A stretch of 64,000 bases of DNA. It comes from Pseudomonas sp. LS44 (GTDB lineage Bacteria > Pseudomonadota > Gammaproteobacteria > Pseudomonadales > Pseudomonadaceae). Position 1 is the stretch's first letter. Each line of letters starts with the position of its first letter. The position numbers and the translations under genes are program-made. The notes under the pieces were generated by a model that was not told the DNA's origin, did not search any database, and saw only the letters and a list, made by a program, of their open reading frames with translations. Below, in pieces: positions 1 to 64,000 of the stretch. The stretch lies in NCBI RefSeq assembly GCF_024730785.1, contig NZ_CP102830.1, positions 2,728,001-2,792,000 on the forward strand. The letters are read 5' to 3'.

Positions 1-956
1 GGCGTCGCCGGCTTGGGCGCCGCCGGCGCAACCACCGCCGGCTTAGCCACCGCAACGGCGACATCTCCGTCCTCAGCTGGAGCGGTGAACTTGCCCTTGC
101 CATGTAACTGGTCGAGCAGCGCTTCGAATTCATCGTCGCTGATCAGCTCACCTGCCGGGCCCACTGCTGGTGCTGGCGTCGGCGCTTGCACCGCAGTCGG
201 CTCTACCACCGCCTCGGCAGCGAACTTGCCTTTGCCGTGCAGTTGATCGAGCAGTGCTTCGAATTCGTCGTCGTTGATTTCATTGCTGACTGCGGCAGGC
301 GCAACCGGCGCTTCGACGACTGCCGCCGCGGCGGCGGCGAGGCCGGTACCAGCGAACTGGCCCTTGCCATGCAGTTGGTCGAGTAGCGCTTCAAACTCGT
401 CGTCGCTGATTTCGTCCCCGCAGGCCGCGGGTGCAGTTTCCGGTCGAGCAGGAGGCTCGTCGCCGAGCGCATCGAGCAGTTGCTCAAACTCGCTGTCGGT
501 GATGTCACCCGTCGGCTCGGCCACTGCCGCAACAGCAGGCGCAGCCACCGCTACCGACGGCGCGGCTTGCGGTTCGGCCAGGCGCGCCAAGGCGGCCAGC
601 AGTTCCGGCGATGCCGGCGTCAGTTCGACGCGCTCACGCACCTCGGTGAACATGCCGTTGACCGCATCCAGGGCTTCGAGCACTACGTCCATCAGTTCCG
701 AATCAACGCGTCGCTCACCCTTGCGCAGGATGTCGAAGACGTTCTCGGCGATGTGGCAGCACTCCACCAGTTCGTTTAGCTGGAGAAAACCGGCGCCGCC
801 TTTGACGGTATGGAACCCGCGAAAGATGGCATTGAGCAGATCCGCATCATCAGGACGGCTTTCCAGCTCGACCAGTTGCTCGGATAACTGCTCCAGAATC
901 TCGCCGGCCTCAACCAGGAAGTCCTGGAGGATTTCTTCATCGGCGCCGAAGCTCAT
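1..956 (-). CDS. cheA: Chemotaxis histidine kinase CheA (N-terminal part, cut by window edge)
   Basis: This is the cytoplasmic kinase that phosphorylates CheY in response to chemoreceptors. Only about 318 N-terminal residues are present; the P2 to P5 domains lie beyond the left edge. The start at 956 gives MSFGADEEILQDFLVE, the usual beginning of the P1 phosphotransfer domain. The phospho-acceptor histidine is in FRGFHTVKGGAGF (around residue 48). After P1, from about residue 150, comes a long Ala/Pro-rich linker carrying four copies of a short acidic/amphipathic motif (see the repeat entry). It lies 11 bp after cheZ and is the last visible gene of the fliA-cheY-cheZ-cheA run. Identity is certain; the truncation is only an edge effect. 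Confidence 0.97.
   Translation of the reverse strand, partial: MSFGADEEILQDFLVEAGEILEQLSEQLVELESRPDDADLLNAIFRGFHTVKGGAGFLQLNELVECCHIAENVFDILRKGERRVDSELMDVVLEALDAVNGMFTEVRERVELTPASPELLAALARLAEPQAAPSVAVAAPAVAAVAEPTGDITDSEFEQLLDALGDEPPARPETAPAACGDEISDDEFEALLDQLHGKGQFAGTGLAAAAAAVVEAPVAPAAVSNEINDDEFEALLDQLHGKGKFAAEAVVEPTAVQAPTPAPAVGPAGELISDDEFEALLDQLHGKGKFTAPAEDGDVAVAVAKPAVVAPAAPKPAT
87..503 (-). repeat. Four in-frame motif repeats in the CheA linker
   Basis: Within cheA the motif (I/L)(S/N)DDEFEALLDQLHGKG(K/Q)F is encoded three times, at 354-411, 222-278 and 87-143. A shorter diverged version (ITDSEFEQLLDALG) is at 462-503. Spacing is about 40 to 45 codons, with Ala/Pro/Val-rich linker between. 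The copies differ at synonymous positions, so the peptide is kept rather than being a fresh DNA duplication. They probably form short amphipathic helices used as docking motifs. Confidence 0.85.
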
Positions 957-967
957 TCACGTGCTCC

Positions 968-1756
968 CTAAAAACCTAGGCTGGATAGCAGATCGTCGAC
1001 ATCGTCCTGACCGGATACAACGTCATCACGCTTATCGGCATGAATCTGCGGACCTTCACCCCGGGATGAATTTTTTTGTTGTTTTTGTTCGGCACGGACA
1101 GTGTCGACGCTGTGTTCGATGCCGGCGAAACGGTCGACACTGCTGGCCATCAGCATCAGTTTGAGCAGATCGGCCTCGACTTCGGTCACCAGTTGCGTGA
1201 CGCGCTTGATCACCTGACCGGTGAGGTCCTGGTAGTCCTGCGCCAACATGATGTCGTTGAGATTGGCCGAGAGCTTTTGCGTATCACGCTCGCTGCGCGC
1301 AAGGAACAGCTCGATACGTTTGGCCAGTTCGCGGAACGCATCGGCGCCCAACTCGCGGCGCATGAAACGCCCCCAGTCGGCACTCAAGCTCTGCGCTTCG
1401 TCGCCCAGATCGTTGACCAGCGGCGCGCTCTGCTCGACCAGGTCCATGGTGCGGTTGGCCGCCCGCTCGGTCATGGTCACCACGTAGTTCAGACGCTCGG
1501 TAGCGTCGGTGATCTGCGAGACTTCCTGGGCATGCGGCATGCGCGGGTCGAGCTGGAAGTTGACGATCGAGTTGTGCAACTCGCGCGTCAGCTTGCCGAC
1601 CTCCTGGTACAGGCCGCGATCGCGCGCCTTGTTGAGCTCGTGAATGAGCTGCACGGCGTCGCCGAAGTTGCCTTTTTCGAGACTTTCGACCAGCTCGCGG
1701 GCATGGGTTTTCAGGGTCGACTCAAGGTCACCCAGTGGGGATTCGTTGTGATCCAT
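968..1756 (-). CDS. cheZ: CheY-phosphate phosphatase CheZ
   Basis: CheZ removes phosphate from CheY and so ends the switching signal to the flagellar motor. The 262-residue product has the family layout: a long helical hairpin over about residues 30-200, the catalytic segment around LNDIMLAQDYQDLTGQVIKRV (Asp and Gln of the D-x-x-x-Q signature), and a loose tail ending DDVDDLLSSLGF, the C-terminal helix that binds CheY. It lies between cheY (19 bp upstream) and cheA (11 bp downstream) and is surely cotranscribed with them. Confidence 0.97.
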   Translation of the reverse strand: MDHNESPLGDLESTLKTHARELVESLEKGNFGDAVQLIHELNKARDRGLYQEVGKLTRELHNSIVNFQLDPRMPHAQEVSQITDATERLNYVVTMTERAANRTMDLVEQSAPLVNDLGDEAQSLSADWGRFMRRELGADAFRELAKRIELFLARSERDTQKLSANLNDIMLAQDYQDLTGQVIKRVTQLVTEVEADLLKLMLMASSVDRFAGIEHSVDTVRAEQKQQKNSSRGEGPQIHADKRDDVVSGQDDVDDLLSSLGF

Positions 1757-1775
1757 AGTGCCCTCGCGGCGAAGA

Positions 1776-2150
1776 TCAGCCGTTGACGCGCTCGAAGATC
1801 TTTTCGATCTTTTCCTTCAGGACTTGAGCCGTGAACGGTTTGACGACATAGCCGTTTACCCCGGCCTGGGCCGCCTCGATGATCTGATCGCGTTTGGCTT
1901 CGGCCGTGACCATCAGCACCGGCAGGTGCTTGAGGCGCTCGTCGGCGCGTACCGCGCGTAGCAGGTCGATGCCAGTCATGCCCGGCATGTTCCAGTCGGT
2001 CACCAGAAAGTCGAAATTGCCGCTTTGCAGCATCGGTAGTGCGCTGGTGCCATCGTCCGCCTCGGACGTGTTGGTGAAGCCCAGATCACGCAAGAGGTTC
2101 TTGATGATCCGTCGCATCGTCGAGAAATCGTCAACGATGAGGATTTTCAT
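1776..2150 (-). CDS. cheY: Chemotaxis response regulator CheY
   Basis: CheY is a single receiver domain; its phosphorylated form binds FliM and FliN and reverses the motor. The 124-residue form starts [12 protein letters not shown] and has the acidic pair D7/D8, phospho-acceptor D52 in VTDWNMPGM, and Lys in VVKPFTA. An in-frame TTG at 2162 would add four residues (MDKN). The GGAGGT box is only 4 bases from that TTG but 16 from the ATG, so the true start is not settled; I chose the ATG because the family begins there. There is no sigma-28 match in the 70 bp after fliA. Confidence 0.96.
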
Positions 2151-2232
2151 GTTTTTGTCCAAGTCGACCTCCGGTCAGTCTTAAAACGCCCCCGCCCGGG
2201 AAAGCGTCAATCAATCGTGCAACTGCAAATTT

Positions 2233-2979
2233 TCAGCGCGCGCGCCACTCGCCCAAACGTGCGCGCAGACGCGCTGCGCACTGGCTATGCAACTGGCTGA
2301 CCCGCGACTCGCTGACCCCCAGCACTTCGCCGATTTCCTTGAGATTGAGTTCTTCGTCGTAATACAGCGACAACACCAGCTTCTCGCGCTCCGGCAACTT
2401 GGCAATGGCGTCCGCCAGGGCCCCCTGGAAGCGTTCGTCTTCCAGTTCTCGTGCAGGTTGTGAGTGGGTACTTTCGGCGTCTTCAGCCAGCTCGCCATGT
2501 TCGCCGTCCTGGAGCAGGTCGTCGAAACTGAATAGGCGGCTGCCCAAAGTGTCGCCAAGAATGCCGTAGTAATCTTCGAGACTCAATTGGAGTTCGGCCG
2601 CAACCTCCTGATCTTTAGCGTCGCGTCCGGTTCGCGCTTCAATTTTCCGGATTGCGTCGCTGACCATGCGGCTGTTGCGGTGCACTGAGCGCGGTGCCCA
2701 GTCGCCTTTGCGCACCTCGTCGAGCATCGAGCCGCGGATGCGGATGCCGACGAATGTCTCGAAGCTCGCGCCTTTGCTGGCATCGTATTTCTTCGAGGCC
2801 TCGAGCAGGCCGATCATCCCTGCCTGGATCAAATCCTCGACCTGCACATTGGCTGGCAAACGGGCCAGCAAGTGGTAGGCGATGCGCTTGACCAACGGCG
2901 CATATTGTTCGATCAGCTGGTGCTGGGCATCACGAGCCTGTGCCTTGTAGTACATACGCAGTCCAGTGGTTGCGGTCAT
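2233..2979 (-). CDS. fliA: RNA polymerase sigma factor FliA (sigma-28)
   Basis: FliA directs RNA polymerase to late flagellar genes; targets visible in this window are fliC, fliS and flgM. The 248-residue product has sigma regions 2 (LVKRIAYHLLARLPANVQVEDLIQAGMIGLLEA, about residues 28-62), 3 and 4, with the region-4 helix-turn-helix near LNLKEIGEVLGVSESRVSQLH (about 212-232). The ATG overlaps the fleN stop by 4 bp, indicating translational coupling. Its activity is held by FlgM, encoded at 48.0 kb. Confidence 0.98.
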   Translation of the reverse strand: MTATTGLRMYYKAQARDAQHQLIEQYAPLVKRIAYHLLARLPANVQVEDLIQAGMIGLLEASKKYDASKGASFETFVGIRIRGSMLDEVRKGDWAPRSVHRNSRMVSDAIRKIEARTGRDAKDQEVAAELQLSLEDYYGILGDTLGSRLFSFDDLLQDGEHGELAEDAESTHSQPARELEDERFQGALADAIAKLPEREKLVLSLYYDEELNLKEIGEVLGVSESRVSQLHSQCAARLRARLGEWRAR

Positions 2980-3806
2980 ATGGCCGATTCGGTGGACGGA
3001 TGCTTGACCAGACGTTCGACGAAGAATTCCAGATGGCCGCGCGGATTGGCCGGAAGCGGCCAGCTATCGACTTTCTGGGCGATCGACTTGAACGCCAGGG
3101 AGCACTTCGAGCGCGGGAAGGCTTCATAAACCGCGCGTTGTTTCTGTACGGCTTTGCGCACCGATTCGTCATAGGGCACGGCGCCGACATACTGCAACGC
3201 GACGTCGAGGAAGCGATCGGTGACCTTGGTCAGTTTGGCGAACAGATTGCGACCTTCCTGCGGGCTGTGGGCCATGTTGGCCAGCACCCGGAAGCGGCTC
3301 ATGCCGTGGTCGCGGTTGAGCAGTTTGATCAGCGCATAGGCATCGGTGATTGAGGTCGGCTCGTCGCAAACCACCACCAGCACCTCCTGGGCGGCGCGCA
3401 CGAAGCTGACTACCGCATCGCTGATGCCGGCAGCGGTATCGACGATCAGGACGTCGAGGTTGTCGCTGATCTCACTGAATGCCTGGATCAGCCCGGCGTG
3501 CTGCATGGGCGTCAACTGCACCATGCTCTGCGTGCCGGAAGCCGCGGGTACCACGCGGATGCCGCCGGGCCCCTGAATGATCACGTCGCGCAGATCGCAC
3601 GTGCCATCGATCACATCGGCCAGGGTGCGCTTGGCGGTCAGGCCCAGCAGCACATCAACGTTGGCCAAGCCAAGGTCGGCGTCCATCAGCATTACCCGGC
3701 GACCGAGGTCGGCCAGGGCCAGGGACAGGTTCACCGAGACGTTGGTCTTGCCAACGCCGCCCTTGCCACCGGTCACTGCGATCACCTGTACGGGGTGCAT
3801 TGCCAT
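2976..3806 (-). CDS. fleN: Flagellar number regulator FleN (FlhG), MinD-like ATPase
   Basis: FleN is a ParA/MinD-family ATPase that restrains FleQ and keeps the flagellar number at one per pole. The 276-residue product has the deviant Walker A GGKGGVGKT (residues 13-21, K15 and K20), the switch region LMDADLGLANVDVLLG, and the Walker B segment LDVLIVDTAAGI. It begins ATGGCAATGCAC after an AAGGTG box. It follows flhF by 59 bp and overlaps fliA by 4 bp. Together with FlhF it points to polar flagellation. Confidence 0.97.
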   Translation of the reverse strand: MAMHPVQVIAVTGGKGGVGKTNVSVNLSLALADLGRRVMLMDADLGLANVDVLLGLTAKRTLADVIDGTCDLRDVIIQGPGGIRVVPAASGTQSMVQLTPMQHAGLIQAFSEISDNLDVLIVDTAAGISDAVVSFVRAAQEVLVVVCDEPTSITDAYALIKLLNRDHGMSRFRVLANMAHSPQEGRNLFAKLTKVTDRFLDVALQYVGAVPYDESVRKAVQKQRAVYEAFPRSKCSLAFKSIAQKVDSWPLPANPRGHLEFFVERLVKHPSTESAI

Positions 3807-3865
3807 GTTATTTCCACACCTTGTAATGCTTCATTTGACTGCTTCCCTTGCGGCCATCGAAATAT

Positions 3866-5185
3866 CTAGCCAACGCGCCGTTCAGCGCCTTGATAGAGGC
3901 CGGCAAACATCTCGGCCATGACGTCTTCGCTCGGCTCATCCGGCGTTTGCAGGCTGACCGCACGACTCACCAGTTGATGGCTGCGCGGTACCTGTAAGTC
4001 ATCGGGAATGCGCGGGCCATCGGCCAGATAAGCTACCGGTAACTGCTGACCGATAGCCAGCCCTAGAACCTCACCCAGATTCGCCGCTTCATCCACCTTG
4101 GTGATGATGCAGCCCACCAGCCCGCAGCGTTTGTAGCTATGGTACGCCGCCTTGAGCACCTGACTCTGGCTGGTCGCCGCCATCACCAGATAATTCCGCG
4201 ATTTGATGCCACGCGCCGCCAGGCTTTCCAGCTGCAGACGCAGGGCCGGATCGTTGGCCGGCAGGCCGGCGGTATCGATCAACACCATGCGCTTGCGCGC
4301 CAGCGGCGTCAGGGCCTGAGTCAGCGAGTGATCCGGGTCGACCTGGGTTACCGAGACGTTGAGGATGCGCCCGAGGGTCTTCAGCTGTTCCTGCGCGCCA
4401 ATCCGGAAGCTATCCATGCTGACCAAGGCGACATTTTGCGCGCCGTACTTGAGCACGTAGCGTGCCGCGAGCTTGGCCAGGGTGGTGGTTTTGCCCATGC
4501 CGGCCGGACCGACCAGGGCAATCACCCCACTCTCTTCCAGCGGCTCCAGCTTCGGCGTGCGAATCGCCTGGGCCAGATGGGCGAGCAACATGCGCCAAGC
4601 CTGGCGCGGCTCGTTGATATTGGCGACGCGCTCCAGCAGGTTGCGCGACAGCTCGGCGGGCAGGCCCATACGTTGCAGACGCCGCCAGAGGCTGGCCTGC
4701 TGCGGACGACGGTTCTGCATCTGCCCCCAGGCCATGGAACCCAGTTGCACCTCGATCAATTCCCGCAGACTGCTCATCTCGGAGCGCATGGCGTCCAGGG
4801 CACGTTGATCGGTGGCGACCGGCGCAGCGACAGGCGCTACCGGCAGCGGGCGCTCCAGATGCACCGGCGTGGCCGAGAGCTCGGGAGCGACCAAGGATTC
4901 GTTGGCAAACAGCTGACCGTCTTTCTTCAGCGCTTCACCCTTCTCGCGCAACACCAGCTCTGCCTGCGCCGAGGCGATCTTCGCCTGAGTCTTGCGCAGC
5001 TCGGCTTCCAGCGCCGGGTTGGGCTGCACCGGCGCCGCCGGCATTTGATAATCCAGGGCGGCAGTCAATTCGACACCGCCAGCAACCCGACGGGTGCCGA
5101 TGATCGACGCATCGGCGCCCAGCTCATCGCGAACCAGTTTCATGGCTTGGCGCATATCGGCAGCGAAAAAGCGTTTGACTTGCAT
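3866..5185 (-). CDS. flhF: Flagellar biosynthesis GTPase FlhF
   Basis: FlhF is an SRP-type GTPase that places the first flagellar components at the cell pole. The 439-residue form starts MQVKRFFAADMRQAMKLV. It has a variable basic/proline-rich N region (about 1-150), an N-domain helical bundle, then the G domain with GPAGMGKTTT (G1), DTAGLPANDP (G3) and ITKVDEA (G4). Twelve further codons are open upstream, but a GAGGT box sits 7 bases before the chosen ATG and the family starts with MQVKRFF. It begins 10 bp after flhA and precedes fleN. Confidence 0.97.
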   Translation of the reverse strand: MQVKRFFAADMRQAMKLVRDELGADASIIGTRRVAGGVELTAALDYQMPAAPVQPNPALEAELRKTQAKIASAQAELVLREKGEALKKDGQLFANESLVAPELSATPVHLERPLPVAPVAAPVATDQRALDAMRSEMSSLRELIEVQLGSMAWGQMQNRRPQQASLWRRLQRMGLPAELSRNLLERVANINEPRQAWRMLLAHLAQAIRTPKLEPLEESGVIALVGPAGMGKTTTLAKLAARYVLKYGAQNVALVSMDSFRIGAQEQLKTLGRILNVSVTQVDPDHSLTQALTPLARKRMVLIDTAGLPANDPALRLQLESLAARGIKSRNYLVMAATSQSQVLKAAYHSYKRCGLVGCIITKVDEAANLGEVLGLAIGQQLPVAYLADGPRIPDDLQVPRSHQLVSRAVSLQTPDEPSEDVMAEMFAGLYQGAERRVG

Positions 5186-5195
5186 GGCCTGGACC

Positions 5196-7325
5196 TCAGT
5201 TCTGTCCGACGGTGGCGACAATAGTTACCTGCTTGTTGTCAGGGATTTCCTGGTAGGCCAGCACGTGCATGTTCGGCACGGCCATCCGGGCAAACCGCGA
5301 CAGCATCGCCCGGACCGGACCGGCTACCAGCAATATCGCCGGCTTGCCGAGCATTTCCTGACGCTGGGCGGCGTCCACCAAGGAACGCTGCAACTTCTCA
5401 GCCATGCCAGGTTCGAGGAGGATTCCATCCTCGGCACCTTGACCGGCCTTCTGCAAGCTATTGAGCAATATCTGTTCCAACCTTGGTTCCAGGGTGATCA
5501 CAGGCAGCTCCGGCTCTAGTCCCACAAGGCTTTGCACGATTGCGCGGGCCAGCGCGACACGCACTGCAGCGATCATCGCGGCGGGATCTTGACTCTTGCC
5601 GGCGACGTTGGAGATGGCCTCGGCGATCGAACGGATGTCGCGCACCGGCACTTGTTCTTGCAGCAGCGCCTGCAGGACTTTCAGCAGCGTCGACAGCGAA
5701 ATCATTCCCGGCACCAGCTCTTCAGCCAGCTTCGGCGAGTTTTTCGCCAGCACCTGCAACAGTTGCTGGACTTCCTCGTGGCCGAGCAGCTCATGGGCGT
5801 GCTTATGCAGAACCTGGTTGAGATGAGTGGCGACCACCGTGCTGGCGTCCACCACCGTGTAACCGAGCGATTGCGCCTGGTCGCGCTGGGCGACGTCGAT
5901 CCACACCGCTTCGAGGCCGAACGCCGGATCTTTGGCGGCCACGCCGTTGAGCGTGCCAAACACCTGACCGGGATTGATCGCCAACTCGCGATCGGGATAG
6001 ACCTCGGCTTCGGCCACGCTGACGCCCATCAGCGTCAAACGGTAGGCGTTCGGCTGCAGGTCGAGGTTGTCGCGGATATGCACCGAGGGCATCAGGAACC
6101 CCATCTCTTGCGAGAGCTTCTTGCGGACCCCTTTGATCCGCGCCAGCAGCTGGCCGCCCTGGTTGCGGTCGACCAGCGGAATCAGCCGGTAACCCACTTC
6201 GAGGCCGACCATATCCACTGGAGTGACGTCGTCCCAACCCAGCTCCTTGATTTCCTGGGCCTTGTGCGCCGGCAGTAATTCTTGCTGGCGCTGCACTTCC
6301 TGTTCGGCCACGTGTTTGGCCTGATTCTGCCGATTGGCGATCCAGTAAGCCGCGCCGCCGGCAATGGCGCCGAGGCTGATAAACGACAGGTGCGGCATGC
6401 CCGGCACCAGGCCCATGGCGATGAGGATCGCCGCCGACACCGCCAGCGCCTTGGGCGAGGCGAACATTTGCCGGTTGACCTGCTGGCCCATGTCTTCGGA
6501 GCTGGACACCCGGGTGACCATGATCGCCGCCGCGGTGGACAGCAGCAGCGAGGGGATCTGCGCCACCAGACCGTCACCGATGGTCAACAAGGCGTAAACC
6601 TTGCCCGCATCGCCAAAGCTCATCTGGTGCTGGAAGATGCCGATAGCCATTCCGCCGATTAGGTTGATGAACAGAATCAGCAGACCGGCCACCGCGTCAC
6701 CGCGCACGAATTTACTGGCACCGTCCATCGAACCGTAGAAGTCGGCTTCCTGAGCCACTTCGGTACGACGCTTCTTGGCTTCTGGCTGATCGATCAAACC
6801 GGCGTTAAGGTCGGCGTCGATGGCCATTTGTTTACCGGGCATGGCGTCCAGGGTGAAACGCGCGCTGACCTCGGAAATCCGCCCGGCACCCTTGGTGACC
6901 ACCACGAAGTTGATGATCATCAAGATCGCGAACACCACGATACCGACCACGTAGTTGCCGCCGATCACCACATCGCCGAACGCCTGGATCACTTTACCGG
7001 CGGCGTCGTGGCCGTTCTGCCCATGCAGCAGCACTACGCGGGTGGAGGCGACGTTAAGCGCCAGGCGCAGCAAGGTAGCGACCAGCAGGATGGTCGGGAA
7101 CACCGCGAAATCCAGCGGCCGCAGCGCGTAGACGCTGACCAGCAGGACGACAATCGACAGGGCGATGTTGAAGGTGAACAGTACGTCGAGGAGGAACGGC
7201 GGCACCGGCAGCATCATCATGCCGAGCATCGCCAGCAGCAGCAGCGGCACGCCAAGACTGCCCTGGCGCAAGCCCGCCAGATTGGTGCGCATGTTGCCGA
7301 TCAACTGTGAACGATCTACTGCCAC
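5196..7325 (-). CDS. flhA: Flagellar type III export gate protein FlhA
   Basis: FlhA is the proton-conducting export gate in the inner membrane at the base of the flagellum. The 709-residue product has about eight membrane helices over residues 25-330, starting VPLLLLAMLGMMML. The conserved cytoplasmic FHIPEP stretch lies between helices 4 and 5, containing LDAMPGKQMAIDADLNAGLI. A large cytoplasmic C domain (about 360-709) docks chaperone-substrate complexes. A sigma-54-like element lies 57 bp upstream and flhF follows directly. Confidence 0.98.
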   Translation of the reverse strand: MAVDRSQLIGNMRTNLAGLRQGSLGVPLLLLAMLGMMMLPVPPFLLDVLFTFNIALSIVVLLVSVYALRPLDFAVFPTILLVATLLRLALNVASTRVVLLHGQNGHDAAGKVIQAFGDVVIGGNYVVGIVVFAILMIINFVVVTKGAGRISEVSARFTLDAMPGKQMAIDADLNAGLIDQPEAKKRRTEVAQEADFYGSMDGASKFVRGDAVAGLLILFINLIGGMAIGIFQHQMSFGDAGKVYALLTIGDGLVAQIPSLLLSTAAAIMVTRVSSSEDMGQQVNRQMFASPKALAVSAAILIAMGLVPGMPHLSFISLGAIAGGAAYWIANRQNQAKHVAEQEVQRQQELLPAHKAQEIKELGWDDVTPVDMVGLEVGYRLIPLVDRNQGGQLLARIKGVRKKLSQEMGFLMPSVHIRDNLDLQPNAYRLTLMGVSVAEAEVYPDRELAINPGQVFGTLNGVAAKDPAFGLEAVWIDVAQRDQAQSLGYTVVDASTVVATHLNQVLHKHAHELLGHEEVQQLLQVLAKNSPKLAEELVPGMISLSTLLKVLQALLQEQVPVRDIRSIAEAISNVAGKSQDPAAMIAAVRVALARAIVQSLVGLEPELPVITLEPRLEQILLNSLQKAGQGAEDGILLEPGMAEKLQRSLVDAAQRQEMLGKPAILLVAGPVRAMLSRFARMAVPNMHVLAYQEIPDNKQVTIVATVGQN

Positions 7326-7381
7326 GTCCTAACCCCGACTAACCATTCTTTTGACGCCGACAGGCGCTTTTCAGAAGGTAT

Positions 7382-7397
7382 GGCAAGAAGCATTCCA
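7382..7397 (-). promoter_or_regulatory. Candidate sigma-54 promoter of flhA
   Basis: On the minus strand TGGAATGCTTCTTGCC has the GG-N10-GC spacing of a -24/-12 promoter, though the -24 box (TGGAAT) is weaker than in the other flagellar promoters here. Transcription would start near 7370, about 45 bp before flhA. FleQ-RpoN control of flhA is known in Pseudomonas. Confidence 0.6.
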
Positions 7398-7460
7398 ACT
7401 CGTCAGGGGGCGGGTGAAATAGGGTTGGGCGTAGCGCGGAGTTGCGTCGTGCGGGTGGTC

Positions 7461-7571
7461 GTAGGTTGGGCTGAGCTCCGCGATGCCCAACGTCGGAGTC
7501 CGGCGTGGTCACGGTGTTGCGGCTCGGCACCGCCTGTTGGGCATCGTCGCGGGCTCCTCAGCCCAACCTAC
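7461..7571. repeat. Palindromic repeat with perfect 15-bp ends between flhB and flhA
   Basis: The element begins GTAGGTTGGGCTGAG and ends with its exact reverse complement. Inside are subrepeats GATGCCCAACG and GTTGGGCATCG. A half copy (GTTGGGCATCGCTGCGCTC..CCAACCTAC) recurs at 20141-20172. It fills most of the 274-bp spacer between the flhB stop and flhA, and probably serves as a bidirectional hairpin or terminator. Confidence 0.85.
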
Positions 7572-7599
7572 AATCGCGGGTCCTCCCGCGACGAGGCGA

Positions 7600-8736
7600 T
7601 CACTCGTCGCGGCGCAGATCCGGCGGTATTGGCAGGTCGTTCAGCGGCGTCGGGCGTTTGCCTTTGCCGGTCTGGAACTGGCGCAGCTGGTAGACATAGG
7701 CCAGGACTTGGGCGACGGCCAGATAGAGGCCTGCGGGGATCTCCCGGTCCAGCTCAGTGGAGTGATACACCGCCCGCGCCAGGGCCGGCGATTCGAGGAT
7801 CATGACCTTGTGCTCTTGGGCGATCTCGCGGATTTTCAACGCCATGAAATCGCCACCCTTGGCCAGCAACACCGGCGCCGCGCCTTTGCTCGGGTCGTAT
7901 TTGAGCGCCACGGCGAAGTGCGTCGGGTTGGTGATCACCACGTCGGCCTGCGGGACCGCAGCCATCATCCGCCGCTCGGACATCTCGCGCTGCATCTGCC
8001 GGATCCGCTGTTTGACCTCGGGCTTGCCTTCGCTGTCCTTGTACTCGTCGCGCACTTCCTGCTTGGTCATCATCAGCTTCTGCTTGTTGTCCCAGAGCTG
8101 AAACGGCACATCCACCGCGGCAATCAGGATGATCCCGCAGGACATCCACAGGGCGCTCCAACCGACCACCTGCACGCTGTGCAAAATCGCCATATCCAGC
8201 GGCTCCTGGGCAATCGCCAGCAACGCATCGCGATCGCTGGACAGCACCGCCAACGCCACCAGCAGCACCACCAGGAACTTCGCCAAGGCCTTGACCAACT
8301 CGATCAACGCCTTGGCCGAGAACATCCGCTTGAGCCCGGCCAGCGGATCCATGCGACTGAACTTGGGCTGCAACGCCTCCATGGAGAACAGCCAGCCACC
8401 CAGAGCAATCGGACCGAGGATAGAGGCAATCAGCAAAGTAACGAACAATGGCACCAGCGCTTCGATCGCCATTTTTCCCGACGCCATCAGCCACAGGCCC
8501 ATGGACTGCTCGTTGAGCAACACCTCACGCGACAGGCTGAAATTGGCACGCATGACCTGCATCATCATGTCGGCCAAGCTGCCGCCAGTGGCCAGCAAGC
8601 CACCAGTGCCCGCCAACAGAATGGCCAGCGTGTTGAGCTCGCGGGACCGCGCGATCTGACCCTTTTCACGTGACTCGCGTCGCCGCTTCTCTGTGGGTTC
8701 CTCGCTCTTGTCGGCGCCGCTTTCGCTCTCGGCCAT
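7600..8736 (-). CDS. flhB: Flagellar export switch protein FlhB
   Basis: FlhB is the membrane export component that switches substrate class from rod/hook to filament after autocleavage. The 378-residue form starts MAESESGADKSEEPTEKR, the conserved N-terminal signature. Four membrane helices lie between about residues 30 and 210. The self-cleaving NPTH motif is in VVITNPTHFAVAL, around residue 270. An upstream extension of 28 codons is open but runs into fliR and lacks family similarity. It is the last gene of fliLMNOPQR-flhB, 16 bp after fliR. Confidence 0.97.
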   Translation of the reverse strand: MAESESGADKSEEPTEKRRRESREKGQIARSRELNTLAILLAGTGGLLATGGSLADMMMQVMRANFSLSREVLLNEQSMGLWLMASGKMAIEALVPLFVTLLIASILGPIALGGWLFSMEALQPKFSRMDPLAGLKRMFSAKALIELVKALAKFLVVLLVALAVLSSDRDALLAIAQEPLDMAILHSVQVVGWSALWMSCGIILIAAVDVPFQLWDNKQKLMMTKQEVRDEYKDSEGKPEVKQRIRQMQREMSERRMMAAVPQADVVITNPTHFAVALKYDPSKGAAPVLLAKGGDFMALKIREIAQEHKVMILESPALARAVYHSTELDREIPAGLYLAVAQVLAYVYQLRQFQTGKGKRPTPLNDLPIPPDLRRDE

Positions 8737-8752
8737 CAGCGCGGACTCCTCA

Positions 8753-9529
8753 TCAGCGCGCCTGGGCCATGTCGCGCAGCAATTGCAGCGCTTCGCTGGC
8801 CAGCGATTGGTATTGGGCAAGGATGTCGGCCAAGCCGATCCAGACGATCACCAGGCCGACCACCAGAGTCAGTGGAAAGCCGATGGAGAAGATGTTCAGC
8901 TGCGGCGCGGCTCGGGTCATCACGCCGAAGGCCAGGTTGACGATCAATAGCGCAGTGATCGCCGGCAATACCAGCAACAGCCCGGCGCCGAGTACCCAGC
9001 CGAGTTTGTTGGCGATCTCCCAATACTGCGCAGTCAGAAAACCGCCGCCGACCGGCAGGGTGGTGAAGCTCTCGGCCATGATCTCGAGCACCACCAAATG
9101 GCCGTTCATGGCCAGAAACAGCAGGGTCACCAGCATGGTGAAAAACTGCCCGATCACCGCTACCGATACGCCATTGGTGGGGTCGACCATCGAGGCGAAA
9201 CCCAACCCCATCTGCGTGGCGAGAATCTGCCCGGCAATCACGAACGCATGGAAAAACAGCTGCAGGGTGAAGCCGAGCATAGCGCCGATCAGCACTTCCT
9301 GGGCGATCAACACGAACACCTGCAGACTGATCGAATCGACGCTCGGCATCGGCGGCAAGGTCGGCATGATCACCACGCAAATGGCCAGCGCCAGGTACAA
9401 GCGCACGCGCATCGGCACCAACTGGGTACCGATGATCGGCATGGTCATGAGCAGCGCGGCGATGCGGAACAGGGGCAGGACGAAGCTGCTAACCCAGCCG
9501 CCAATCTGCGCATCGGTGAGCTCGAACAC
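8753..9529 (-). CDS. fliR: Flagellar export membrane protein FliR
   Basis: FliR is a core export-gate subunit that assembles with FliP and FliQ in the basal body. The 258-residue product has about six membrane helices, from WVSSFVLPLFRIAALLMTMP to VVGLVIVWIGLADIL near the C terminus. The start is a GTG at 9529 (GTG TTC GAG CTC ACC), 2 bases after the fliQ TAG. This gives the family N terminus xFELTDAQIGGW and the normal length. A longer open frame upstream is simply fliQ sequence in another frame. Confidence 0.94.
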   Translation of the reverse strand: MFELTDAQIGGWVSSFVLPLFRIAALLMTMPIIGTQLVPMRVRLYLALAICVVIMPTLPPMPSVDSISLQVFVLIAQEVLIGAMLGFTLQLFFHAFVIAGQILATQMGLGFASMVDPTNGVSVAVIGQFFTMLVTLLFLAMNGHLVVLEIMAESFTTLPVGGGFLTAQYWEIANKLGWVLGAGLLLVLPAITALLIVNLAFGVMTRAAPQLNIFSIGFPLTLVVGLVIVWIGLADILAQYQSLASEALQLLRDMAQAR

Positions 9530-9531
9530 GG

Positions 9532-9801
9532 CTAGCCGATCAACTGCGGAATGTTCTGGATCAGGCCCTGGGTGTACTCCATCAACTGACGAATCATCCA
9601 GGGACCCAGGACGATCAGGGTGATGAGAATCACCATGAGGCGCGGCAGGAAGCTCAGGGTTTGTTCGTTGATCTGCGTGGCGGCCTGGAACATCGCCACC
9701 AGCAGACCGACCAACAGGCTCGGTACAACCAGGATGGCGACCATCAGGGCGGTCAGCCACAGCGCTTCACGGAACAGGTCTACGGCTACTTCGGGAGTCA
9801 T
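9532..9801 (-). CDS. fliQ: Flagellar export membrane protein FliQ
   Basis: FliQ is a small subunit of the FliPQR export channel. The 89-residue protein has two membrane helices (TALMVAILVVPSLLVGLLVA and LMVILITLIVLGPWMIRQL) separated by the conserved QINEQTLSFLPR loop. The length is typical. It sits 11 bp after fliP and two bases before the fliR GTG start, so the three are translated as a block. Confidence 0.97.
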   Translation of the reverse strand: MTPEVAVDLFREALWLTALMVAILVVPSLLVGLLVAMFQAATQINEQTLSFLPRLMVILITLIVLGPWMIRQLMEYTQGLIQNIPQLIG

Positions 9802-9812
9802 CGCAGAGCCTC

Positions 9813-10589
9813 CTACACGCCGCCGAAACTGCTGGCCAAGGTGCCGATAATCAGCGCCCAGCCATCGATCAAGACAAACAGCATGATCTTGAACGGCAGG
9901 GAAATGATCAGCGGCGACAACATCATCATGCCCATCGCCATCAGAATGCTGGACACCACCAGATCGATCACCAGGAATGGAATGAAGATCATGAAACCAA
10001 TCTGGAAGGCGGTCTTCAGCTCCGAGGTGATGAACGCCGGTACCAAGATCGTCAGCGGCGCCTGGTCCGGGCTGGCGATGTCGGTGCGCTTGGACAGGCG
10101 CACGAACAACTCAAGATCGGAAGTGCGGGTCTGCGCCAGCATGAAGTTCTTCAGCGGCACTTCGGCCTTGTTGAGCGCCTCCTGTGGCGGCATCTGCTCG
10201 TTCAGGTAGGGCTGCAGGGCATCGCGGTTAATCTGTTCGAATACCGGCGCCATGATGAACATGGTCAGAAACAGCGCCATGCCGGTGAGAATCTGGTTCG
10301 ACGGCGTCTGCTGCAGGCCCAAGGCCTGACGCAGGATCGAGAAGACGATGATGATCCGCGTGAAGCTAGTCATCAGCATGACGAATGCCGGAATGAAGCT
10401 CAGCGCTGTCATGATCAGCAGGATCTGCAGGCTGACCGAGTATTCCTGCTGCCCTTCCGGGTTGGTCGCCAGGGTGATTGCCGGGATCGACAACGGATTG
10501 TCGGCTCCCACGGCTATCGGCGCGGCAAATACTAGCGGCGCGCCCAGAACCAGCAGCAGCGCCACGGCAAAACGCATCGCTGTGCTCAC
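9813..10589 (-). CDS. fliP: Flagellar export membrane protein FliP
   Basis: FliP forms the pentameric core of the flagellar export channel. The 258-residue product starts with a signal peptide ([19 protein letters not shown]), followed by four membrane helices, including [19 protein letters not shown] and the C-terminal pair near [19 protein letters not shown]. The start is a GTG at 10589 whose GTGA overlaps the fliO stop by 4 bp; an ATG four codons later (10577) is the alternative. Confidence 0.96.
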
Positions 10590-11014
10590 GGCTTACCCTT
10601 CTGCTCGCGGCCCAAGAGCTTCGCCAACTGCAGGGCGAAGTCAGCGGATGCCGGTTCGCCGGCAGCGCTCACCACCGGTTCGGCGAGGACATGCAGGGGC
10701 GTGATGCGCCCGGCGCTGAGGCCGAGCAGCACTTGTTCGCTACCGACTTCCACCAGCACCAGCCGATCACGCGGGCCCAACGCCTGGGTGGCGACGATCT
10801 TGATAATCTGGCCGCCGCGCGGGGCCATCTGCTGGACCCGGCGCATCAGCCAGGCGAGCAGGAAAATCAGGCCGATCACCAACAACAAGCCCAGCAGCAA
10901 CTGCACTAACTGCCCACCGATGCCGCTGCTGACGACTGGCGCGGCGGCCGGCTCGGCAGCCTGGGCAAGCAACGGCAGACCGCCCAGCACGGCGGCGAGG
11001 AATACCGCGCGCAT
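10586..11014 (-). CDS. fliO: Flagellar biosynthesis protein FliO
   Basis: FliO is a membrane scaffold that helps FliP assemble. The 142-residue product has an N-terminal signal-like stretch ([20 protein letters not shown]), a short periplasmic segment, and one strong membrane helix ([22 protein letters not shown], about residues 36-57). A cytoplasmic beta-rich domain follows ([22 protein letters not shown]). The ATG lies two bases after the fliN stop. FliO is always weakly conserved, but position and architecture leave little doubt. Confidence 0.93.
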
Positions 11015-11016
11015 GC

Positions 11017-11487
11017 TCAGCGCAGCTTCTTGATGCGTTCGCTCTGACTGATCACATCAGTCAGACGGATACCGAACTTCTCGTTGACCACCACCACCTC
11101 GCCATGGGCGATCAGCGTGCCGTTGACCAGCACATCGAGCGGCTCACCGGCCAGGCGGTCGAGCTCGATCACCGAGCCCTGGTTGAGTTGCAGCAGGTTG
11201 CGGATGGTGATTTCGGTATTGCCGACTTCCATGGAAATCGACACCGGAATATCAAGAATCACATCCAGGTTGGGGCCATCGAGGCTGACCATCTGGTTAT
11301 TCTTCGGCGAGCTGCCGAATTCTTCCATGGGTGCCAGCGGTGCGGCAGGCTTGGCTGGGGTGGCGGCGGCCGGGGTGGCAAACATCGCGTCGATGTCGTC
11401 CTGGCTGGCATCGCCGGATTCAGACAGGGCCGCGGCCCACTCATCGGCCAGTGCCTGTTCCTCGGGAGTAGTGTTTTCGTCTGCCAT
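11017..11487 (-). CDS. fliN: Flagellar motor switch protein FliN
   Basis: FliN forms the lower part of the cytoplasmic C-ring with FliM and takes part in switching. The 156-residue product has a long, low-complexity Ala/Pro-rich N region (about 1-65) and a C-terminal SpoA domain (LDVILDIPVSISMEVGNTEI to the end) with the conserved GSVIELDRLAGEPLDVLVNG segment. It is 66 bp after fliM and 2 bp before fliO. Confidence 0.97.
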   Translation of the reverse strand: MADENTTPEEQALADEWAAALSESGDASQDDIDAMFATPAAATPAKPAAPLAPMEEFGSSPKNNQMVSLDGPNLDVILDIPVSISMEVGNTEITIRNLLQLNQGSVIELDRLAGEPLDVLVNGTLIAHGEVVVVNEKFGIRLTDVISQSERIKKLR

Positions 11488-11553
11488 GGGATCGGTCCTC
11501 GGCTGGCTGGAATGGTTTATCCCCTCGCCGCCTGGGCCAGAGGATGAAGTGGA

Positions 11554-12525
11554 TTAACGCTGACGCTCGATGGCCTCGAGAATCTGGAACGCCAAGTTGC
11601 CTTTATGCGCACCCAGCTTGGCCTTGAAGGCCGGCACGCCGTTGGCGCGCATGGTCACGACATCGGCCATTTCCACCGGGATCACATCGCCCGGCTGCAT
11701 GTGCAGGATGTCGCGTACCTTGAGCTGGCGGCGCGCCACGGTGGCGCTGAGCGGTACGCTGACATCGAGGATGTCCTCGCGCAGGGCCTTGACCCAGCGC
11801 TCGTCCTGATCGTCGACATCGGACTGGAAGCCCGCATCGAGCATGTCGCGGATCGGCTCGATCATCGAATACGGCAAGGTCACGTGCAGGTCGCCGCCAC
11901 CGCCGTCCAATTCGATATGGAAGGTCGACACGACCACCACCTCGCTGGGGCTGACGATGTTGGCCAGGGCCGGGTTCACTTCCGAGTTGATGTACTCGAA
12001 ATTGACGTCCATCACCGCGTGCCAGGCTTCCTTGAGGTCGACGAAGGCCTGGTCGATGACCATGCGCACCACACGCAGCTCGGTGGGGGTGAATTCGCGG
12101 CCCTCGATCTTGGCGTGACGGCCGTCGCCGCCGAAGAAATTGTCGACCAGCTTGAACACCAGCTTGGCGTCGAGAATGAACAGCCCGGTGCCGCGCAGCG
12201 GCTTCATCTTCACCAGATTGAGGCTGGTCGGGACGTAGAGCGAGTGCACGTATTCGCCGAACTTCATCACCTGCACACCGCCCACCGCCACGTCCGCCGA
12301 ACGACGCAGGAGGTTGAACATGCTGATGCGCGTGTAACGGGCGAAGCGCTCGTTGATCATTTCCAGGGTGGGCATGCGCCCACGGACGATGCGGTCCTGG
12401 CTGGACAGGTCATAGCTCTTGATACTGCCCGGCTCGGCGGCATCATCGGCTTCGACCAGACCATCGTCGACGCCATGCAACAGGGCGTCGATTTCATCCT
12501 GGGAAAGCAGATCTTGTACGGCCAT
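11554..12525 (-). CDS. fliM: Flagellar motor switch protein FliM
   Basis: FliM is the C-ring protein that binds CheY-phosphate. The 323-residue protein starts MAVQDLLSQDEIDALLHGV, the N-terminal CheY-binding peptide. It has a CheC-like middle domain (about 45-230) with the GGEG-equivalent turn near FKLVDNFFGGDGRH, and a C-terminal SpoA domain (about 250-320) that pairs with FliN. An AGAGG box sits about 6 bases before the ATG, and it follows fliL by 9 bp. Confidence 0.98.
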   Translation of the reverse strand: MAVQDLLSQDEIDALLHGVDDGLVEADDAAEPGSIKSYDLSSQDRIVRGRMPTLEMINERFARYTRISMFNLLRRSADVAVGGVQVMKFGEYVHSLYVPTSLNLVKMKPLRGTGLFILDAKLVFKLVDNFFGGDGRHAKIEGREFTPTELRVVRMVIDQAFVDLKEAWHAVMDVNFEYINSEVNPALANIVSPSEVVVVSTFHIELDGGGGDLHVTLPYSMIEPIRDMLDAGFQSDVDDQDERWVKALREDILDVSVPLSATVARRQLKVRDILHMQPGDVIPVEMADVVTMRANGVPAFKAKLGAHKGNLAFQILEAIERQR

Positions 12526-12534
12526 GCGAGCCTC

Positions 12535-13059
12535 TTACTGCAACACGAAATTGGTGAACAACACTTGCTCGACGACCGTATGCCCGGTCTCCTTCTTCGC
12601 CAACTCCTGCACGCTGGCGGTGGCCTGCTGGCGCAGCATTTCCTTGCCCACCGGCGTGGTCAGGGCAGTGAAATCCTGACCGGAAAACAGCATCACCAGG
12701 TTGTTGCGCAGCACCGGCATATGCGCCTTGAGTGCGCTCAGCTGCGCTGGGTCACGGGCCATCAGGGCAACACTGACCTGCATGTAGCGCTGCCGACCGT
12801 CCTGCTTGTAATTGACCACAAAGGCCGGCGCCAGCTGCTCGTAGAGTGCCGGCTGCTTCTGCGGCGTTGCGCTTTCGCTGCTGGCCGCCGTGCTTTCCTC
12901 AGCCTTGGCATCGCCTTTGTTGAGGAAGAACCAGGTACCGGCGACCGATCCGCCAATGGCCAGCAGAAACACCACGGCGATCAGGACGATCAGCTTGAGT
13001 TTGTTTGCCGGTTTTGCGTCGTTACCGGGGAGTAACGCTGCCGGGTCTGTCTTAGCCAT
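12535..13059 (-). CDS. fliL: Flagellar basal-body membrane protein FliL
   Basis: FliL is an inner-membrane protein that surrounds the stators and helps torque generation. The 174-residue product has one membrane helix (KLIVLIAVVFLLAIGGSVAGTWFFL, about 21-45), an acidic/Ala linker, and a periplasmic C-terminal domain (about 70-174) ending VVEQVLFTNFVLQ, typical of the family. It is the first gene of fliLMNOPQR-flhB, with its own -24/-12 promoter 50 bp upstream. Confidence 0.96.
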   Translation of the reverse strand: MAKTDPAALLPGNDAKPANKLKLIVLIAVVFLLAIGGSVAGTWFFLNKGDAKAEESTAASSESATPQKQPALYEQLAPAFVVNYKQDGRQRYMQVSVALMARDPAQLSALKAHMPVLRNNLVMLFSGQDFTALTTPVGKEMLRQQATASVQELAKKETGHTVVEQVLFTNFVLQ

Positions 13060-13108
13060 GCCAATAATCCGTCATTGTTCGGAGATTTGTGGGCGTTTGC
13101 CGGGATTG

Positions 13109-13124
13109 AGCAAGTGTTATGCCA
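13109..13124 (-). promoter_or_regulatory. Sigma-54 promoter of fliL operon
   Basis: The minus-strand sequence TGGCATAACACTTGCT matches the -24/-12 consensus with GG-N10-GC. Transcription would start near 13097, about 38 bp before fliL. The rest of the 236-bp spacer to fliK (13125-13295) has short imperfect palindromes (GGCCGGCTACGGCC near 13162) but no gene. Confidence 0.85.
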
Positions 13125-13295
13125 GCTTGCCCGCAGCAGCGCGAAGGGCCAGCGGATATATCAGGCCGGCTACGGCCTGTCATCCACTATTACTTGGCGA
13201 GTGCCGCGCTGTGCGCTGATCACGGCCAAGGGCCGCTCCTACGATTGAACGGACTGAAGCGGCCCGGCCATCAACCGTTGGAACGGCCACCCCAC

Positions 13296-14573
13296 TCAGG
13301 CGTAGTAATCGACCAGGCTGCGGCCGCCACTGCCAGACGTCGAACGGATTTCACTCATGCCCAGCGAGATCTCTTCCTCGCCGCCGCGCAGGTTGTGGCC
13401 GCCGCGGAACTGCGAAGCGCCTCGCTCGCTGTCACCGCCCTGCCCCTGCCCGCCGCGATTTAGCGACTGGTCGGAGACGCTGACATCGAGCGTGTTCATG
13501 CCCTGCTGGGTGAACATCTCGCGCAGCTTATGCATCTGCCCTTCCAGGGCGTCGCGTACGCCGGCGTGGGGACTGGCGAAGGTCACTTGGGTCTGATCGT
13601 CCTTGGAGATATCGATGCGCACCTCCAGACGGCCGAGCTCGGCTGGATTGAGCTGGATCTCGGCCGACTTGAGGTTCTGGCTGGACAGCCACATCACCCG
13701 GTCGACGACCGCTTCGCTCCAATTGCCTTGCTGCATGGCGACCGGCTGACCGGGCACCAGCGCGGCTCGCTGACTCGGCGAGTTCTGCTGGATGGACTGG
13801 CTCAGCGCATTCAGCTTACTGGCAAAATTATCGCTGCGTAGGTCGCTCGGGCTGTCGCTCAGGGTTTCCAGACTGTCGCCAGCCAACTCGTCGAGCGGCA
13901 ACTCGGTTTCCAGCTGGCCTTCCTCCTTGAGCGCACTGGCATCGCTGAACGCGGCTATCGCAGCGGCGAAGCCCTGCACACTGTTGGCTATCGCTGGGCT
14001 GTTGCCGGTCTGCGTCGATGACTGGCCTGCGGACTGCGCTTTGCCGTCGAGACCGAGCACCAGATTGACGGCTGCCACTTCGTTCAGCGCATCGATCTGC
14101 GGATCATGGCTGGCCTCGGTCATGCTGGCGGGACCGGAAGCCGTCAGGTTGAGCGTCGCGGGCAGCATCAGCGCGGCGGCCTGCTCAGCGTCGACAACGA
14201 CTTCCGGCGCGCTGTCTGCCGCCGGCGGTTGTCCGATCAAACCCGGCAGCGGACTGGGATCGACCGCCACGGGGTCGGTCGGCAAGGGTTTGCCGCTATC
14301 GGCAACTACCGACTCGGCACCGGCAACCACGGCAACCGGGTCGTCGCCCCCGTCCCTGGCCTCGTTGGCTGCCTTGGCCTTCTCGCTTTTCGCTTTGGCC
14401 GCCTCGTCGTTACGCTCGGCGGCTTTCGCCTGGCGCTCCTTTGCATACACCTGAGCGAAGCTGGAAGCCTCGTTCTTGCGCGGTTCCGCGCTGTTATCCG
14501 GGGCTTTCGTGGTGTGTGCTCGGGGCTTTACTTCAGGTGCCGACTTGAGCAGCAGGTCGGTGGCAACAGCCAT
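13296..14573 (-). CDS. fliK: Flagellar hook-length control protein FliK
   Basis: FliK is a secreted molecular ruler that sets hook length and flips FlhB specificity. The 425-residue product has a long, low-complexity Ala/Asp/Glu-rich N-terminal ruler (about 1-290). The conserved C-terminal domain follows (about 300-390: AVVDRVMWLSSQNLKSAEIQLNP, with LGRLEVRI) and then a Gly-rich tail. The start is the ATG at 14573, five bases after GGAGAG; a GTG two codons earlier is less well placed. It has its own sigma-54 promoter. Confidence 0.95.
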   Translation of the reverse strand: MAVATDLLLKSAPEVKPRAHTTKAPDNSAEPRKNEASSFAQVYAKERQAKAAERNDEAAKAKSEKAKAANEARDGGDDPVAVVAGAESVVADSGKPLPTDPVAVDPSPLPGLIGQPPAADSAPEVVVDAEQAAALMLPATLNLTASGPASMTEASHDPQIDALNEVAAVNLVLGLDGKAQSAGQSSTQTGNSPAIANSVQGFAAAIAAFSDASALKEEGQLETELPLDELAGDSLETLSDSPSDLRSDNFASKLNALSQSIQQNSPSQRAALVPGQPVAMQQGNWSEAVVDRVMWLSSQNLKSAEIQLNPAELGRLEVRIDISKDDQTQVTFASPHAGVRDALEGQMHKLREMFTQQGMNTLDVSVSDQSLNRGGQGQGGDSERGASQFRGGHNLRGGEEEISLGMSEIRSTSGSGGRSLVDYYA

Positions 14574-14611
14574 AGGCACTCTCCGTTAGGGATGGGTCGT
14601 GCCTGGGATAT

Positions 14612-14627
14612 AGCAAGGCTCGGGCCA
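14612..14627 (-). promoter_or_regulatory. Sigma-54 promoter of fliK
   Basis: The minus-strand sequence TGGCCCGAGCCTTGCT fits the -24/-12 consensus (GG-N10-GC). It shares the TTGCTATATC tail with the flgF and flgB promoters. The start would be near 14600, 27 bp before the fliK ATG. It lies just after the hptB stop and separates fliK from the hsbA-hsbR-hptB genes. Confidence 0.88.
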
Positions 14628-14667
14628 GCTTTTCGATGCCGGCAAACGAGGGGACTGGGAGCGCTAA

Positions 14668-15024
14668 CTAACGCAGCTGATAGCGCTGGCGTTCGACCTT
14701 GCAGAGGATGCGCACGATGGCGAACTCGCGCTCGATCTGCTCGATGACCGCCGGCGCCTGGTCCAATCGCTCCTGGCGGGCCAGGTCTTCGAGCTGCTTG
14801 CACAGGCCTGCCAGCAAACGGGCGCCCATATTGCTGCAGCTGCCCTTGAAGCTGTGCGCGGCCAAGCGCATCGCTTGCGCATCGGCGTGCTGCGAGGCCG
14901 CCTGCAACGAGCGCAGGCGTTCTTCGGAATCAGCCAAGAAGGTATCCAGCAGCAGCGGATATTCGTCTTCCATGACGTCTTGCAAGGCCAACAGCACATT
15001 GCTGTCGAGATGCGACTCAGCCAC
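14668..15024 (-). CDS. hptB: Histidine phosphotransfer protein HptB
   Basis: HptB is a single Hpt domain that relays phosphate from hybrid sensor kinases to the receiver of HsbR. The 118-residue four-helix protein carries the phospho-acceptor H57 in LAAHSFKGSCSNMG. In P. aeruginosa HptB controls swarming, biofilm and the anti-anti-sigma factor HsbA. It lies 48 bp after hsbR, and the hsbA-hsbR-hptB order here supports the assignment over other Hpt proteins. Confidence 0.9.
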   Translation of the reverse strand: MAESHLDSNVLLALQDVMEDEYPLLLDTFLADSEERLRSLQAASQHADAQAMRLAAHSFKGSCSNMGARLLAGLCKQLEDLARQERLDQAPAVIEQIEREFAIVRILCKVERQRYQLR

Positions 15025-15072
15025 CGTCTCTCTCCCTGATGATGTGGCGTGATTATGCCTGAGAAGCGCGGA

Positions 15073-16761
15073 TTACTCAGACCAGCGGAATTTTACGCAG
15101 ATCACTCGCCCGTCATCGGTCCAGGAACAGTGCTCGACCAGCTCGCGAACCAGCCGCAAACCGCGGCCGCTAAAGCTACTCGGCGCTTGATGCTGCAGCA
15201 GCTCGGCGGCGAAATCGAAACCGCTGCCGCTGTCTTCGACGCGCACTTCCAGGCAGCCACCGCTGGCATCCGGCTGCACGTGCAGATGAAAGCGCACAAA
15301 ACCCTGATCCAAATTGGCCAGCCGCGCACTGCGCTCGCGGTAATAGTCGGCGAAGCCATCGGCATCGCGCTTACGGGTCGAATCCAGACCCATCACGCCG
15401 TGCTCCAGGGCATTCGAATACAGCTCGGCGAGCACGCTGTAGAGCGCTCCGCCTTGGGCGCGCAGCCCGCGTACTTCGAGGAGCAACTGCAAGAGAAACG
15501 GCAGTGGATTGAAACGGCGCAAGGTCTCGGCACGGAATTCGAAGCTCGCCGCCCAGTCCAACGGGCTGCTCTGGCCGCTGTCGACAAAGGCCAGCGGCGG
15601 GCGCGGCAGGTCGGCATCGTCGACCAGGCGCACCTCGATCATGCTGATGTCGTCCTGCGCCTCGCCGCGAAAGCGGGTCAGGGCCTGCTGGACTTCCGCG
15701 AACAGCTGCTCGGGCTCGTGATTGGCGGCGAGCACCGCTTGCAGACGCTCGTCGCCAAACATCCGCCCCTCACCGTCCTGCGCCTCGAGGACCCCATCGG
15801 AAAGCAGGAACAAGCGGTCATCCAGCTCCAGCGGATAAATCTCGCAGGCATCGCTGAAGGCCTCCGGCTCCAGCACGCCCAACGGTAGATGGCGCGACAC
15901 CAACGGCACCCGCTCGCCACCTTGGCGCAGCAGATAGCCGTCTGGCAGACCGCCGTTCCAGACCTTCAGAGTGCGCCGCTGGAAACTGATATTCACCAGC
16001 ATGGCGCAGCAGAACACCCCGCGCGGCAGGATGCGTTTGAGCTTGGCATTCATCTCGCGAAGGATTTCGGTCATGGAATGGCCCTTGGCGGTCATCCCAT
16101 AAAACACCTCGGCCAGCGGCATTGCGCCAATCGCCGCCGGCAGGCCGTGGCCGGTGAAGTCGCCAAGCAGCACGTGCATACCGCCAGAAGGCTTGTAGGC
16201 GGCCAACAGCAAATCACCGTTGAACAACGCGTAAGGCGATTGCAGATAGCGGATGTTCGGCGCGTCGAGGCAACCGGAGTGCGCCACCTTGTCGAACACC
16301 GCCTTGGCGACCCGCTGCTCGGACAACAAGTGCTCGTTGTGCCGGGCGATCAGGTCGCGCTGTTCCAGCATGGTGGCCTGTAAGCGGCGCAGGCGGTCCA
16401 TGGCGTTGATCTTGGCTTCGAGGATCACCCGGTTGTAGGGCTTGGCGAGAAAGTCGTCGCCGCCGGCCTCCAGGCAGCGCACCAGCGCTTCGCCCTCGGT
16501 CAGCGAGGTGAGGAAGATGATCGGCACCAGCGCTTCGCCGGCGGATTGCTTGATGCGCCGAGCGGCTTCGAAGCCATCCATCACCGGCATCAACGCGTCC
16601 ATCAGGACCATGTCCGGGCGTTCCTGCTCGAACAGGGCGACCGCTTCCAGGCCGTTGCCGGCGGTGAGCACACGGTGCCCCTGGCGATTGACGATGGTCG
16701 ACAGCAGCATGCGATCGGCGGCGTTGTCCTCGGCGATCAGAATGGACAGACGCGTAGACAT
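15073..16761 (-). CDS. hsbR: Response regulator HsbR with PP2C phosphatase and RsbW-like kinase domains
   Basis: HsbR receives phosphate from HptB and controls the phosphorylation state of HsbA. The 562-residue protein has a receiver domain (about 1-120; acidic pair E11/D12, phospho-acceptor D55 in VLMDALMPVMDG), a helical linker, and a SpoIIE-type PP2C phosphatase domain (about 170-390; GDFTGHGLPAA, then DDISMIEVRL). A C-terminal GHKL kinase/anti-sigma domain follows (about 430-562) with N box ELYSNALEHGV and G box VEDSGSGF. It is 4 bp downstream of hsbA. Confidence 0.92.
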   Translation of the reverse strand: MSTRLSILIAEDNAADRMLLSTIVNRQGHRVLTAGNGLEAVALFEQERPDMVLMDALMPVMDGFEAARRIKQSAGEALVPIIFLTSLTEGEALVRCLEAGGDDFLAKPYNRVILEAKINAMDRLRRLQATMLEQRDLIARHNEHLLSEQRVAKAVFDKVAHSGCLDAPNIRYLQSPYALFNGDLLLAAYKPSGGMHVLLGDFTGHGLPAAIGAMPLAEVFYGMTAKGHSMTEILREMNAKLKRILPRGVFCCAMLVNISFQRRTLKVWNGGLPDGYLLRQGGERVPLVSRHLPLGVLEPEAFSDACEIYPLELDDRLFLLSDGVLEAQDGEGRMFGDERLQAVLAANHEPEQLFAEVQQALTRFRGEAQDDISMIEVRLVDDADLPRPPLAFVDSGQSSPLDWAASFEFRAETLRRFNPLPFLLQLLLEVRGLRAQGGALYSVLAELYSNALEHGVMGLDSTRKRDADGFADYYRERSARLANLDQGFVRFHLHVQPDASGGCLEVRVEDSGSGFDFAAELLQHQAPSSFSGRGLRLVRELVEHCSWTDDGRVICVKFRWSE

Positions 16762-16765
16762 GGGC

Positions 16766-17071
16766 TCAGGCGATCTTGAACAGTTGCTCGAAATTGGAAA
16801 TGGCGAGGATCTTGCGAACGTCCGGATTGCAGTTCACCAGACGAATCTGCGCATGGTCGCCACCGGCGTGATCACGCAGCAGGAGCAGCATGCCGAGCGC
16901 CGAACTGTCGAGGTAGGTGGTGCCCTCGAGGTCGATGACATAGCGCTTGGGCGAGCTGCTCACCCGCTCGTAGGCGTCGCGAAATTCTTGATGGGCACCG
17001 AAGTCGAAACGCCCCTGAATCGAAATGGTCAGCTCCTGGCCATCGGTCGAGGGTTGCGCGGTGATCGCCAT
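16766..17071 (-). CDS. hsbA: Anti-anti-sigma factor HsbA (STAS domain)
   Basis: HsbA is a STAS-domain protein. In P. aeruginosa its unphosphorylated form binds the anti-sigma factor FlgM and so frees FliA, while its phosphorylated form favours c-di-GMP signalling. The 101-residue product starts MAITAQPSTDGQEL, six bases after an AAGGAG box. The phosphorylated serine is in TYLDSSALGMLLLLRDHA. An open extension of 25 codons upstream lacks a ribosome site. It is followed by hsbR after 4 bp and preceded by fliJ after 157 bp. Confidence 0.93.
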   Translation of the reverse strand: MAITAQPSTDGQELTISIQGRFDFGAHQEFRDAYERVSSSPKRYVIDLEGTTYLDSSALGMLLLLRDHAGGDHAQIRLVNCNPDVRKILAISNFEQLFKIA

Positions 17072-17228
17072 ATGGAACTCCTTAGTGCGACGGAAAATTC
17101 GGGTAACACGGGTGGAAGATTTAGCACTCAGCGCCGATGCCGGCAACCACTGCCGACATATTCCTGCGCGGTTCCCTCGCGCCTGACACGCTTGGCGGTG
17201 ATCGACCTCGCCAGTTCTGCCCTATGCG

Positions 17229-17675
17229 CTACTGCTCATGCTGCCTGAGACGCTGCGACAGTTCATCGAGCAAGCGTTGCTCGCGCTTGTCGGCAGCCAG
17301 GCGTGCCTCGTCCTGATAACGCTGCACCAGCTTGCGCAGGCCCTCCAGGCGCGCATAGCGCTGTTGCCAGACTTCGCGCGCCTTGCTCAGGTTATCGCGG
17401 TGCCAGGTGGTGCTTTGCCGCTGCTGTCCGATTGCGGTTTCCAGTTGCGACAGAAAGCGTTGGTAGTTCATCAGCCATTGCCCGGAAACGCCGCGCTGGC
17501 CTTCAGTGATCCATTGTTGCTGGTAGTCGGCGCGAAACCGCTCGAGCTCACCCAGCTTGGCCTCCGCCTGGCTGAGCAACCCTTGCAACTTCCCCAGCTG
17601 GCGCGCCGCTTCGCGCTCGGCACGCTCGGCCATCTCGATGACCGGCTGCAGACGCTTGGCGCGACTGAGGGTCAT
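17229..17675 (-). CDS. fliJ: Flagellar export chaperone FliJ
   Basis: FliJ is the coiled-coil stalk protein that links the FliI ATPase ring to FlhA. The 148-residue product is almost entirely helical and charged (MTLSRAKRLQPVIEMAERA to the C terminus), with the conserved YQQQWITEGQRGVSGQWLMN region in the middle. The open frame extends 72 codons upstream, but that part is palindromic repeat DNA. The family start is MTLSRAKR at 17675. The spacing from fliI is unusually long, about 257 bp. Confidence 0.94.
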   Translation of the reverse strand: MTLSRAKRLQPVIEMAERAEREAARQLGKLQGLLSQAEAKLGELERFRADYQQQWITEGQRGVSGQWLMNYQRFLSQLETAIGQQRQSTTWHRDNLSKAREVWQQRYARLEGLRKLVQRYQDEARLAADKREQRLLDELSQRLRQHEQ

Positions 17676-17688
17676 GGCTGTTCCCACC

Positions 17689-17916
17689 GTAGCCCGGATG
17701 CAATCCGGGGCATGGCGTTGCACGCGCTCCCGGATTGCATCCGGGCTACGGACTGAGCGCAGGTTGCAGGGTGGATGTCGCTTTGCACATCCACCACTGC
17801 AGTGGTGGAAAACGCTGCGCGGTTTTCCACGGGGTGGCCATCCACCCCACGGGGCCGATGCGTAGGGCGGGTGCAACCCGCCGAAGACCACATTGCGCGG
17901 GTCGCACCCGTCCTAC
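17689..17916. repeat. Three palindromic repeats between fliI and fliJ
   Basis: Three different inverted repeats stand in a row inside the fliEFGHIJ operon. At 17689-17749, GTAGCCCGGATGCAATCCGGG faces its complement. At 17769-17835 a GGATGTCGC..CATCCACC hairpin is followed by GTGGAAAACGCTGCGCGGTTTTCCAC. At 17862-17916 GTAGGGCGGGTGCAACCCGCC faces CGGGTCGCACCCGTCCTAC. Each family recurs elsewhere in the window. They separate the fliI stop from fliJ. Confidence 0.88.
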
Positions 17917-17932
17917 GGCTGTTCGCCAAGTC

Positions 17933-19291
17933 TCAGTCCCCCTTAACCGGCCCGAAAACCCCGGTCAACTGGGCCGAGCTCTGTGCCAAGCTTTCGCTTT
18001 GCCGCAAGCCTTGGCGCAAGTACTGCTGCATCGCCGGCAAACGGGCGATAGCCAGATCGGTGTCCGGATCGCCGCCCGGCGCATAGGCACCAACGCTGAT
18101 CAGATCGCGACTCTGCTGATAGCGCGACCACAGTTGTTTGAAGCGCTGCGCCTGGCGCATGTGCTCCTCGCTAACCACTTGCGGCATGACCCGGCTGATC
18201 GAGGCTTCGATATCAATGGCCGGATAGTGACCTTCCTCAGCCAGTCGCCGCGACAGTACGAAGTGCCCATCGAGCACACCCCGCGCGGCGTCGGCGATCG
18301 GGTCTTGCTGGTCATCACCTTCAGACAGCACGGTGTAGAACGCGGTGATCGAGCCGCCGCCCTCCTCCGCATTACCGGCGCGCTCGACCAGCTTGGGCAG
18401 CTTGGCGAATACCGAGGGCGGATAGCCCTTGGTCGCCGGCGGCTCGCCGATGGCCAGGGCGATTTCGCGCTGCGCCTGGGCGTAGCGGGTCAGCGAGTCC
18501 ATCAGCAGCAGGACGTTCTTGCCCTTGTCGCGGAAATATTCGGCGATCCGCGTGCAATACATCGCGGCGCGCAAACGCATCAGCGGCGCATCGTCGGCGG
18601 GCGAAGCGACCACCACCGAGCGCTTGAGGCCTTCCTCGCCGAGGATGTGCTCGATGAATTCCTTGACCTCGCGGCCCCGCTCGCCGATCAGCCCGACGAC
18701 GATGATTTCCGCCTCGGTGAAGCGCGTCATCATCCCCAGCAGCACCGATTTGCCCACGCCGGTACCGGCGAACAGGCCGAGACGCTGGCCACGGCCGACC
18801 GTCAACAAACCGTTGATGCTGCGGATACCGACGTCTAGCGGCTCGCTGATCGGATGGCGTTTGAGCGGGTTGATGGTTGGGCCGTCCATCGGCACCCAGT
18901 CTTCGGCGCGCATCCGGCCTTTGCCGTCCAGCGCATTGCCGGCGCCATCCAGCACCCGGCCGAGCATGCTCATGCCCATCGGTAAGCGGCCGGTATCCGG
19001 TAGCGGCACCACGCGGGCACCCGGCGCGATGCCGGCGAGGCTGCCGACCGGCATGAGGAAGATTTTATTGCCGGAAAAACCCATCACTTCGGCCTCGACC
19101 TGCACCGGGTGATAGTCGCCATCGTTGATCACCAGGCAGCGGCTACCCGCCGCGGCGCGCAGGCCCTCGGCTTCCAGAGTCAAGCCGACCATGCGCAGCA
19201 GGCGGCCTTCGACCACCGGCTGGGCGGGCAACTGCACGGCATCGGCGTAGCCGGCCAGGCGCTTGGTAAAACTGGTGCGCTCAAGACGCAT
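17933..19291 (-). CDS. fliI: Flagellum-specific export ATPase FliI
   Basis: FliI is the hexameric ATPase of the flagellar export apparatus, related to the F1 beta subunit. The 452-residue product has the Walker A motif in [16 protein letters not shown] (about 166-181), the segment [20 protein letters not shown], Walker B near [14 protein letters not shown], and the [16 protein letters not shown] signature. The ATG lies inside the end of fliH (11-bp overlap), so the two are coupled. Confidence 0.98.
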
Positions 19292-20096
19292 GCGCGGCTT
19301 CCCGGCTGCCCGACTCGGCGCCCAGATCGATGCCGATGTCGGCTGGCAATGGATGCACCGCCTGTTCGCGCTGCTGTTCGAAGAGCTGCTGGATGGCTTG
19401 GTTCAGACGCGTCTCGATGCTCGCATCGATGCGGCTGTGCTCGGTCTCGATGCGGCAGCCACCGGGCAACAGCGCTTCGTCCTCGAGAATCCGCCAGCTC
19501 TCTTCATGGCGGTCGCGCAGGGCTTTGACCACCGCGAAATCCTGCGGATTGATATGGATGCGGATGTTGCCGGCACCCATCGGCAGCAGCTTGAGCGCCT
19601 CGCGCAGCACATGACGGATCTGGCTGGAGTCGCTAACCAACTCGCGCTGGATGACCTGACGCGCCATGTGGCTGACCAGATTGACGAGCATCCGCTCAAG
19701 CTCCAGATCCTGCTCGGCAATCGGCTCGAACAACTGCTGCATGACGCTTTCCAGGCTACCGAGCTTGGCGGCCAGGGCCACATCGGCTTCCTGTTTGGCC
19801 CGCAGCTGGCCGGCGCGAAAGCCGTCTTTTTCGCCGGTCGCCAGACCTTCGTTGTAGGCGTCCTGGCGGATCGCTTCGAGTTCGTCCAACGTCAACGGTT
19901 TGACCGCTTCGAGCGGGACTTCTTCGCTCTGCGCGATTTCGCTCGCTTCGCTAGGTTCCGCCGTCTCGCTGGCGGCTGGCACGTCCTCAGCGACAGCCTG
20001 CTCGATTTCCGCGTCGAAGCTCGGCAAAGCCCAGCGATCGAAGGCGCTGACGTCCTTGGCACGAATCAGTTCGCTGGGGGTGTCCTTGGTCGACAT
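19281..20096 (-). CDS. fliH: Flagellar export ATPase regulator FliH
   Basis: FliH is the peripheral stalk that inhibits FliI and anchors it to the C-ring. The 271-residue product has an acidic N region, a charged helical middle ([24 protein letters not shown], with GxxxG repeats at about 90-115), and a conserved C domain (about 130-260: [20 protein letters not shown], with [11 protein letters not shown]). It overlaps fliI by 11 bp and lies 116 bp after fliG, with repeat DNA between. Confidence 0.96.
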
Positions 20097-20140
20097 GGTT
20101 TGGGTTCGCTTGTGATTTGTTTTCGGCCGATCTATCGCGT

Positions 20141-20201
20141 GTTGGGCATCGCTGCGCTCAGCGCCAACCTACATGTGGCCCGGATGCAGTCCGGGCTATA
20201 C
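20141..20201. repeat. Two short palindromes between fliG and fliH
   Basis: GTTGGGCATCGCTGCGCTC..CCAACCTAC (20141-20172) is a half version of the 7461-7571 element. It is followed by GCCCGGATGCAGTCCGGGC (about 20178-20196), a short form of the 17689 family. Both lie inside the fliEFGHIJ operon. Confidence 0.75.
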
Positions 20202-20212
20202 GGCGAGCCGGC

Positions 20213-21229
20213 TTACACCATCTCCTCGCCGCCTTTGCCGCCCAAGACGATTTCGCCGGCCTCGGCCATGCGCCGGGCAATGGTCAGGATTTCCTTCTGC
20301 GCGGTCTCGACATCACTGACGCGCACCGGGCCGCGGGCTTCCAAGTCGTCGCGCAGCAGTTCGGCGGCGCGCTTGGACATGTTCTTGAAGACCTTTTCCT
20401 TGACCGGATCGTCGGCACCCTTGAGCGCCAGCACCAGCACTTCGGACGATACTTCGCGCAGCAACGCCTGGATGCCGCGGTCGTCGACATCGCCGAGGTT
20501 GTCGAAGACGAACATCAGGTCCTCGATCTGGGTCGACAGGTCGGCATCCATCTCGCGGATCGAGTCCATCAGTTGGCCTTCGATCGAGCTGTCGAGGAAG
20601 TTCATGATGTCCGCCGCACGCTTGACGCCACCCATGGTCGCCCGCGAGGTGTTGGCATTGCCGGAGAACTGCTTCTCGAGGATCAGGTTGAGTTCCTTGA
20701 GCGCCGCCGGCTGCACGGTGTTCAGCGAGGAGACGCGCAGGACGATGTCCAGGCGCACCTTGTGGTCGAAGTGACCAAGGACTTCGCCGGCCTGATCGGG
20801 ATCGAGGTAGGCGACCACGATGGCCTGGATCTGCGGGTGTTCGTAGCGGATCACGTCGGCCACGGCGCGCGGCTCCATCCACTTCAGGCTGTCCAGGCCG
20901 CTGGTGCTGCCGCCGAGCAGGATCCGATCGATCAGGCCACCGGCTTTATCCTCGCCGAGCGCCTGGGTCAGCATGCGCCGGATGTAGCTGTCGGCGCCGA
21001 CGCCCAGACTGGTCTGATCGCCGACAATTTCGACGAACTCGCCCATTACCTGCTCGACCTGATCGCGCTGCACGTTGCGCATATGAGCCATGGCCATACC
21101 GACCTTCTGCACTTCCTTCGGCCCGAGGTGGCGCAGCACCTGGGCGGCATCGGTCTCGCCGAGCGAAAGCAGCAAAATCGCGGCCTTCTCGACCTTGTTC
21201 AGCTTGGTGGCGACGCGAGCTTCATTCAT
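20213..21229 (-). CDS. fliG: Flagellar motor switch protein FliG
   Basis: FliG is the C-ring protein that contacts the stator and generates torque. The 338-residue product has the N domain bound to FliF (NKVEKAAILLLSLGE, about 9-23), the middle-domain EHPQ motif in VIRYEHPQIQAIV (about 130-140), and the C-terminal charged torque helix (SEVLVLALKGADDPVKEKVFKNMS). It overlaps the end of fliF by 8 bp. Confidence 0.98.
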   Translation of the reverse strand: MNEARVATKLNKVEKAAILLLSLGETDAAQVLRHLGPKEVQKVGMAMAHMRNVQRDQVEQVMGEFVEIVGDQTSLGVGADSYIRRMLTQALGEDKAGGLIDRILLGGSTSGLDSLKWMEPRAVADVIRYEHPQIQAIVVAYLDPDQAGEVLGHFDHKVRLDIVLRVSSLNTVQPAALKELNLILEKQFSGNANTSRATMGGVKRAADIMNFLDSSIEGQLMDSIREMDADLSTQIEDLMFVFDNLGDVDDRGIQALLREVSSEVLVLALKGADDPVKEKVFKNMSKRAAELLRDDLEARGPVRVSDVETAQKEILTIARRMAEAGEIVLGGKGGEEMV

Positions 21230-23018
21230 CGGCGTTGATCCAGTCTTTGACTACTTGAGCCACGCGACCCGGGTCCTCGGCTACCAGACCCTTGATCGCA
21301 TTCAATTGCGCATCGAAACCTTCAGTCGGGCTCGGCAACATGATGCGTTGCGGGCCGCCGAGGCTGACCCGGTCAGCCGACAGTTCGCCGTCCAGACCGC
21401 CCATTTCACCCAGCGCCATATCCCCGCCACCGGCCAAGGCGAGCTCCTTGCCCTTGCTGTGGCCAGTGATGTTGTTGAGTACCGGACGCAGCACACCGAA
21501 CACCAGAACCAGGATGAACAGCACACCAAGCACTTGCTTGACCACATCCCAGAACCACGGTTGGGTGTAGAACGGGATATCGATGACTTCATCGTTCTGG
21601 CTGGCGGTGAACGGCGTATTGATGACGCTGACGCTGTCGCCGCGGCTGGCATCGAAGCCGACCGCGTCCTGCACCAGACGCGTGAAGCGGGCGATATCGG
21701 CGGTGCTCCACGGCACGCGAGTGGTTTCACCGGATTGCGCGTCGACCTTGATCTGATCATCGACCACTACCGCGACAGAAATCCGCCGCACGCGGCCCTG
21801 TTGCTGCTTGGTGTGGCTGATCGAACGGTCCAGCTCGAAGTTGCGGGTCGACTGTTCGCGTTTGTCAGCCGGATACGGCGCCAGTTTCGGCAAGCCGGTA
21901 GCCGGGTCGATGATCTGTTGGCCGTTGGCATCGAGCAGCGGCTGGCCGGCGGCAACCGGCCCGGAGGCAGCGGGCGCGGCCGGCGCATTGGCTTGCTGCG
22001 GCGCGCTGCCGGGGGCCGGCGGCTGATTGGACAGCGCGCCCGGCACGCCTTGGGGCGGCAGGCTGCTCTGGCGTTCTTCGTTGACTTTCTGCTCGCTGCG
22101 CAGCGCCGGCTGATCGGGGTTGAACATTTCCGCGGTCGATTCCACCGCACTGAAATCGACGTCGGCGGACACTTCGGCTTTGAAGCGATCGCCACCCAGT
22201 ACCGGACGCAATATGTTGTCGACCCGCTGGGTCAGACTGCCTTCCATACGCCGGGTGAAGTCGAATTGCTTGCCGGCCATGCTCAGCTCGGATAGCTCCT
22301 GCTGGTCGGACAGCAGGTTGCCCTTCTGGTCGACGACGGTGACTTGCGACTTGTTCAGTTCCGGCACGCTGGTGGAGATCAGGTTGATGATCGCCATCAC
22401 CTGGCTCGGCTCCAGCGAACGCCCTGGATACAACTCGACCAGCACCGAGGCGCTGGGTTTGCGTTCGTCACGAACGAACACCGAGCTTTTCGGAATCGCC
22501 AGGTGCACGCGGGCACCCTTGACGTTGTTGAGGCTCGACACGGTACGCGCCAGCTCGCCTTCCAGGCCGCGACGGTAACGGGTGGCCTCCATGAACTGGC
22601 TGGTGCCCAGGCCTTGCTCTTTATCGAGAATTTCAAAACCGATATTGGCGTCCTGCGGGGCGATGCCGGCGCTGGCCAGCTTCATGCGGGCACGGGCCAA
22701 GTCGTCGGCCTTGACCAGCAAGGCGCCAGAGTTCGGTTCGATGGTGTACTTGATGTCGGCGTTGGCCAGGGTTTCAGTGACCTGGTTGGCGTCCATCCCG
22801 GCCAGGTTGGCGAACAGCGGACGGTAATCTGGCTGTTGCGACCACAGCACCACGGCAAAGCCGATGGCGACGCTGGCGGCCAGGCCGACCAGCAGACCGA
22901 TTTGCCGCAGCATGCTCATGTCGGAGAGGTTTTCCAGGAACGACAAACCGAACAGCGGCTTCTTTGGCTCCTGGGCGTCCGCCTTGGCGGGGACGTTACT
23001 GATCACTGCGTCAGCCAT
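21222..23018 (-). CDS. fliF: Flagellar MS-ring protein FliF
   Basis: FliF forms the MS-ring in the inner membrane, the base of the rotor. The 598-residue product has two membrane helices (QIGLLVGLAASVAIGFAVVLW near residue 40 and VVKQVLGVLFILVLVFGVL near 485). Between them are ring-building motifs (about 60-235) and a Pro/Ala-rich disordered loop (about 320-375). The C-terminal tail (VAEDPGRVAQVVKDWINADE) binds FliG. It is 14 bp after fliE. Confidence 0.98.
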   Translation of the reverse strand: MADAVISNVPAKADAQEPKKPLFGLSFLENLSDMSMLRQIGLLVGLAASVAIGFAVVLWSQQPDYRPLFANLAGMDANQVTETLANADIKYTIEPNSGALLVKADDLARARMKLASAGIAPQDANIGFEILDKEQGLGTSQFMEATRYRRGLEGELARTVSSLNNVKGARVHLAIPKSSVFVRDERKPSASVLVELYPGRSLEPSQVMAIINLISTSVPELNKSQVTVVDQKGNLLSDQQELSELSMAGKQFDFTRRMEGSLTQRVDNILRPVLGGDRFKAEVSADVDFSAVESTAEMFNPDQPALRSEQKVNEERQSSLPPQGVPGALSNQPPAPGSAPQQANAPAAPAASGPVAAGQPLLDANGQQIIDPATGLPKLAPYPADKREQSTRNFELDRSISHTKQQQGRVRRISVAVVVDDQIKVDAQSGETTRVPWSTADIARFTRLVQDAVGFDASRGDSVSVINTPFTASQNDEVIDIPFYTQPWFWDVVKQVLGVLFILVLVFGVLRPVLNNITGHSKGKELALAGGGDMALGEMGGLDGELSADRVSLGGPQRIMLPSPTEGFDAQLNAIKGLVAEDPGRVAQVVKDWINADE

Positions 23019-23032
23019 GGGTTACTCGCGCC

Positions 23033-23362
23033 TCACACTGGCATTTGCATGATGTCTTGGTAGGCCTGGACCAGCTTGTTGCGTACCTGAGTCATGGCCT
23101 GGAACGACACGCTGGCTTTCTGCGAGGCGATCATCACGTCGGTCAGATCAACCCCGCTCTTGCCGATCTCGAAGGCTTCGGCCATCTGGTTGGACGTCTG
23201 CTGGGTCTCGTTGACCTTGTTCACCGCCTGACCAAGCATGTCGGAAAAGCTCGGCGCGCCCGGCTCGGGAGTGGCGACCACCGGCTTGCTGCGCGCCATT
23301 GCCTCCATTTGCATGGAGCGCATTTCCAACATCAGACGATTGAATTCGACACCCTGGCTCAT
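23033..23362 (-). CDS. fliE: Flagellar hook-basal body protein FliE
   Basis: FliE joins the MS-ring to the rod and is the first exported rod component. The 109-residue form starts [18 protein letters not shown], six bases after GGAGGAA. Eleven more codons are open upstream without a better ribosome site. The C-terminal helix ([21 protein letters not shown]) is the family signature. It heads the fliEFGHIJ operon, with a strong sigma-54 promoter 58 bp upstream. Confidence 0.96.
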
Positions 23363-23419
23363 AACTTCCTCCACCGGCCGCGGTTTTTTTGACACCGCAT
23401 GGCGCTATGCCGGGGTTAT

Positions 23420-23435
23420 TGCAACAAGGGTGCCA
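23420..23435 (-). promoter_or_regulatory. Sigma-54 promoter of fliE operon
   Basis: The minus-strand sequence TGGCACCCTTGTTGCA is a near-consensus -24/-12 promoter (GG-N10-GC). Transcription would start near 23408, about 46 bp before the fliE ATG. Confidence 0.93.
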
Positions 23436-23470
23436 AACATCCGAGGCTTTGTAGGGCTCCCTACGCGACC

Positions 23471-23568
23471 GTAGGAGCGAATTCATTCGCGATGGCTTTA
23501 CCGGCTTTCGCGAATAAATTCGCGCCTACACGGACATCTGCTTCGTAGCGCGGGTGCAACCCGCATGG
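23471..23568. repeat. Palindromic repeat between fleR and fliE
   Basis: GTAGGAGCGAATTCATTCGCG (23471) faces CGCGAATAAATTCGCGCCTAC (to 23529), separated by about 18 bp. A half repeat CGCGGGTGCAACCCGCATGGG follows at about 23551. This family has five copies in the window (23471, 32733, 39491, 41376, 44940). Here it lies downstream of the fliE promoter start and after the fleR stop. Confidence 0.85.
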
Positions 23569-23607
23569 GACTGGTCTGACGAGCTGCCTCGCTACGCTCG
23601 ATCCATC

Positions 23608-25023
23608 CTACGAGGCGAACAGATAAGCCTCGACATCCATACCGGCGTCGCGCATCTGGGCCAGCTTGTAGCGCAGGGTGCGCGGGCTGATGCCTAGACG
23701 CTCGGCAGCTTCCTTACGCCGGCCGCGCTCGGAACGCAGGGTGTCGATGATCATCTGGTACTCGTGACGGCGCATGTCTTCGCCCAGCACGCCAGCGGCC
23801 TCGGCGGGCGGCGTTTCCACCAGCCGCACCGGGCTGGCTGGCGCTGACATGGACATCGACATGACCTGCGGGGTCGGCAACGGCGCGAAGCCGATCGGCG
23901 TGGTCAGGCACAAATCCTGTGGCTGGATCAGGCCACCCTGCTGAAGAATCAGCGCGCGCTGAATCGCGTTGTCCAGTTCGCGCACATTGCCCGGCCAGAC
24001 ATGTCCGACCAGACAGCGCTGGGCATCCGCCGACAGACGCACGCCGGCCTGATTCATTTTTTTGGCGTGCTTGGCTAGTAGCCGTTCGGCCAGTGGCAGA
24101 ATGTCAGCGGTACGCTCGCGCAGCGGGCGCCAAGCCAGCGGGAATACCGAAAGTCGGTAGTACAAATCCTCACGGAAGCGCCCCGCCGCTACTTCGCTGG
24201 CCAGGTCGCGGTTGCTGGTGGCCAGCACGCGGATATCCAGGGTGATCGGCTTACGCGCGCCGACCCGCTCCACTTCACGCTCTTGCAGCACGCGCAGCAG
24301 CTTGGCCTGCAAGCCCAGCGGCATTTCGGAAATTTCGTCGAGCAGAATGGTCCCGCCGTCAGCCAACTCGAATTTGCCCGGCTGGGTGGAGATGGCACCA
24401 GTAAACGCGCCCTTCTCGTGGCCGAACAAGGTGGCCTCGAGCATGTTGTCGGGAATCGCCGCACAGTTGATGGCGATGAAGGGCTTGGCTACGCGCGGCG
24501 ACTGCTGGTGGATATAGCGCGCCAGGACTTCCTTGCCGGTCCCGGATTCACCGGTGATGAGCACCGTGGAATCACTCTGCGCCACGCGCGTGGCCAACTC
24601 GAGCAGTTGTCGGCTGGCCGGCTCCGTTGCAACCGGGCCTTCGCCCTCACTGCGACCTACGTGACCCAGGGCATGGCGCGCGACCAGTTCCAGCAGCGCC
24701 TGCGGCTCGAAGGGTTTGACCAGATAGTCCGCCGCACCCTGGCGAATCGCATCCACCGCCCGCTCGACCGCACCGAAGGCGGTCATCAACAAGACCGGCA
24801 ACTGCGGATACTGCGCACGAATGCGCCCGAGCAATTGATGGCCGTCCATGCCCGGCATATTGACGTCGCTGACCACCAGGCTGAACGTGTCACGGCCCAG
24901 GGCTTCAAGCGCCGCCTCGGCACAGTCGACCGCCAGATAGGCGTGCCCGCCGATCAGCAGGGTGTCGGCCAGGGCCTCGCGCAGCGCGCGGTCGTCTTCG
25001 ACCAGCAGGACTTTGGCAGTCAT
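23608..25023 (-). CDS. fleR: Flagellar sigma-54 response regulator FleR
   Basis: FleR is an NtrC-type activator that, once phosphorylated by FleS, turns on hook and basal-body operons with RpoN. The 471-residue product starts MTAKVLLVEDD. It has a receiver domain (D53 in VVSDVNMPGMDG), an AAA+ domain with [14 protein letters not shown] and Walker B ILLDEISEM, and a C-terminal Fis-type helix-turn-helix (RRKEAAERLGISPRTLRYKL). The ATG overlaps the fleS stop (TGATG). The longer open frame upstream is fleS in another frame. Confidence 0.96.
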   Translation of the reverse strand: MTAKVLLVEDDRALREALADTLLIGGHAYLAVDCAEAALEALGRDTFSLVVSDVNMPGMDGHQLLGRIRAQYPQLPVLLMTAFGAVERAVDAIRQGAADYLVKPFEPQALLELVARHALGHVGRSEGEGPVATEPASRQLLELATRVAQSDSTVLITGESGTGKEVLARYIHQQSPRVAKPFIAINCAAIPDNMLEATLFGHEKGAFTGAISTQPGKFELADGGTILLDEISEMPLGLQAKLLRVLQEREVERVGARKPITLDIRVLATSNRDLASEVAAGRFREDLYYRLSVFPLAWRPLRERTADILPLAERLLAKHAKKMNQAGVRLSADAQRCLVGHVWPGNVRELDNAIQRALILQQGGLIQPQDLCLTTPIGFAPLPTPQVMSMSMSAPASPVRLVETPPAEAAGVLGEDMRRHEYQMIIDTLRSERGRRKEAAERLGISPRTLRYKLAQMRDAGMDVEAYLFAS

Positions 25024-26237
25024 CAGCATTGCTCCAGAATCGGTTGTGCCGCAGGAATCAGCGGCAGCAGAAGAATTGCGCAGGTTCCGCGCCCAGGCCG
25101 CGAGCTGAACCGCAGCTCGCCCTGGTGCGCACGCGCCACCGCCTTGACCACCGCCAGGCCGAGGCCAGTACCGGTGGTTTTGGTGGTGAAGAAGGGTTCG
25201 CCCAGACGCGCCAGAGTCGCGGCATCGATTCCCGGGCCGTTGTCGCTGACGCACAGCCGCAGGCAGTTGCCGCGGTTGGACAGATGAATCTTCAAGCGCG
25301 CCTCGCGACCGGCCGCCTGGATCGCGTTGCCGACCAGGTTGAGCACCGCACCGACCAAGGTGTCGCGATTACAGAGCAATTCGCCGGCGTGGCTGTCGCA
25401 CTGCCAACGCACTTGCATGCCACTGACATGGACCTCGGCGGCCGCGCGCAAGGCGTCGAACAGCGCCTTGGGAGCCAGGCGATCGGGCAACGGTAGATCG
25501 CCGCGAGCGAACACCAGCATGTCGCGCACCTGATGCTCCAACTCATGCAGACGTTCTTTGAGGCGACCGGCGAAGCGTTGCTGCTGCTCCACTTCCAGCA
25601 CTTGATCGGTGAGATGACTGGCATACAGCAAGGCAGCCGACAGCGGTGTACGGATCTGATGCGCCAGCGAGGCGACCATCCGCCCCAGCGAAGAGAGCCG
25701 CTCATGGCGAGCCAGCTGGTCCTGCAAGCGACGGGTATCGGTGAGGTCGGTCAGCAGCACCAGTTGCCCCGGCTCACCTGAAAGCGAACGCGTGGCGATC
25801 GACAAGCGCCGACCATCTTTCAGGGAAATCTCGTGGCCGTCGTCTTCACGCGGCGCGAAACACCGGGCAATTACCTGACGCCAGAGCATGCCCGCCAGCG
25901 GCTGACCGAGCAGATTGCGCGCCACTGGATTGGCTTCGCGCACCACGCCGTGCCCATCGATGACGATGACGCCGCCAGGCAGCAGATCGAGCAGACTTTG
26001 CAGACGGTGCGCCAGGCGCTCCTTCTCGGCCAACTCCTGCATTCGTTGCGCACTGACCAAGGCCAGTTGGCCTTTCAACTCGGTCACCCGCGCTTCCAAC
26101 AGGTTGTAGGAATCGCTGAGCTGGGTGGACATCTGATTGAACATGGCAAACGCCTGTTCAAGACCGGCACGGCCGTCAAACTCCACGGCAGCGGTGCTGT
26201 CGACGTCAGGCTGGAGTACTGCTGCGGGTTGGCTCAT
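25023..26237 (-). CDS. fleS: Flagellar sensor histidine kinase FleS
   Basis: FleS is the cytoplasmic sensor kinase partner of FleR. The 404-residue product has an N-terminal coiled coil (about 25-85), a PAS domain (LLPGGVIVIDGHGVVREANP, about 88-190), and a HisKA domain with the phosphorylated His in SLAHQIRTPLSAAL. The HATPase domain has NLVGNAIQAA, DNGPGID and TTKTTGTGLGLAV. There is no membrane segment, so the signal is internal. The start chosen is the ATG at 26237; an ATG two codons earlier is too close to the ribosome site. Confidence 0.95.
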   Translation of the reverse strand: MSQPAAVLQPDVDSTAAVEFDGRAGLEQAFAMFNQMSTQLSDSYNLLEARVTELKGQLALVSAQRMQELAEKERLAHRLQSLLDLLPGGVIVIDGHGVVREANPVARNLLGQPLAGMLWRQVIARCFAPREDDGHEISLKDGRRLSIATRSLSGEPGQLVLLTDLTDTRRLQDQLARHERLSSLGRMVASLAHQIRTPLSAALLYASHLTDQVLEVEQQQRFAGRLKERLHELEHQVRDMLVFARGDLPLPDRLAPKALFDALRAAAEVHVSGMQVRWQCDSHAGELLCNRDTLVGAVLNLVGNAIQAAGREARLKIHLSNRGNCLRLCVSDNGPGIDAATLARLGEPFFTTKTTGTGLGLAVVKAVARAHQGELRFSSRPGRGTCAILLLPLIPAAQPILEQC

Positions 26238-26289
26238 GCGCATCTCTCTGTCTCGAACCGCCGGTAAAACGGTTAGTCGACTGAGCTAT

Positions 26290-26305
26290 AGCAAACGTCG
26301 TGCCT
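26290..26305 (-). promoter_or_regulatory. Sigma-54 promoter of fleSR
   Basis: The minus-strand sequence AGGCACGACGTTTGCT has GG-N10-GC with the -24 GGCACG and -12 TTGCT boxes. Transcription would start near 26278, about 40 bp before fleS. FleQ is the known activator in Pseudomonas. Confidence 0.9.
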
Positions 26306-26398
26306 GAATTTATTTACGTTATTTATCAGTAAGTTAGCTAATTAGCGTCAAATATTCGGCTATCCGAGCGCTGGAATGACCCATGCGCTGGAAACACC

Positions 26399-26524
26399 GA
26401 ACTGCCTCCTCTCCCATTTATGGGAGAGGGCTGGGGAGAGGGAAAAGTGGTAATGCATCGATGACGTAGCCCGGATGCAATCCGGGAACCGAGGAACCCC
26501 GCTCCCGGATTGCATCCGGGCTAC
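26399..26524. repeat. Palindromic repeats between fleQ and fleS
   Basis: The 311-bp spacer 26244-26554 holds the fleSR promoter and two repeat types. CTCTCCCATTTATGGGAGAG followed by a GGGGAGAGGG echo lies at about 26407-26442. The 26466-26524 element is a GTAGCCCGGATGCAATCCGGG inverted pair, closely matching 17689-17749. I see no gene in this spacer. Confidence 0.85.
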
Positions 26525-26554
26525 GCGAAAGGCGAGCAGACGCCCGCCCGCCGT

Positions 26555-28027
<1,473 letters not shown>

Positions 28028-28107
28028 TTGTTATTCGATCTTTCCAGTGGGCCCGAGAAATGAAGCGGCATCGGAGAAAAACTAAGAAATGCCGGCACTT
28101 GGCCAGT

Positions 28108-28136
28108 AGTAAAGTCAAAAACTCGACGATAGTCAA
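28108..28136 (-). promoter_or_regulatory. Candidate sigma-70 promoter of fleQ
   Basis: On the minus strand TTGACT (28131-28136) and TTTACT (28108-28113) are separated by 17 bp, a plausible -35/-10 pair. Transcription would start near 28100, about 73 bp before fleQ. No sigma-54 match is present, which fits a gene that must be made before the RpoN cascade. Confidence 0.6.
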
Positions 28137-28213
28137 TTTAATGGCGTGATTTTTTTGATTCCTCCGACGAGTTGCTGCCCACATCTGGAGGAAAAAAGCG
28201 GGAGAAATGCAGA

Positions 28214-28510
28214 TTAGCCGAACAGCTGATAAACCTTTGCGCCTTTATTGCCGCGATTAACCGCTACAAGCTCGTTGCCTATTTCGTCGCGACGCTGCTG
28301 GCAACGTTCGATCATCGAAGCGTACAACGCCAGCAGATTTTCGAAAGCCCCGCGCAAACGCTGTTGGTCTACATCACCGGCCTGCATAGCCTCGGTCACA
28401 TGTTGTCGGCAGAGCACATCCAGCTCGGCAACGCGCCCCCAGTCCTCGGCATCGACTGCTGAGAGCAACGCACACTGAGTGTCTTCCAGTTGCTGCATTG
28501 GGCTGATCAT
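28214..28510 (-). CDS. fliT: Flagellar export chaperone FliT-like protein
   Basis: This is a 98-residue, mostly helical protein (MISPMQQLEDTQCALLSA to the end), with the size and helix pattern of FliT, the chaperone for the filament cap FliD. It sits directly after fliS (12 bp) at the place where other Pseudomonas carry a short gene called fliT or fleP. Sequence similarity in this family is low, so the assignment leans on position and size. Confidence 0.75.
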   Translation of the reverse strand: MISPMQQLEDTQCALLSAVDAEDWGRVAELDVLCRQHVTEAMQAGDVDQQRLRGAFENLLALYASMIERCQQRRDEIGNELVAVNRGNKGAKVYQLFG

Positions 28511-28522
28511 AACGACTCCGAC

Positions 28523-28903
28523 TTAAGGGGCGATGGCGTCCCAAGACGACTTGATTTCACGCAACAGGCCGGACACCTCATCCAGGCGACCGACATCGTT
28601 CTGCCGGTTGGCTTCCAGCAGACGGCGGATCATATAGTCATACAGGCTATCGAGATTCTGTGAAAGCTCCCCACCAACCTCATGATCCAGCGGCTCACGC
28701 AATCCGCCGACGATGGAAATCGCCTTGCCAATCAACTCGCCTTTTTCAGCAAACAGATTGCGCTCGATGGCGCCGCGAGCCTGAGCGATCCGCTCCAAGG
28801 CACCCTGCATCAACATCTGGATCAGACGGTGCGGGCTGGCCTCGAACACTTCGCTTTGGACACTCACTCGTTGGTACTGCTTCATGGCCAGCATCGCGTT
28901 CAT
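28523..28903 (-). CDS. fliS: Flagellin export chaperone FliS
   Basis: FliS binds the C terminus of flagellin in the cytoplasm and prevents early polymerisation. The 126-residue four-helix protein has the family pattern: MLAMKQYQRVSVQSEVFEASPHRLIQMLMQGAL, then IVGGLREPLDHEVGGELSQNLDSLYDYM. The ribosome site is GAGGAG. Besides read-through from fliD, it has its own sigma-28 promoter in the 97-bp gap after fliD. Confidence 0.96.
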   Translation of the reverse strand: MNAMLAMKQYQRVSVQSEVFEASPHRLIQMLMQGALERIAQARGAIERNLFAEKGELIGKAISIVGGLREPLDHEVGGELSQNLDSLYDYMIRRLLEANRQNDVGRLDEVSGLLREIKSSWDAIAP

Positions 28904-28936
28904 GACAGGACTCCTCGTTAATCGCTACTGATACTT

Positions 28937-28963
28937 GTATCGGCAACGAGGCGCGTAACTTTA
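28937..28963 (-). promoter_or_regulatory. Sigma-28 (FliA) promoter of fliS
   Basis: On the minus strand TAAA (28960-28963) is followed after exactly 15 bases by GCCGATAC (28937-28944), the FliA consensus. Spacing and -10 are the same as in the fliC promoter. Transcription would start about 25 bp before the fliS ATG. Confidence 0.88.
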
Positions 28964-29000
28964 TCGAAAAATTCTCCAAGAATGCTCTGAAATGGACTTA

Positions 29001-30476
29001 TCACTCCTTGGAAGTGACGAACCCCGGCATATTCTCGAAAAGCGAAGTCAGACTATTACTGGTGTTTGTCAGCTGCGCTACCAAAGAGTCCATGGCATTG
29101 AACTGCTTGTAGAGACGCTCGCTAAGAGCATTCATTCGGGTCGTGAGATCTTCGTTCTGCTTGTCGACCTTATCGAGAGTTGCCTGAAGCATATCTGTCC
29201 GCTGCTCAAGAATGCCGTCGGTTTCGGTATATGCCTTGAGCTTGTTACCCAACCGCGCTGCTAATCCGCTGTCGCCGGTGAAGTACTTTGCAACACCCTC
29301 ATAATCATTGCTAATGGCCTTACCAAGTTTGTCCGAGTCAACTTTTAGGGTCCCATCCTGCTGAGTGGTAATTCCTAAATTGGTAAGAACCTTGACCGTA
29401 CCGTCTTGTGCCGCAACGAGCTCGTTGCGGACCACATTCACGAGCGCGCGGACCGAGCTGTCACCGACTAGTGCGCCCACCACCGGAGCATCGTTGTCGG
29501 TAACCGTAGTGACCTTGGTCTGTGTATTGATGAAGCCCATCATCGTGTTATAGGCATCAACAAAGCTCTGTACCTTGGATTTAACGCCCGCTTCGTCCCT
29601 GGCAACAGTCAGATTGCTGGTGCCAGTGGTCAGCAGGTTGAAGCTGACTCCCTCAATAGCACCGTCAATTGAATTACTGTCTCGCGTGATTGAAAGACCA
29701 TCGATAGTCAACTGAGCACTTTTCGCCTCAGCGATCACCTTGCCGGAACTGCCGGAGCCGCTTGCAGTATTGAAAGCTTGCAGCGCCGCTTGATAGTCGG
29801 CGTCGCCTTCTCCGCCTGCATAGTCCGTGGCAACCGGAGCACCAGCACTGCCGTTGAACGTCAACAGACTTAGGGAGCTGTCGCCATCCGTACCGACATT
29901 AGTGGCCTTGACGGTAATGTCGTTACCATCCCCTGCCTTGTTGCTGGTCAGCGTCAACCGCGCACCCTTATCGTCGGTGACGATACTGGCAGTGACGCCC
30001 GCCCCTGACTTGTTGATGGCATCGCGGATGCCGGCAAGCGTGTTATTGCCGGAGCCGACGTCAATCTTGAGTGCGGTGGTGGAGCCCACCTTGATTTCAA
30101 GGGTCCCGCTGGAAAGCGTCTTGGTGCTGTCTGCAGGAACAGCAGCAAGAGCCACCTTACTGCTGACGGCCAGTTGGCTGACGGATACCTGATAGGTTCC
30201 CGCCGCGGCACTCTGGCTCGCGGAAGGCGTAAGAACCTTGGCATCGGAGGCCGTAACACTGCGCGCTAAAAAGCTGGACGAGCTGTTCAATGCCGCCAGT
30301 GCCGTCTGAAAGGTGCTGATGGCCCCTTTCAACTGACCCAGGCTGGTCAACTGCGTAGTCGCTTTCTTTTCGACCGTGTTGAGTTGGTTCTGCTTCGGCG
30401 TCTTTTCGGCAGTGACCATGGCGCTGACGATACTGTCGATATCCATGCCGGAACCGATACCGGTAATGCCTGCCAT
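29001..30476 (-). CDS. fliD: Flagellar filament cap protein FliD
   Basis: FliD forms the cap at the filament tip that folds incoming flagellin. The 491-residue product has the conserved N-terminal heptad region (IGSGMDIDSIVSAMVTAEKTPKQNQ, about 6-30), a variable middle domain (about 80-350) and the conserved C-terminal coiled coil (about 420-480). FliD of Pseudomonas is also a mucin adhesin. It has its own near-consensus sigma-54 promoter, separating it from flaG. Confidence 0.97.
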   Translation of the reverse strand: MAGITGIGSGMDIDSIVSAMVTAEKTPKQNQLNTVEKKATTQLTSLGQLKGAISTFQTALAALNSSSSFLARSVTASDAKVLTPSASQSAAAGTYQVSVSQLAVSSKVALAAVPADSTKTLSSGTLEIKVGSTTALKIDVGSGNNTLAGIRDAINKSGAGVTASIVTDDKGARLTLTSNKAGDGNDITVKATNVGTDGDSSLSLLTFNGSAGAPVATDYAGGEGDADYQAALQAFNTASGSGSSGKVIAEAKSAQLTIDGLSITRDSNSIDGAIEGVSFNLLTTGTSNLTVARDEAGVKSKVQSFVDAYNTMMGFINTQTKVTTVTDNDAPVVGALVGDSSVRALVNVVRNELVAAQDGTVKVLTNLGITTQQDGTLKVDSDKLGKAISNDYEGVAKYFTGDSGLAARLGNKLKAYTETDGILEQRTDMLQATLDKVDKQNEDLTTRMNALSERLYKQFNAMDSLVAQLTNTSNSLTSLFENMPGFVTSKE

Positions 30477-30527
30477 TTCTCACCTCCGTCAATAAAACGT
30501 CTGAACCAATTGCCTTAAAACTAGAGA

Positions 30528-30543
30528 AACAAGAAACGTGCCA
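30528..30543 (-). promoter_or_regulatory. Candidate sigma-54 promoter of fliD
   Basis: The minus-strand sequence TGGCACGTTTCTTGTT has a perfect -24 box (TGGCACG), but the -12 box reads TTGTT instead of TTGCT. It abuts the flaG stop codon (30544) and would start transcription about 40 bp before fliD. RpoN- and FleQ-dependent fliD expression is known in P. aeruginosa. Confidence 0.72.
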
Positions 30544-30906
30544 CTACGCACGAGTCTCGAACATCAGACTGCGCAGCTCTTCCAATTGCTCCGACAGGCG
30601 CAGTGCCTCTTCGGATGGAATCTGCCGCACCAGCTTTCCGGAATCGCGATCGACCACCTTGATGACTACATCGCCAGTGGTGTCATCGACGCTGAAATCC
30701 AGGTTGCGCTGCACGCTCTGGACGAACGAGGACATGTTCGCCACGGCCGTATCGATATCGCCCTGCGAGCCAGGATTACCGCTGCCTTGCTCCGTAACCA
30801 ATGCTGCCGACAGATCGGTTTTCTGCCTGGAAGAAACGCCCGTACGTGGCGCGTCGAGTCCGGCGGAGACCGCTGACAGGTTGGAAGACAGTTTCGAAAT
30901 GTCCAT
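30544..30906 (-). CDS. flaG: FlaG family flagellar protein
   Basis: This is a 120-residue protein with a disordered, Ser-rich first half and the conserved FlaG domain in the second half: VQRNLDFSVDDTTGDVVIKV, then VVDRDSGKLVRQIPSEEALRL. FlaG influences filament length in polar flagellates. The ATG follows GGGAGGT by about 9 bases. It lies 74 bp after fliC, with an intrinsic terminator in between, so expression probably depends on partial read-through. Confidence 0.94.
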   Translation of the reverse strand: MDISKLSSNLSAVSAGLDAPRTGVSSRQKTDLSAALVTEQGSGNPGSQGDIDTAVANMSSFVQSVQRNLDFSVDDTTGDVVIKVVDRDSGKLVRQIPSEEALRLSEQLEELRSLMFETRA

Positions 30907-30925
30907 AATTTTTGACCTCCCAAGA

Positions 30926-30957
30926 GGAAAAGGAGGAAGGGTTGCCCCTTCCTCCTT
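30926..30957 (-). terminator. Intrinsic terminator after fliC
   Basis: A 12-bp stem (AAGGAGGAAGGG against its complement, 30930-30957, loop of 4) is followed on the minus strand by TTTT. It lies between the fliC stop and the flaG start and should limit flaG expression. Confidence 0.85.
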
Positions 30958-30980
30958 GTGCTTGCCTCAACCCAATCCGA

Positions 30981-32501
30981 TTACTGCAGGAGGGAGAGGA
31001 CAGCCTGCGGCAGTTGCTTGGCCTGGGCCAGGATTGCGGTGCCGGCTTGCTGCAGTACCTGCTGCTTCGACAGGTTGGCGGTTTCCGCCGCGTAGTCGGT
31101 GTCCTTGATACGGCTGCGGGCAGCCGAGGCGTTTTCCGAGATGTTCTGCAGGTTGGCGATGGTGTTGTCGAAGCGGTTTTGCACAGCACCGAGGCTGGAG
31201 CGCTGGTCGTCGATCTGAGCCATGGCCGCATCGATCACCGCGATCGCATCCTGAGCGCCAGAGGCAGTGGTGATATCCACCTTGGCAACGGTGCTCAGGC
31301 TGGAGTTCGCAGCAGCGCTACCCAGGAACTCTGCGGTACCGCCGTTAACAGCGAAGGACTTGGTGGAGCTCATCGTGACGAAACCGCTGATGGTGGTCGA
31401 GTCGTTTGCTGCTGCACCTTCATCCAAATTCACAGCTGCAGCATATGTTCCATCCGACTTCAGCGCTTGAGCCTTCACGATGGTGGTGGCATCAACGTTG
31501 GCACCCGCAGCGCCCGACCCGTCCGCGACAATGAAATCCTGAAGCTTGATATCGAGACCAGCCTTACTCTCCAGCACCAGCTTGCCATCCTTCATCGCGG
31601 AGGCAGACGCAGTGATTCCAGTGTCCGCAGACTTGGCATTGATCGCGTCGACCAGGCTGGACAGATCGTTCTTGTCGGTGATGTTGGCGCTGATATCGAC
31701 CGCAGTCGAATTCGAGCCGGTGAGCTTGAAGGAAACCACGCCAGTCTGAGCCAGACCGCTCAACTGGACACCGGTTTTGGCCTGGGCCTTGACACCCGTG
31801 CTCGCCGTTTCGGCATTGATCTTATCCGCGACGACTTTCGCGGAATCATCAGCAGCAGTGGCCACCGACTTCTGACCATTGAAGCCGGTAATGGTGAGAG
31901 TCTGCGCATCCAGGCCGTTAGCCCCAGCGGTAGCTGCAGCTGCAGAAGCAGCACCAGCCGAAATGGAGCCATTGGATTTGATGGTGTGACTGCCCAGCTT
32001 GTCTGCCGCAGCGCTGGTCAGGGTAACGTCGATGGTTTCGTTGGCGTTGGCGCCCACCTGGAAGCTGGAGGTACCGAAAGTGCCATCCAGCACCTTGCGG
32101 CCACCGAAGGTGGTGGTGTCGGCAATGCGCGACAGCTCGCTCTGCAGTTGGGTGACCTCTTTCTGCAGGGAGGAGCGGTCTTCGGCGCTGTTGGAGCCGT
32201 TGGCCGATTGCAGCGACAGGTCACGCATGCGTTGCAGCAGGTTAGTGGACTGTTGCAGCGCACCTTCAGCGGTTTGCGACAGGGAGATGCCGTCGTTGGC
32301 GTTACGGACCGCGACATTCAGACCGCTGATCTGGCTGGTCAGACGGTTGGAGATCTGCAGACCGGCAGCATCGTCCTTGGCGCTGTTGATGCGCGAACCG
32401 GTGGACAGGCGCTCCATCGCAGTGGAAAGGGCATTGGAAGTGCCGCTCAGATTGCGCTGGGTGTTCAGGGACGCAATGTTTGTATTGACGGTCAAAGCCA
32501 T
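30981..32501 (-). CDS. fliC: Flagellin FliC
   Basis: FliC is the filament subunit. The 506-residue product has the conserved N-terminal D0/D1 ([18 protein letters not shown] to about 170) and C-terminal D1/D0 regions (about 410-506, ending QAVLSLLQ). A variable, Ala/Ser/Thr/Asp-rich surface domain without Cys lies between. It is expressed from a consensus sigma-28 promoter and ends at an intrinsic terminator. There is only one flagellin gene in the window. Confidence 0.98.
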
Positions 32502-32592
32502 GATGGTGTCCTCCGAGGACTAAGTATTTGCCTGAGCTTGCGAGCTTGGGTGGGCAATGCCCAGGCACCCTTAAAGTTCGCATTCGTGATTT

Positions 32593-32619
32593 GTATCGGC
32601 GCTTGCGGGGGGAGCTTTA
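32593..32619 (-). promoter_or_regulatory. Sigma-28 (FliA) promoter of fliC
   Basis: On the minus strand TAAA (32616-32619) and GCCGATAC (32593-32600) are separated by exactly 15 bases. The implied start near 32585 gives an 85-base leader before the fliC ATG. Confidence 0.93.
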
Positions 32620-32732
32620 AGTTTTTTTTGGATTTCTCCTGTTATATTTTTTCTTGTTTTAAAACAGTAAGTTGCGAATATAAATTGGCAAAAATCCATG
32701 ATTGATCGAGTTTTTCGGCGCGGCTTTGTTTC

Positions 32733-33031
32733 TGTGGGAGCGGATTTATCCGCGAACCTGGGCAATACCGTGTCATTGCCATCGCGAATAAATTCGCTCC
32801 TACATCGACGTAACCCACCAAGCCCCGCACCAGGCTTGATCGTTCCCACGCTCCGCGGGGAACGCCGCCCCAGACGCTCCTGCGTCTAGGTCTCGGGACG
32901 CGGAGCGTCCCCCGACTGGGTTCCCACGCAGGAGCGTGGGAACCATCAAGATCCATGGTTTGGTTTTGGGCATGGTGAGAGGCGCGATGGAAAGCGTGGT
33001 GGGTTACGCCGCTGCGCGGCTAACCCACCCT
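32733..33031. repeat. Repeat-filled spacer between flgL and fliC
   Basis: The 535-bp spacer 32502-33036 has no gene. Besides the fliC promoter it contains three repeat types. GGAGCGGATTTATCCGCG..CGCGAATAAATTCGCTCC is at 32733-32804. At about 32845-32944 there are GC-rich hairpins built on CGTTCCCACGCTCCGCG and GACGCGGAGCGTCCC, with a GTTCCCACGCAGGAGCGTGGGAAC palindrome. GTGGGTTACGCCGCTGCGCGGCTAACCCACC lies at about 33000-33030, just after the flgL stop. In several Pseudomonas this spacer carries flagellin-glycosylation genes; here it does not. Confidence 0.85.
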
Positions 33032-33036
33032 TGGGC

Positions 33037-34317
33037 TCAGCCCAGATAGTTGAACAGGTTCAAGCCGCTGATTTTCACGTAACTCTGCTGCGCCGCCTGC
33101 AAGATGATCTGCTGGAACGACAGGCGCGACAGCGCTTCGGCGTAGTCCAGCTCACGCAGATCGGCCTGCACGCCTTTGTTGACCAGGGTGACGTCTTCGT
33201 TGTCGGCCATGGTCGAGTCCACCACGTTCAAGCGTGCGCCGATCTGGCCACGAGTGAGGTCAACGGTGGTCATGCCGTTGTCGATATTGGTCAGCCCCAG
33301 GGCGATGGCGTCGCGCACGTCACGGTTGCCCTGCGGGGAGTCAACGCCATCTTCCAGCGCCTTGCGCAGCGTGGCGATGGTATTGAGGATGCCGACCTTG
33401 GTGGCCGGCGCGGTGCTTGGGTCCGAGTCCGGCGGCAAGACGGTGAAGGTCGAACCGGCCGGTGGTACTCCATTCACGTAGAAGGCCGTGCCGTTGTAAT
33501 GCAGCAGATTGTCCTTGTCCTGGATCAGTTGGCCGGTGACCGCACTAGTCGCATCCAACACCGCCGGAGTCGGTGGCGTCGTGATGGGATCGGCTGGCGT
33601 GGTGATTTTGCTAATCGTGTAGCGGCTCGGATCGGCCGCGTCGATATCGATTTGCACACCGTACTGCGGGAAACTGGCGAACGACACTTCGTCGTCGACC
33701 AGCGCCCCGCTGATGGTGCCCGCCGGCGTACCGGTGACGGTCAGGCGAGCGGCGTTGGTGGCGCTCTCGAATACCGCGCGGCCACTGTCGCTGATCGGCA
33801 GCTGCAACGAGCTAGCAACCTGCAGTTTCCGCTGCCCGTCGTCGCCCTGATACACGTAGCTGCCGTCGGCACTGCGCAAGAACGGCTGGGTCTTGCCCTG
33901 GAAACCGGAGAACAGGTATTCGCCGCGCGCGTTGCGGGTGTTCATCAGGCCGAGCAGCTCGTCTTCGCGCTCACCCAGCTCGGCGGCGATGGATTGCCGG
34001 TCGTGTTGGCTCAAAGCACCGTTACCCGCCTGGACGGTCAGTTCTCGCACGCGCTGCAACACGGTGTTCACCGAGTTGAGGGTAGACTCTTCCTGGTTCA
34101 GGCTGTTCTGCGCCGCGGTGAGGTTGGAGTTGTACTGAGCCAAGACGTTTTGCTGCTGTTCCAGCTGCAACAGGCGCACCGAAGCCACCGGATCGTCAGC
34201 CGGGGTGAGGATGCGATTACCGGTGCTGATCTGTTCCTGGGTGCGGGTCGCGTTGGCATAGTTGCGCTGCAGACCCGATACGCCATTGTTGAACGCCTGG
34301 ATGGTCGATATACGCAT
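33037..34317 (-). CDS. flgL: Flagellar hook-filament junction protein FlgL (HAP3)
   Basis: FlgL joins the hook to the filament. The 426-residue product starts MRISTIQAFNNGVSGLQRN, seven bases after AAGGG. The flagellin-like N-terminal region (about 1-140, including TRTQEQISTGNRILTPADDPV) and the C-terminal region (about 360-426, ending SGLNLFNYLG) flank a variable domain. Fourteen open codons upstream are repeat DNA. It is the last gene of flgFGHIJKL. Confidence 0.96.
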   Translation of the reverse strand: MRISTIQAFNNGVSGLQRNYANATRTQEQISTGNRILTPADDPVASVRLLQLEQQQNVLAQYNSNLTAAQNSLNQEESTLNSVNTVLQRVRELTVQAGNGALSQHDRQSIAAELGEREDELLGLMNTRNARGEYLFSGFQGKTQPFLRSADGSYVYQGDDGQRKLQVASSLQLPISDSGRAVFESATNAARLTVTGTPAGTISGALVDDEVSFASFPQYGVQIDIDAADPSRYTISKITTPADPITTPPTPAVLDATSAVTGQLIQDKDNLLHYNGTAFYVNGVPPAGSTFTVLPPDSDPSTAPATKVGILNTIATLRKALEDGVDSPQGNRDVRDAIALGLTNIDNGMTTVDLTRGQIGARLNVVDSTMADNEDVTLVNKGVQADLRELDYAEALSRLSFQQIILQAAQQSYVKISGLNLFNYLG

Positions 34318-34336
34318 GGCGAAGCCCTTTCTCCTA

Positions 34337-34412
34337 GGGGTGGATGCCGCTTTTCGCATCCACCGTTAACTGCGTGTTTTGGTGGAAAACGCTGCGCGGT
34401 TTTCCACCCTAC
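34337..34412. repeat. Palindromic repeats between flgK and flgL
   Basis: GGTGGATGCCGCTTTTCGCATCCACC (about 34340-34364) is followed by GGTGGAAAACGCTGCGCGGTTTTCCACC (about 34381-34409). The same pair of hairpins, in this order, occurs at 17769-17835 and 61443-61535. Confidence 0.85.
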
Positions 34413-34420
34413 GGTTCATC

Positions 34421-36466
34421 TCAGCGGAACGTGTTGATCAAGGTATCGAACAGACTGCGGGCAACTTGAATGATCTGCGCCGAGGCGTTGTAGTACTGCT
34501 CGAACTTGATCAGGTTGGCCGCCTCTTCATCGAGGTTGACGCCCGACAGCGAGTCGCGGTTGTCCGTGGCTTGCTTGAGGATCGCCGTGGTCGCTTCGCT
34601 GTCCTGGTTGGCCTGCGCCGCCAACGTGCCAACGCGCTCGACCAGATCGCCGTAGCCATCGGAGAACGTCACTCCGGTGGTGCCCGGCGAGTTTGGATCG
34701 ACGCCAATGGTCGCCTTGGATTGCAGGTCCGCCAGCTTCAACGCGTTGCGGTTATCGGAGACGCCCTTGTCGTTCAGCGCCAGGCTGAAGGTGTCGCCAT
34801 TCTCCGGGCGCCCGCTCAGGCTCAGACGCACGGTACTGCCGTCGGCTAACTGCAATTCGTAACTGTTGAGCTGACCACTCTGGAAAGTGGTCGGCGTGGC
34901 CGGCGTGCCATCGTTGGGGTTGATCCGCGTCAGCGTGGCACCAACCGGCAGGGTGAAGTTCTGGGTGGTCGCGTCATAGACCAGGCTGACCGGCAGCGCG
35001 CCGCTGAGACTGGCCAGATTCAGCCCACCCTGCAGGTCGGGCTGACTGATCGCGCCCGTGCCACGATTGCTGCCGGTGATAGTGCCGTTGGCATCCAGCG
35101 AACCGCTCACCGCACGCACTGGCGCAGCGAAAGCCAGTTGATCAGGCTGATCGAGCGTCTCGGCAATGGTCCCGGCAGCGCGCCGGGTCGGCTGCAGCAG
35201 GTATTTGTCGCCACTGTTCGAGGCGCCGTTTAGCACCACCTCGAAACCCTGATCGGTTCCGCTGCTGTCGCTCAGGCGCAACGGGTCACCCGGCGCGCCG
35301 GTGCCGCTCACGGTCATCATCGCGTTGTCGCTGAGGCGCCGGGCGGTGTACTGGGTACCGTCGAACTCCAAGCGGTAGTCGCTGGTGGTCAGTTTGCTGG
35401 TATCGCCGATGTTCAACTGCGGCACCGCGGAGCCGGTGTTGCCGGTAAAGCTCAACACCCGCAGTTGCGCCAGGCCGGCCTCGTTGTAGTCGCCAAACAG
35501 CTTGGCGCCGACTTGCCCCTTGAGGTCCAGGCCGTTCGCCAACTGGCTATTGACCTGATCGGTGACCGCCAGCGCCAGCCGCCCCAGCGAGTTCATCGTG
35601 CTGTCGAGCACTTCGCCGCGGTAACGGATGATGCCGCCCAGTTCGCCGCCGCTGATCTGGCTGGTGATGGTCTGCCGTGAGCCGCCGCTGACGAACTGCA
35701 CCTCGAAGCGCGTCGGGTCGCCCTGCCCCGGCACGACTTCCAGGGTGTTGGCTTTGCTGCCGACCACCAAGGGTTGCCCGGAGCCGATGAAGACGTTCTG
35801 CGAGCCGTCGTCCTGGGCGACCACATTGACGCCGATGAAGGTCGACAACTGGCGGATCGCCTCGTCGCGGGCATCGAGCAGATCGTTGGGCGCCTTGCCG
35901 TTGGAGCCGGCCACGGCGATGGCCTCGTTCAGGCTGGCAATCGAGGTAGCCAATCGGTTGACCTGATCACCCACCGCACTCATCTGCTTGTTGGTGAAGT
36001 TGTTCTGCTCGTTGAGGCGGTCATAAACGGTATTGAAGCGCCGCGCCAGACCTTCGGCCTCGGACAGCACCAGTTGCCGCGCGGGAATGTTCGACGGATC
36101 CTCGGCGGCGGTCTGCAGTGCCGAGAAAAACTTCTGCATGGCCGGCGTGATGCCGGTGGTCGAGCCGGCCAGCAGCGAATCGAGCTGGTCGATCTGGCTC
36201 TTGTAAGCCGCCACGTCGGCGCCCAGGGCGGTGCTGCTGCGCAACTGGGTGGTGAGGAATTCGCTGTAGCTGCGACGGATTTCCGTCAGCGTGGTGCCCG
36301 AGCCGATGTAGCCGACGCCACTGAACTGCGGGGTGCGCGTGGCCTGCGCGGCATCCTGACGGGTGTAGCCGGCGGTGTTGACGTTGGTGATGTTGTGGCC
36401 GGTGACACTCAGCTGAGTCTTGCTCGACGACAGCCCGGACAACCCGATATTCAGTAAATCAGCCAT
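34421..36466 (-). CDS. flgK: Flagellar hook-filament junction protein FlgK (HAP1)
   Basis: FlgK is the first junction protein placed on the finished hook. The 681-residue product has the rod/hook-type N terminus (MADLLNIGLSGLSSSKTQLSVTGHNITNVNTAGYTRQ) and a C-terminal helix with SGVNLDEEAANLIKFEQYYNASA, both conserved, around a large variable middle (about 200-580). It is 12 bp downstream of flgJ. Confidence 0.97.
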   Translation of the reverse strand: MADLLNIGLSGLSSSKTQLSVTGHNITNVNTAGYTRQDAAQATRTPQFSGVGYIGSGTTLTEIRRSYSEFLTTQLRSSTALGADVAAYKSQIDQLDSLLAGSTTGITPAMQKFFSALQTAAEDPSNIPARQLVLSEAEGLARRFNTVYDRLNEQNNFTNKQMSAVGDQVNRLATSIASLNEAIAVAGSNGKAPNDLLDARDEAIRQLSTFIGVNVVAQDDGSQNVFIGSGQPLVVGSKANTLEVVPGQGDPTRFEVQFVSGGSRQTITSQISGGELGGIIRYRGEVLDSTMNSLGRLALAVTDQVNSQLANGLDLKGQVGAKLFGDYNEAGLAQLRVLSFTGNTGSAVPQLNIGDTSKLTTSDYRLEFDGTQYTARRLSDNAMMTVSGTGAPGDPLRLSDSSGTDQGFEVVLNGASNSGDKYLLQPTRRAAGTIAETLDQPDQLAFAAPVRAVSGSLDANGTITGSNRGTGAISQPDLQGGLNLASLSGALPVSLVYDATTQNFTLPVGATLTRINPNDGTPATPTTFQSGQLNSYELQLADGSTVRLSLSGRPENGDTFSLALNDKGVSDNRNALKLADLQSKATIGVDPNSPGTTGVTFSDGYGDLVERVGTLAAQANQDSEATTAILKQATDNRDSLSGVNLDEEAANLIKFEQYYNASAQIIQVARSLFDTLINTFR

Positions 36467-36478
36467 GGCAGGTTCTCA

Positions 36479-37636
36479 TCAGCTATTCGGCACGCTGCCG
36501 GCGGCGGCAACGGTCTGGTAGGTCTGCATCTGCTTGGCGATTTGCGCGACCTTGCGGGCGTACTGCGGGTCGGTGGCGTAGCCGGCCGCCTGCAATTCCT
36601 TGACGAATTGGGTGGGGTTGTCGGTGGCGTCCAGCGCGTCGCCATAGCGGCCGTTGCTCTGCAGGAAATCCACATAGTCGTGGAAGCTCTGCTGGTACGA
36701 GTCGTAAGCGCGGAAGTTGGCCGCCTCTTTCACCGCTTGGCCGCCTTTGTATTCGGTGGTCAGCACCCGCGCCGACTCGCCATCCCAGCCCTGCGCCTTG
36801 ATGCCGAACAGGTTGTGGCTGCTGGAACCGTCCTGCTGCTGGATGATCGACTTGCCCCAGCCGGTTTCCAGTGCGGCCTGAGCGACCAGGTAGCGCGCGT
36901 CGAGACCAATCTTGTCGGCGGCGTCCTGGGCCATCGGCAGCATGGTGGCGATGAACTCTTCCGGCGAGCTGAACGCCGACTTACCCGGTGCCAGCGGCGG
37001 CTGGGCCAGGCGACGGCCGCTGATGGCATCGCTGCCGTCCAGCGTGAGGGCTTTGTCGGTCGGGGCCGCATAGGTGCGCGCCGGAATCCAGTCGTTCTCC
37101 GCCAACGGCTGGCCTTCGCCGACGCCGCTGGTGGACGGCACGATGCCGGCCAGCAGGCGGTCGGTCAGCTTGCTTGGCAAGGCCAGGCGGCGCTGGTTGA
37201 TCAACTTCGAGTCGTCACGGCTGGCATCGACCGCCGGCAAGCTTTTGCCGCTGGCGGCCAGGGCCGGTGCTTCGGCGGTTTGCGCGAACGGATTGGGCCG
37301 CGCGCTGCCCTTCTTGATCTGCGACAGCTGGCGCACCAGCACGTCGGCCAGACCGATGCCCTGTTCCTTGGACATGCTCACGGCCAGCTGCTGGTCGTGC
37401 ATGTCCTGATACATCTTGGTTTCGTTGCTATTCATGAAGTTGCCTTCGGAGAACGCTTCGTTCGCCGAACGCATGGCTTTCAACATCTGGTTGAGGAACA
37501 GCGATTCGAACTCCTGCGCCACCTTGCGGATGTTCTTCTCGCTGTCGCCGCCGACCTTGAACTGACCGAGGCGATTGAGATCGGTATACGCGCCGCTGTC
37601 AGGGTTCGCGCTGCCGCCGAGTCGAGTGGTATCCAT
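36479..37636 (-). CDS. flgJ: Flagellar rod-cap protein and peptidoglycan hydrolase FlgJ
   Basis: FlgJ caps the growing rod and cuts peptidoglycan to let it through. The 385-residue product has an N-terminal rod-binding domain (about 30-110: RKVAQEFESLFLNQMLKAMRSANEA), a variable linker (about 115-230), and a C-terminal glucosaminidase domain (about 235-370: FIATMLPMAQDAADKIGLDARYL, ALETGWGKSI with the catalytic Glu, and NLFGIKA). It follows flgI by 11 bp. Confidence 0.96.
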   Translation of the reverse strand: MDTTRLGGSANPDSGAYTDLNRLGQFKVGGDSEKNIRKVAQEFESLFLNQMLKAMRSANEAFSEGNFMNSNETKMYQDMHDQQLAVSMSKEQGIGLADVLVRQLSQIKKGSARPNPFAQTAEAPALAASGKSLPAVDASRDDSKLINQRRLALPSKLTDRLLAGIVPSTSGVGEGQPLAENDWIPARTYAAPTDKALTLDGSDAISGRRLAQPPLAPGKSAFSSPEEFIATMLPMAQDAADKIGLDARYLVAQAALETGWGKSIIQQQDGSSSHNLFGIKAQGWDGESARVLTTEYKGGQAVKEAANFRAYDSYQQSFHDYVDFLQSNGRYGDALDATDNPTQFVKELQAAGYATDPQYARKVAQIAKQMQTYQTVAAAGSVPNS

Positions 37637-37647
37637 TATTGCCCCCC

Positions 37648-38760
37648 TTAAATCACGATCAGATCAGCTTGCAACGCGCCGGCCTGTTTGAGGGCTTCGA
37701 GGATGGCCATCAGGTCGGAAGGCGATGCACCGACCTGATTCACGGCCCGGACGATTTCGTCGAGGCTGGTGCCGGGGGCGAACTTGAACATCGGCTTGGT
37801 TTCTTGCGTCGCATCCACCTTGGAGCGCGGCACCACCGCCGTCTGGCCGCCGGAGAACGCATTCGGCTGGCTGACGATCGGGTCTTCGGTGATGCTCACG
37901 GTCAGGCTGCCATGGGTCACCGCGGCCGGCTGCACGCGTACGTTCTGGCCGATCACGATGGTCCCGGTGCGCGAGTTGATGATGACCTTGGCCACCGCCT
38001 GACCGGCTTCGATCTCGAGGTTTTCCAGCACCGACAAATAGTCGACCCGCTGGTTGGGATCGAGCGGCGCACTGACCCGGATCGAACCGCCGTCGATGGC
38101 CTGGGCGACGCCTGGACCGAGCAGTTGGTTGATGTGGTCAACCACGTTCTTGGCGGTGGTGAAATCCGGGCGATTGAGATTGAGAGTCAGCGTGTTGCCC
38201 TGATCGAAACCGCTCGGCACCGGCCGCTCGACCGTCGCTCCGCCAGGAATCCGCCCGCTCGATGGAACGTTGACGGTGATTTTCGAGCCATCGCTGCCTT
38301 CAGCGTCAAAGCCACCGACCACCAGATTGCCCTGCGCCACGGCGTAGACATTGCCGTCGATACCTTTCAGCGCGGTCATCAACAGGCTGCCACCGCGCAG
38401 GCTCTTGGCGTTGCCGATCGACGACACGGTGATGTCGATGGTCTGACCGGGCTTGGCGAACGCCGGCAGGTCAGCATGAATGGACACCGCCGCGACGTTC
38501 TTCAACTGCACGTTGCCGACGCTGGCCGGCACCTTGATGCCGAACTGGGCGAGCATGTTGTTGAAGGTCTGCAGGGTGAACGGCGTCTGCGTGGTCTGGT
38601 CGCCGCTGCCGTTGAGGCCGACCACCAGGCCGTAGCCGATCAGCTGGTTGCTGCGCACGCCCTGGATGCTGGCCAGGTCCTTGAGGCGTTCGGCCTGGAC
38701 GGCGCCGGCGGCGAGCAGCAGGCAGAGGGCGGAAATCAGTCGCTTCATGGTCGGTCTCAT
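37648..38760 (-). CDS. flgI: Flagellar P-ring protein FlgI
   Basis: FlgI forms the periplasmic P-ring around the rod. The 370-residue product has a signal peptide ([19 protein letters not shown], cleaved before ERLKDLAS) and the highly conserved mature sequence ending [16 protein letters not shown]. The ATG at 38760 overlaps the flgH stop (TGATG); a second ATG four codons on (38748) is also possible. FlgA, encoded at 47 kb, is its periplasmic assembly chaperone. Confidence 0.97.
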
Positions 38761-39452
38761 CAGAACGGGAACAGCGGGCTCATGAAGAAGCGGTCGAACC
38801 AGCCAGGCTGGCTGGCATCGGCGAAGGCACCGGTGCCGGAATAGGTGATGCGCGCATCGGCCACGCGGGTCGACGAGACGGTGTTGTCGGTGGCGATATC
38901 ATCGGCGCGGATCAGGCCGGCGATGCGTACCAGCTCGTCGCCGGTATTCAGGGTCATCCATTTTTCGCCGCGTACCGCGAGGATGCCGTTGGGCAGCACT
39001 TCGGACACAGTGACGGTGACCGAGCCAGACAAGCTGTTGCTTTGACCTGCCTTGGAGTCGCCTTTGGTATCCCGGCTGCCGCTGTATTCGGCACCGAGCT
39101 CCAGCGAGCCGCCGGTCAGCGGATTGTCGGTGCTCACGCCGCCGCCAAACAGCGAGGTCAGGCCGATATTGGCCGTGCTGTCTTTCTGCAGCTGCGAGTT
39201 GGCGTTCTTGCTCGCCTGGGTCTTCTCGTTGAGGGTGATCGTGATGATGTCGCCGACCCGGTACGCCTTGCGGTCGCCGTACAGGCTGTTATCGAAACCC
39301 GATTGGTAGATGGCCCCGTTATTCTGCGCAGCCGGCAGCGGCGTACGCGGCAACACTGGCGCGTAGTAGGGATCGTTAGCCTTCGGTGGCGGCGCCACGC
39401 AACCGGCGAGGAGCACGACGCCAAGCAGCGGGAGAAGGGAAAAACGATTCAT
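38760..39452 (-). CDS. flgH: Flagellar L-ring lipoprotein FlgH
   Basis: FlgH is the outer-membrane L-ring lipoprotein. The 230-residue product starts [21 protein letters not shown]: a lipoprotein signal with lipobox LAGC, the lipidated residue being Cys18. The mature part has the conserved [20 protein letters not shown] and [16 protein letters not shown] segments. A GAGAGG box lies 8 bases before the ATG. Upstream codons in frame fall in repeat DNA and are not used. Confidence 0.96.
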
Positions 39453-39490
39453 CACTACTACCTCTCGGTGTTTCAGCCAGACGGTGCGGC

Positions 39491-39550
39491 GTAGGAGCGA
39501 ATTCATTTGCGATGCTTTCATTCGCCGATCGCGAATGAGTTCGCTCCTAC
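39491..39550. repeat. Palindromic repeat between flgG and flgH
   Basis: GTAGGAGCGAATTCATTTGCG faces CGCGAATGAGTTCGCTCCTAC across about 18 bp. It is a copy of the 23471 family, inside the flgFGHIJKL operon. Confidence 0.88.
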
Positions 39551-39560
39551 AAACCCACCA

Positions 39561-40346
39561 TCAAAGATTCTGCGAAATGAAGCCGAGCATCTGGTCGGCA
39601 GTGGAGATGACTTTCGAGTTCATCTCATACGCGCGCTGGGTGGTGATCATGTTCACCAACTCCTCGACCACGCTGACGTTGGAATTTTCCAGGGTGTTCT
39701 GTTGCACGGTACCCAGGCCGGTCAGGCCCGGCGTACCGACCTGCGGCGCGCCACTGGCAGCGGTTTCCAGGAACAGGTTGCCGCCGATGGCTTCCAGACC
39801 AGCCGGGTTGATGAAGTCGGCGGTCTGGATGCTGCCCAAAATTTGCGGTTGCGGGTCGCCGGTAGTGGTCACCGAAACCGTGCCGTCTTCACCCACGGTG
39901 AAGGATTTCACTTCGTTGGGCAGGGTGATCGCCGGCTCCAGCGCGTAACCGCTGGAGGTGACCAACTGACCTTCGGAGCTCAGGTGAAAGCTACCGTCGC
40001 GGGTGTAGGCCACGGTGCCGTCGGGTTGCATGATCTGGAAGAAACCGCGGCCGTTGATGGCCATATCCAACGGCTGCTCGGTGGTCTGCAGGCTGCCGGC
40101 GGTGAACACCTTCTGGGTGCCGACGATGCGCACCCCGGTACCCAGCTGCAGGCCGGAAGGCAATTGGCTGTCCTGGCTGGTGTTGCCGCCGGGCTGACGC
40201 TTGATCTGATAGAGCAAATCCTGAAACTCGGCGCGATCACGTTTGAAACCCGTGGTCGATACGTTCGCCAGGTTGTTGGAAATGGTGGTCAGGTTCATGT
40301 CCTGGGCGGACAAACCGGTTTTACTGACCCACAGAGCCGGAAGCAT
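39561..40346 (-). CDS. flgG: Flagellar distal rod protein FlgG
   Basis: FlgG builds the distal rod. The 261-residue product has the rod-protein N terminus (MLPALWVSKTGLSAQDMNLTTISNNLANVSTTGFKRDRAEF) and the C-terminal signature SNVSVVEELVNMITTQRAYEMNSKVISTADQML. Length is typical. It follows flgF by 46 bp. Confidence 0.98.
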   Translation of the reverse strand: MLPALWVSKTGLSAQDMNLTTISNNLANVSTTGFKRDRAEFQDLLYQIKRQPGGNTSQDSQLPSGLQLGTGVRIVGTQKVFTAGSLQTTEQPLDMAINGRGFFQIMQPDGTVAYTRDGSFHLSSEGQLVTSSGYALEPAITLPNEVKSFTVGEDGTVSVTTTGDPQPQILGSIQTADFINPAGLEAIGGNLFLETAASGAPQVGTPGLTGLGTVQQNTLENSNVSVVEELVNMITTQRAYEMNSKVISTADQMLGFISQNL

Positions 40347-40392
40347 ATTGATTCTCCTGGGGCGCCGGTTTCATGGCGCCACCTGCTGGTAA

Positions 40393-41133
40393 TTAGCTAA
40401 GTTGCATGACCCGTGCCACAGACGAGGCATCGTCCTCGGCCGTACGCATCATCTTCACTTGCAGCTCGAACTGGCGGGACAAGGAGAGGATCGCGGTCAT
40501 CTCCTCGACGGCATTCACGTTGCTGGTTTCGAGGAATCCGGAGGTCATCTGCACGTTGGTATCGGCCTGCAGCGGCTCCTGGCCCTTGTAGCGGATCAGG
40601 CCATCGGCGCCCTTCTCCATCTGCTTGAGATCCGGATTGACCAGCTTCAGGCGGTCGACCTCAGCGATCACGTTGGGGGCTTCGCCGAGCGCACGGATGG
40701 TGATGGTGCCGTCAGCACCGATTTCGACTTTCTGCTCTGGCGGCACGGCAATCGGCCCGCCGTTGCCCATGACCGGCAAACCGGCGCCGGTACGCAGCTG
40801 GCCGTAAGCATCGATCTTCAGGCTGGCGGTGCGCACATAGGCTTCCCCGCCATCCGGCGCCTGCACGGCCAGCCAGCCGTCGCCGCTAACCGCGACATCC
40901 ATGCCGTTGCCGGTTTCCTGCAAAGTGCCAGCGGTGAAATCGGTACCGGGGCGCTCGCTCATCGCGTAGACCCGCGCCGGGAAGCTGTCACCGAATACCT
41001 GCATCGACCGCGCCTGCTCGAAGTCGCGCCGAAAGCCGTTGGTGGAGATGTTCGCCAAGTTGTTGGCATGCGCGCGCTGGGCCAGGGTGCTCTGGCTGGC
41101 TCCGCTCATGGCGACGTAAAGCATCTTGTCCAT
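40393..41133 (-). CDS. flgF: Flagellar proximal rod protein FlgF
   Basis: FlgF is a proximal rod component. The 246-residue form starts MDKMLYVAMSGASQSTLAQRAHANNLANISTNGFRRD, just after GGAGAG. The open frame continues 29 codons upstream, but into the promoter region. The C-terminal SNVNAVEEMTAILSLSRQFELQVKMM matches the family. It heads flgFGHIJKL and has its own sigma-54 promoter. Confidence 0.97.
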   Translation of the reverse strand: MDKMLYVAMSGASQSTLAQRAHANNLANISTNGFRRDFEQARSMQVFGDSFPARVYAMSERPGTDFTAGTLQETGNGMDVAVSGDGWLAVQAPDGGEAYVRTASLKIDAYGQLRTGAGLPVMGNGGPIAVPPEQKVEIGADGTITIRALGEAPNVIAEVDRLKLVNPDLKQMEKGADGLIRYKGQEPLQADTNVQMTSGFLETSNVNAVEEMTAILSLSRQFELQVKMMRTAEDDASSVARVMQLS

Positions 41134-41184
41134 GGTTCTCTCCGAGGTGGACTTTGCCGCCCGCTGCTCTGTTGGCAGAGATAT

Positions 41185-41200
41185 AGCAAAGCTTGTGCCA
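41185..41200 (-). promoter_or_regulatory. Sigma-54 promoter of flgF operon
   Basis: The minus-strand sequence TGGCACAAGCTTTGCT is a near-consensus -24/-12 promoter followed by ATATCTC. That context is shared with the flgB promoter and probably belongs to the FleR class. Transcription would start near 41173, 40 bp before flgF. Confidence 0.93.
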
Positions 41201-41244
41201 GCCCCGGAAATTATTTTCAAACCATTGATAGATAAGGATTTTAT

Positions 41245-41273
41245 AAAAAAAAAAGCTCCCTACGGAGCTTTTT
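41245..41273 (-). terminator. Intrinsic terminator of flgBCDE
   Basis: The stem AAAGCTCC/GGAGCTTT (41252-41271, loop of 4) is followed on the minus strand by a run of ten T. It lies after flgE and 45 bp before the flgF promoter. The opposite side has only a few T, so the minus direction is the main one. Confidence 0.9.
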
Positions 41274-41322
41274 ATTCAAGCCAGCGGCGGAAGCTTGCCG
41301 CTTGCGGCAAAGGTCGAGATAC

Positions 41323-41435
41323 GTAGGGCGGGTGCAGCCCGCAGAGGTCCCGGCGGGTTGCACCCGCCCTACAGGGTAGGAGCGAATTCATTCGCGATCA
41401 CGACAGACACCTATCGTGAATGAATTCGCTCCTAC
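41323..41435. repeat. Two palindromic repeats after flgE
   Basis: GTAGGGCGGGTGCAGCCCGC facing GCGGGTTGCACCCGCCCTAC (41323-41372) is followed at once by GTAGGAGCGAATTCATTCGCG facing GTGAATGAATTCGCTCCTAC (41376-41435). The 314-bp spacer 41134-41447 holds these, the terminator and the flgF promoter, and no gene. Confidence 0.88.
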
Positions 41436-41447
41436 ACCGGCCCGTTA

Positions 41448-42935
41448 TCAGCGCAGGTTGATGATGGTCTGGGTAATCGCGCTTTCGGTTTCGATGGTCT
41501 TGGCGTTGGCTTGGTAGTTGCGCTGGGCAACGATCAGGTTGACCAGTTGATCCGACAACTCGACGTTGGAGTCTTCCAGCGCGCCAGCCTGCAAGGCACC
41601 CATGGTACCGGTACGTGGCGAGCCGATTATCGGCTCGCCGGACTCGAACGACTGCACCCAACCGGTCTTGCCTACCGGGGTCAGGCCCTGCACGTTGGCG
41701 AAGTTGGCGAGCACGATCTGACCTTGCACCTTGGATTGGCCGTTGGTGTAGCGGGCGAAGATCACCCCGGTATCATCGATTTCCAGGCCCGATAGCTGGC
41801 CGGTGGTATAGCCGTCCTGGCTCACGCTGTTGACCGCAAAAGCGCTGGCGAACTGGCTGGAGGTGCGCAGATCGAACGCAATACCGCCCGGGTTGGCCAT
41901 GGCACCGTTGGCCGACCAGACCGCTGGCGTGCCGTTATCGGTCGCGGCCGGCACCCAGTTATTCATATTGATAACGCCGTCCGGGCTGATGCTGAAGCCG
42001 CTGGGCGTCGACGCCGCCAGCGCAGTGGTATCCAATTGACCGGCCGCGTTAAAGGAGAGGTTCACCGAGGCCGGCGTGGTCAGGCTCGGGTTGGCCGGAT
42101 TGCGACCATCGACCAACACATTCATCTGCCAGCTGTTGTCGGCGGTCTTGACGAAATACTGGGTGAACACGTGGGCATTGCCCTGGGTGTCATAGATGTT
42201 CACCGAGGTCGAGGAGTTGTAGGTGGTCGGATCGGTGGGATCGAACGTTGCGTTTCCCGCGGCAATCGCCGCCGCCGACACCGCTGGATCCGCTGCCACC
42301 GCCGCCTGAGCGGCCGCTGTCTCGGCAGCGGTCGGGTTGGCCGGATCCACCACGCCGTTGGCAGGGTCGTTGATCCAGGCAGTCGTGGAGGCGACGGTCA
42401 CTGCGTCACTGGCCGCCTGCCAGGTCGCCGGCGAAGCCTGCGCGGAGTTCAGGTTGAAGTTCTGGGTCAAGCGGCTGCTGGCTTTCGGCGCCTGGTTGGA
42501 GGTTTCGATACGCAGATCGCCCACCACGCCGCTCTGGATATTGCCATTGCCGTCGACGGTATTGCCCTGCAGGCGATAGCCGAAGTTGTTGGTCACATAG
42601 CCGTCGCGGTCGGTACCGAAGTAGCCAGCCCGGGTATAGCCGACGTCGCCGCCATTGCTGGTGACGAAGAAACCGTTGCCGTTGATGGCCAGGTCCAGGG
42701 CGTTCTGCGTGTAGTTGATGTTGCCCTGGTTGAACAGCTGCGACACGTTGGCGAGCAGCACGCCGCTGCCCTGCGGGTTGGACCCGGTGCCGAGTACCGA
42801 GGCGGCATACACGTCAGCGAATTCCGCGCGCGACTGCTTAAAGCCCGCCGTGCCGGCGTTGGCGATGTTGTTGCCGGTAACGTTGAGGTCACTGGTGGCA
42901 GCCCGCAGACCGCTGAGACCGATATTGAACGCCAT
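41448..42935 (-). CDS. flgE: Flagellar hook protein FlgE
   Basis: FlgE polymerises into the hook. The 495-residue product has the rod/hook N terminus ([39 protein letters not shown]), the conserved [15 protein letters not shown] segment, and the C-terminal [34 protein letters not shown]. Residues about 188-235 form an Ala/Pro/Asp-rich insertion that makes it longer than the about 460-residue P. aeruginosa protein. It is the last gene of flgBCDE. Confidence 0.97.
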
Positions 42936-42990
42936 TCAAGACTCCTTGGCCGGTAAGTCCGGCGACTCCAGCAAACGCTGATTCTGTGAA

Positions 42991-43668
42991 TTACTGACCG
43001 ATGACCTGGACCTGGGAGAGCGCAACGCTGCCGATTCCCGCCAGGTTGAGCATCAATTCGCCGCCGTTCTGGGCCAGGGTGACGCTGTCGACGTTGGCCG
43101 GCAGCATGGTGTACAGCCCCTTGGTTTCGGTGCCGTAAACCGCCTGCGCTTCGAACTTGTAGGTGCCGGGCGGCAAAATATTGCCGTTCGAATCCTTGCC
43201 GTCCCACATGAAGCTGACATTGCCGGCCTCCTGCTGACCAAGGTTGACGCGGTTCACTACCGTGCCGGCGCTGTCGTAGACGTTGACGTAGACGTTGCTG
43301 CTGGAAACCGGCAACACCGCGCTGGCCTTGAAGGTCTCGCTGGTATCGACCACAGCCTTGTCGCTCGGCACGATCACCTTGCGGCCGACCAGCGAGGATG
43401 CCTGCAGCGCCTGCGAGGACTGGTAGCCGGAGAGCAACGAACTCATGCTGTCGTTGAGCTTCTCCACGCCCTCCACCTGGCTGAACTGCGCCAGTTGGGC
43501 GATGAACTCGCCGTTGCCTTGCGGCTCCAGCGGGTTCTGGTTGTTCAGCTGCGCCACCAGCAGATTGAGAAACTCGTTCTTGCCGAGTTCCTTGGACTTG
43601 GTTTCGCTCTTGATCTGGTACTGGTCCAGCGCCGAACTGCCGACACCGCTTACGCCATCTGTGCTCAT
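42991..43668 (-). CDS. flgD: Flagellar hook-capping protein FlgD
   Basis: FlgD is the scaffold at the tip of the growing hook. The 225-residue product has the conserved N region (KELGKNEFLNLLVAQLNNQNPLEPQGNGEFIAQLAQFSQVEG, about 27-68) and FlgD tudor/Ig-like domains (about 90-225, with SFMWDGKDSNGNILPPGTY). It is separated from flgC by 162 bp, most of it the MITE-like element. Confidence 0.97.
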   Translation of the reverse strand: MSTDGVSGVGSSALDQYQIKSETKSKELGKNEFLNLLVAQLNNQNPLEPQGNGEFIAQLAQFSQVEGVEKLNDSMSSLLSGYQSSQALQASSLVGRKVIVPSDKAVVDTSETFKASAVLPVSSSNVYVNVYDSAGTVVNRVNLGQQEAGNVSFMWDGKDSNGNILPPGTYKFEAQAVYGTETKGLYTMLPANVDSVTLAQNGGELMLNLAGIGSVALSQVQVIGQ

Positions 43669-43686
43669 GATTCTTCCTCGTGCGCC

Positions 43687-43834
43687 TTACCAGGCCGTTG
43701 GAAAACTACCTACGTTGCCGATACGGCGTTAAAAACGGCCTCAAAATGCTCATTTACAACACGTAAACTGCGCTTTTTCGGCCGTTTTTGCCTTGTCTCG
43801 GCTGCCTCGCCTACATTTTTCAACGGCCTGTTAC
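43687..43834. mobile_element. MITE-like element between flgC and flgD (copy 1)
   Basis: The element 43691-43830 has near-perfect inverted ends (CAGGCCGTTGgAAA and TTTtCAACGGCCTG). On both sides it is flanked by TTAC (43687-43690 and 43831-43834), which looks like a 4-bp target duplication that includes the flgC stop codon. The core 43723-43792 matches the core of copy 2 (47751-47820) at about 59 of 70 positions, including ATGCTCATTTACAAC. It has no coding capacity. Confidence 0.72.
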
Positions 43835-44280
43835 TGACCCAGGGTCAGGACTTTTTGCATCATCTGCTTGGCGGTGTTCATCATTTCGGTATTGGTCTGG
43901 AAGGCACGGCTGGCAGAAATCATGTCAGCCATCTCCTCGACCACGTTGACGTTCGGGTAATAGACGTAGCCGTTGTCGTCGGCAGCCGGATGCTTCGGCT
44001 CGTAGCGCGGCGTCAGGGTGCTCTGGTCTTCGATCACGCCGAGCACCTGCACGCCGGCACCGGACTGGTCCTGGTCGGCGAACAGCGAGCCACGGTCGCC
44101 GCTGCCGCTCAGCGAGCTCTGGAACATGGTGGCAAACACCGGATGGCGGGCGCGGTAGGTCTGATCGACGCTGGACGACACGCTCTCGGCGTTGGCGATG
44201 TTGCTGGAAATGGTGTTCAGGCGAGTGCTCTGGGCGCTCATGCCGGTTCCGGCGATATTGAAAACACTGGCTAGTGACAT
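43831..44280 (-). CDS. flgC: Flagellar proximal rod protein FlgC
   Basis: FlgC is a proximal rod component. The 149-residue product has the rod signature (MSLASVFNIAGTGMSAQSTRLNTISSNIANAESVSSS) and the C-terminal YVYYPNVNVVEEMADMISASRAFQTNTEMM. It is 14 bp after flgB. Its stop codon lies within the presumed target duplication of a MITE-like element. Confidence 0.97.
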   Translation of the reverse strand: MSLASVFNIAGTGMSAQSTRLNTISSNIANAESVSSSVDQTYRARHPVFATMFQSSLSGSGDRGSLFADQDQSGAGVQVLGVIEDQSTLTPRYEPKHPAADDNGYVYYPNVNVVEEMADMISASRAFQTNTEMMNTAKQMMQKVLTLGQ

Positions 44281-44294
44281 GGCAGAGGTCTCCC

Positions 44295-44702
44295 TTATTC
44301 GCCGCGCAGGGCGGTGATCAGCCCTTTGAACTTGCTGTTGAGCAGCGTGAAGCTGGATTGGAACTGCACCGAGTTTTCCGCGTAATTGGCTTGCTCGAGC
44401 TGCGCGTCCACAGTGTTCTGGTCGATCGACGGCTGCATCGGCGTGCGGTACTGCAGCGCAGCGTCGGCCATGCCGATGCCCTGCGCGTCGATGTGCTGGC
44501 TGTTGGTGCGATTCAGCTGAAAGGTGCCGCGCTGGGTCTTCTCGCTTTGCTCAGCGAGCACCGAAGCGAAATCCAGATCACGCGCCTTGTAATTCGGCGT
44601 GTCGGCATTGGCGATGTTGTTGGCCAGCACTTCGGCGCGCTGGGCGCGGAAGCCGAGTGCTTTTTCATGAATCCCGAGGGCTTTGTCGAAACTGATGCTC
44701 AT
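44295..44702 (-). CDS. flgB: Flagellar proximal rod protein FlgB
   Basis: FlgB is a proximal rod component. The 135-residue product starts MSISFDKALGIHEKALGFRAQRAEVLANNIANADTPNYKARD and ends in the family helix NYAENSVQFQSSFTLLNSKFKGLITALRGE. An in-frame TTG two codons earlier is ignored. It is the first gene of flgBCDE. Confidence 0.97.
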   Translation of the reverse strand: MSISFDKALGIHEKALGFRAQRAEVLANNIANADTPNYKARDLDFASVLAEQSEKTQRGTFQLNRTNSQHIDAQGIGMADAALQYRTPMQPSIDQNTVDAQLEQANYAENSVQFQSSFTLLNSKFKGLITALRGE

Positions 44703-44752
44703 GGTCAACGAACCTTGCCAAGTGGCTTATCTGGTTTTCCTGCCAGAGATAT

Positions 44753-44768
44753 AGCAAGGCGCGTGCCA
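44753..44768 (-). promoter_or_regulatory. Sigma-54 promoter of flgB operon
   Basis: The minus-strand sequence TGGCACGCGCCTTGCT is a consensus -24/-12 promoter followed by ATATCTCTGGCA, as at flgF. Transcription would start near 44741, 40 bp before flgB. Confidence 0.94.
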
Positions 44769-44899
44769 TTTTATTTTTTGCTTATTTTTCAATGATATAG
44801 ATAGATATTACTGGTGCATTGCCGCATCAAGCGGCAAGCCTTTTCCGCCTCCCGGCAAGCTCGACAGCGAGCATTGCCGCCCCTGTGCCGATCACGGCG

Positions 44900-45037
44900 C
44901 GGCGATGGGTATCGCTTCGCTCAACCCATCTACGGATCTGTAGGAGCGAATTCATTTGCGATGGGGCCGCTCGAGTTGCCCCTGTTCGCGAATGAATTCG
45001 CTCCTACACAGCACCGTAGCCCGGATGAAATCCGGGG
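44900..45037. repeat. Palindromic repeats between flgB and cheR
   Basis: The 373-bp spacer 44709-45081 has no gene. After the flgB promoter and an A/T-rich stretch (44769-44815) come GATGGGTATCGCTTCGCTC (about 44902), GTAGGAGCGAATTCATTTGCG facing CGCGAATGAATTCGCTCCTAC (44940-45006), and GTAGCCCGGATGAAATCCGGG (45016-45036). Confidence 0.82.
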
Positions 45038-45038
45038 C

Positions 45039-45066
45039 GAAAAAAAGGAGGCCTAGGCCTCCTTCT
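45039..45066 (-). terminator. Intrinsic terminator after cheR
   Basis: A perfect 20-bp palindrome AAGGAGGCCTAGGCCTCCTT (45045-45064) is followed on the minus strand by a T run. It lies 17 bp after the cheR stop and ends the cheV-cheR transcript. Confidence 0.9.
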
Positions 45067-45081
45067 ATATGTACGTACGAA

Positions 45082-45930
45082 TCACTTCACCTTGTAGATG
45101 ATCCCCGGGCTGCACTGGACCATCTGGTAATGATCCGGCAAGCCGTTCAGCGCTTCCGATGCACCGAGGAACAGATAGCCGCCCGGCTTCAGCGTGGCAT
45201 GAATGCGCAGCAGGATGTCCTTCTTCACTTCCGCGGAAAAGTAAATCAGCACGTTGCGGCAGAACACGATGTCGAACTTGCCCAGCACCGCATAGCTGTC
45301 GAGCAGGTTGAGCGGGCGGAACTCGACCCGATTGCGGATCGCCGGCTTGACCGCCCAGCGCCCAGGCGCAGTGTTGTCGAAGTACCGCTGCAAACGCTCC
45401 TGCGACAAGCCCCGGCCAATCGCCAAGCTGTCGTACTCGCCGGTCTTACAGGCTTGCAGCATCGAGCTGGACAGATCGGTGCCGAGAATCTGCGCGCCGC
45501 CGCGCAGCTGCCCAAGGTTGCTGCGCTCGAACTCATCGATCGCCATGGACAACGAATACGGCTCCTGCCCCGACGAGGCGGCCGCCGACCAAATGCGCAG
45601 CCGTTGGGTAGGATTGGTCTTCAGCAGCTCCGGCAGAACGCGGCTTTTCAGTACGTCAAACGGATAGGTATCGCGAAACCACAGGGTTTCGTTGGTGGTC
45701 ATGGCGTCCACCACCAGCTCACGCAGCCCGCTGCGGGGCTGCCCCTCCATACGCTGCACCAGTTCGCCGAGGCTCTTGATGCTGTGCTGCTCCATCAGCT
45801 TGTTCAGCCGACTGGACACCAGATACTGCTTATTGCTGCCCAACAAAATGCCGCAGGCTTTTTCCAGAAAAATCCGGAACTGTTCGAAATCCACATTACC
45901 TGAAGACACTGAGGCCGCCTTACCAAACAT
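45082..45930 (-). CDS. cheR: Chemoreceptor methyltransferase CheR
   Basis: CheR methylates glutamates of chemoreceptors using S-adenosylmethionine, for adaptation. The 282-residue product has a helical N domain (about 10-80), then the Rossmann methyltransferase domain with TTNETLWFRDTYPFDVL, LRIWSAAASSGQEPYSLSMAI, and the active-site region FDIVFCRNVLIYFSAEVKKDIL. The start is the ATG six bases after GGAG. It is 23 bp downstream of cheV; the methylesterase CheB is not in the window. Confidence 0.97.
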   Translation of the reverse strand: MFGKAASVSSGNVDFEQFRIFLEKACGILLGSNKQYLVSSRLNKLMEQHSIKSLGELVQRMEGQPRSGLRELVVDAMTTNETLWFRDTYPFDVLKSRVLPELLKTNPTQRLRIWSAAASSGQEPYSLSMAIDEFERSNLGQLRGGAQILGTDLSSSMLQACKTGEYDSLAIGRGLSQERLQRYFDNTAPGRWAVKPAIRNRVEFRPLNLLDSYAVLGKFDIVFCRNVLIYFSAEVKKDILLRIHATLKPGGYLFLGASEALNGLPDHYQMVQCSPGIIYKVK

Positions 45931-45953
45931 ACTTATCTCCGAAAGCCAGACCT

Positions 45954-46886
45954 TCAGCTTTCATCCGCTACCTTGATGCGTTCAACCACCCGCGACGCCA
46001 AATCGTCGGGGCGGAATTTGGCGAGGAAATCGTCCGCGCCGACCTTCTTCACCATGGCTTGGTTGAATACCCCGGAAAGCGAAGTATGCAGGAGGATATG
46101 CAGCTTCTGCATGCGCGGGTCGTGGCGAATTTCTGCCGTCAGGGTGTAGCCATCCATCTCCGGCATCTCGATGTCGGAGATCAACATCAATAGCTCTTCC
46201 TCGGGTAGCCGACCTTCGTCGACCATAGCGCGCAAGTATTCCAGCGCCTCGCGGCCATCATTCAGCGCAACGACCTCAACGCCCACCGTTTGCAGGCAAC
46301 GCATCACCTGCTTACGCGCCACCGACGAGTCGTCGACGATCAGGACCCGCTTGCTCGGCGCCTTGCTCTGGGTTTCCTGGTCGATGATGCCCGCGGAAAT
46401 ATGCTCAGAGGTCGGCGCTACTTCGGCGAGGATCTTCTCCACGTCGATGATTTCCACCAATTGCTGATCCAGACGGGTGACGGCGGTCAGGTAGTGATCG
46501 CGGCCCGTGCCTTTGGGCGGCGGCAGGATTTCTTCCCAGTTCATGTTGACGATGCGCTCCACCGAACGCACCAGGAAGCCCTGAACCTTGGTGTTGTACT
46601 CGGTGATGATGACGAAGCTGTTGGTCAGGTCATCCAGGCCGCGACGACCGGTGGCCAAGGCCAGGTCGATGATCGGGATGGTACCGCCACGGATGCTCGC
46701 CACGCCGCGCACTACCGGATTGGATTTCGGCATGATGGTGAGTTTGGGGCACTGCAGCACCTCCTTCACCTTGAACACGTTGATGCCATACAGCTGTCTG
46801 CCATCCAGGCGGAACAGCAGCAGCTCCAGGCGATTCTGCCCGACCAGTTGCGTACGCTGGTTAACCGAGTCCATAACTCCGGCCAT
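45954..46886 (-). CDS. cheV: Chemotaxis coupling protein CheV
   Basis: CheV couples receptors to CheA through a CheW domain and tunes this with a receiver domain. The 310-residue product has a CheW-like domain (about 18-155: LFRLDGRQLYGINVFKVKEVLQC, GVASIRGGTIPIIDLA) and a receiver domain (about 180-305: VLIVDDSSVARKQVMRCL, LMLISDIEMPEMDGYTL with the phospho-Asp). An AGGAGG box lies six bases before the ATG. It is divergent from flgA across about 70-100 bp. Confidence 0.97.
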   Translation of the reverse strand: MAGVMDSVNQRTQLVGQNRLELLLFRLDGRQLYGINVFKVKEVLQCPKLTIMPKSNPVVRGVASIRGGTIPIIDLALATGRRGLDDLTNSFVIITEYNTKVQGFLVRSVERIVNMNWEEILPPPKGTGRDHYLTAVTRLDQQLVEIIDVEKILAEVAPTSEHISAGIIDQETQSKAPSKRVLIVDDSSVARKQVMRCLQTVGVEVVALNDGREALEYLRAMVDEGRLPEEELLMLISDIEMPEMDGYTLTAEIRHDPRMQKLHILLHTSLSGVFNQAMVKKVGADDFLAKFRPDDLASRVVERIKVADES

Positions 46887-46927
46887 GCCCTGCCTCCTCT
46901 TGATTAAGCACCGTTTGAGCCTATATG

Positions 46928-46943
46928 CGGCACGGGCCTTGCT
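46928..46943 (+). promoter_or_regulatory. Sigma-54 promoter of flgA
   Basis: CGGCACGGGCCTTGCT has GG-N10-GC with -24 GGCACG and -12 TTGCT. Its start point would be near 46953, only 2-3 bases before the first ATG of the flgA frame. This argues that translation begins at 46989. flgA is a FleQ/RpoN class gene in P. aeruginosa. Confidence 0.85.
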
Positions 46944-46988
46944 AACTAAGCCGTCATGAACCAGACAACGACAATTTTTCGGCGAGTG

Positions 46989-47717
46989 ATGGCAAAAAGC
47001 CGCAACTTGATCCTGGCCGCTTTACCGGCTTTGCCAGGATTCGGCTACAGCGCCATGGGTCATGCCAGCACAACCCCACCTGAGCTTCTTATCGGCGCGA
47101 CTCAGGGTTTTCTTGAGTTCACTGTTGAGGACTATCTGCAGCGCAGCGAAATTCAGGGCCGCTATGAGATCGAGGTCAATCGCCTCGACCCACGGCTGCG
47201 CATGCCGCTCTGCGATGAAGAACTGTCCGCATCGTTGGAAAGCCCCGCCCAGCCACTCGGTCGGGTGACCGTCAAGCTGCGCTGCGAAGGTGCCGCGCCA
47301 TGGTCGCTGTTCGTTCCTGCCCAAGTACGTCTATATCGCGAGGTGCTGATCGTGACCCGACCGCTCAAGCGCAACGGAGTTGTCGATCAAGGCGACATCG
47401 CGCTGGTCGAGCGCGATGTCGGACTGCTCAATCAAGGCTATCTGACGACACCCGAACAGGCGCTTGGCAAAAAATTGACTCGCCCCTTGCAACCCGATCA
47501 GGTTCTAGCCCCCGCCCACCTGCAAATGGCCGAGGCGATTCGCAAGGGTGATCAGGTAGTTATCAACGCACGTAGTGGCAGCATCAACGTGCGCATGGCT
47601 GGAGAAGCGTTATCCGATGGCAGCGAGGGGGCGCAGATCCGCGTGCGCAATCTGGCCTCGCAGCGCGTGATCAAGGCCCGGGTGGCCGGGCCGGGCCAAG
47701 TAGATGTGGCGATGTAA
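46989..47717 (+). CDS. flgA: Flagellar P-ring assembly chaperone FlgA
   Basis: FlgA is a periplasmic chaperone for FlgI during P-ring assembly. From the ATG at 46989 the product has 242 residues, with a signal peptide (MAKSRNLILAALPALPGFGY..) and the SAF-type C-terminal domain (about 115-242: LIVTRPLKRNGVVDQGDIALVERDVG, ending IKARVAGPGQVDVAM). An in-frame ATG at 46956 would add 11 residues but almost coincides with the predicted transcription start. It is divergent from cheV, and a MITE-like element follows the stop directly. Confidence 0.93.
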   Translation: MAKSRNLILAALPALPGFGYSAMGHASTTPPELLIGATQGFLEFTVEDYLQRSEIQGRYEIEVNRLDPRLRMPLCDEELSASLESPAQPLGRVTVKLRCEGAAPWSLFVPAQVRLYREVLIVTRPLKRNGVVDQGDIALVERDVGLLNQGYLTTPEQALGKKLTRPLQPDQVLAPAHLQMAEAIRKGDQVVINARSGSINVRMAGEALSDGSEGAQIRVRNLASQRVIKARVAGPGQVDVAM

Positions 47718-47858
47718 GAACCTGTTCATGATCTGCTGCGCGTCGGCTAAACGGCGTTGAAAACAACCTCGGAATGCTCATTTACAACTCGTAAACTCCA
47801 CTTCCTCGGCCGTTTTCGCCACCGTTTATCTCTAGCTCGCGAGATCGTGAACAGGTTC
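47718..47858. mobile_element. MITE-like element between flgA and flgM (copy 2)
   Basis: It has 17-bp inverted ends: GAACCTGTTCATGATCT at 47718-47734 and its complement at 47842-47858, with one mismatch. The 70-bp core 47751-47820 is shared with copy 1 (43723-43792). It starts right after the flgA stop codon. I see no clear target duplication here. It separates flgA from flgM by 310 bp. Confidence 0.7.
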
Positions 47859-47960
47859 TGAGGAGGCGGGCCGGCAGGTTTCGATAGGCAGAAAACAGCC
47901 AATTTCCTAAACTGCAGGAGTTACCCCGCTTTTCTAGACGTACTGCACACTTTTTTACCC

Positions 47961-47987
47961 TAAAGTTTTCTCAGCCATGGCCGAAAA
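47961..47987 (+). promoter_or_regulatory. Sigma-28 (FliA) promoter of flgM
   Basis: TAAA (47961-47964) and GCCGAAAA (47980-47987) are separated by exactly 15 bases. The -10 overlaps a chance ATG (47977). Transcription would start near 47995, about 33 bp before the real flgM start. Confidence 0.85.
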
Positions 47988-48027
47988 ACTAGAACAAGCG
48001 TCCAAACATCGTCAGAGGTTTAGCATC

Positions 48028-48366
48028 ATGGTTATCGACTTCAACCGGCCCAATACTGCCACTACCGGTCAAACCGGGCGTGCTGGCAGTACCCAGGCTG
48101 GTGCCCGTACCGAGGCTGTCGGCACCAGCAAAACCACTCCGGCCGCAGGGCCTGCCGAGCAAGGCAAGGCACCGGTAGCCGGTGAATCCGTGCAACTCAG
48201 CCAGGAGGCGAAGCAGTTGCAAGAAATTACTGAAAAGCTGAACGGTCAGCCCGTTGTCGATAAGGAGCGTGTCGAGCGCCTGAAGCAAGCGATTGCCGAC
48301 GGTAGCTACCAGGTCGACAGCCAGCGCGTCGCCAGCAAATTGCTCGATTTCGAATCCCAGCGTTAG
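48028..48366 (+). CDS. flgM: Anti-sigma-28 factor FlgM
   Basis: FlgM binds and inhibits FliA and is exported through the finished hook, which releases late gene expression. The 112-residue product starts [14 protein letters not shown]. It is disordered and Gly/Ala/Thr-rich up to about residue 50; the conserved sigma-binding C half follows ([17 protein letters not shown], then [28 protein letters not shown]). An in-frame ATG at 47977 lies in the promoter and cannot be used. In P. aeruginosa HsbA competes for FlgM. Confidence 0.95.
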
Positions 48367-48414
48367 TCCTAGGGCTGCGTTGGGGACTTTCTCTGTCTGA
48401 CCCAGAGCACCGCA

Positions 48415-48885
48415 ATGCACGATACGACCCTGCTGCACCTGTTCACCGAGGATATCGGCGCCGCCAAGCAATTGCTTGAGCTGATCGATGCCGAATACCA
48501 GGCCTTGAGCGAGCGCGACCTGCCGCGCCTGGAAAACCTCCTGAGCGACAAGAAGCCACTGCTCACCCAGCTCGCCCACCACGGCAACGAGCGCAGCCAG
48601 TTGCTCGCCAGCCTGGAATTGCCGCCTGACCAGGCCGGCCTGGAAGCCGTGGCCAGCCAGTCCGCCCAAGGCGTCGAACTGCTCACCCGCAGCGCTGAAT
48701 TAGCCGCGCTGCTGGAAGACTGCCAGACCGCCAACCTGCGCAACGGTCGGATCATCCGCGCTAGCCATACTTCGGTCACCAGCGTGCTGAGCATCTTGCG
48801 CGGCGGTAATGAAACGCCTGGCCTCTATGACAGCCACGGCAGCACCGCTAGAATCGCCCCGCAGCGCCCACTGAACCGGGCCTGA
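48415..48885 (+). CDS. flgN: Flagellar export chaperone FlgN
   Basis: FlgN is the cytoplasmic chaperone for the junction proteins FlgK and FlgL. The 156-residue product is helical throughout (LLHLFTEDIGAAKQLLELIDAEYQALSERDLPRLENLLSDK, the FlgN family pattern), with a polar tail from about 130. It follows flgM by 48 bp and shares its sigma-28 promoter. Confidence 0.93.
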   Translation: MHDTTLLHLFTEDIGAAKQLLELIDAEYQALSERDLPRLENLLSDKKPLLTQLAHHGNERSQLLASLELPPDQAGLEAVASQSAQGVELLTRSAELAALLEDCQTANLRNGRIIRASHTSVTSVLSILRGGNETPGLYDSHGSTARIAPQRPLNRA

Positions 48886-48975
48886 ATCCACAAAGAAATA
48901 AGAAAGTTCGGGGACATGCCGGCACAACGCCAGTATTCTGCTGCCGACGTTTTAGAGCCCGGAGATTTACGGACC

Positions 48976-49710
48976 GTGTCCAACCCCTTCAACCCGGAAA
49001 ATGGCCCGCAGCCACCCAGAATTCTCAAGGCTCCCCTGGAGATCTTTGCCAACCTGCGGCAATTGCTTCAGCACCATGATCCGTTGGTCATTACCTTTTC
49101 CGAACGCAGTCAGCGCTTCCAGAGCTATCTGATCGAAGTCGACCGTGAGCGCGGCATTCTGGCCTTGGACGAACTGGTCCCGAATGACGGCGAACGTTTC
49201 TTCAACAACGGCGAAAGCTTCAAGATCGAGGCGTTCCACGACGGCGTGCGGATCGCCTGGGAAGGTCAGCAGACGCAGATCGGTGAATTTGAAGGGCATC
49301 GCTGCTATTGGAGCGTGTTGCCCACTGAGGTCGTCTATCACCAGCGCCGCAACGCGTTCCGCGCCCCGCTGAAAATGACCCAGATGATCAATATCGAACT
49401 GGCTGGCGCCAAGCTCAATCCCGCGCTCAAGGGCCAGTTGCTGGATATCTCCGCCACCGGCTGCAAGCTGCGTTTCCAAGGCAATATGAGCTCTCAGCTA
49501 CAAGCGGGCCAGGTCTATGAGCGCTTCACCGCGCATCTACCGTTCGGCGCGATGACCACTTCGGTCGAGCTGCGTCATGCCCAATATGAAGAAAAACTCG
49601 ATCTGAGCTTCATCGGCGTCCGCTTCCACAACATGAGCGGTCTGGAGCAACGGCAGATCGAGCGTTTTGTCTATCAGCTGCAACGCGAATCCCGCCGCGA
49701 CGAAATCTGA
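48976..49710 (+). CDS. flgZ: c-di-GMP-binding flagellar brake protein FlgZ (YcgR-type)
   Basis: FlgZ slows the motor or alters swarming when c-di-GMP is high. The 244-residue form starts at a GTG (GTG TCC AAC CCC TTC), chosen because homologues begin about ten residues before GPQPP. An in-frame ATG at 48916 would add 20 residues. It has a YcgR N domain (about 15-115) and a PilZ domain with the c-di-GMP motif R-x3-R in QRRNAFRAP followed by [11 protein letters not shown]. It is last in flgM-flgN-flgZ. Confidence 0.93.
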
Positions 49711-49725
49711 TCGATCCCCGCCTGT

Positions 49726-49887
49726 CTACGCCTGAGCGGCGAGAACCCGCCGCTCCCATGGTGTGATTTCATCGAAGAAACTGCTCAGCTCCATGCTTTT
49801 GCTGGCGATGTAGCCGTCGATGAACTCGCTGCCCAATAGCTGCCGCGCCAGTGCGCTGCGTTTCAGTCGTTCGATTGCCGCGTGCAT
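49726..49887 (-). pseudogene. Remnant of a glutamine-synthetase-like gene (C-terminal end)
   Basis: On the minus strand 53 codons from 49887 to the TAG at 49726 read like the C terminus of the glutamine synthetase / gamma-glutamylpolyamine synthetase family: ALARQLLGSEFIDGYIASK, then MELSSFFDEITPWERRVL. Upstream the frame meets a TGA after three codons and no catalytic domain is present. The rest of the gene is gone, so this is a deletion relic. It occupies most of the spacer between flgZ and the serine dehydratase gene. Confidence 0.72.
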
Positions 49888-49957
49888 GGTGCGGCAGGCT
49901 CAGCGTGCCTGGCCCCTCAAATGCGCCCGTTCGCTATTTCAAGCAGATAAAACCTTC

Positions 49958-49971
49958 AGACCTGTAGGTCT
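49958..49971. promoter_or_regulatory. Small perfect palindrome before the serine dehydratase gene
   Basis: AGACCTGTAGGTCT is a perfect inverted repeat (6-bp arms, 2-bp centre) ending 36 bp before the start codon at 50007. It could be an operator or a small leader hairpin. I do not recognise a regulator for it. Confidence 0.35.
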
Positions 49972-50006
49972 AAGCTTGCAGGATCAACGTTTGCAGCGAG
50001 ACCGGC

Positions 50007-51383
<1,377 letters not shown>

Positions 51384-51497
51384 AGCGTTGCACTGATAGA
51401 ACGCAGCAGCCCGCACCGCACGACTGGTGCATCCCATCGCGCTGTTCTACCGTGGCTTCACCCACGGTTACCCGCTGCTTACCTCCAGGAGAAACAC

Positions 51498-51905
51498 ATG
51501 AGCAAAGAACTGGTCAGCGCCACGATTGGCGCCATTCCCTATCGCGTGACGCTGTCCGAGGGAACGCATCAATGGTTCGGCGATGCGCCGCAAAGCATTG
51601 GTGGCGGAGACAGCGCGCCGTCGCCGCACCAGCTGCTGCTCTCGGCGCTGGGTGCCTGCACGGCCATCACCGTGAGCATGTATGCGCAACGCAAGGGGCT
51701 GACGCTGGAAGGCGTAGATGTCGAACTATCGATCAGCGCCGAACAACTGACGCCGCCGGCGCTGACCCAGATCGAACGCAAGATCCAGCTGCGCGGCGAG
51801 CTGGATGAGGCGCAGCGCACTCGCCTGCTGGAAATCGCCAACGCCTGCCCGCTGCATAAGCTGCTCAGCGGCGAGATCCGCATCGCCAGCCAATTGGCTG
51901 GCTGA
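51498..51905 (+). CDS. OsmC/Ohr family protein
   Basis: This is a 135-residue OsmC-fold protein, a family of thiol peroxidases and related redox proteins. The two reactive cysteines are in [19 protein letters not shown] and [13 protein letters not shown], about 60 residues apart as in the family. It resembles the YhfA-like branch rather than Ohr, so an organic-peroxide substrate is not assured. A CAGGAGA ribosome site precedes the ATG. It is monocistronic, ending near a repeat. Confidence 0.88.
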
Positions 51906-51912
51906 ACAGTTT

Positions 51913-52022
51913 GGTAGGGTGGGTTAGCCGCGCAGCGGCGTAACCCCCACCATTGCCTCGCCCCGGAGCACCGGCCTTAAGAAGACATGGCGGGTTACGC
52001 CTGCGGCTAACCCGCCCTACGC
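51913..52022. repeat. Palindromic repeat between the OsmC and permease genes
   Basis: GTAGGGTGGGTTAGCCGCGCAGCGGCGTAACC (about 51911-51945) and GCGGGTTACGCCTGCGGCTAACCCGCCCTAC (about 51990-52020) form an inverted pair between two convergent genes. The same motif occurs at 33000-33030. It probably acts as a shared terminator. Confidence 0.8.
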
Positions 52023-52024
52023 AT

Positions 52025-53146
52025 TCAACTCACCCGAGGTTCCTGCGGATCGATCTTGTCCACCGGCACAGGCGATACCACCTCTTCCGCCTGGTAGACC
52101 CAGGACATGAACAGCTTGTAGCCCACCGCCAACACCACCGGACCGATGAACAAACCGATGATGCCGTTGGCGACCATGCCGCCCAACGCGCCGATCAGCA
52201 CCACCGGCATCGGCACCGAAACGCCACGACCCAGCAACAGCGGCTTGAGCACGTTGTCGACCATGCCGGCGATAAAGGTCCAAATGGCGAATACCACTGT
52301 CGCCACCGACACGCCGTCAAAGGCGAAGACGTAAGCGATCACCGGCAAGGTGATCAGCGCCACCGGCAATTGCATGATACCCAGCAACAGCACGGCCAAG
52401 GCCAACAGACCGGCGCCGGGAATGCCCATCAGCACCAGGCCGACGCCAACCAGCAGCATTTGAATGAAGGCGATGCCGACCACGCCCTGCGCCACCGCGC
52501 GAATCGTCGAGGTACACAACTCCGCCAGTTGCGACCCGCGCACCGGCCCGGAAATCCGGCTGGCAATGGCCTGGGCGGTGGCGCTGCCCTTGTCGCCATG
52601 CGCCATGATCAATCCGGCGATGATCAGCGCGATGACGAAGATCATCAGGCCCATCCCGGCCCCCGCCAGCTTGGTCAGCACCACCTTCGCCACACCCTGA
52701 ACATGCGGCAACGCTTGATGCAGCAACCAGCTCATATCACTCGAAGCGTGCAGCCAGAATTTGTACAACGGCTCGCCGATCAGCGGCCAACCGGCCACCG
52801 CGGGGGCCGGCGGTGGAATATGCAGACCGCCGCTATCCAGCAGGTGTTTACCCTGCTGCACCGAATCGACGATCGAGCCGCCGAGCAGCGCCAGGGGCAA
52901 CATCAGCAGCAGTAAGCCGATCAGTACGATGATTAACGCTGCCCGTCCCTGGCGATGATTGAGCCGCGCCGCCAGCCGGGTATTAAGTGGATAAAGCGTC
53001 ACTGCGAGGATCAGTGACCAGAGCATCAAGCCTAGGAACGGGTAAAAAATCGTGTAGCAGGCGACCACCAGAACGGTGATCAATCCGGCGCGAATTAGCA
53101 CATCCAGCAGCTCGCGGGACGTTGTTTTTTCCGTAGATCGGAGCAT
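52025..53146 (-). CDS. AI-2E / PerM family membrane permease
   Basis: This is a 373-residue inner-membrane protein with about eight hydrophobic helices, from LITVLVVACYTIFYPFLGLMLWSLILAVTLYPL to MPVVLIGALGGMVANGIIGLFIGPVVLAVGY. The last of these is the conserved C-terminal signature of the AI-2E transporter (PerM/TqsA) family. Members export small molecules or sodium; the substrate is unknown here. It is convergent with the OsmC gene and divergent from the FAN1 gene. Confidence 0.9.
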   Translation of the reverse strand: MLRSTEKTTSRELLDVLIRAGLITVLVVACYTIFYPFLGLMLWSLILAVTLYPLNTRLAARLNHRQGRAALIIVLIGLLLLMLPLALLGGSIVDSVQQGKHLLDSGGLHIPPPAPAVAGWPLIGEPLYKFWLHASSDMSWLLHQALPHVQGVAKVVLTKLAGAGMGLMIFVIALIIAGLIMAHGDKGSATAQAIASRISGPVRGSQLAELCTSTIRAVAQGVVGIAFIQMLLVGVGLVLMGIPGAGLLALAVLLLGIMQLPVALITLPVIAYVFAFDGVSVATVVFAIWTFIAGMVDNVLKPLLLGRGVSVPMPVVLIGALGGMVANGIIGLFIGPVVLAVGYKLFMSWVYQAEEVVSPVPVDKIDPQEPRVS

Positions 53147-53318
53147 CGGTATTTCCTTGTTCGATGAAGACCGCAGGCCTGGTGGGCGATGCAGTAAAGG
53201 CCCGGCTGGGTTACCAGAGATGCTAACTGGCCGATACTCCTGCGCCTAGAGCCCTTACGCACACGGGCCAACCGCCGACCGATGCCCTTGCATCGCTCCA
53301 GGGTCTCCCGCACCATAC

Positions 53319-53334
53319 CTGTATAAAAACCCAG
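53319..53334 (+). promoter_or_regulatory. Candidate LexA (SOS) box before the FAN1-helicase operon
   Basis: CTGTATAAAAACCCAG fits the LexA pattern CTG-N10-CAG, with CTGT-N8-nCAG and an A/T-rich centre. It ends 15 bp before the start codon of the nuclease gene, where bound LexA would block transcription. The remaining spacer 53147-53318 shows no gene. Confidence 0.7.
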
Positions 53335-53349
53335 CCATTTGTTTTTTTC

Positions 53350-54999
53350 ATGCGACCACCCTTACCTACCAGCCTGTATTACCTGAGCAATTTCCTGACT
53401 GCACTGGATTGGCTGGTCGAGCGCTATGACGACCTGCTGAGTGCTGAAGAACAGCAGTTCATTGGTAACTTCCACACCTTGCCCACCGCCTCACAAGCGC
53501 TGCTGGTGCGCCTGATCATGCGCAAGGGGCTGCACTTTCGCGCCAGCAAACTGGTGTACGAGGAAATTGGCGACAGCCGCGCCGCCGCACAGCCGTTGCT
53601 GGCCCTGGGCTGGATCAGCGCCAGCACCGAACTACCGCTCGAGAGCCTTGCAGCCCTGCTGCGCAAAGACGAACTGCTGGGTTTGTCTGCCGACCCTGCG
53701 CGCCATCGTTCGCTGAAAAAAGCCGATCTGCTGGCCGTGCTCGCCGAGCAATACTTGGAGCCGCGCACCTTCGCGACCTGGTTCCCGACGCTGGACGATC
53801 AGCTCTACAGCCTGCTCATTGACGAGCTATGCGACTGCCTGCGCTTGATGTTCTTCGGCAATCTGCATCAGGACTGGTCGGAGTTCGTGCTCGCCGAGCT
53901 GGGTATCTTCCGTTACGAACAGGTGCCCTTCAGCAAGGATTCGCGCGGCTTTCGCCATCGCCAGGATCTGCACGGCTACCTGCACCTGCATCGTTGTCGC
54001 GAGCGGTTCGACGCCGGCCTGTCCTGCGAGGAGGTGCTGGCGCAAATCGGCGACTTCGCCAGTGACAATCCCTATCTGCAAACCCGCCACGGCAAATTGC
54101 TATTTCGCATGGCCCAGCAGCTGGAACGCGAACAGCGCCTGGAGCAGGCCGTGCAGCTGTACGACCGATGTAGCTATGTCGGGGCCCGACAAAGACGGAT
54201 TCGCGTGCTGGAAAAGCTCGGCCGGTTGCACGAAGCCCACGCCTTGGCGCAGCAGGCTGCTAGCGCCCCGGAAAACGATGCCGAAGCGCAGTTGCTCGAG
54301 CGTTCGCTGCAGCGTCTTGGCCGGCAGATTGGCGTGCCCGCACCGCCGCGTAGATCGGTCGGCGCCGCCGGGCGCATAGATCTCAGCCTGGTCAGCCTGG
54401 GCCAGTGCGTCGAGCTGGCGGTGCGCGAGCATCTGAGCGAACCGCAGGCGCCGGTGCATTACGTGGAGAACACCCTGATCTGCAGCCTGTTCGGCTTGCT
54501 GTGCTGGGAGGCGATCTTCGCGCCGCTGCCGGGAGCGTTCTTCCATCCGTTTCACAGCGGCCCGGTCGATCTGCTCAGCCCGACCTTTCACAGCCAACGC
54601 CGCGAGCTGTTCGACAACTGCCTACAGCGGCTCGAATCGGCGACCTATAAAGACGCCATTCGCCAGACCTACGCCGCCAAGTTCGGCATTCAGTCACCCT
54701 TCGTGCACTGGGCGATTGTCAGCGAAGAATTGCTCGAACAAGCGCTCGACTGCCTGCCGGCCGCGCATCTCAAAGCCTGGTTCCAGCGTCTGCTGCGCGA
54801 CATCAAGGACAATCGCGCCGGGATGCCCGACCTGATCCAGTTCTGGCCGCAGGAACGCCGCTACCGAATGATCGAAGTCAAAGGCCCCGGTGATCGCCTG
54901 CAGGACAACCAACGGCGCTGGCTGGCGTTCTGCGCCGAGCACCAGATGCCGGTGGATGTCTGCTACGTGCAATGGCAAGTCGAGAGTACCGAGGCATGA
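53350..54999 (+). CDS. fan1: FAN1-type structure-specific nuclease (VRR-NUC domain)
   Basis: FAN1 nucleases cut 5' flaps and unhook DNA interstrand crosslinks. The 549-residue protein has an N-terminal DNA-binding region (about 1-130), a helical middle (about 190-330) and a C-terminal VRR-NUC domain. Its PD-(D/E)xK centre is D494 (GMPDLIQFW), E509 and K511 (IEVKGPGDRL), followed by Q521. There is no clear ribosome site before the ATG. Its stop overlaps the helicase start by 4 bp (ATGA), and a LexA-like box lies just upstream. Confidence 0.93.
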   Translation: MRPPLPTSLYYLSNFLTALDWLVERYDDLLSAEEQQFIGNFHTLPTASQALLVRLIMRKGLHFRASKLVYEEIGDSRAAAQPLLALGWISASTELPLESLAALLRKDELLGLSADPARHRSLKKADLLAVLAEQYLEPRTFATWFPTLDDQLYSLLIDELCDCLRLMFFGNLHQDWSEFVLAELGIFRYEQVPFSKDSRGFRHRQDLHGYLHLHRCRERFDAGLSCEEVLAQIGDFASDNPYLQTRHGKLLFRMAQQLEREQRLEQAVQLYDRCSYVGARQRRIRVLEKLGRLHEAHALAQQAASAPENDAEAQLLERSLQRLGRQIGVPAPPRRSVGAAGRIDLSLVSLGQCVELAVREHLSEPQAPVHYVENTLICSLFGLLCWEAIFAPLPGAFFHPFHSGPVDLLSPTFHSQRRELFDNCLQRLESATYKDAIRQTYAAKFGIQSPFVHWAIVSEELLEQALDCLPAAHLKAWFQRLLRDIKDNRAGMPDLIQFWPQERRYRMIEVKGPGDRLQDNQRRWLAFCAEHQMPVDVCYVQWQVESTEA

Positions 55000-57326
55000 C
55001 TTACGCCGTCGCGGTACGAGCGCTGTGCGAGTTCACCGCCAAGGAGGGTGACCTCGACCTGCGCTTCACCCCGGCGCCGACCGCCCAAGAAGGCATGGCC
55101 GGACATGCCACGGTGGTCAGCCGACGCGGCGCTGGATATATCGCCGAGTTGCCGCTGCGCGGTGAGTATCCGGGCCTCACGGTCAGCGGCCGGGCCGATG
55201 GCTACGACCCGGCGCTCAACCTGCTCGAAGAGATCAAGACCCATCGCGGCGACGTGACGCGCATTCCGCAAAACCATCGCCTACTGCACTGGGCGCAGGC
55301 CAAGGTGTACGGCTGGCTGCTCTGCGCCGAACGCGAGCTGGCGGAAATCGACCTGGCGGTGGTGTATTTCAACGTGATTTCCCAGAAGGAAACGGTGCTC
55401 CGCGAACGTTTTTCCGCCGAGGAACTGCGCGGCTTCTTCGAGTTGCAGTGCAGCCGGTTCATCGCCTGGGCCGAACAAGAAAGCGCTCATCGCGGCGAGC
55501 GCGATCACAGTTTGGAACGCCTGCGCTTCCCTTATCCGAGCTTCCGCAAAGGCCAGCGCCAACTGGCCGAAGCCGTCTATCGCGCCGCGCGCGACGGCAC
55601 CACGCTGATGACTCAGGCGACCACCGGCATCGGCAAGACGCTCGCCACACTATTCCCGCAACTCAAGGCATTTGCTGCCCAGGGTCTGGATCGTCTGTTC
55701 TTTCTCACCGCCAAGACGCCGGGGCGCGGCCTGGCCCTGGACGCCCTCGGCGCGCTGCGCAGCCAAGAGCCGGACATGCCGCTGCGGGTGCTCGAGCATG
55801 TCGCCCGCGACAAGGCCTGCGAGCATCCGGACAAAGCCTGCCACGGTGACTCCTGCCCGCTCGCCAAGGGCTTCTACGACCGCCTGCCGGCCGCGCGCAA
55901 GGCCGCCCTCGAGCGCCGCTGGCTGACCCAGAGCGCGGTGCGCGAAGTGGCGCTGGCCCATCAGGTCTGTCCGTATTACTTGAGCCAGGAGCTGTGCCGC
56001 TGGGCGGACGTGGTGGTCGGCGATTACAACTATTACTTCGACATGAGCGCCCTGCTCTACGGCCTCACCCAGCTGAATGGCTGGCGCGTCACCCTGCTGG
56101 TCGACGAGGCGCACAACCTGATCGAAAGGGCGCGCGGCATGTACACCGCGGAGCTCGATCAAAGCCAATTCAATATCCTGCGCAAAGTCGCGCCGCCGGT
56201 GCTCAAGGGCGTGCTGGAACGGGTCGGCCGGCATTGGAACCAGCTGCATGCCAATCAGCAGGAGCCCTATGTGATTTACCCGGCGCTGCCGGATCTGTTC
56301 ATCGCCGCCCTGCAGAAGGCGGTGACCGCGATCACCGATCATCTGTCCGACCAACCGAGCGGCAACGAGGCCGGGCTGCTGCGCTTCTATTTCGACGCCA
56401 TGCTGTTCTGCCGCCTCGCCGAGGCGTACGGGTCACACTCGCTGTTCGATATCAGCCTGGACGCGGACGGTCGGCGCACACTGTCGACCCTGTGTCTGCG
56501 CAATATCGTGCCGGCGCCCTTTCTCGCCCCGCGCTTCCAGGCGGCGCACAGCACCACGCTGTTTTCCGCGACGCTCAGCCCGGCCAACTATTACGCCGAC
56601 CTGCTCGGCTTGCCCGCGGCCACGCAATGGCTGGAGGTCGAATCACCGTTTCGCGCCGAGCAGCTCGAAGTCCGCACCATCAGCAACCTGTCCACCCGCT
56701 ACCAGCACCGGGCTGCGAGCCTGACGCCCATCGCCAACTTGATGGCCTGCCAGTTCGCCGCGCAGCCGGGCAACTATCTGGCCTTCTTCAGCAGCTACGC
56801 GTATCTGCAACAGGTGCTCGAATGCTTCAGCGCCGCGCATCCGCACATTCCGGTGTGGGCGCAATCACGCAGCATGAATGAGATCGACCGCAGTCTGTTT
56901 CTTGCCCGCTTTACCGAGACGTCGCAAGGAATCGGCTTCGCCGTGCTCGGCGGCGCGTTTGGCGAAGGCATCGACTTGCCGGGGCAACGCTTGATCGGCG
57001 CGTTTATCGCCACCCTGGGCCTGCCGCAGATCAACCCGATCAACGAGGAAGTGAAAGCGCGCATGCAGGCGATGTTCGGCAACGGCTTCGATTACGCCTA
57101 CCTGTTTCCCGGCCTGCAGAAAGTCGTCCAGGCCGCCGGTCGGGTAATCCGCACCACCGAGGATAGCGGCGTGGTCTACCTGCTCGACTCGCGCTTCAAC
57201 CAGCCTGAGGTGCAGCGCCTGCTGCCCAGTTGGTGGATCACCAGTCCGCTGCGCATCCAGACGCAACCCGCTACACCATTGGCCGTCCCGTCGACCCCGG
57301 CGATCGAGCCATCCGCACTGCTCTAG
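54996..57326 (+). CDS. RecB-type nuclease / Fe-S DinG-XPD-like helicase fusion
   Basis: The 776-residue protein joins a nuclease and a helicase. Residues about 30-105 carry the whole RecB/Cas4 signature: G33-x3-H37, D68 in GRADGYD, E79-x-K81, and Q101-x3-Y105. From about 180 comes a superfamily 2 XPD/DinG-like helicase with Walker A ATTGIGKT (208-215), DEAH (370-373) and four cysteines (C275, C282, C287, C325) suited to an iron-sulfur cluster. The ATG overlaps the fan1 stop. The pair probably acts in SOS-induced crosslink or flap repair. Confidence 0.92.
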   Translation: MTYAVAVRALCEFTAKEGDLDLRFTPAPTAQEGMAGHATVVSRRGAGYIAELPLRGEYPGLTVSGRADGYDPALNLLEEIKTHRGDVTRIPQNHRLLHWAQAKVYGWLLCAERELAEIDLAVVYFNVISQKETVLRERFSAEELRGFFELQCSRFIAWAEQESAHRGERDHSLERLRFPYPSFRKGQRQLAEAVYRAARDGTTLMTQATTGIGKTLATLFPQLKAFAAQGLDRLFFLTAKTPGRGLALDALGALRSQEPDMPLRVLEHVARDKACEHPDKACHGDSCPLAKGFYDRLPAARKAALERRWLTQSAVREVALAHQVCPYYLSQELCRWADVVVGDYNYYFDMSALLYGLTQLNGWRVTLLVDEAHNLIERARGMYTAELDQSQFNILRKVAPPVLKGVLERVGRHWNQLHANQQEPYVIYPALPDLFIAALQKAVTAITDHLSDQPSGNEAGLLRFYFDAMLFCRLAEAYGSHSLFDISLDADGRRTLSTLCLRNIVPAPFLAPRFQAAHSTTLFSATLSPANYYADLLGLPAATQWLEVESPFRAEQLEVRTISNLSTRYQHRAASLTPIANLMACQFAAQPGNYLAFFSSYAYLQQVLECFSAAHPHIPVWAQSRSMNEIDRSLFLARFTETSQGIGFAVLGGAFGEGIDLPGQRLIGAFIATLGLPQINPINEEVKARMQAMFGNGFDYAYLFPGLQKVVQAAGRVIRTTEDSGVVYLLDSRFNQPEVQRLLPSWWITSPLRIQTQPATPLAVPSTPAIEPSALL

Positions 57327-57499
57327 CTGCCCCGACAATCAATCGCTGAAGCCAACCGGGCATCAGAACGGTGCCGCTACTCAACGGCCATAACCCTTGC
57401 TCAGGGTGCCGTGCAGGCGCTCTAGCGCTAGGCTTAAAGCATGCATCGTGATGGGCCAGGCCTCATAACCTCAAGGCATGAGAGTCGCCTGACCAAAGA

Positions 57500-57540
57500 G
57501 TCAATTATTTGTTGACCCAAAAGTCAGAAATCTCTAAATT
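57500..57540 (+). promoter_or_regulatory. Candidate promoter and operator of xdhABC
   Basis: TTGACC (57512-57517) and TAAATT (57535-57540) with a 17-bp spacer form a sigma-70-like promoter 51 bp before xdhA. The inverted repeat GTCAA-N7-TTGAC (57500-57516) covers its -35 box, a natural place for a purine-responsive repressor. The rest of the 265-bp spacer 57327-57591 shows nothing clear. Confidence 0.5.
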
Positions 57541-57591
57541 GGCTTTTATACGAGCCCTCGTAAAAAACAATAAAGTGCCTGGAGGTCTTCC

Positions 57592-59043
57592 TTGATCCAG
57601 TTTTTACTCAATCGAGAGCTGCGCAGTGAGCATGCGCTCGATCCCAATGTCACCGTGCTCAATTACCTGCGTGAGCACGTCGGCAAATCCGGTACCAAAG
57701 AAGGCTGCGCCTCGGGCGACTGCGGTGCCTGCACCGTAGTGGTCGGCGAACTGGTCGCAACACCGACCGGCGAGAGCATCCGCTATCGCACCCTCAACTC
57801 CTGCCTGACGTTCGTTTCCTCGCTGCACGGCAAGCAGCTGATCACCGTCGAAGACCTCAAGCACCAAGGCCAGCTGCACAGCGTGCAACAGGCCATGGTC
57901 GACTGCCACGGCTCGCAGTGCGGCTTCTGCACCCCCGGTTTCGTCATGAGCCTGTTCGCGTTGCAGAAAAGCTCCCACGGCTACGACAAGGCCGAAACCA
58001 TGGAAGCCCTGGCTGGCAACCTGTGTCGCTGCACCGGCTATCGGCCGATCATCGACGCCGCCGAACAGGCCTGCTGCCAGAAACAGCCAGACCAGTTCGA
58101 CGCCAGCGAAGCGCAAACCATCGCCCAACTCAAAGCCATCGCCCCGCAGGAAACCGCCGAGCTGAACAGCGGCGACAAGCGTTGTCTGCTGCCATTGACT
58201 GTCGCCGACCTGGCCGACCTGTATGCCGCCAATCCACAAGCGCGTCTGCTTGCCGGCGGCACCGATCTGGCCCTGGAGGTCACCCAGTTCCACCGCGAAC
58301 TGCCGGTGATGATCTACGTCGGCCACGTCGAGGAAATGAAGCGCGTCGACGTCACCGCCAGCCACATCGAGATCGGCGCGGCCACCCCGCTGTCCGACTG
58401 TTTCGAAGCGCTGGCCAGCGAATACCCCGACTTCGGCGAGCTGCTGCATCGTTTTGCCTCGCTGCAGATCCGCAACCAGGGCACCCTCGGCGGTAACATC
58501 GGCAATGCCTCGCCGATCGGTGACGCCCCACCGCTGCTGATCGCCCTCGGCGCCGAGATTGTGCTGCGTCGCGGCAGCGACAGCCGCTGCCTGCTGCTGC
58601 AGGACTACTTCGTCGACTACAAGGTCACCGCCCGCCAGGAAGGCGAGTTCATCGAGAAGATCCTGGTGCCGCGCGCCGCCGCCAACCAGACCTTCCGCGC
58701 CTACAAGGTTTCCAAGCGCCTGGACGACGACATCTCCGCGGTATGCGCCGCCTTCAGCCTGGTGATCGAAGCCGGCACCGTGCGCGTAGCGCGCATCGCC
58801 TTTGGCGGCATGGCGGCGACTCCCAAGCGCGCCGCGGCCTGCGAAGCGGCGCTGGTCGGCGCCGCCTGGTACCCGGGCAGCATCGAACGGGCCTGCGCAG
58901 CGCTGGCCCAGGACTTCACCCCGCTCAGCGACTTCCGCGCCAGCAAGGAATACCGCCTGCTGACCGCGCAGAACCTGCTGCGCAAGTTCTTCCTCGAACA
59001 ACAGAGCCCTGAAGTCGAAACCCGGGTGACCGCATATGTCTAA
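57592..59043 (+). CDS. xdhA: Xanthine dehydrogenase small subunit XdhA
   Basis: XdhA carries the two [2Fe-2S] clusters and FAD of xanthine dehydrogenase, which oxidises hypoxanthine and xanthine to urate. The 483-residue product has a ferredoxin-type cluster (C39, C44, C47 and C71), a second cluster domain (SQCGFCTPGF, then NLCRCTGYRP), and an FAD domain (LLAGGTDLALEV; RNQGTLGGNIGNASPIGD). The start is a TTG five bases after GGAGGT. It overlaps xdhB by 8 bp. Confidence 0.97.
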   Translation: MIQFLLNRELRSEHALDPNVTVLNYLREHVGKSGTKEGCASGDCGACTVVVGELVATPTGESIRYRTLNSCLTFVSSLHGKQLITVEDLKHQGQLHSVQQAMVDCHGSQCGFCTPGFVMSLFALQKSSHGYDKAETMEALAGNLCRCTGYRPIIDAAEQACCQKQPDQFDASEAQTIAQLKAIAPQETAELNSGDKRCLLPLTVADLADLYAANPQARLLAGGTDLALEVTQFHRELPVMIYVGHVEEMKRVDVTASHIEIGAATPLSDCFEALASEYPDFGELLHRFASLQIRNQGTLGGNIGNASPIGDAPPLLIALGAEIVLRRGSDSRCLLLQDYFVDYKVTARQEGEFIEKILVPRAAANQTFRAYKVSKRLDDDISAVCAAFSLVIEAGTVRVARIAFGGMAATPKRAAACEAALVGAAWYPGSIERACAALAQDFTPLSDFRASKEYRLLTAQNLLRKFFLEQQSPEVETRVTAYV

Positions 59044-61435
59044 CCATCACGTTTACAAATCCCAGGAAGAACTGGCCGCGCTGTTCCGCGCCGACATGAC
59101 CACCGGCGTCGGCCGTAGCGTCAAGCACGAGAGCGCCGACAAACACGTGTCCGGCGAGGCGGTGTACGTCGACGACCGCCTGGAATTCCCCAACCAGCTA
59201 CATGTGTATGCGCGCATGTCCGACCGTGCGCATGCCCGCATCATCAGGATCGATACCGCGCCCTGCTATCAGTTCCCCGGCGTGGCCATCGCCATCACCA
59301 AGGACGATGTGCCCGGCCAGCTGGATATCGGTCCGGTCGTCGCCGGTGATCCGCTGCTCGCCGACGGCAAGGTCGAGTACGTCGGCCAGGTGGTTCTGGC
59401 GGTAGGCGCCGACAGCCTGGAAACCGCACGCAAGGCGGCCATGGCGGCGATCATCGAATATGAAGACCTGCCACCAGTGCTCGATGTGGTCGAAGCGCTG
59501 CGCAATAAGCACTTCGTCCTCGACAGCCATCAGCACAAGATCGGCGACTCGAAAACCAACCTGGCCTCGGCGAAGAATCGCCTGCAGGGCAACCTGCACA
59601 TCGGCGGCCAGGAACACTTCTACCTGGAAACGCAGATCTCCTCGGTGATGCCTACCGAAGACGGCGGCATGCTGGTCTACACCTCGACGCAGAACGCCAC
59701 CGAAGTGCAGAAGCTGGTCGCCGAAGTGCTCGGCGTATCGATGCACAAGATCGTCATCGACATGCGCCGCATGGGTGGCGGGTTCGGCGGCAAGGAAACC
59801 CAGGCCGCCGGCCCGGCCTGCCTGTGCGCGGTGATCGCGCACCTCACCGGTCGGCCAACCAAGATGCGTCTGCCGCGCATGGAAGACATGACCATCACCG
59901 GCAAGCGCCACCCCTTCTATGTCGAGTACGACGTCGGCTTCGATGACGACGGCCTGCTACATGGCATCGAGATCGACCTGGCTGGCAATTGCGGTTATTC
60001 GCCGGACCTGTCCGGCTCGATCGTCGACCGCGCGATGTTCCACTCGGACAACGCCTATTTCCTCGGCAACGCCACCATCAACGGTCATCGCTGCAAGACC
60101 AACACCGCGTCGAACACCGCCTACCGCGGTTTCGGCGGCCCGCAAGGGATGGTCGCCATCGAGGAGATCATGGATGCGATTGCCCGCCAGCTCGGCAAAG
60201 ATCCGCTAGAGGTGCGCAAGCTCAACTATTACGGCAAGCACGAGCGCAACGTCACCCACTATCACCAGACGGTCGAGCACAACGTCATCCACGAGATGAC
60301 CGCCGAGCTGGAGGCCAGCAGTGACTACGCCCAGCGCCGCCGCGAGATCGTCGCCTTTAACCAAACAAGCCCGGTGCTGAAAAAAGGCCTGGCGCTGACC
60401 CCGGTGAAATTCGGCATCAGCTTCACCGCCACCTTCCTCAACCAGGCCGGCGCGCTGATCCACATCTACACCGACGGCAGCATCCACCTCAACCACGGTG
60501 GCACCGAAATGGGCCAGGGCCTCAACACCAAGGTCGCGCAGATCGTCGCGCAGGTGTTCAGCGTCGATATCGCGCGCATCCAGATCACCGCGACCAACAC
60601 CGACAAGGTGCCCAACACCTCGCCGACCGCGGCTTCCAGTGGTACCGACTTGAACGGCATGGCCGCCAAAAACGCCGCCGAGATCATCAAGCAGCGCCTG
60701 GTCGATTTCCTGGTGCGCGAACACAAGGTGACTCCGGAGGACGTCGAGTTCCGCAACGGCCAAGTGCGCGTGCGCGACCTGTTCCTATCCTTCGAAGAAG
60801 TGGTGCAGAAGGCCTACTTCGGGCAGATTTCGCTGTCTTCGACCGGCTTCTACCGCACCCCGAAAATCCATTACGACCGCGACAAGGCCGCCGGCCGACC
60901 GTTCTACTACTTCGCCTATGGCGTGGCCTGCGTCGAGGTGATCGTCGACACGTTGACCGGCGAGTACAAGATGCTGCGCGGCGACATCCTCCATGACGTC
61001 GGCGACTCGCTGAACCCGGCCATCGACATCGGCCAGGTGGAAGGCGCGTTCGTCCAGGGCATGGGCTGGCTGACCACCGAGGAACTGGTGTGGAACGCCA
61101 AGGGCAAGCTGATGACCAACGGCCCGGCGAGCTACAAGATTCCGGCCATCGCCGACATGCCGATCGACCTGCGCGTGAAACTGGTGGAAAACCGCAAAAA
61201 CCCGGAAGACACGGTGTTCCATTCCAAAGCGGTCGGCGAGCCGCCGTTCATGCTCGGCATCGCCGCCTGGTGCGCGCTCAAGGATGCGGTGGCCAGCCTC
61301 GCCGACTACCGCGTGCAACCCAAAATCGACGCGCCGGCCACCCCGGAGCGGGTGTTGTGGGGTGTCGAGCAGATGCGCAAGTTGCAGCGGCAAACGGCCA
61401 CGCAAGCGGTCGCCGCCGAAGCGGAAGTGGTCTGA
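59036..61435 (+). CDS. xdhB: Xanthine dehydrogenase large subunit XdhB
   Basis: XdhB holds the molybdenum cofactor and purine-binding site. The 799-residue product has the family motifs VGRSVKHESADKHVSGEAVYVDD (N terminus), GQEHFYLETQ, RRMGGGFGGKETQA, the AYRGFGGPQG loop, and the C-terminal HSKAVGEPPFMLG region containing the catalytic Glu. Its start lies inside the end of xdhA, so the subunits are translated together. Confidence 0.98.
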   Translation: MSNHHVYKSQEELAALFRADMTTGVGRSVKHESADKHVSGEAVYVDDRLEFPNQLHVYARMSDRAHARIIRIDTAPCYQFPGVAIAITKDDVPGQLDIGPVVAGDPLLADGKVEYVGQVVLAVGADSLETARKAAMAAIIEYEDLPPVLDVVEALRNKHFVLDSHQHKIGDSKTNLASAKNRLQGNLHIGGQEHFYLETQISSVMPTEDGGMLVYTSTQNATEVQKLVAEVLGVSMHKIVIDMRRMGGGFGGKETQAAGPACLCAVIAHLTGRPTKMRLPRMEDMTITGKRHPFYVEYDVGFDDDGLLHGIEIDLAGNCGYSPDLSGSIVDRAMFHSDNAYFLGNATINGHRCKTNTASNTAYRGFGGPQGMVAIEEIMDAIARQLGKDPLEVRKLNYYGKHERNVTHYHQTVEHNVIHEMTAELEASSDYAQRRREIVAFNQTSPVLKKGLALTPVKFGISFTATFLNQAGALIHIYTDGSIHLNHGGTEMGQGLNTKVAQIVAQVFSVDIARIQITATNTDKVPNTSPTAASSGTDLNGMAAKNAAEIIKQRLVDFLVREHKVTPEDVEFRNGQVRVRDLFLSFEEVVQKAYFGQISLSSTGFYRTPKIHYDRDKAAGRPFYYFAYGVACVEVIVDTLTGEYKMLRGDILHDVGDSLNPAIDIGQVEGAFVQGMGWLTTEELVWNAKGKLMTNGPASYKIPAIADMPIDLRVKLVENRKNPEDTVFHSKAVGEPPFMLGIAAWCALKDAVASLADYRVQPKIDAPATPERVLWGVEQMRKLQRQTATQAVAAEAEVV

Positions 61436-61442
61436 CGCGGAA

Positions 61443-61535
61443 TGGTGGATGTGCTGCGCGACATCCACCCTACGGATAACCCCCTCATGGGTACGGCAGA
61501 TTCGTAGGGTGGAAAACCGCGAAGCGTTTTCCACC
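61443..61535. repeat. Palindromic repeats between xdhB and xdhC
   Basis: GGTGGATGTGCTGCGCGACATCCACC (about 61443-61468) is followed by GGGTGGAAAACCGCGAAGCGTTTTCCACC (about 61506-61534). It is the same hairpin pair as at 17769 and 34337, here inside the xdhABC operon. Confidence 0.85.
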
Positions 61536-61701
61536 GTCCCCGCCCACGAAGACAATCTACCCGGTGCACAACAATGAGAAAGCACACCGAACCCAAGAAC
61601 CCACCAGCGGAACCCATCGTGATACCGCTGCTGGAGCCGTCGCTGAGCAACTGGCGCCTGTCGCGACCGCGCCAGTTGTCGCCGACCTGGAGGCTGAGCA
61701 A

Positions 61702-62538
61702 ATGAGCTGGATCAGTGCCCTCGCCGATCTGCAACAACGCGGCGAACCCTGCGTGCTGGTGACCATCATCGAAGAGCGCGGCTCCACGCCGCGCAATGCC
61801 GGCTCGAAGATGGTGGTCAGCGCCGAGCGCATCTACGAAACCATCGGCGGCGGTCATCTGGAATACAAGGCGATGGCCATGGCTCGCGAGATGCTCGAAA
61901 GCCGCAGCCAGGAGACGCGCCTGGAACGCTTCAGCCTCGGCGCCAGCCTCGGTCAATGCTGCGGCGGCGCCACCGTGCTGCTGTTCGAGCCGATGGGCCA
62001 GCCACAAGCGCAAATCGCCGTATTCGGCGCCGGCCATGTCGGTCGCGCCCTGGTGCCGTTGCTCGCCAGCCTGCCGTGCAAGGTGCGCTGGATCGACTCG
62101 CGGGAGAATGAGTTCCCCGAACAGCTACCCGTCGGCGTCGACAAAGTGGTCAACGAAGAAGTGGTCGATGAAGTCGAGAACATGCCGGCCGGCAGCTACT
62201 TCATCGTCATGACCCACAACCATCAGCTCGATCTGGAACTCAGCGCCGCGATCCTCAAACGTAATGATTTCGCCTACTACGGCCTAATCGGCTCGCGCAC
62301 CAAGCGCGTCAAATTCGAACACCGCCTGCACGAGCGCGGCTTCGCGGCGGACGTCGTGCAACGCATGCGCTGTCCGATGGGCATCGCCGAGGTGAAGGGC
62401 AAGCTGCCGATGGAAATCGCCGTGTCCATCGCCGGCGAGGTGATCGCCACCTACAACGCCAGCTTCGGCCAAGAGGTGAAGAAAGGCGCATCGAGCGTTG
62501 CCAAGTTAATGCCAACCTCACGCCGCGAGCAGACCTGA
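61702..62538 (+). CDS. xdhC: Xanthine dehydrogenase accessory protein XdhC
   Basis: XdhC binds molybdenum cofactor, helps its sulfuration, and inserts it into XdhB. The 278-residue form starts MSWISALADLQQRGEPCVLVTI, eight bases after GGAGG. It has the XdhC N domain (GSTPRNAGSKMVV, IGGGHLEYKAM) and a Rossmann-like C domain (QIAVFGAGHVGRALVPLLASL; YYGLIGSRTKR). The frame is open back to 61564, but those 46 residues are unlike the family. It follows xdhB with a repeat in between. Confidence 0.94.
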   Translation: MSWISALADLQQRGEPCVLVTIIEERGSTPRNAGSKMVVSAERIYETIGGGHLEYKAMAMAREMLESRSQETRLERFSLGASLGQCCGGATVLLFEPMGQPQAQIAVFGAGHVGRALVPLLASLPCKVRWIDSRENEFPEQLPVGVDKVVNEEVVDEVENMPAGSYFIVMTHNHQLDLELSAAILKRNDFAYYGLIGSRTKRVKFEHRLHERGFAADVVQRMRCPMGIAEVKGKLPMEIAVSIAGEVIATYNASFGQEVKKGASSVAKLMPTSRREQT

Positions 62539-62665
62539 ATCACCTGAGCGATGGGAGTCGCATCGCTCAGACCGCGCAGCGATACCCATCAATTTCACCC
62601 GTTTGAACTCCCCTAACCCGCGCCCTCTTGCCCGCTAGAGCGGCACCGTCACGACCGAGATAACC

Positions 62666-63970
62666 ATGACCAGCCACGTAACTGCCTACCGCGCCGCCAT
62701 CCTGCATAGCCTTGCCGACCCCGCCGAAGTCGGTATCGAACAGTCCTATGAGTATTTCGAAGACGGCGTGCTGATCGTGGAGAATGGTCGCGTCATCGAG
62801 GTCGGCCCGGCTGACCAGCTACTGCCGAAACTCCAGGGTATCGACGTCCAGGAATACCGCGACGCGCTGATCACCCCTGGTTTCATCGACACCCATATCC
62901 ATTACCCGCAAACCGGCATGATCGCCTCCTACGGCGAGCAGCTGCTCGACTGGCTGAACACCTACACCTTCCCCACCGAGCAGCAGTTCGCCGACAAGGC
63001 GCATGCCGCCGATGTGGCCGGGATCTTCCTCAAGGAACTGCTGCGCAATGGCACCACCACCGCCCTGGTGTTCGGCAGCGTGCACAAACAATCGGTGGAC
63101 GCCTTCTTCGAGGCCGCCGAAGCGCTCGACCTGCGGATGATCGCCGGCAAGGTGATGATGGATCGCAATGCCCCGGACTACCTGACCGACACTCCGGAAT
63201 CCAGCTATGCCGATAGCAAGGAACTGATCGAACGCTGGCACGGCAAGGGTCGCCTGCACTATGCGGTGACCCCGCGCTTCGCGCCGACCAGCACGCCCGA
63301 GCAATTGGCCCTGGCCGGTCGACTATTCGCCGAGTTCCCGGACCTGTACATGCACACCCATCTCTCCGAGAACCGCGCGGAGATCGAGTGGGTGAAAGAG
63401 CTGTTCCCCAAGCGCAGTGGTTATCTGGATGTCTACGACCATTACCAGCTGATCGGCCCGCGCGCGGTGTTCGCCCATGGCGTGCACCTGTGCGACGCCG
63501 AGTGCCAGCGCCTGGCCGAAACCGGCTCGGCGGTGGCGTTCTGTCCGACTTCCAACCTGTTCCTCGGCAGCGGCCTGTTCGATCTGGAGAAGCTGGAACA
63601 GCACGGCGTGCGCGTCGGCCTGGGCACCGATGTCGGCGCCGGCACCAGCTTCTCGCAGCTGCAGTCGCTGAACGAGGCGTACAAGGTCATGCAGTTGCAG
63701 GGCAAGAAGCTCGACCCGTTCAAGTCGCTGTACCTGGCGACGCTTGGCGGCGCGCGCGCGCTGTATCTGGATCATCAGATCGGCAACTTCGCGACTGGCA
63801 AGGACGCCGACTTCGTGGTCCTCGACTACAACGCCACGCCGCTGATCAGCTACCGCATGCAGCAGGCCAAGAGCCTGGAAGAGAAACTCTTCGCCCTGAC
63901 CATTCTGGGTGACGATCGCGCGGTGAAAGAAACCTTCGCCGCCGGCCGCCGTGTGCATAGCCGCGATTAA
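62666..63970 (+). CDS. guaD: Guanine deaminase GuaD
   Basis: GuaD hydrolyses guanine to xanthine, feeding XdhAB. The 434-residue amidohydrolase has the metal-binding HxH in GFIDTHIHYPQTGM, the PRFAPTSTPEQL segment, HTHLSENRAEIEWV, an internal His in FAHGVHL, and the catalytic Asp in GLGTDVGAGTSFS. It is 127 bp after xdhC, with a short GATGGGAGTCGC..GCGATACCCATC palindrome between. The gene ends 30 bp before the window edge. Confidence 0.97.
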   Translation: MTSHVTAYRAAILHSLADPAEVGIEQSYEYFEDGVLIVENGRVIEVGPADQLLPKLQGIDVQEYRDALITPGFIDTHIHYPQTGMIASYGEQLLDWLNTYTFPTEQQFADKAHAADVAGIFLKELLRNGTTTALVFGSVHKQSVDAFFEAAEALDLRMIAGKVMMDRNAPDYLTDTPESSYADSKELIERWHGKGRLHYAVTPRFAPTSTPEQLALAGRLFAEFPDLYMHTHLSENRAEIEWVKELFPKRSGYLDVYDHYQLIGPRAVFAHGVHLCDAECQRLAETGSAVAFCPTSNLFLGSGLFDLEKLEQHGVRVGLGTDVGAGTSFSQLQSLNEAYKVMQLQGKKLDPFKSLYLATLGGARALYLDHQIGNFATGKDADFVVLDYNATPLISYRMQQAKSLEEKLFALTILGDDRAVKETFAAGRRVHSRD

Positions 63971-64000
63971 CCCGCCCAGGCTTTGTTCTGTTCATGCGGG

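What the first reader, a model, noticed from the sequence alone, without database searches (positions are those of the whole stretch)
53319..57326. SOS-boxed FAN1 nuclease coupled to a nuclease-helicase fusion
Two overlapping genes encode a VRR-NUC nuclease (D494, E509, K511) and a protein that itself joins a complete RecB/Cas4-type nuclease signature (GxxxH, D68, E79xK81, QxxxY) to an Fe-S DEAH helicase. A CTG-N10-CAG LexA-like box sits 15 bp before the first start codon. I recall that P. aeruginosa has a comparable SOS-induced pair, so the pair may not be new. The double-nuclease design and its crosslink-repair role are still poorly described.
Basis: partly seen in the sequence, partly recalled or inferred. 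Interest (0 to 1): 0.72.

Follow-up and report, generated by a model that had tools for sequence, protein, structure and literature searches.

The report
SOS-boxed FAN1 and nuclease-helicase pair
Two overlapping bacterial genes, one for a relative of the human DNA-crosslink repair enzyme FAN1 and one for a DNA-unwinding motor fused to a second DNA-cutting domain, sit behind an apparent DNA-damage switch; the parts are known, but the shared switch and the pairing are worth testing.

Summary
53350-54999 encodes a FAN1 close to crystallised P. aeruginosa FAN1. 54996-57326, overlapping it as ATGA, encodes an XPD/Rad3-type Fe-S helicase whose first ~170 residues are a RecB/Cas4/EXO5-type PD-(D/E)XK nuclease with intact motifs; a full-length Finegoldia magna homologue is solved, 9KQH.

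The box at 53319-53334 differs by one base from the box before this genome's recN. A box of at least 11/16 lies at -100..+20 of the FAN1 start in 53 of 63 named pairs, against 5 of 6015 control windows. In a phylum sample it is 11 of 19 pairs, so lineage-limited.

The P. aeruginosa FAN1 is PA1865; PA1865 and PA1866 are reported UV-C-induced but in no known regulon, and the published LexA pair PA1044/PA1045 is another one (PMC12796719, passages).

The parts are known. Conserved LexA-type boxes on FAN1 plus this partner were not found in my paper searches. LexA binding, nuclease activity and a crosslink role are inferred.

The parts
53319..53334 (.). LexA-like box CTGTATAAAAACCCAG, 15 bp before the FAN1 start codon
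   Evidence: Read directly; one of 18 CTGTAT-N7-CAG sites in the genome; box of at least 11/16 in 53 of 63 named pairs against 5 of 6015 control windows
53350..54999 (+). FAN1 gene, 549 aa, active site D494/E509/K511
   Evidence: Pfam FAN1_HTH, FANC_SAP, VRR_NUC over cut-off; 4r89/5y7g (PaFAN1) E about 1e-195, active-site region aligned
53374..53616 (+). FAN1_HTH domain (residues 9-89)
   Evidence: Pfam PF21315, 122.6 bits
53632..53781 (+). SAP domain (residues 95-144)
   Evidence: Pfam PF18081, 46.2 bits
54640..54975 (+). VRR-NUC nuclease domain (residues 431-542)
   Evidence: Pfam PF08774, 136 bits
54996..54999 (+). ATGA overlap of FAN1 stop and helicase start
   Evidence: Read directly; the same 4-nt overlap in 48 of 63 named pairs
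54996..57326 (+). Nuclease-helicase fusion gene, 776 aa
   Evidence: Pfam DEAD_2 and Helicase_C_2 over cut-off; 9kqh_A E 9.4e-124 over residues 5-747
54996..55505 (+). N-terminal RecB/Cas4/EXO5-type PD-(D/E)XK nuclease domain (about residues 1-170)
55092..55310 (+). Nuclease motifs GxxxH (33-37), D68, E79xK81, QxxxY (101-105)
   Evidence: Invariant in 21 full-length sequences and in 58 domains
55818..55970 (+). Four Fe-S cluster cysteines C275, C282, C287, C325
   Evidence: Invariant in 21 aligned homologues; cysteine pattern in 79 of 80 named loci
56103..56114 (+). DEAH box (residues 370-373)
   Evidence: Read directly; invariant in 21

Best explanation
A two-gene, LexA-controlled DNA-repair operon. 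FAN1 cuts 5' flaps and unhooks crosslinked strands near stalled replication. The second protein is an XPD/Rad3-family (by family 5'-to-3') Fe-S helicase carrying a RecB/Cas4-type nuclease at its N-terminus, similar in layout to Dna2; it opens the DNA and trims single strands before or after FAN1's cut. Shown here: gene identities, intact motifs, nuclease fold (predicted, with a solved homologue), conserved order and overlap, and a box conserved in part of the range. Inferred: LexA binding and induction in this organism, nuclease activity, polarity, cooperation of the two proteins, and crosslinks as the substrate.
For: FAN1 domains and PaFAN1 match. Nuclease motifs invariant; fold match. Helicase fold and Fe-S cysteines. 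In 249 phylum genomes the fused helicase is in 22, FAN1_HTH in 28, both in 19, adjacent in 19 of 19. 63 of 80 named helicase loci have FAN1 directly upstream. Box in 53 of 63 named pairs and 25 of 25 genomes of one Pseudomonas-type genus; the box sits in this genome among boxes before lexA, recA, recN, yebG, umuD-like, SRAP and PA0069-family genes. Six Pseudomonas genomes that separate the genes keep a LexA-like site before the helicase (6 of 6, but weak, 9-11/16) and before FAN1 (4 of 4 examined). PA1865/PA1866 reported UV-C-induced (PMC12796719, passages). FAN1 orthologues cleave 5' flaps (PMC4103454, abstract).
Against: 8 of 19 pairs in the phylum sample and 10 of 63 named pairs lack a box of at least 11/16 in the stretch scored. 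FAN1 occurs without the fused helicase in 9 of 28 genomes, the helicase without FAN1 in 3 of 22. PA1865/PA1866 are not assigned to LexA in print, and PA1865 is reported as repressed by hydrogen peroxide. No Pfam match in the window's own N-terminal domain. No promoter found by consensus.
Confidence: 0.62

Rival explanations
1. The two proteins are separate repair enzymes that only share a damage-induced promoter: FAN1 for crosslinks, the nuclease-helicase for other structures (R-loops, 5' overhangs, fork restart) as for DinG and YoaA.
For: Each occurs without the other: FAN1 alone in 9 of 28, fused helicase alone in 3 of 22 sampled genomes; FAN1_HTH not found in 10 of 17 genomes whose helicase locus lacks it. 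In six Pseudomonas genomes the genes lie apart.
Against: Adjacent in 19 of 19 sampled genomes that have both, 4-nt overlap in 48 of 63 named pairs; the six separated cases still have LexA-like sites at both genes where read.
Confidence: 0.25
2. The N-terminal domain is a DNA-binding or structural relic without nuclease activity.
For: No Pfam match in the window's copy; 1 of 58 domains matches PDDEXK_1 and only weakly. Recalled: RecC keeps an inactive domain of this fold.
Against: Active-site residues invariant in 58 of 58 domains; GRADG in 120 of 120 listed relatives of the window protein, and GRADG in 118 and GRVDG in 2 of 120 listed relatives of the Finegoldia protein. The chain in 9KQH has Ala at that Asp, where a 98% identical natural protein has Asp, which suggests that the depositors treated it as catalytic.
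Confidence: 0.08
3. The box is a chance or non-LexA element and the operon is not SOS-controlled.
For: 12 matches to the reversed control pattern against 20 to the pattern genome-wide, so many such sites are chance; PA1865/PA1866 not assigned to LexA in PMC12796719.
Against: Conserved near the FAN1 start in 53 of 63 named pairs against 5 of 6015 control windows; one base from the recN box.
Confidence: 0.08
4. The helicase is a type IV CRISPR DinG, part of a defence system.
For: PADLOC model PDLC01439 typeIV_DinG matches with 423.6 bits over residues 170-748.
Against: The same model matches 21 of 21 chromosomal homologues, so it is not specific; five neighbour proteins match no PADLOC model and are L-serine ammonia-lyase, an OsmC-like protein, an AI-2E family transporter and xanthine dehydrogenase subunits. 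CasDinG chains rank below 9KQH and XPD.
Confidence: 0.02

Closest known systems
P. aeruginosa FAN1 (PaFAN1, PA1865; PDB 4r89, 5y7g)
   Same: Same domains and active site along residues 3-545
   Different: No difference in kind found; the window copy is a diverged orthologue (58% identity of the window protein to the FAN1 of G383, whose FAN1 is 93% identical to a 206-residue piece of PaFAN1)
Finegoldia magna DinG, PDB 9KQH
   Different: From Bacillota; gene neighbours not examined; deposited chain has Ala at the D68 position
XPD/Rad3 family helicases, DinG and YoaA
   Same: DEAH box, four cysteines, fold
   Different: Scores far under the DinG and YoaA equivalog cut-offs (98.1 against 598; 102.9 against 680); the genome holds one other Helicase_C_2 protein elsewhere; the N-terminal nuclease is extra
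Cas4, EXO5, MGME1, RecB-type and Dna2 nucleases
   Different: Here joined to an XPD-type helicase; Cas4/AddB-type Fe-S cysteine set (recalled) absent from the nuclease domain
VRR-NUC proteins of the T1p21 group encoded upstream of helicases (Iyer 2006, as cited in PMC9635880, passage)
   Same: VRR-NUC gene upstream of a helicase gene
   Different: Those are another VRR-NUC subfamily than the KIAA1018/FAN1 group; which helicase is meant was not checked (paper not held)
PA1044/PA1045 of P. aeruginosa
   Same: LexA-controlled pair including a DinG helicase (PMC12796719, passage)
   Different: Not the FAN1 pair, which is PA1865/PA1866 in that paper; sequences not compared

Membership tests
FAN1 | FAN1_HTH, SAP and C-terminal VRR-NUC domains | tested here: met
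   All three over Pfam cut-off
FAN1 | PD...ExK active site as in PaFAN1 | tested here: met
   D494/E509/K511 align with the PaFAN1 site; D507/E522/K524 there per PMC9635880 passage
FAN1 | 5' flap cleavage and crosslink unhooking | not testable with these tools
   Needs purified protein
XPD/Rad3 Fe-S helicase | DEAH box, four Fe-S cysteines, XPD fold | tested here: met
DinG or YoaA equivalog (NCBIfam) | Curated equivalog score | tested here: not met
   98.1 against 598 and 102.9 against 680 bits
RecB/Cas4-type PD-(D/E)XK nuclease | GxxxH, D, ExK, QxxxY motifs in order | tested here: met
   invariant in 58 of 58
RecB/Cas4-type PD-(D/E)XK nuclease | Fold | tested here: met
Cas4/AddB Fe-S nuclease subgroup | One N-terminal and three C-terminal cysteines (recalled) | tested here: not met
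   Only C110 and C152 invariant and C11 nearly so in 58 domains
LexA (SOS) regulon | Conserved LexA box next to the gene start | tested here: met
   53 of 63 named pairs, 25 of 25 in one genus; but 11 of 19 in the phylum sample
LexA (SOS) regulon | LexA binding and damage induction | not testable with these tools
   Only indirect: PA1865/PA1866 reported UV-C-induced but not assigned to LexA (PMC12796719, passages)
Type IV CRISPR DinG | Defence or cas genes beside it | tested here: not met
   Five neighbour proteins match no PADLOC model; arrays were not searched for

The most novel reading that the evidence does not exclude
FAN1 and this Dna2-like nuclease plus XPD-type helicase form one SOS-induced crosslink-processing machine: FAN1 makes the flap incision while the fused enzyme unwinds and resects, a minimal bacterial counterpart of the FAN1/FANCJ side of Fanconi repair, working beside or instead of UvrABC. 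The split of the genes in one Pseudomonas group, with LexA-like sites before both, would then reflect selection for joint damage induction rather than for shared transcription.
Probability: 0.35. Interest if true: 0.65.

Novelty: new member of a known kind. Interest (0 to 1): 0.42.

Why it matters
Bacterial FAN1 is known mainly as a structure and an in-vitro enzyme. A conserved LexA-like box and a conserved nuclease-helicase partner give it a candidate regulator and a candidate helper, and would explain in a simple way why PA1865 and PA1866 rise after UV-C without belonging to a known regulon (PMC12796719). The pair is a tractable model for how a FAN1-type nuclease may work with an XPD/FANCJ-family helicase.

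Tried and rejected
Rejected: type IV CRISPR DinG. Rejected: helicase start at 54972; 54996 gives the ATGA overlap and fits the relatives' N-termini. Rejected: PA1044/PA1045 as the FAN1 pair; the paper names PA1865 as the crosslink nuclease. Rejected: a Cas4-type Fe-S cluster in the nuclease domain.

Led nowhere: no paper text for 9KQH; the two papers returned for Finegoldia plus DinG plus helicase are unrelated by their listing. P. aeruginosa itself was not identified among the genomes reached; the nearest was G383, 93% identical over a 206-residue piece of PaFAN1. P0096, labelled P. aeruginosa, had at most 76% identity in 148 family genomes, so I did not use it as P. aeruginosa. Consensus promoter scan upstream: none; terminator scan downstream: none. 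Where the genes behind the Finegoldia-type homologues lie was not examined.

Rows dropped: L105 from the tree, because its upstream DNA is not held; G050 (helicase split over two frames) from alignment A1; of 80 named loci 48 went into the domain alignment A2 together with the window and 9 sampled loci; L060 (G207) left out of the upstream reading; FAN1 upstream read in 4 of the 6 separated Pseudomonas genomes.

Paper searches behind 'not found': in PMC open-licence papers only. Gwon 2014, Jin 2018, Iyer 2006, Cirz 2006 and a PD-(D/E)XK review were not held and may already say some of this.
Full report
What is there. The window lies in a 4.46 Mb, one-contig genome; its nearest listed relatives are Pseudomonas species. 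At 53350-54999 (+) is a 549-residue FAN1 with FAN1_HTH, FANC_SAP and VRR_NUC domains, all over their Pfam cut-offs. Its best solved relatives are PaFAN1 entries 4r89 and 5y7g, E about 1e-195 over residues 3-545, with the PDL...EVKGPGD active site aligned.

Pairing. Of 249 genomes of the phylum, 31 match the helicase at E 1e-10 or better. Nine of these match only within the helicase part at 25-35% identity, leaving 22 with the fused form, one of them (G050) split over two frames. FAN1_HTH is in 28 of 249. Both occur in 19, and they adjoin in all 19. FAN1 without the fused helicase: 9. Fused helicase without FAN1: 3. In one, L097, the FAN1 frame is broken and lacks the active-site pattern. Of the 17 others, L105 is cut off by the contig end. 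A whole-genome search found FAN1_HTH elsewhere in 7 of these 17 genomes: six Pseudomonas genomes (P. caspiana, P. cichorii, P. viridiflava p8.G2, P. tremae, LP_7_YM, UBA1879; a syringae group by my recollection) and that of L105. On a tree of 79 named helicases, the paired/unpaired label needs 6 changes (shuffled mean 14.9, 0 of 500 shuffles as low), 2 of them forced by well-supported branches. The six Pseudomonas loci form one group with support 100 inside paired Pseudomonas.

The SOS box. CTGTATAAAAACCCAG ends 15 bp before the FAN1 ATG. In the genome CTGTAT-N7-CAG gives 20 hits at 18 sites, and the pattern read backwards gives 12, so many sites are chance. The A+T-rich ones include boxes before lexA (two), recA, recN, a umuD-like gene, an SRAP gene, a YebG gene, a PA0069-family radical SAM gene, and one near zipA. 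The recN box CTGTATAAATACCCAG differs from the FAN1 box at one base. Box of at least 11/16 at -100..+20 of the FAN1 start: 53 of 63 named pairs, against 5 of 6015 equal windows elsewhere in the same loci; at 13/16, 29 of 63 against 3 of 6015. The loci are related and most control windows are coding, so this is not a probability. Of the ten misses, L093 has a 15/16 site at -142, outside the stretch scored. In the genus of G062 the box is found in 25 of 25, including G383, 93% identical to a 206-residue piece of PaFAN1, with CTGTATGCATGAACAG. In the phylum sample it is 11 of 19: all nine of the window's own family and two others; the eight without are in families f2, f3, f4 and f7. In the six separated Pseudomonas genomes the helicase has a weaker site (11/16 in four, 10/16 in one, 9/16 in one), and FAN1 has one of 11-12/16 in the four examined. 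Of the 12 other FAN1-less loci read, 2 have a site of 13/16 before the helicase and 10 have none of at least 9/16.

Published knowledge. PMC12796719 (passages and section 3.1 read) says that PA1044/PA1045 are LexA-controlled and did not respond to UV-C. It says that PA1865 and PA1866 are among 18 UV-C-induced genes outside the three known regulons, that PA1865 was also induced by ciprofloxacin and repressed by hydrogen peroxide, and that PA1865 is the crosslink-unhooking nuclease. The terms LexA box, SOS box and binding site do not occur in its main text. That PA1866 is the fused helicase is inferred from the locus number and from G383, where the helicase adjoins FAN1. PMC9635880 (passages) reports, after Iyer 2006, VRR-NUC proteins of the T1p21 group upstream of helicases, so a VRR-NUC/helicase link is already in print. 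PMC4103454 (abstract and one passage) says that FAN1 orthologues cleave 5' flaps, used a P. aeruginosa clone, and does not hold the word helicase.

How it probably works. After damage LexA is cleaved and the pair is made. FAN1 cuts near the lesion; the helicase, by family 5'-to-3', tracks single-stranded DNA and its nuclease trims it. Order of action, substrate and contact are inferences. The main rival, separate enzymes under one promoter, is not excluded, because each occurs without the other.

Verdict. A real, well-conserved repair pair whose parts are known. Added here: the box and how far it is conserved, the frequency of the pairing, the nuclease fold with an intact site, and the split in one Pseudomonas group.

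Noticed in passing
PDB 9kqh_A, aligned to residues 5-747 of the window protein: The deposited Finegoldia chain has Ala at the position of the catalytic Asp D68, while 118 of 120 listed relatives have GRADG and 2 GRVDG: it looks like a nuclease-site variant, although the title speaks only of DinG.
   Followed up: yes
window 54996-57326; PADLOC model PDLC01439: A PADLOC type IV CRISPR DinG model scores 424 bits on this chromosomal helicase and matches 21 of 21 homologues, so it may mislabel ordinary repair genes as CRISPR-associated.
   Followed up: yes
L109, L115, L123, L124, L126, L152: Six Pseudomonas genomes have the nuclease-helicase away from FAN1, with a weak LexA-like site before it, 9-11/16; they form one clade.
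   Followed up: partly
G000:C1:1597296-1597311 (L073): One LexA-like box lies between divergent umuD-like and SRAP genes in the window's own genome.
   Followed up: no
L049 (G050), L097, L197 (G409): Apparently broken copies: helicase split over two frames in G050, FAN1 frame broken in L097, FAN1 match only to residue 280 in L197; real breaks or assembly errors.
   Followed up: no
A2 alignment, residues 11, 110 and 152 of the window protein: Three cysteines of the nuclease domain are invariant or nearly so in 58 domains, two of them (11 and 110) not matched by cysteine in the aligned Finegoldia chain; their role is unknown.
   Followed up: no
window 50007-53146 and 57592-61435: Flanking genes are ordinary: L-serine ammonia-lyase, an OsmC-like protein (below cut-off), a divergent AI-2E family transporter, then xanthine dehydrogenase xdhA and xdhB.
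   Followed up: partly
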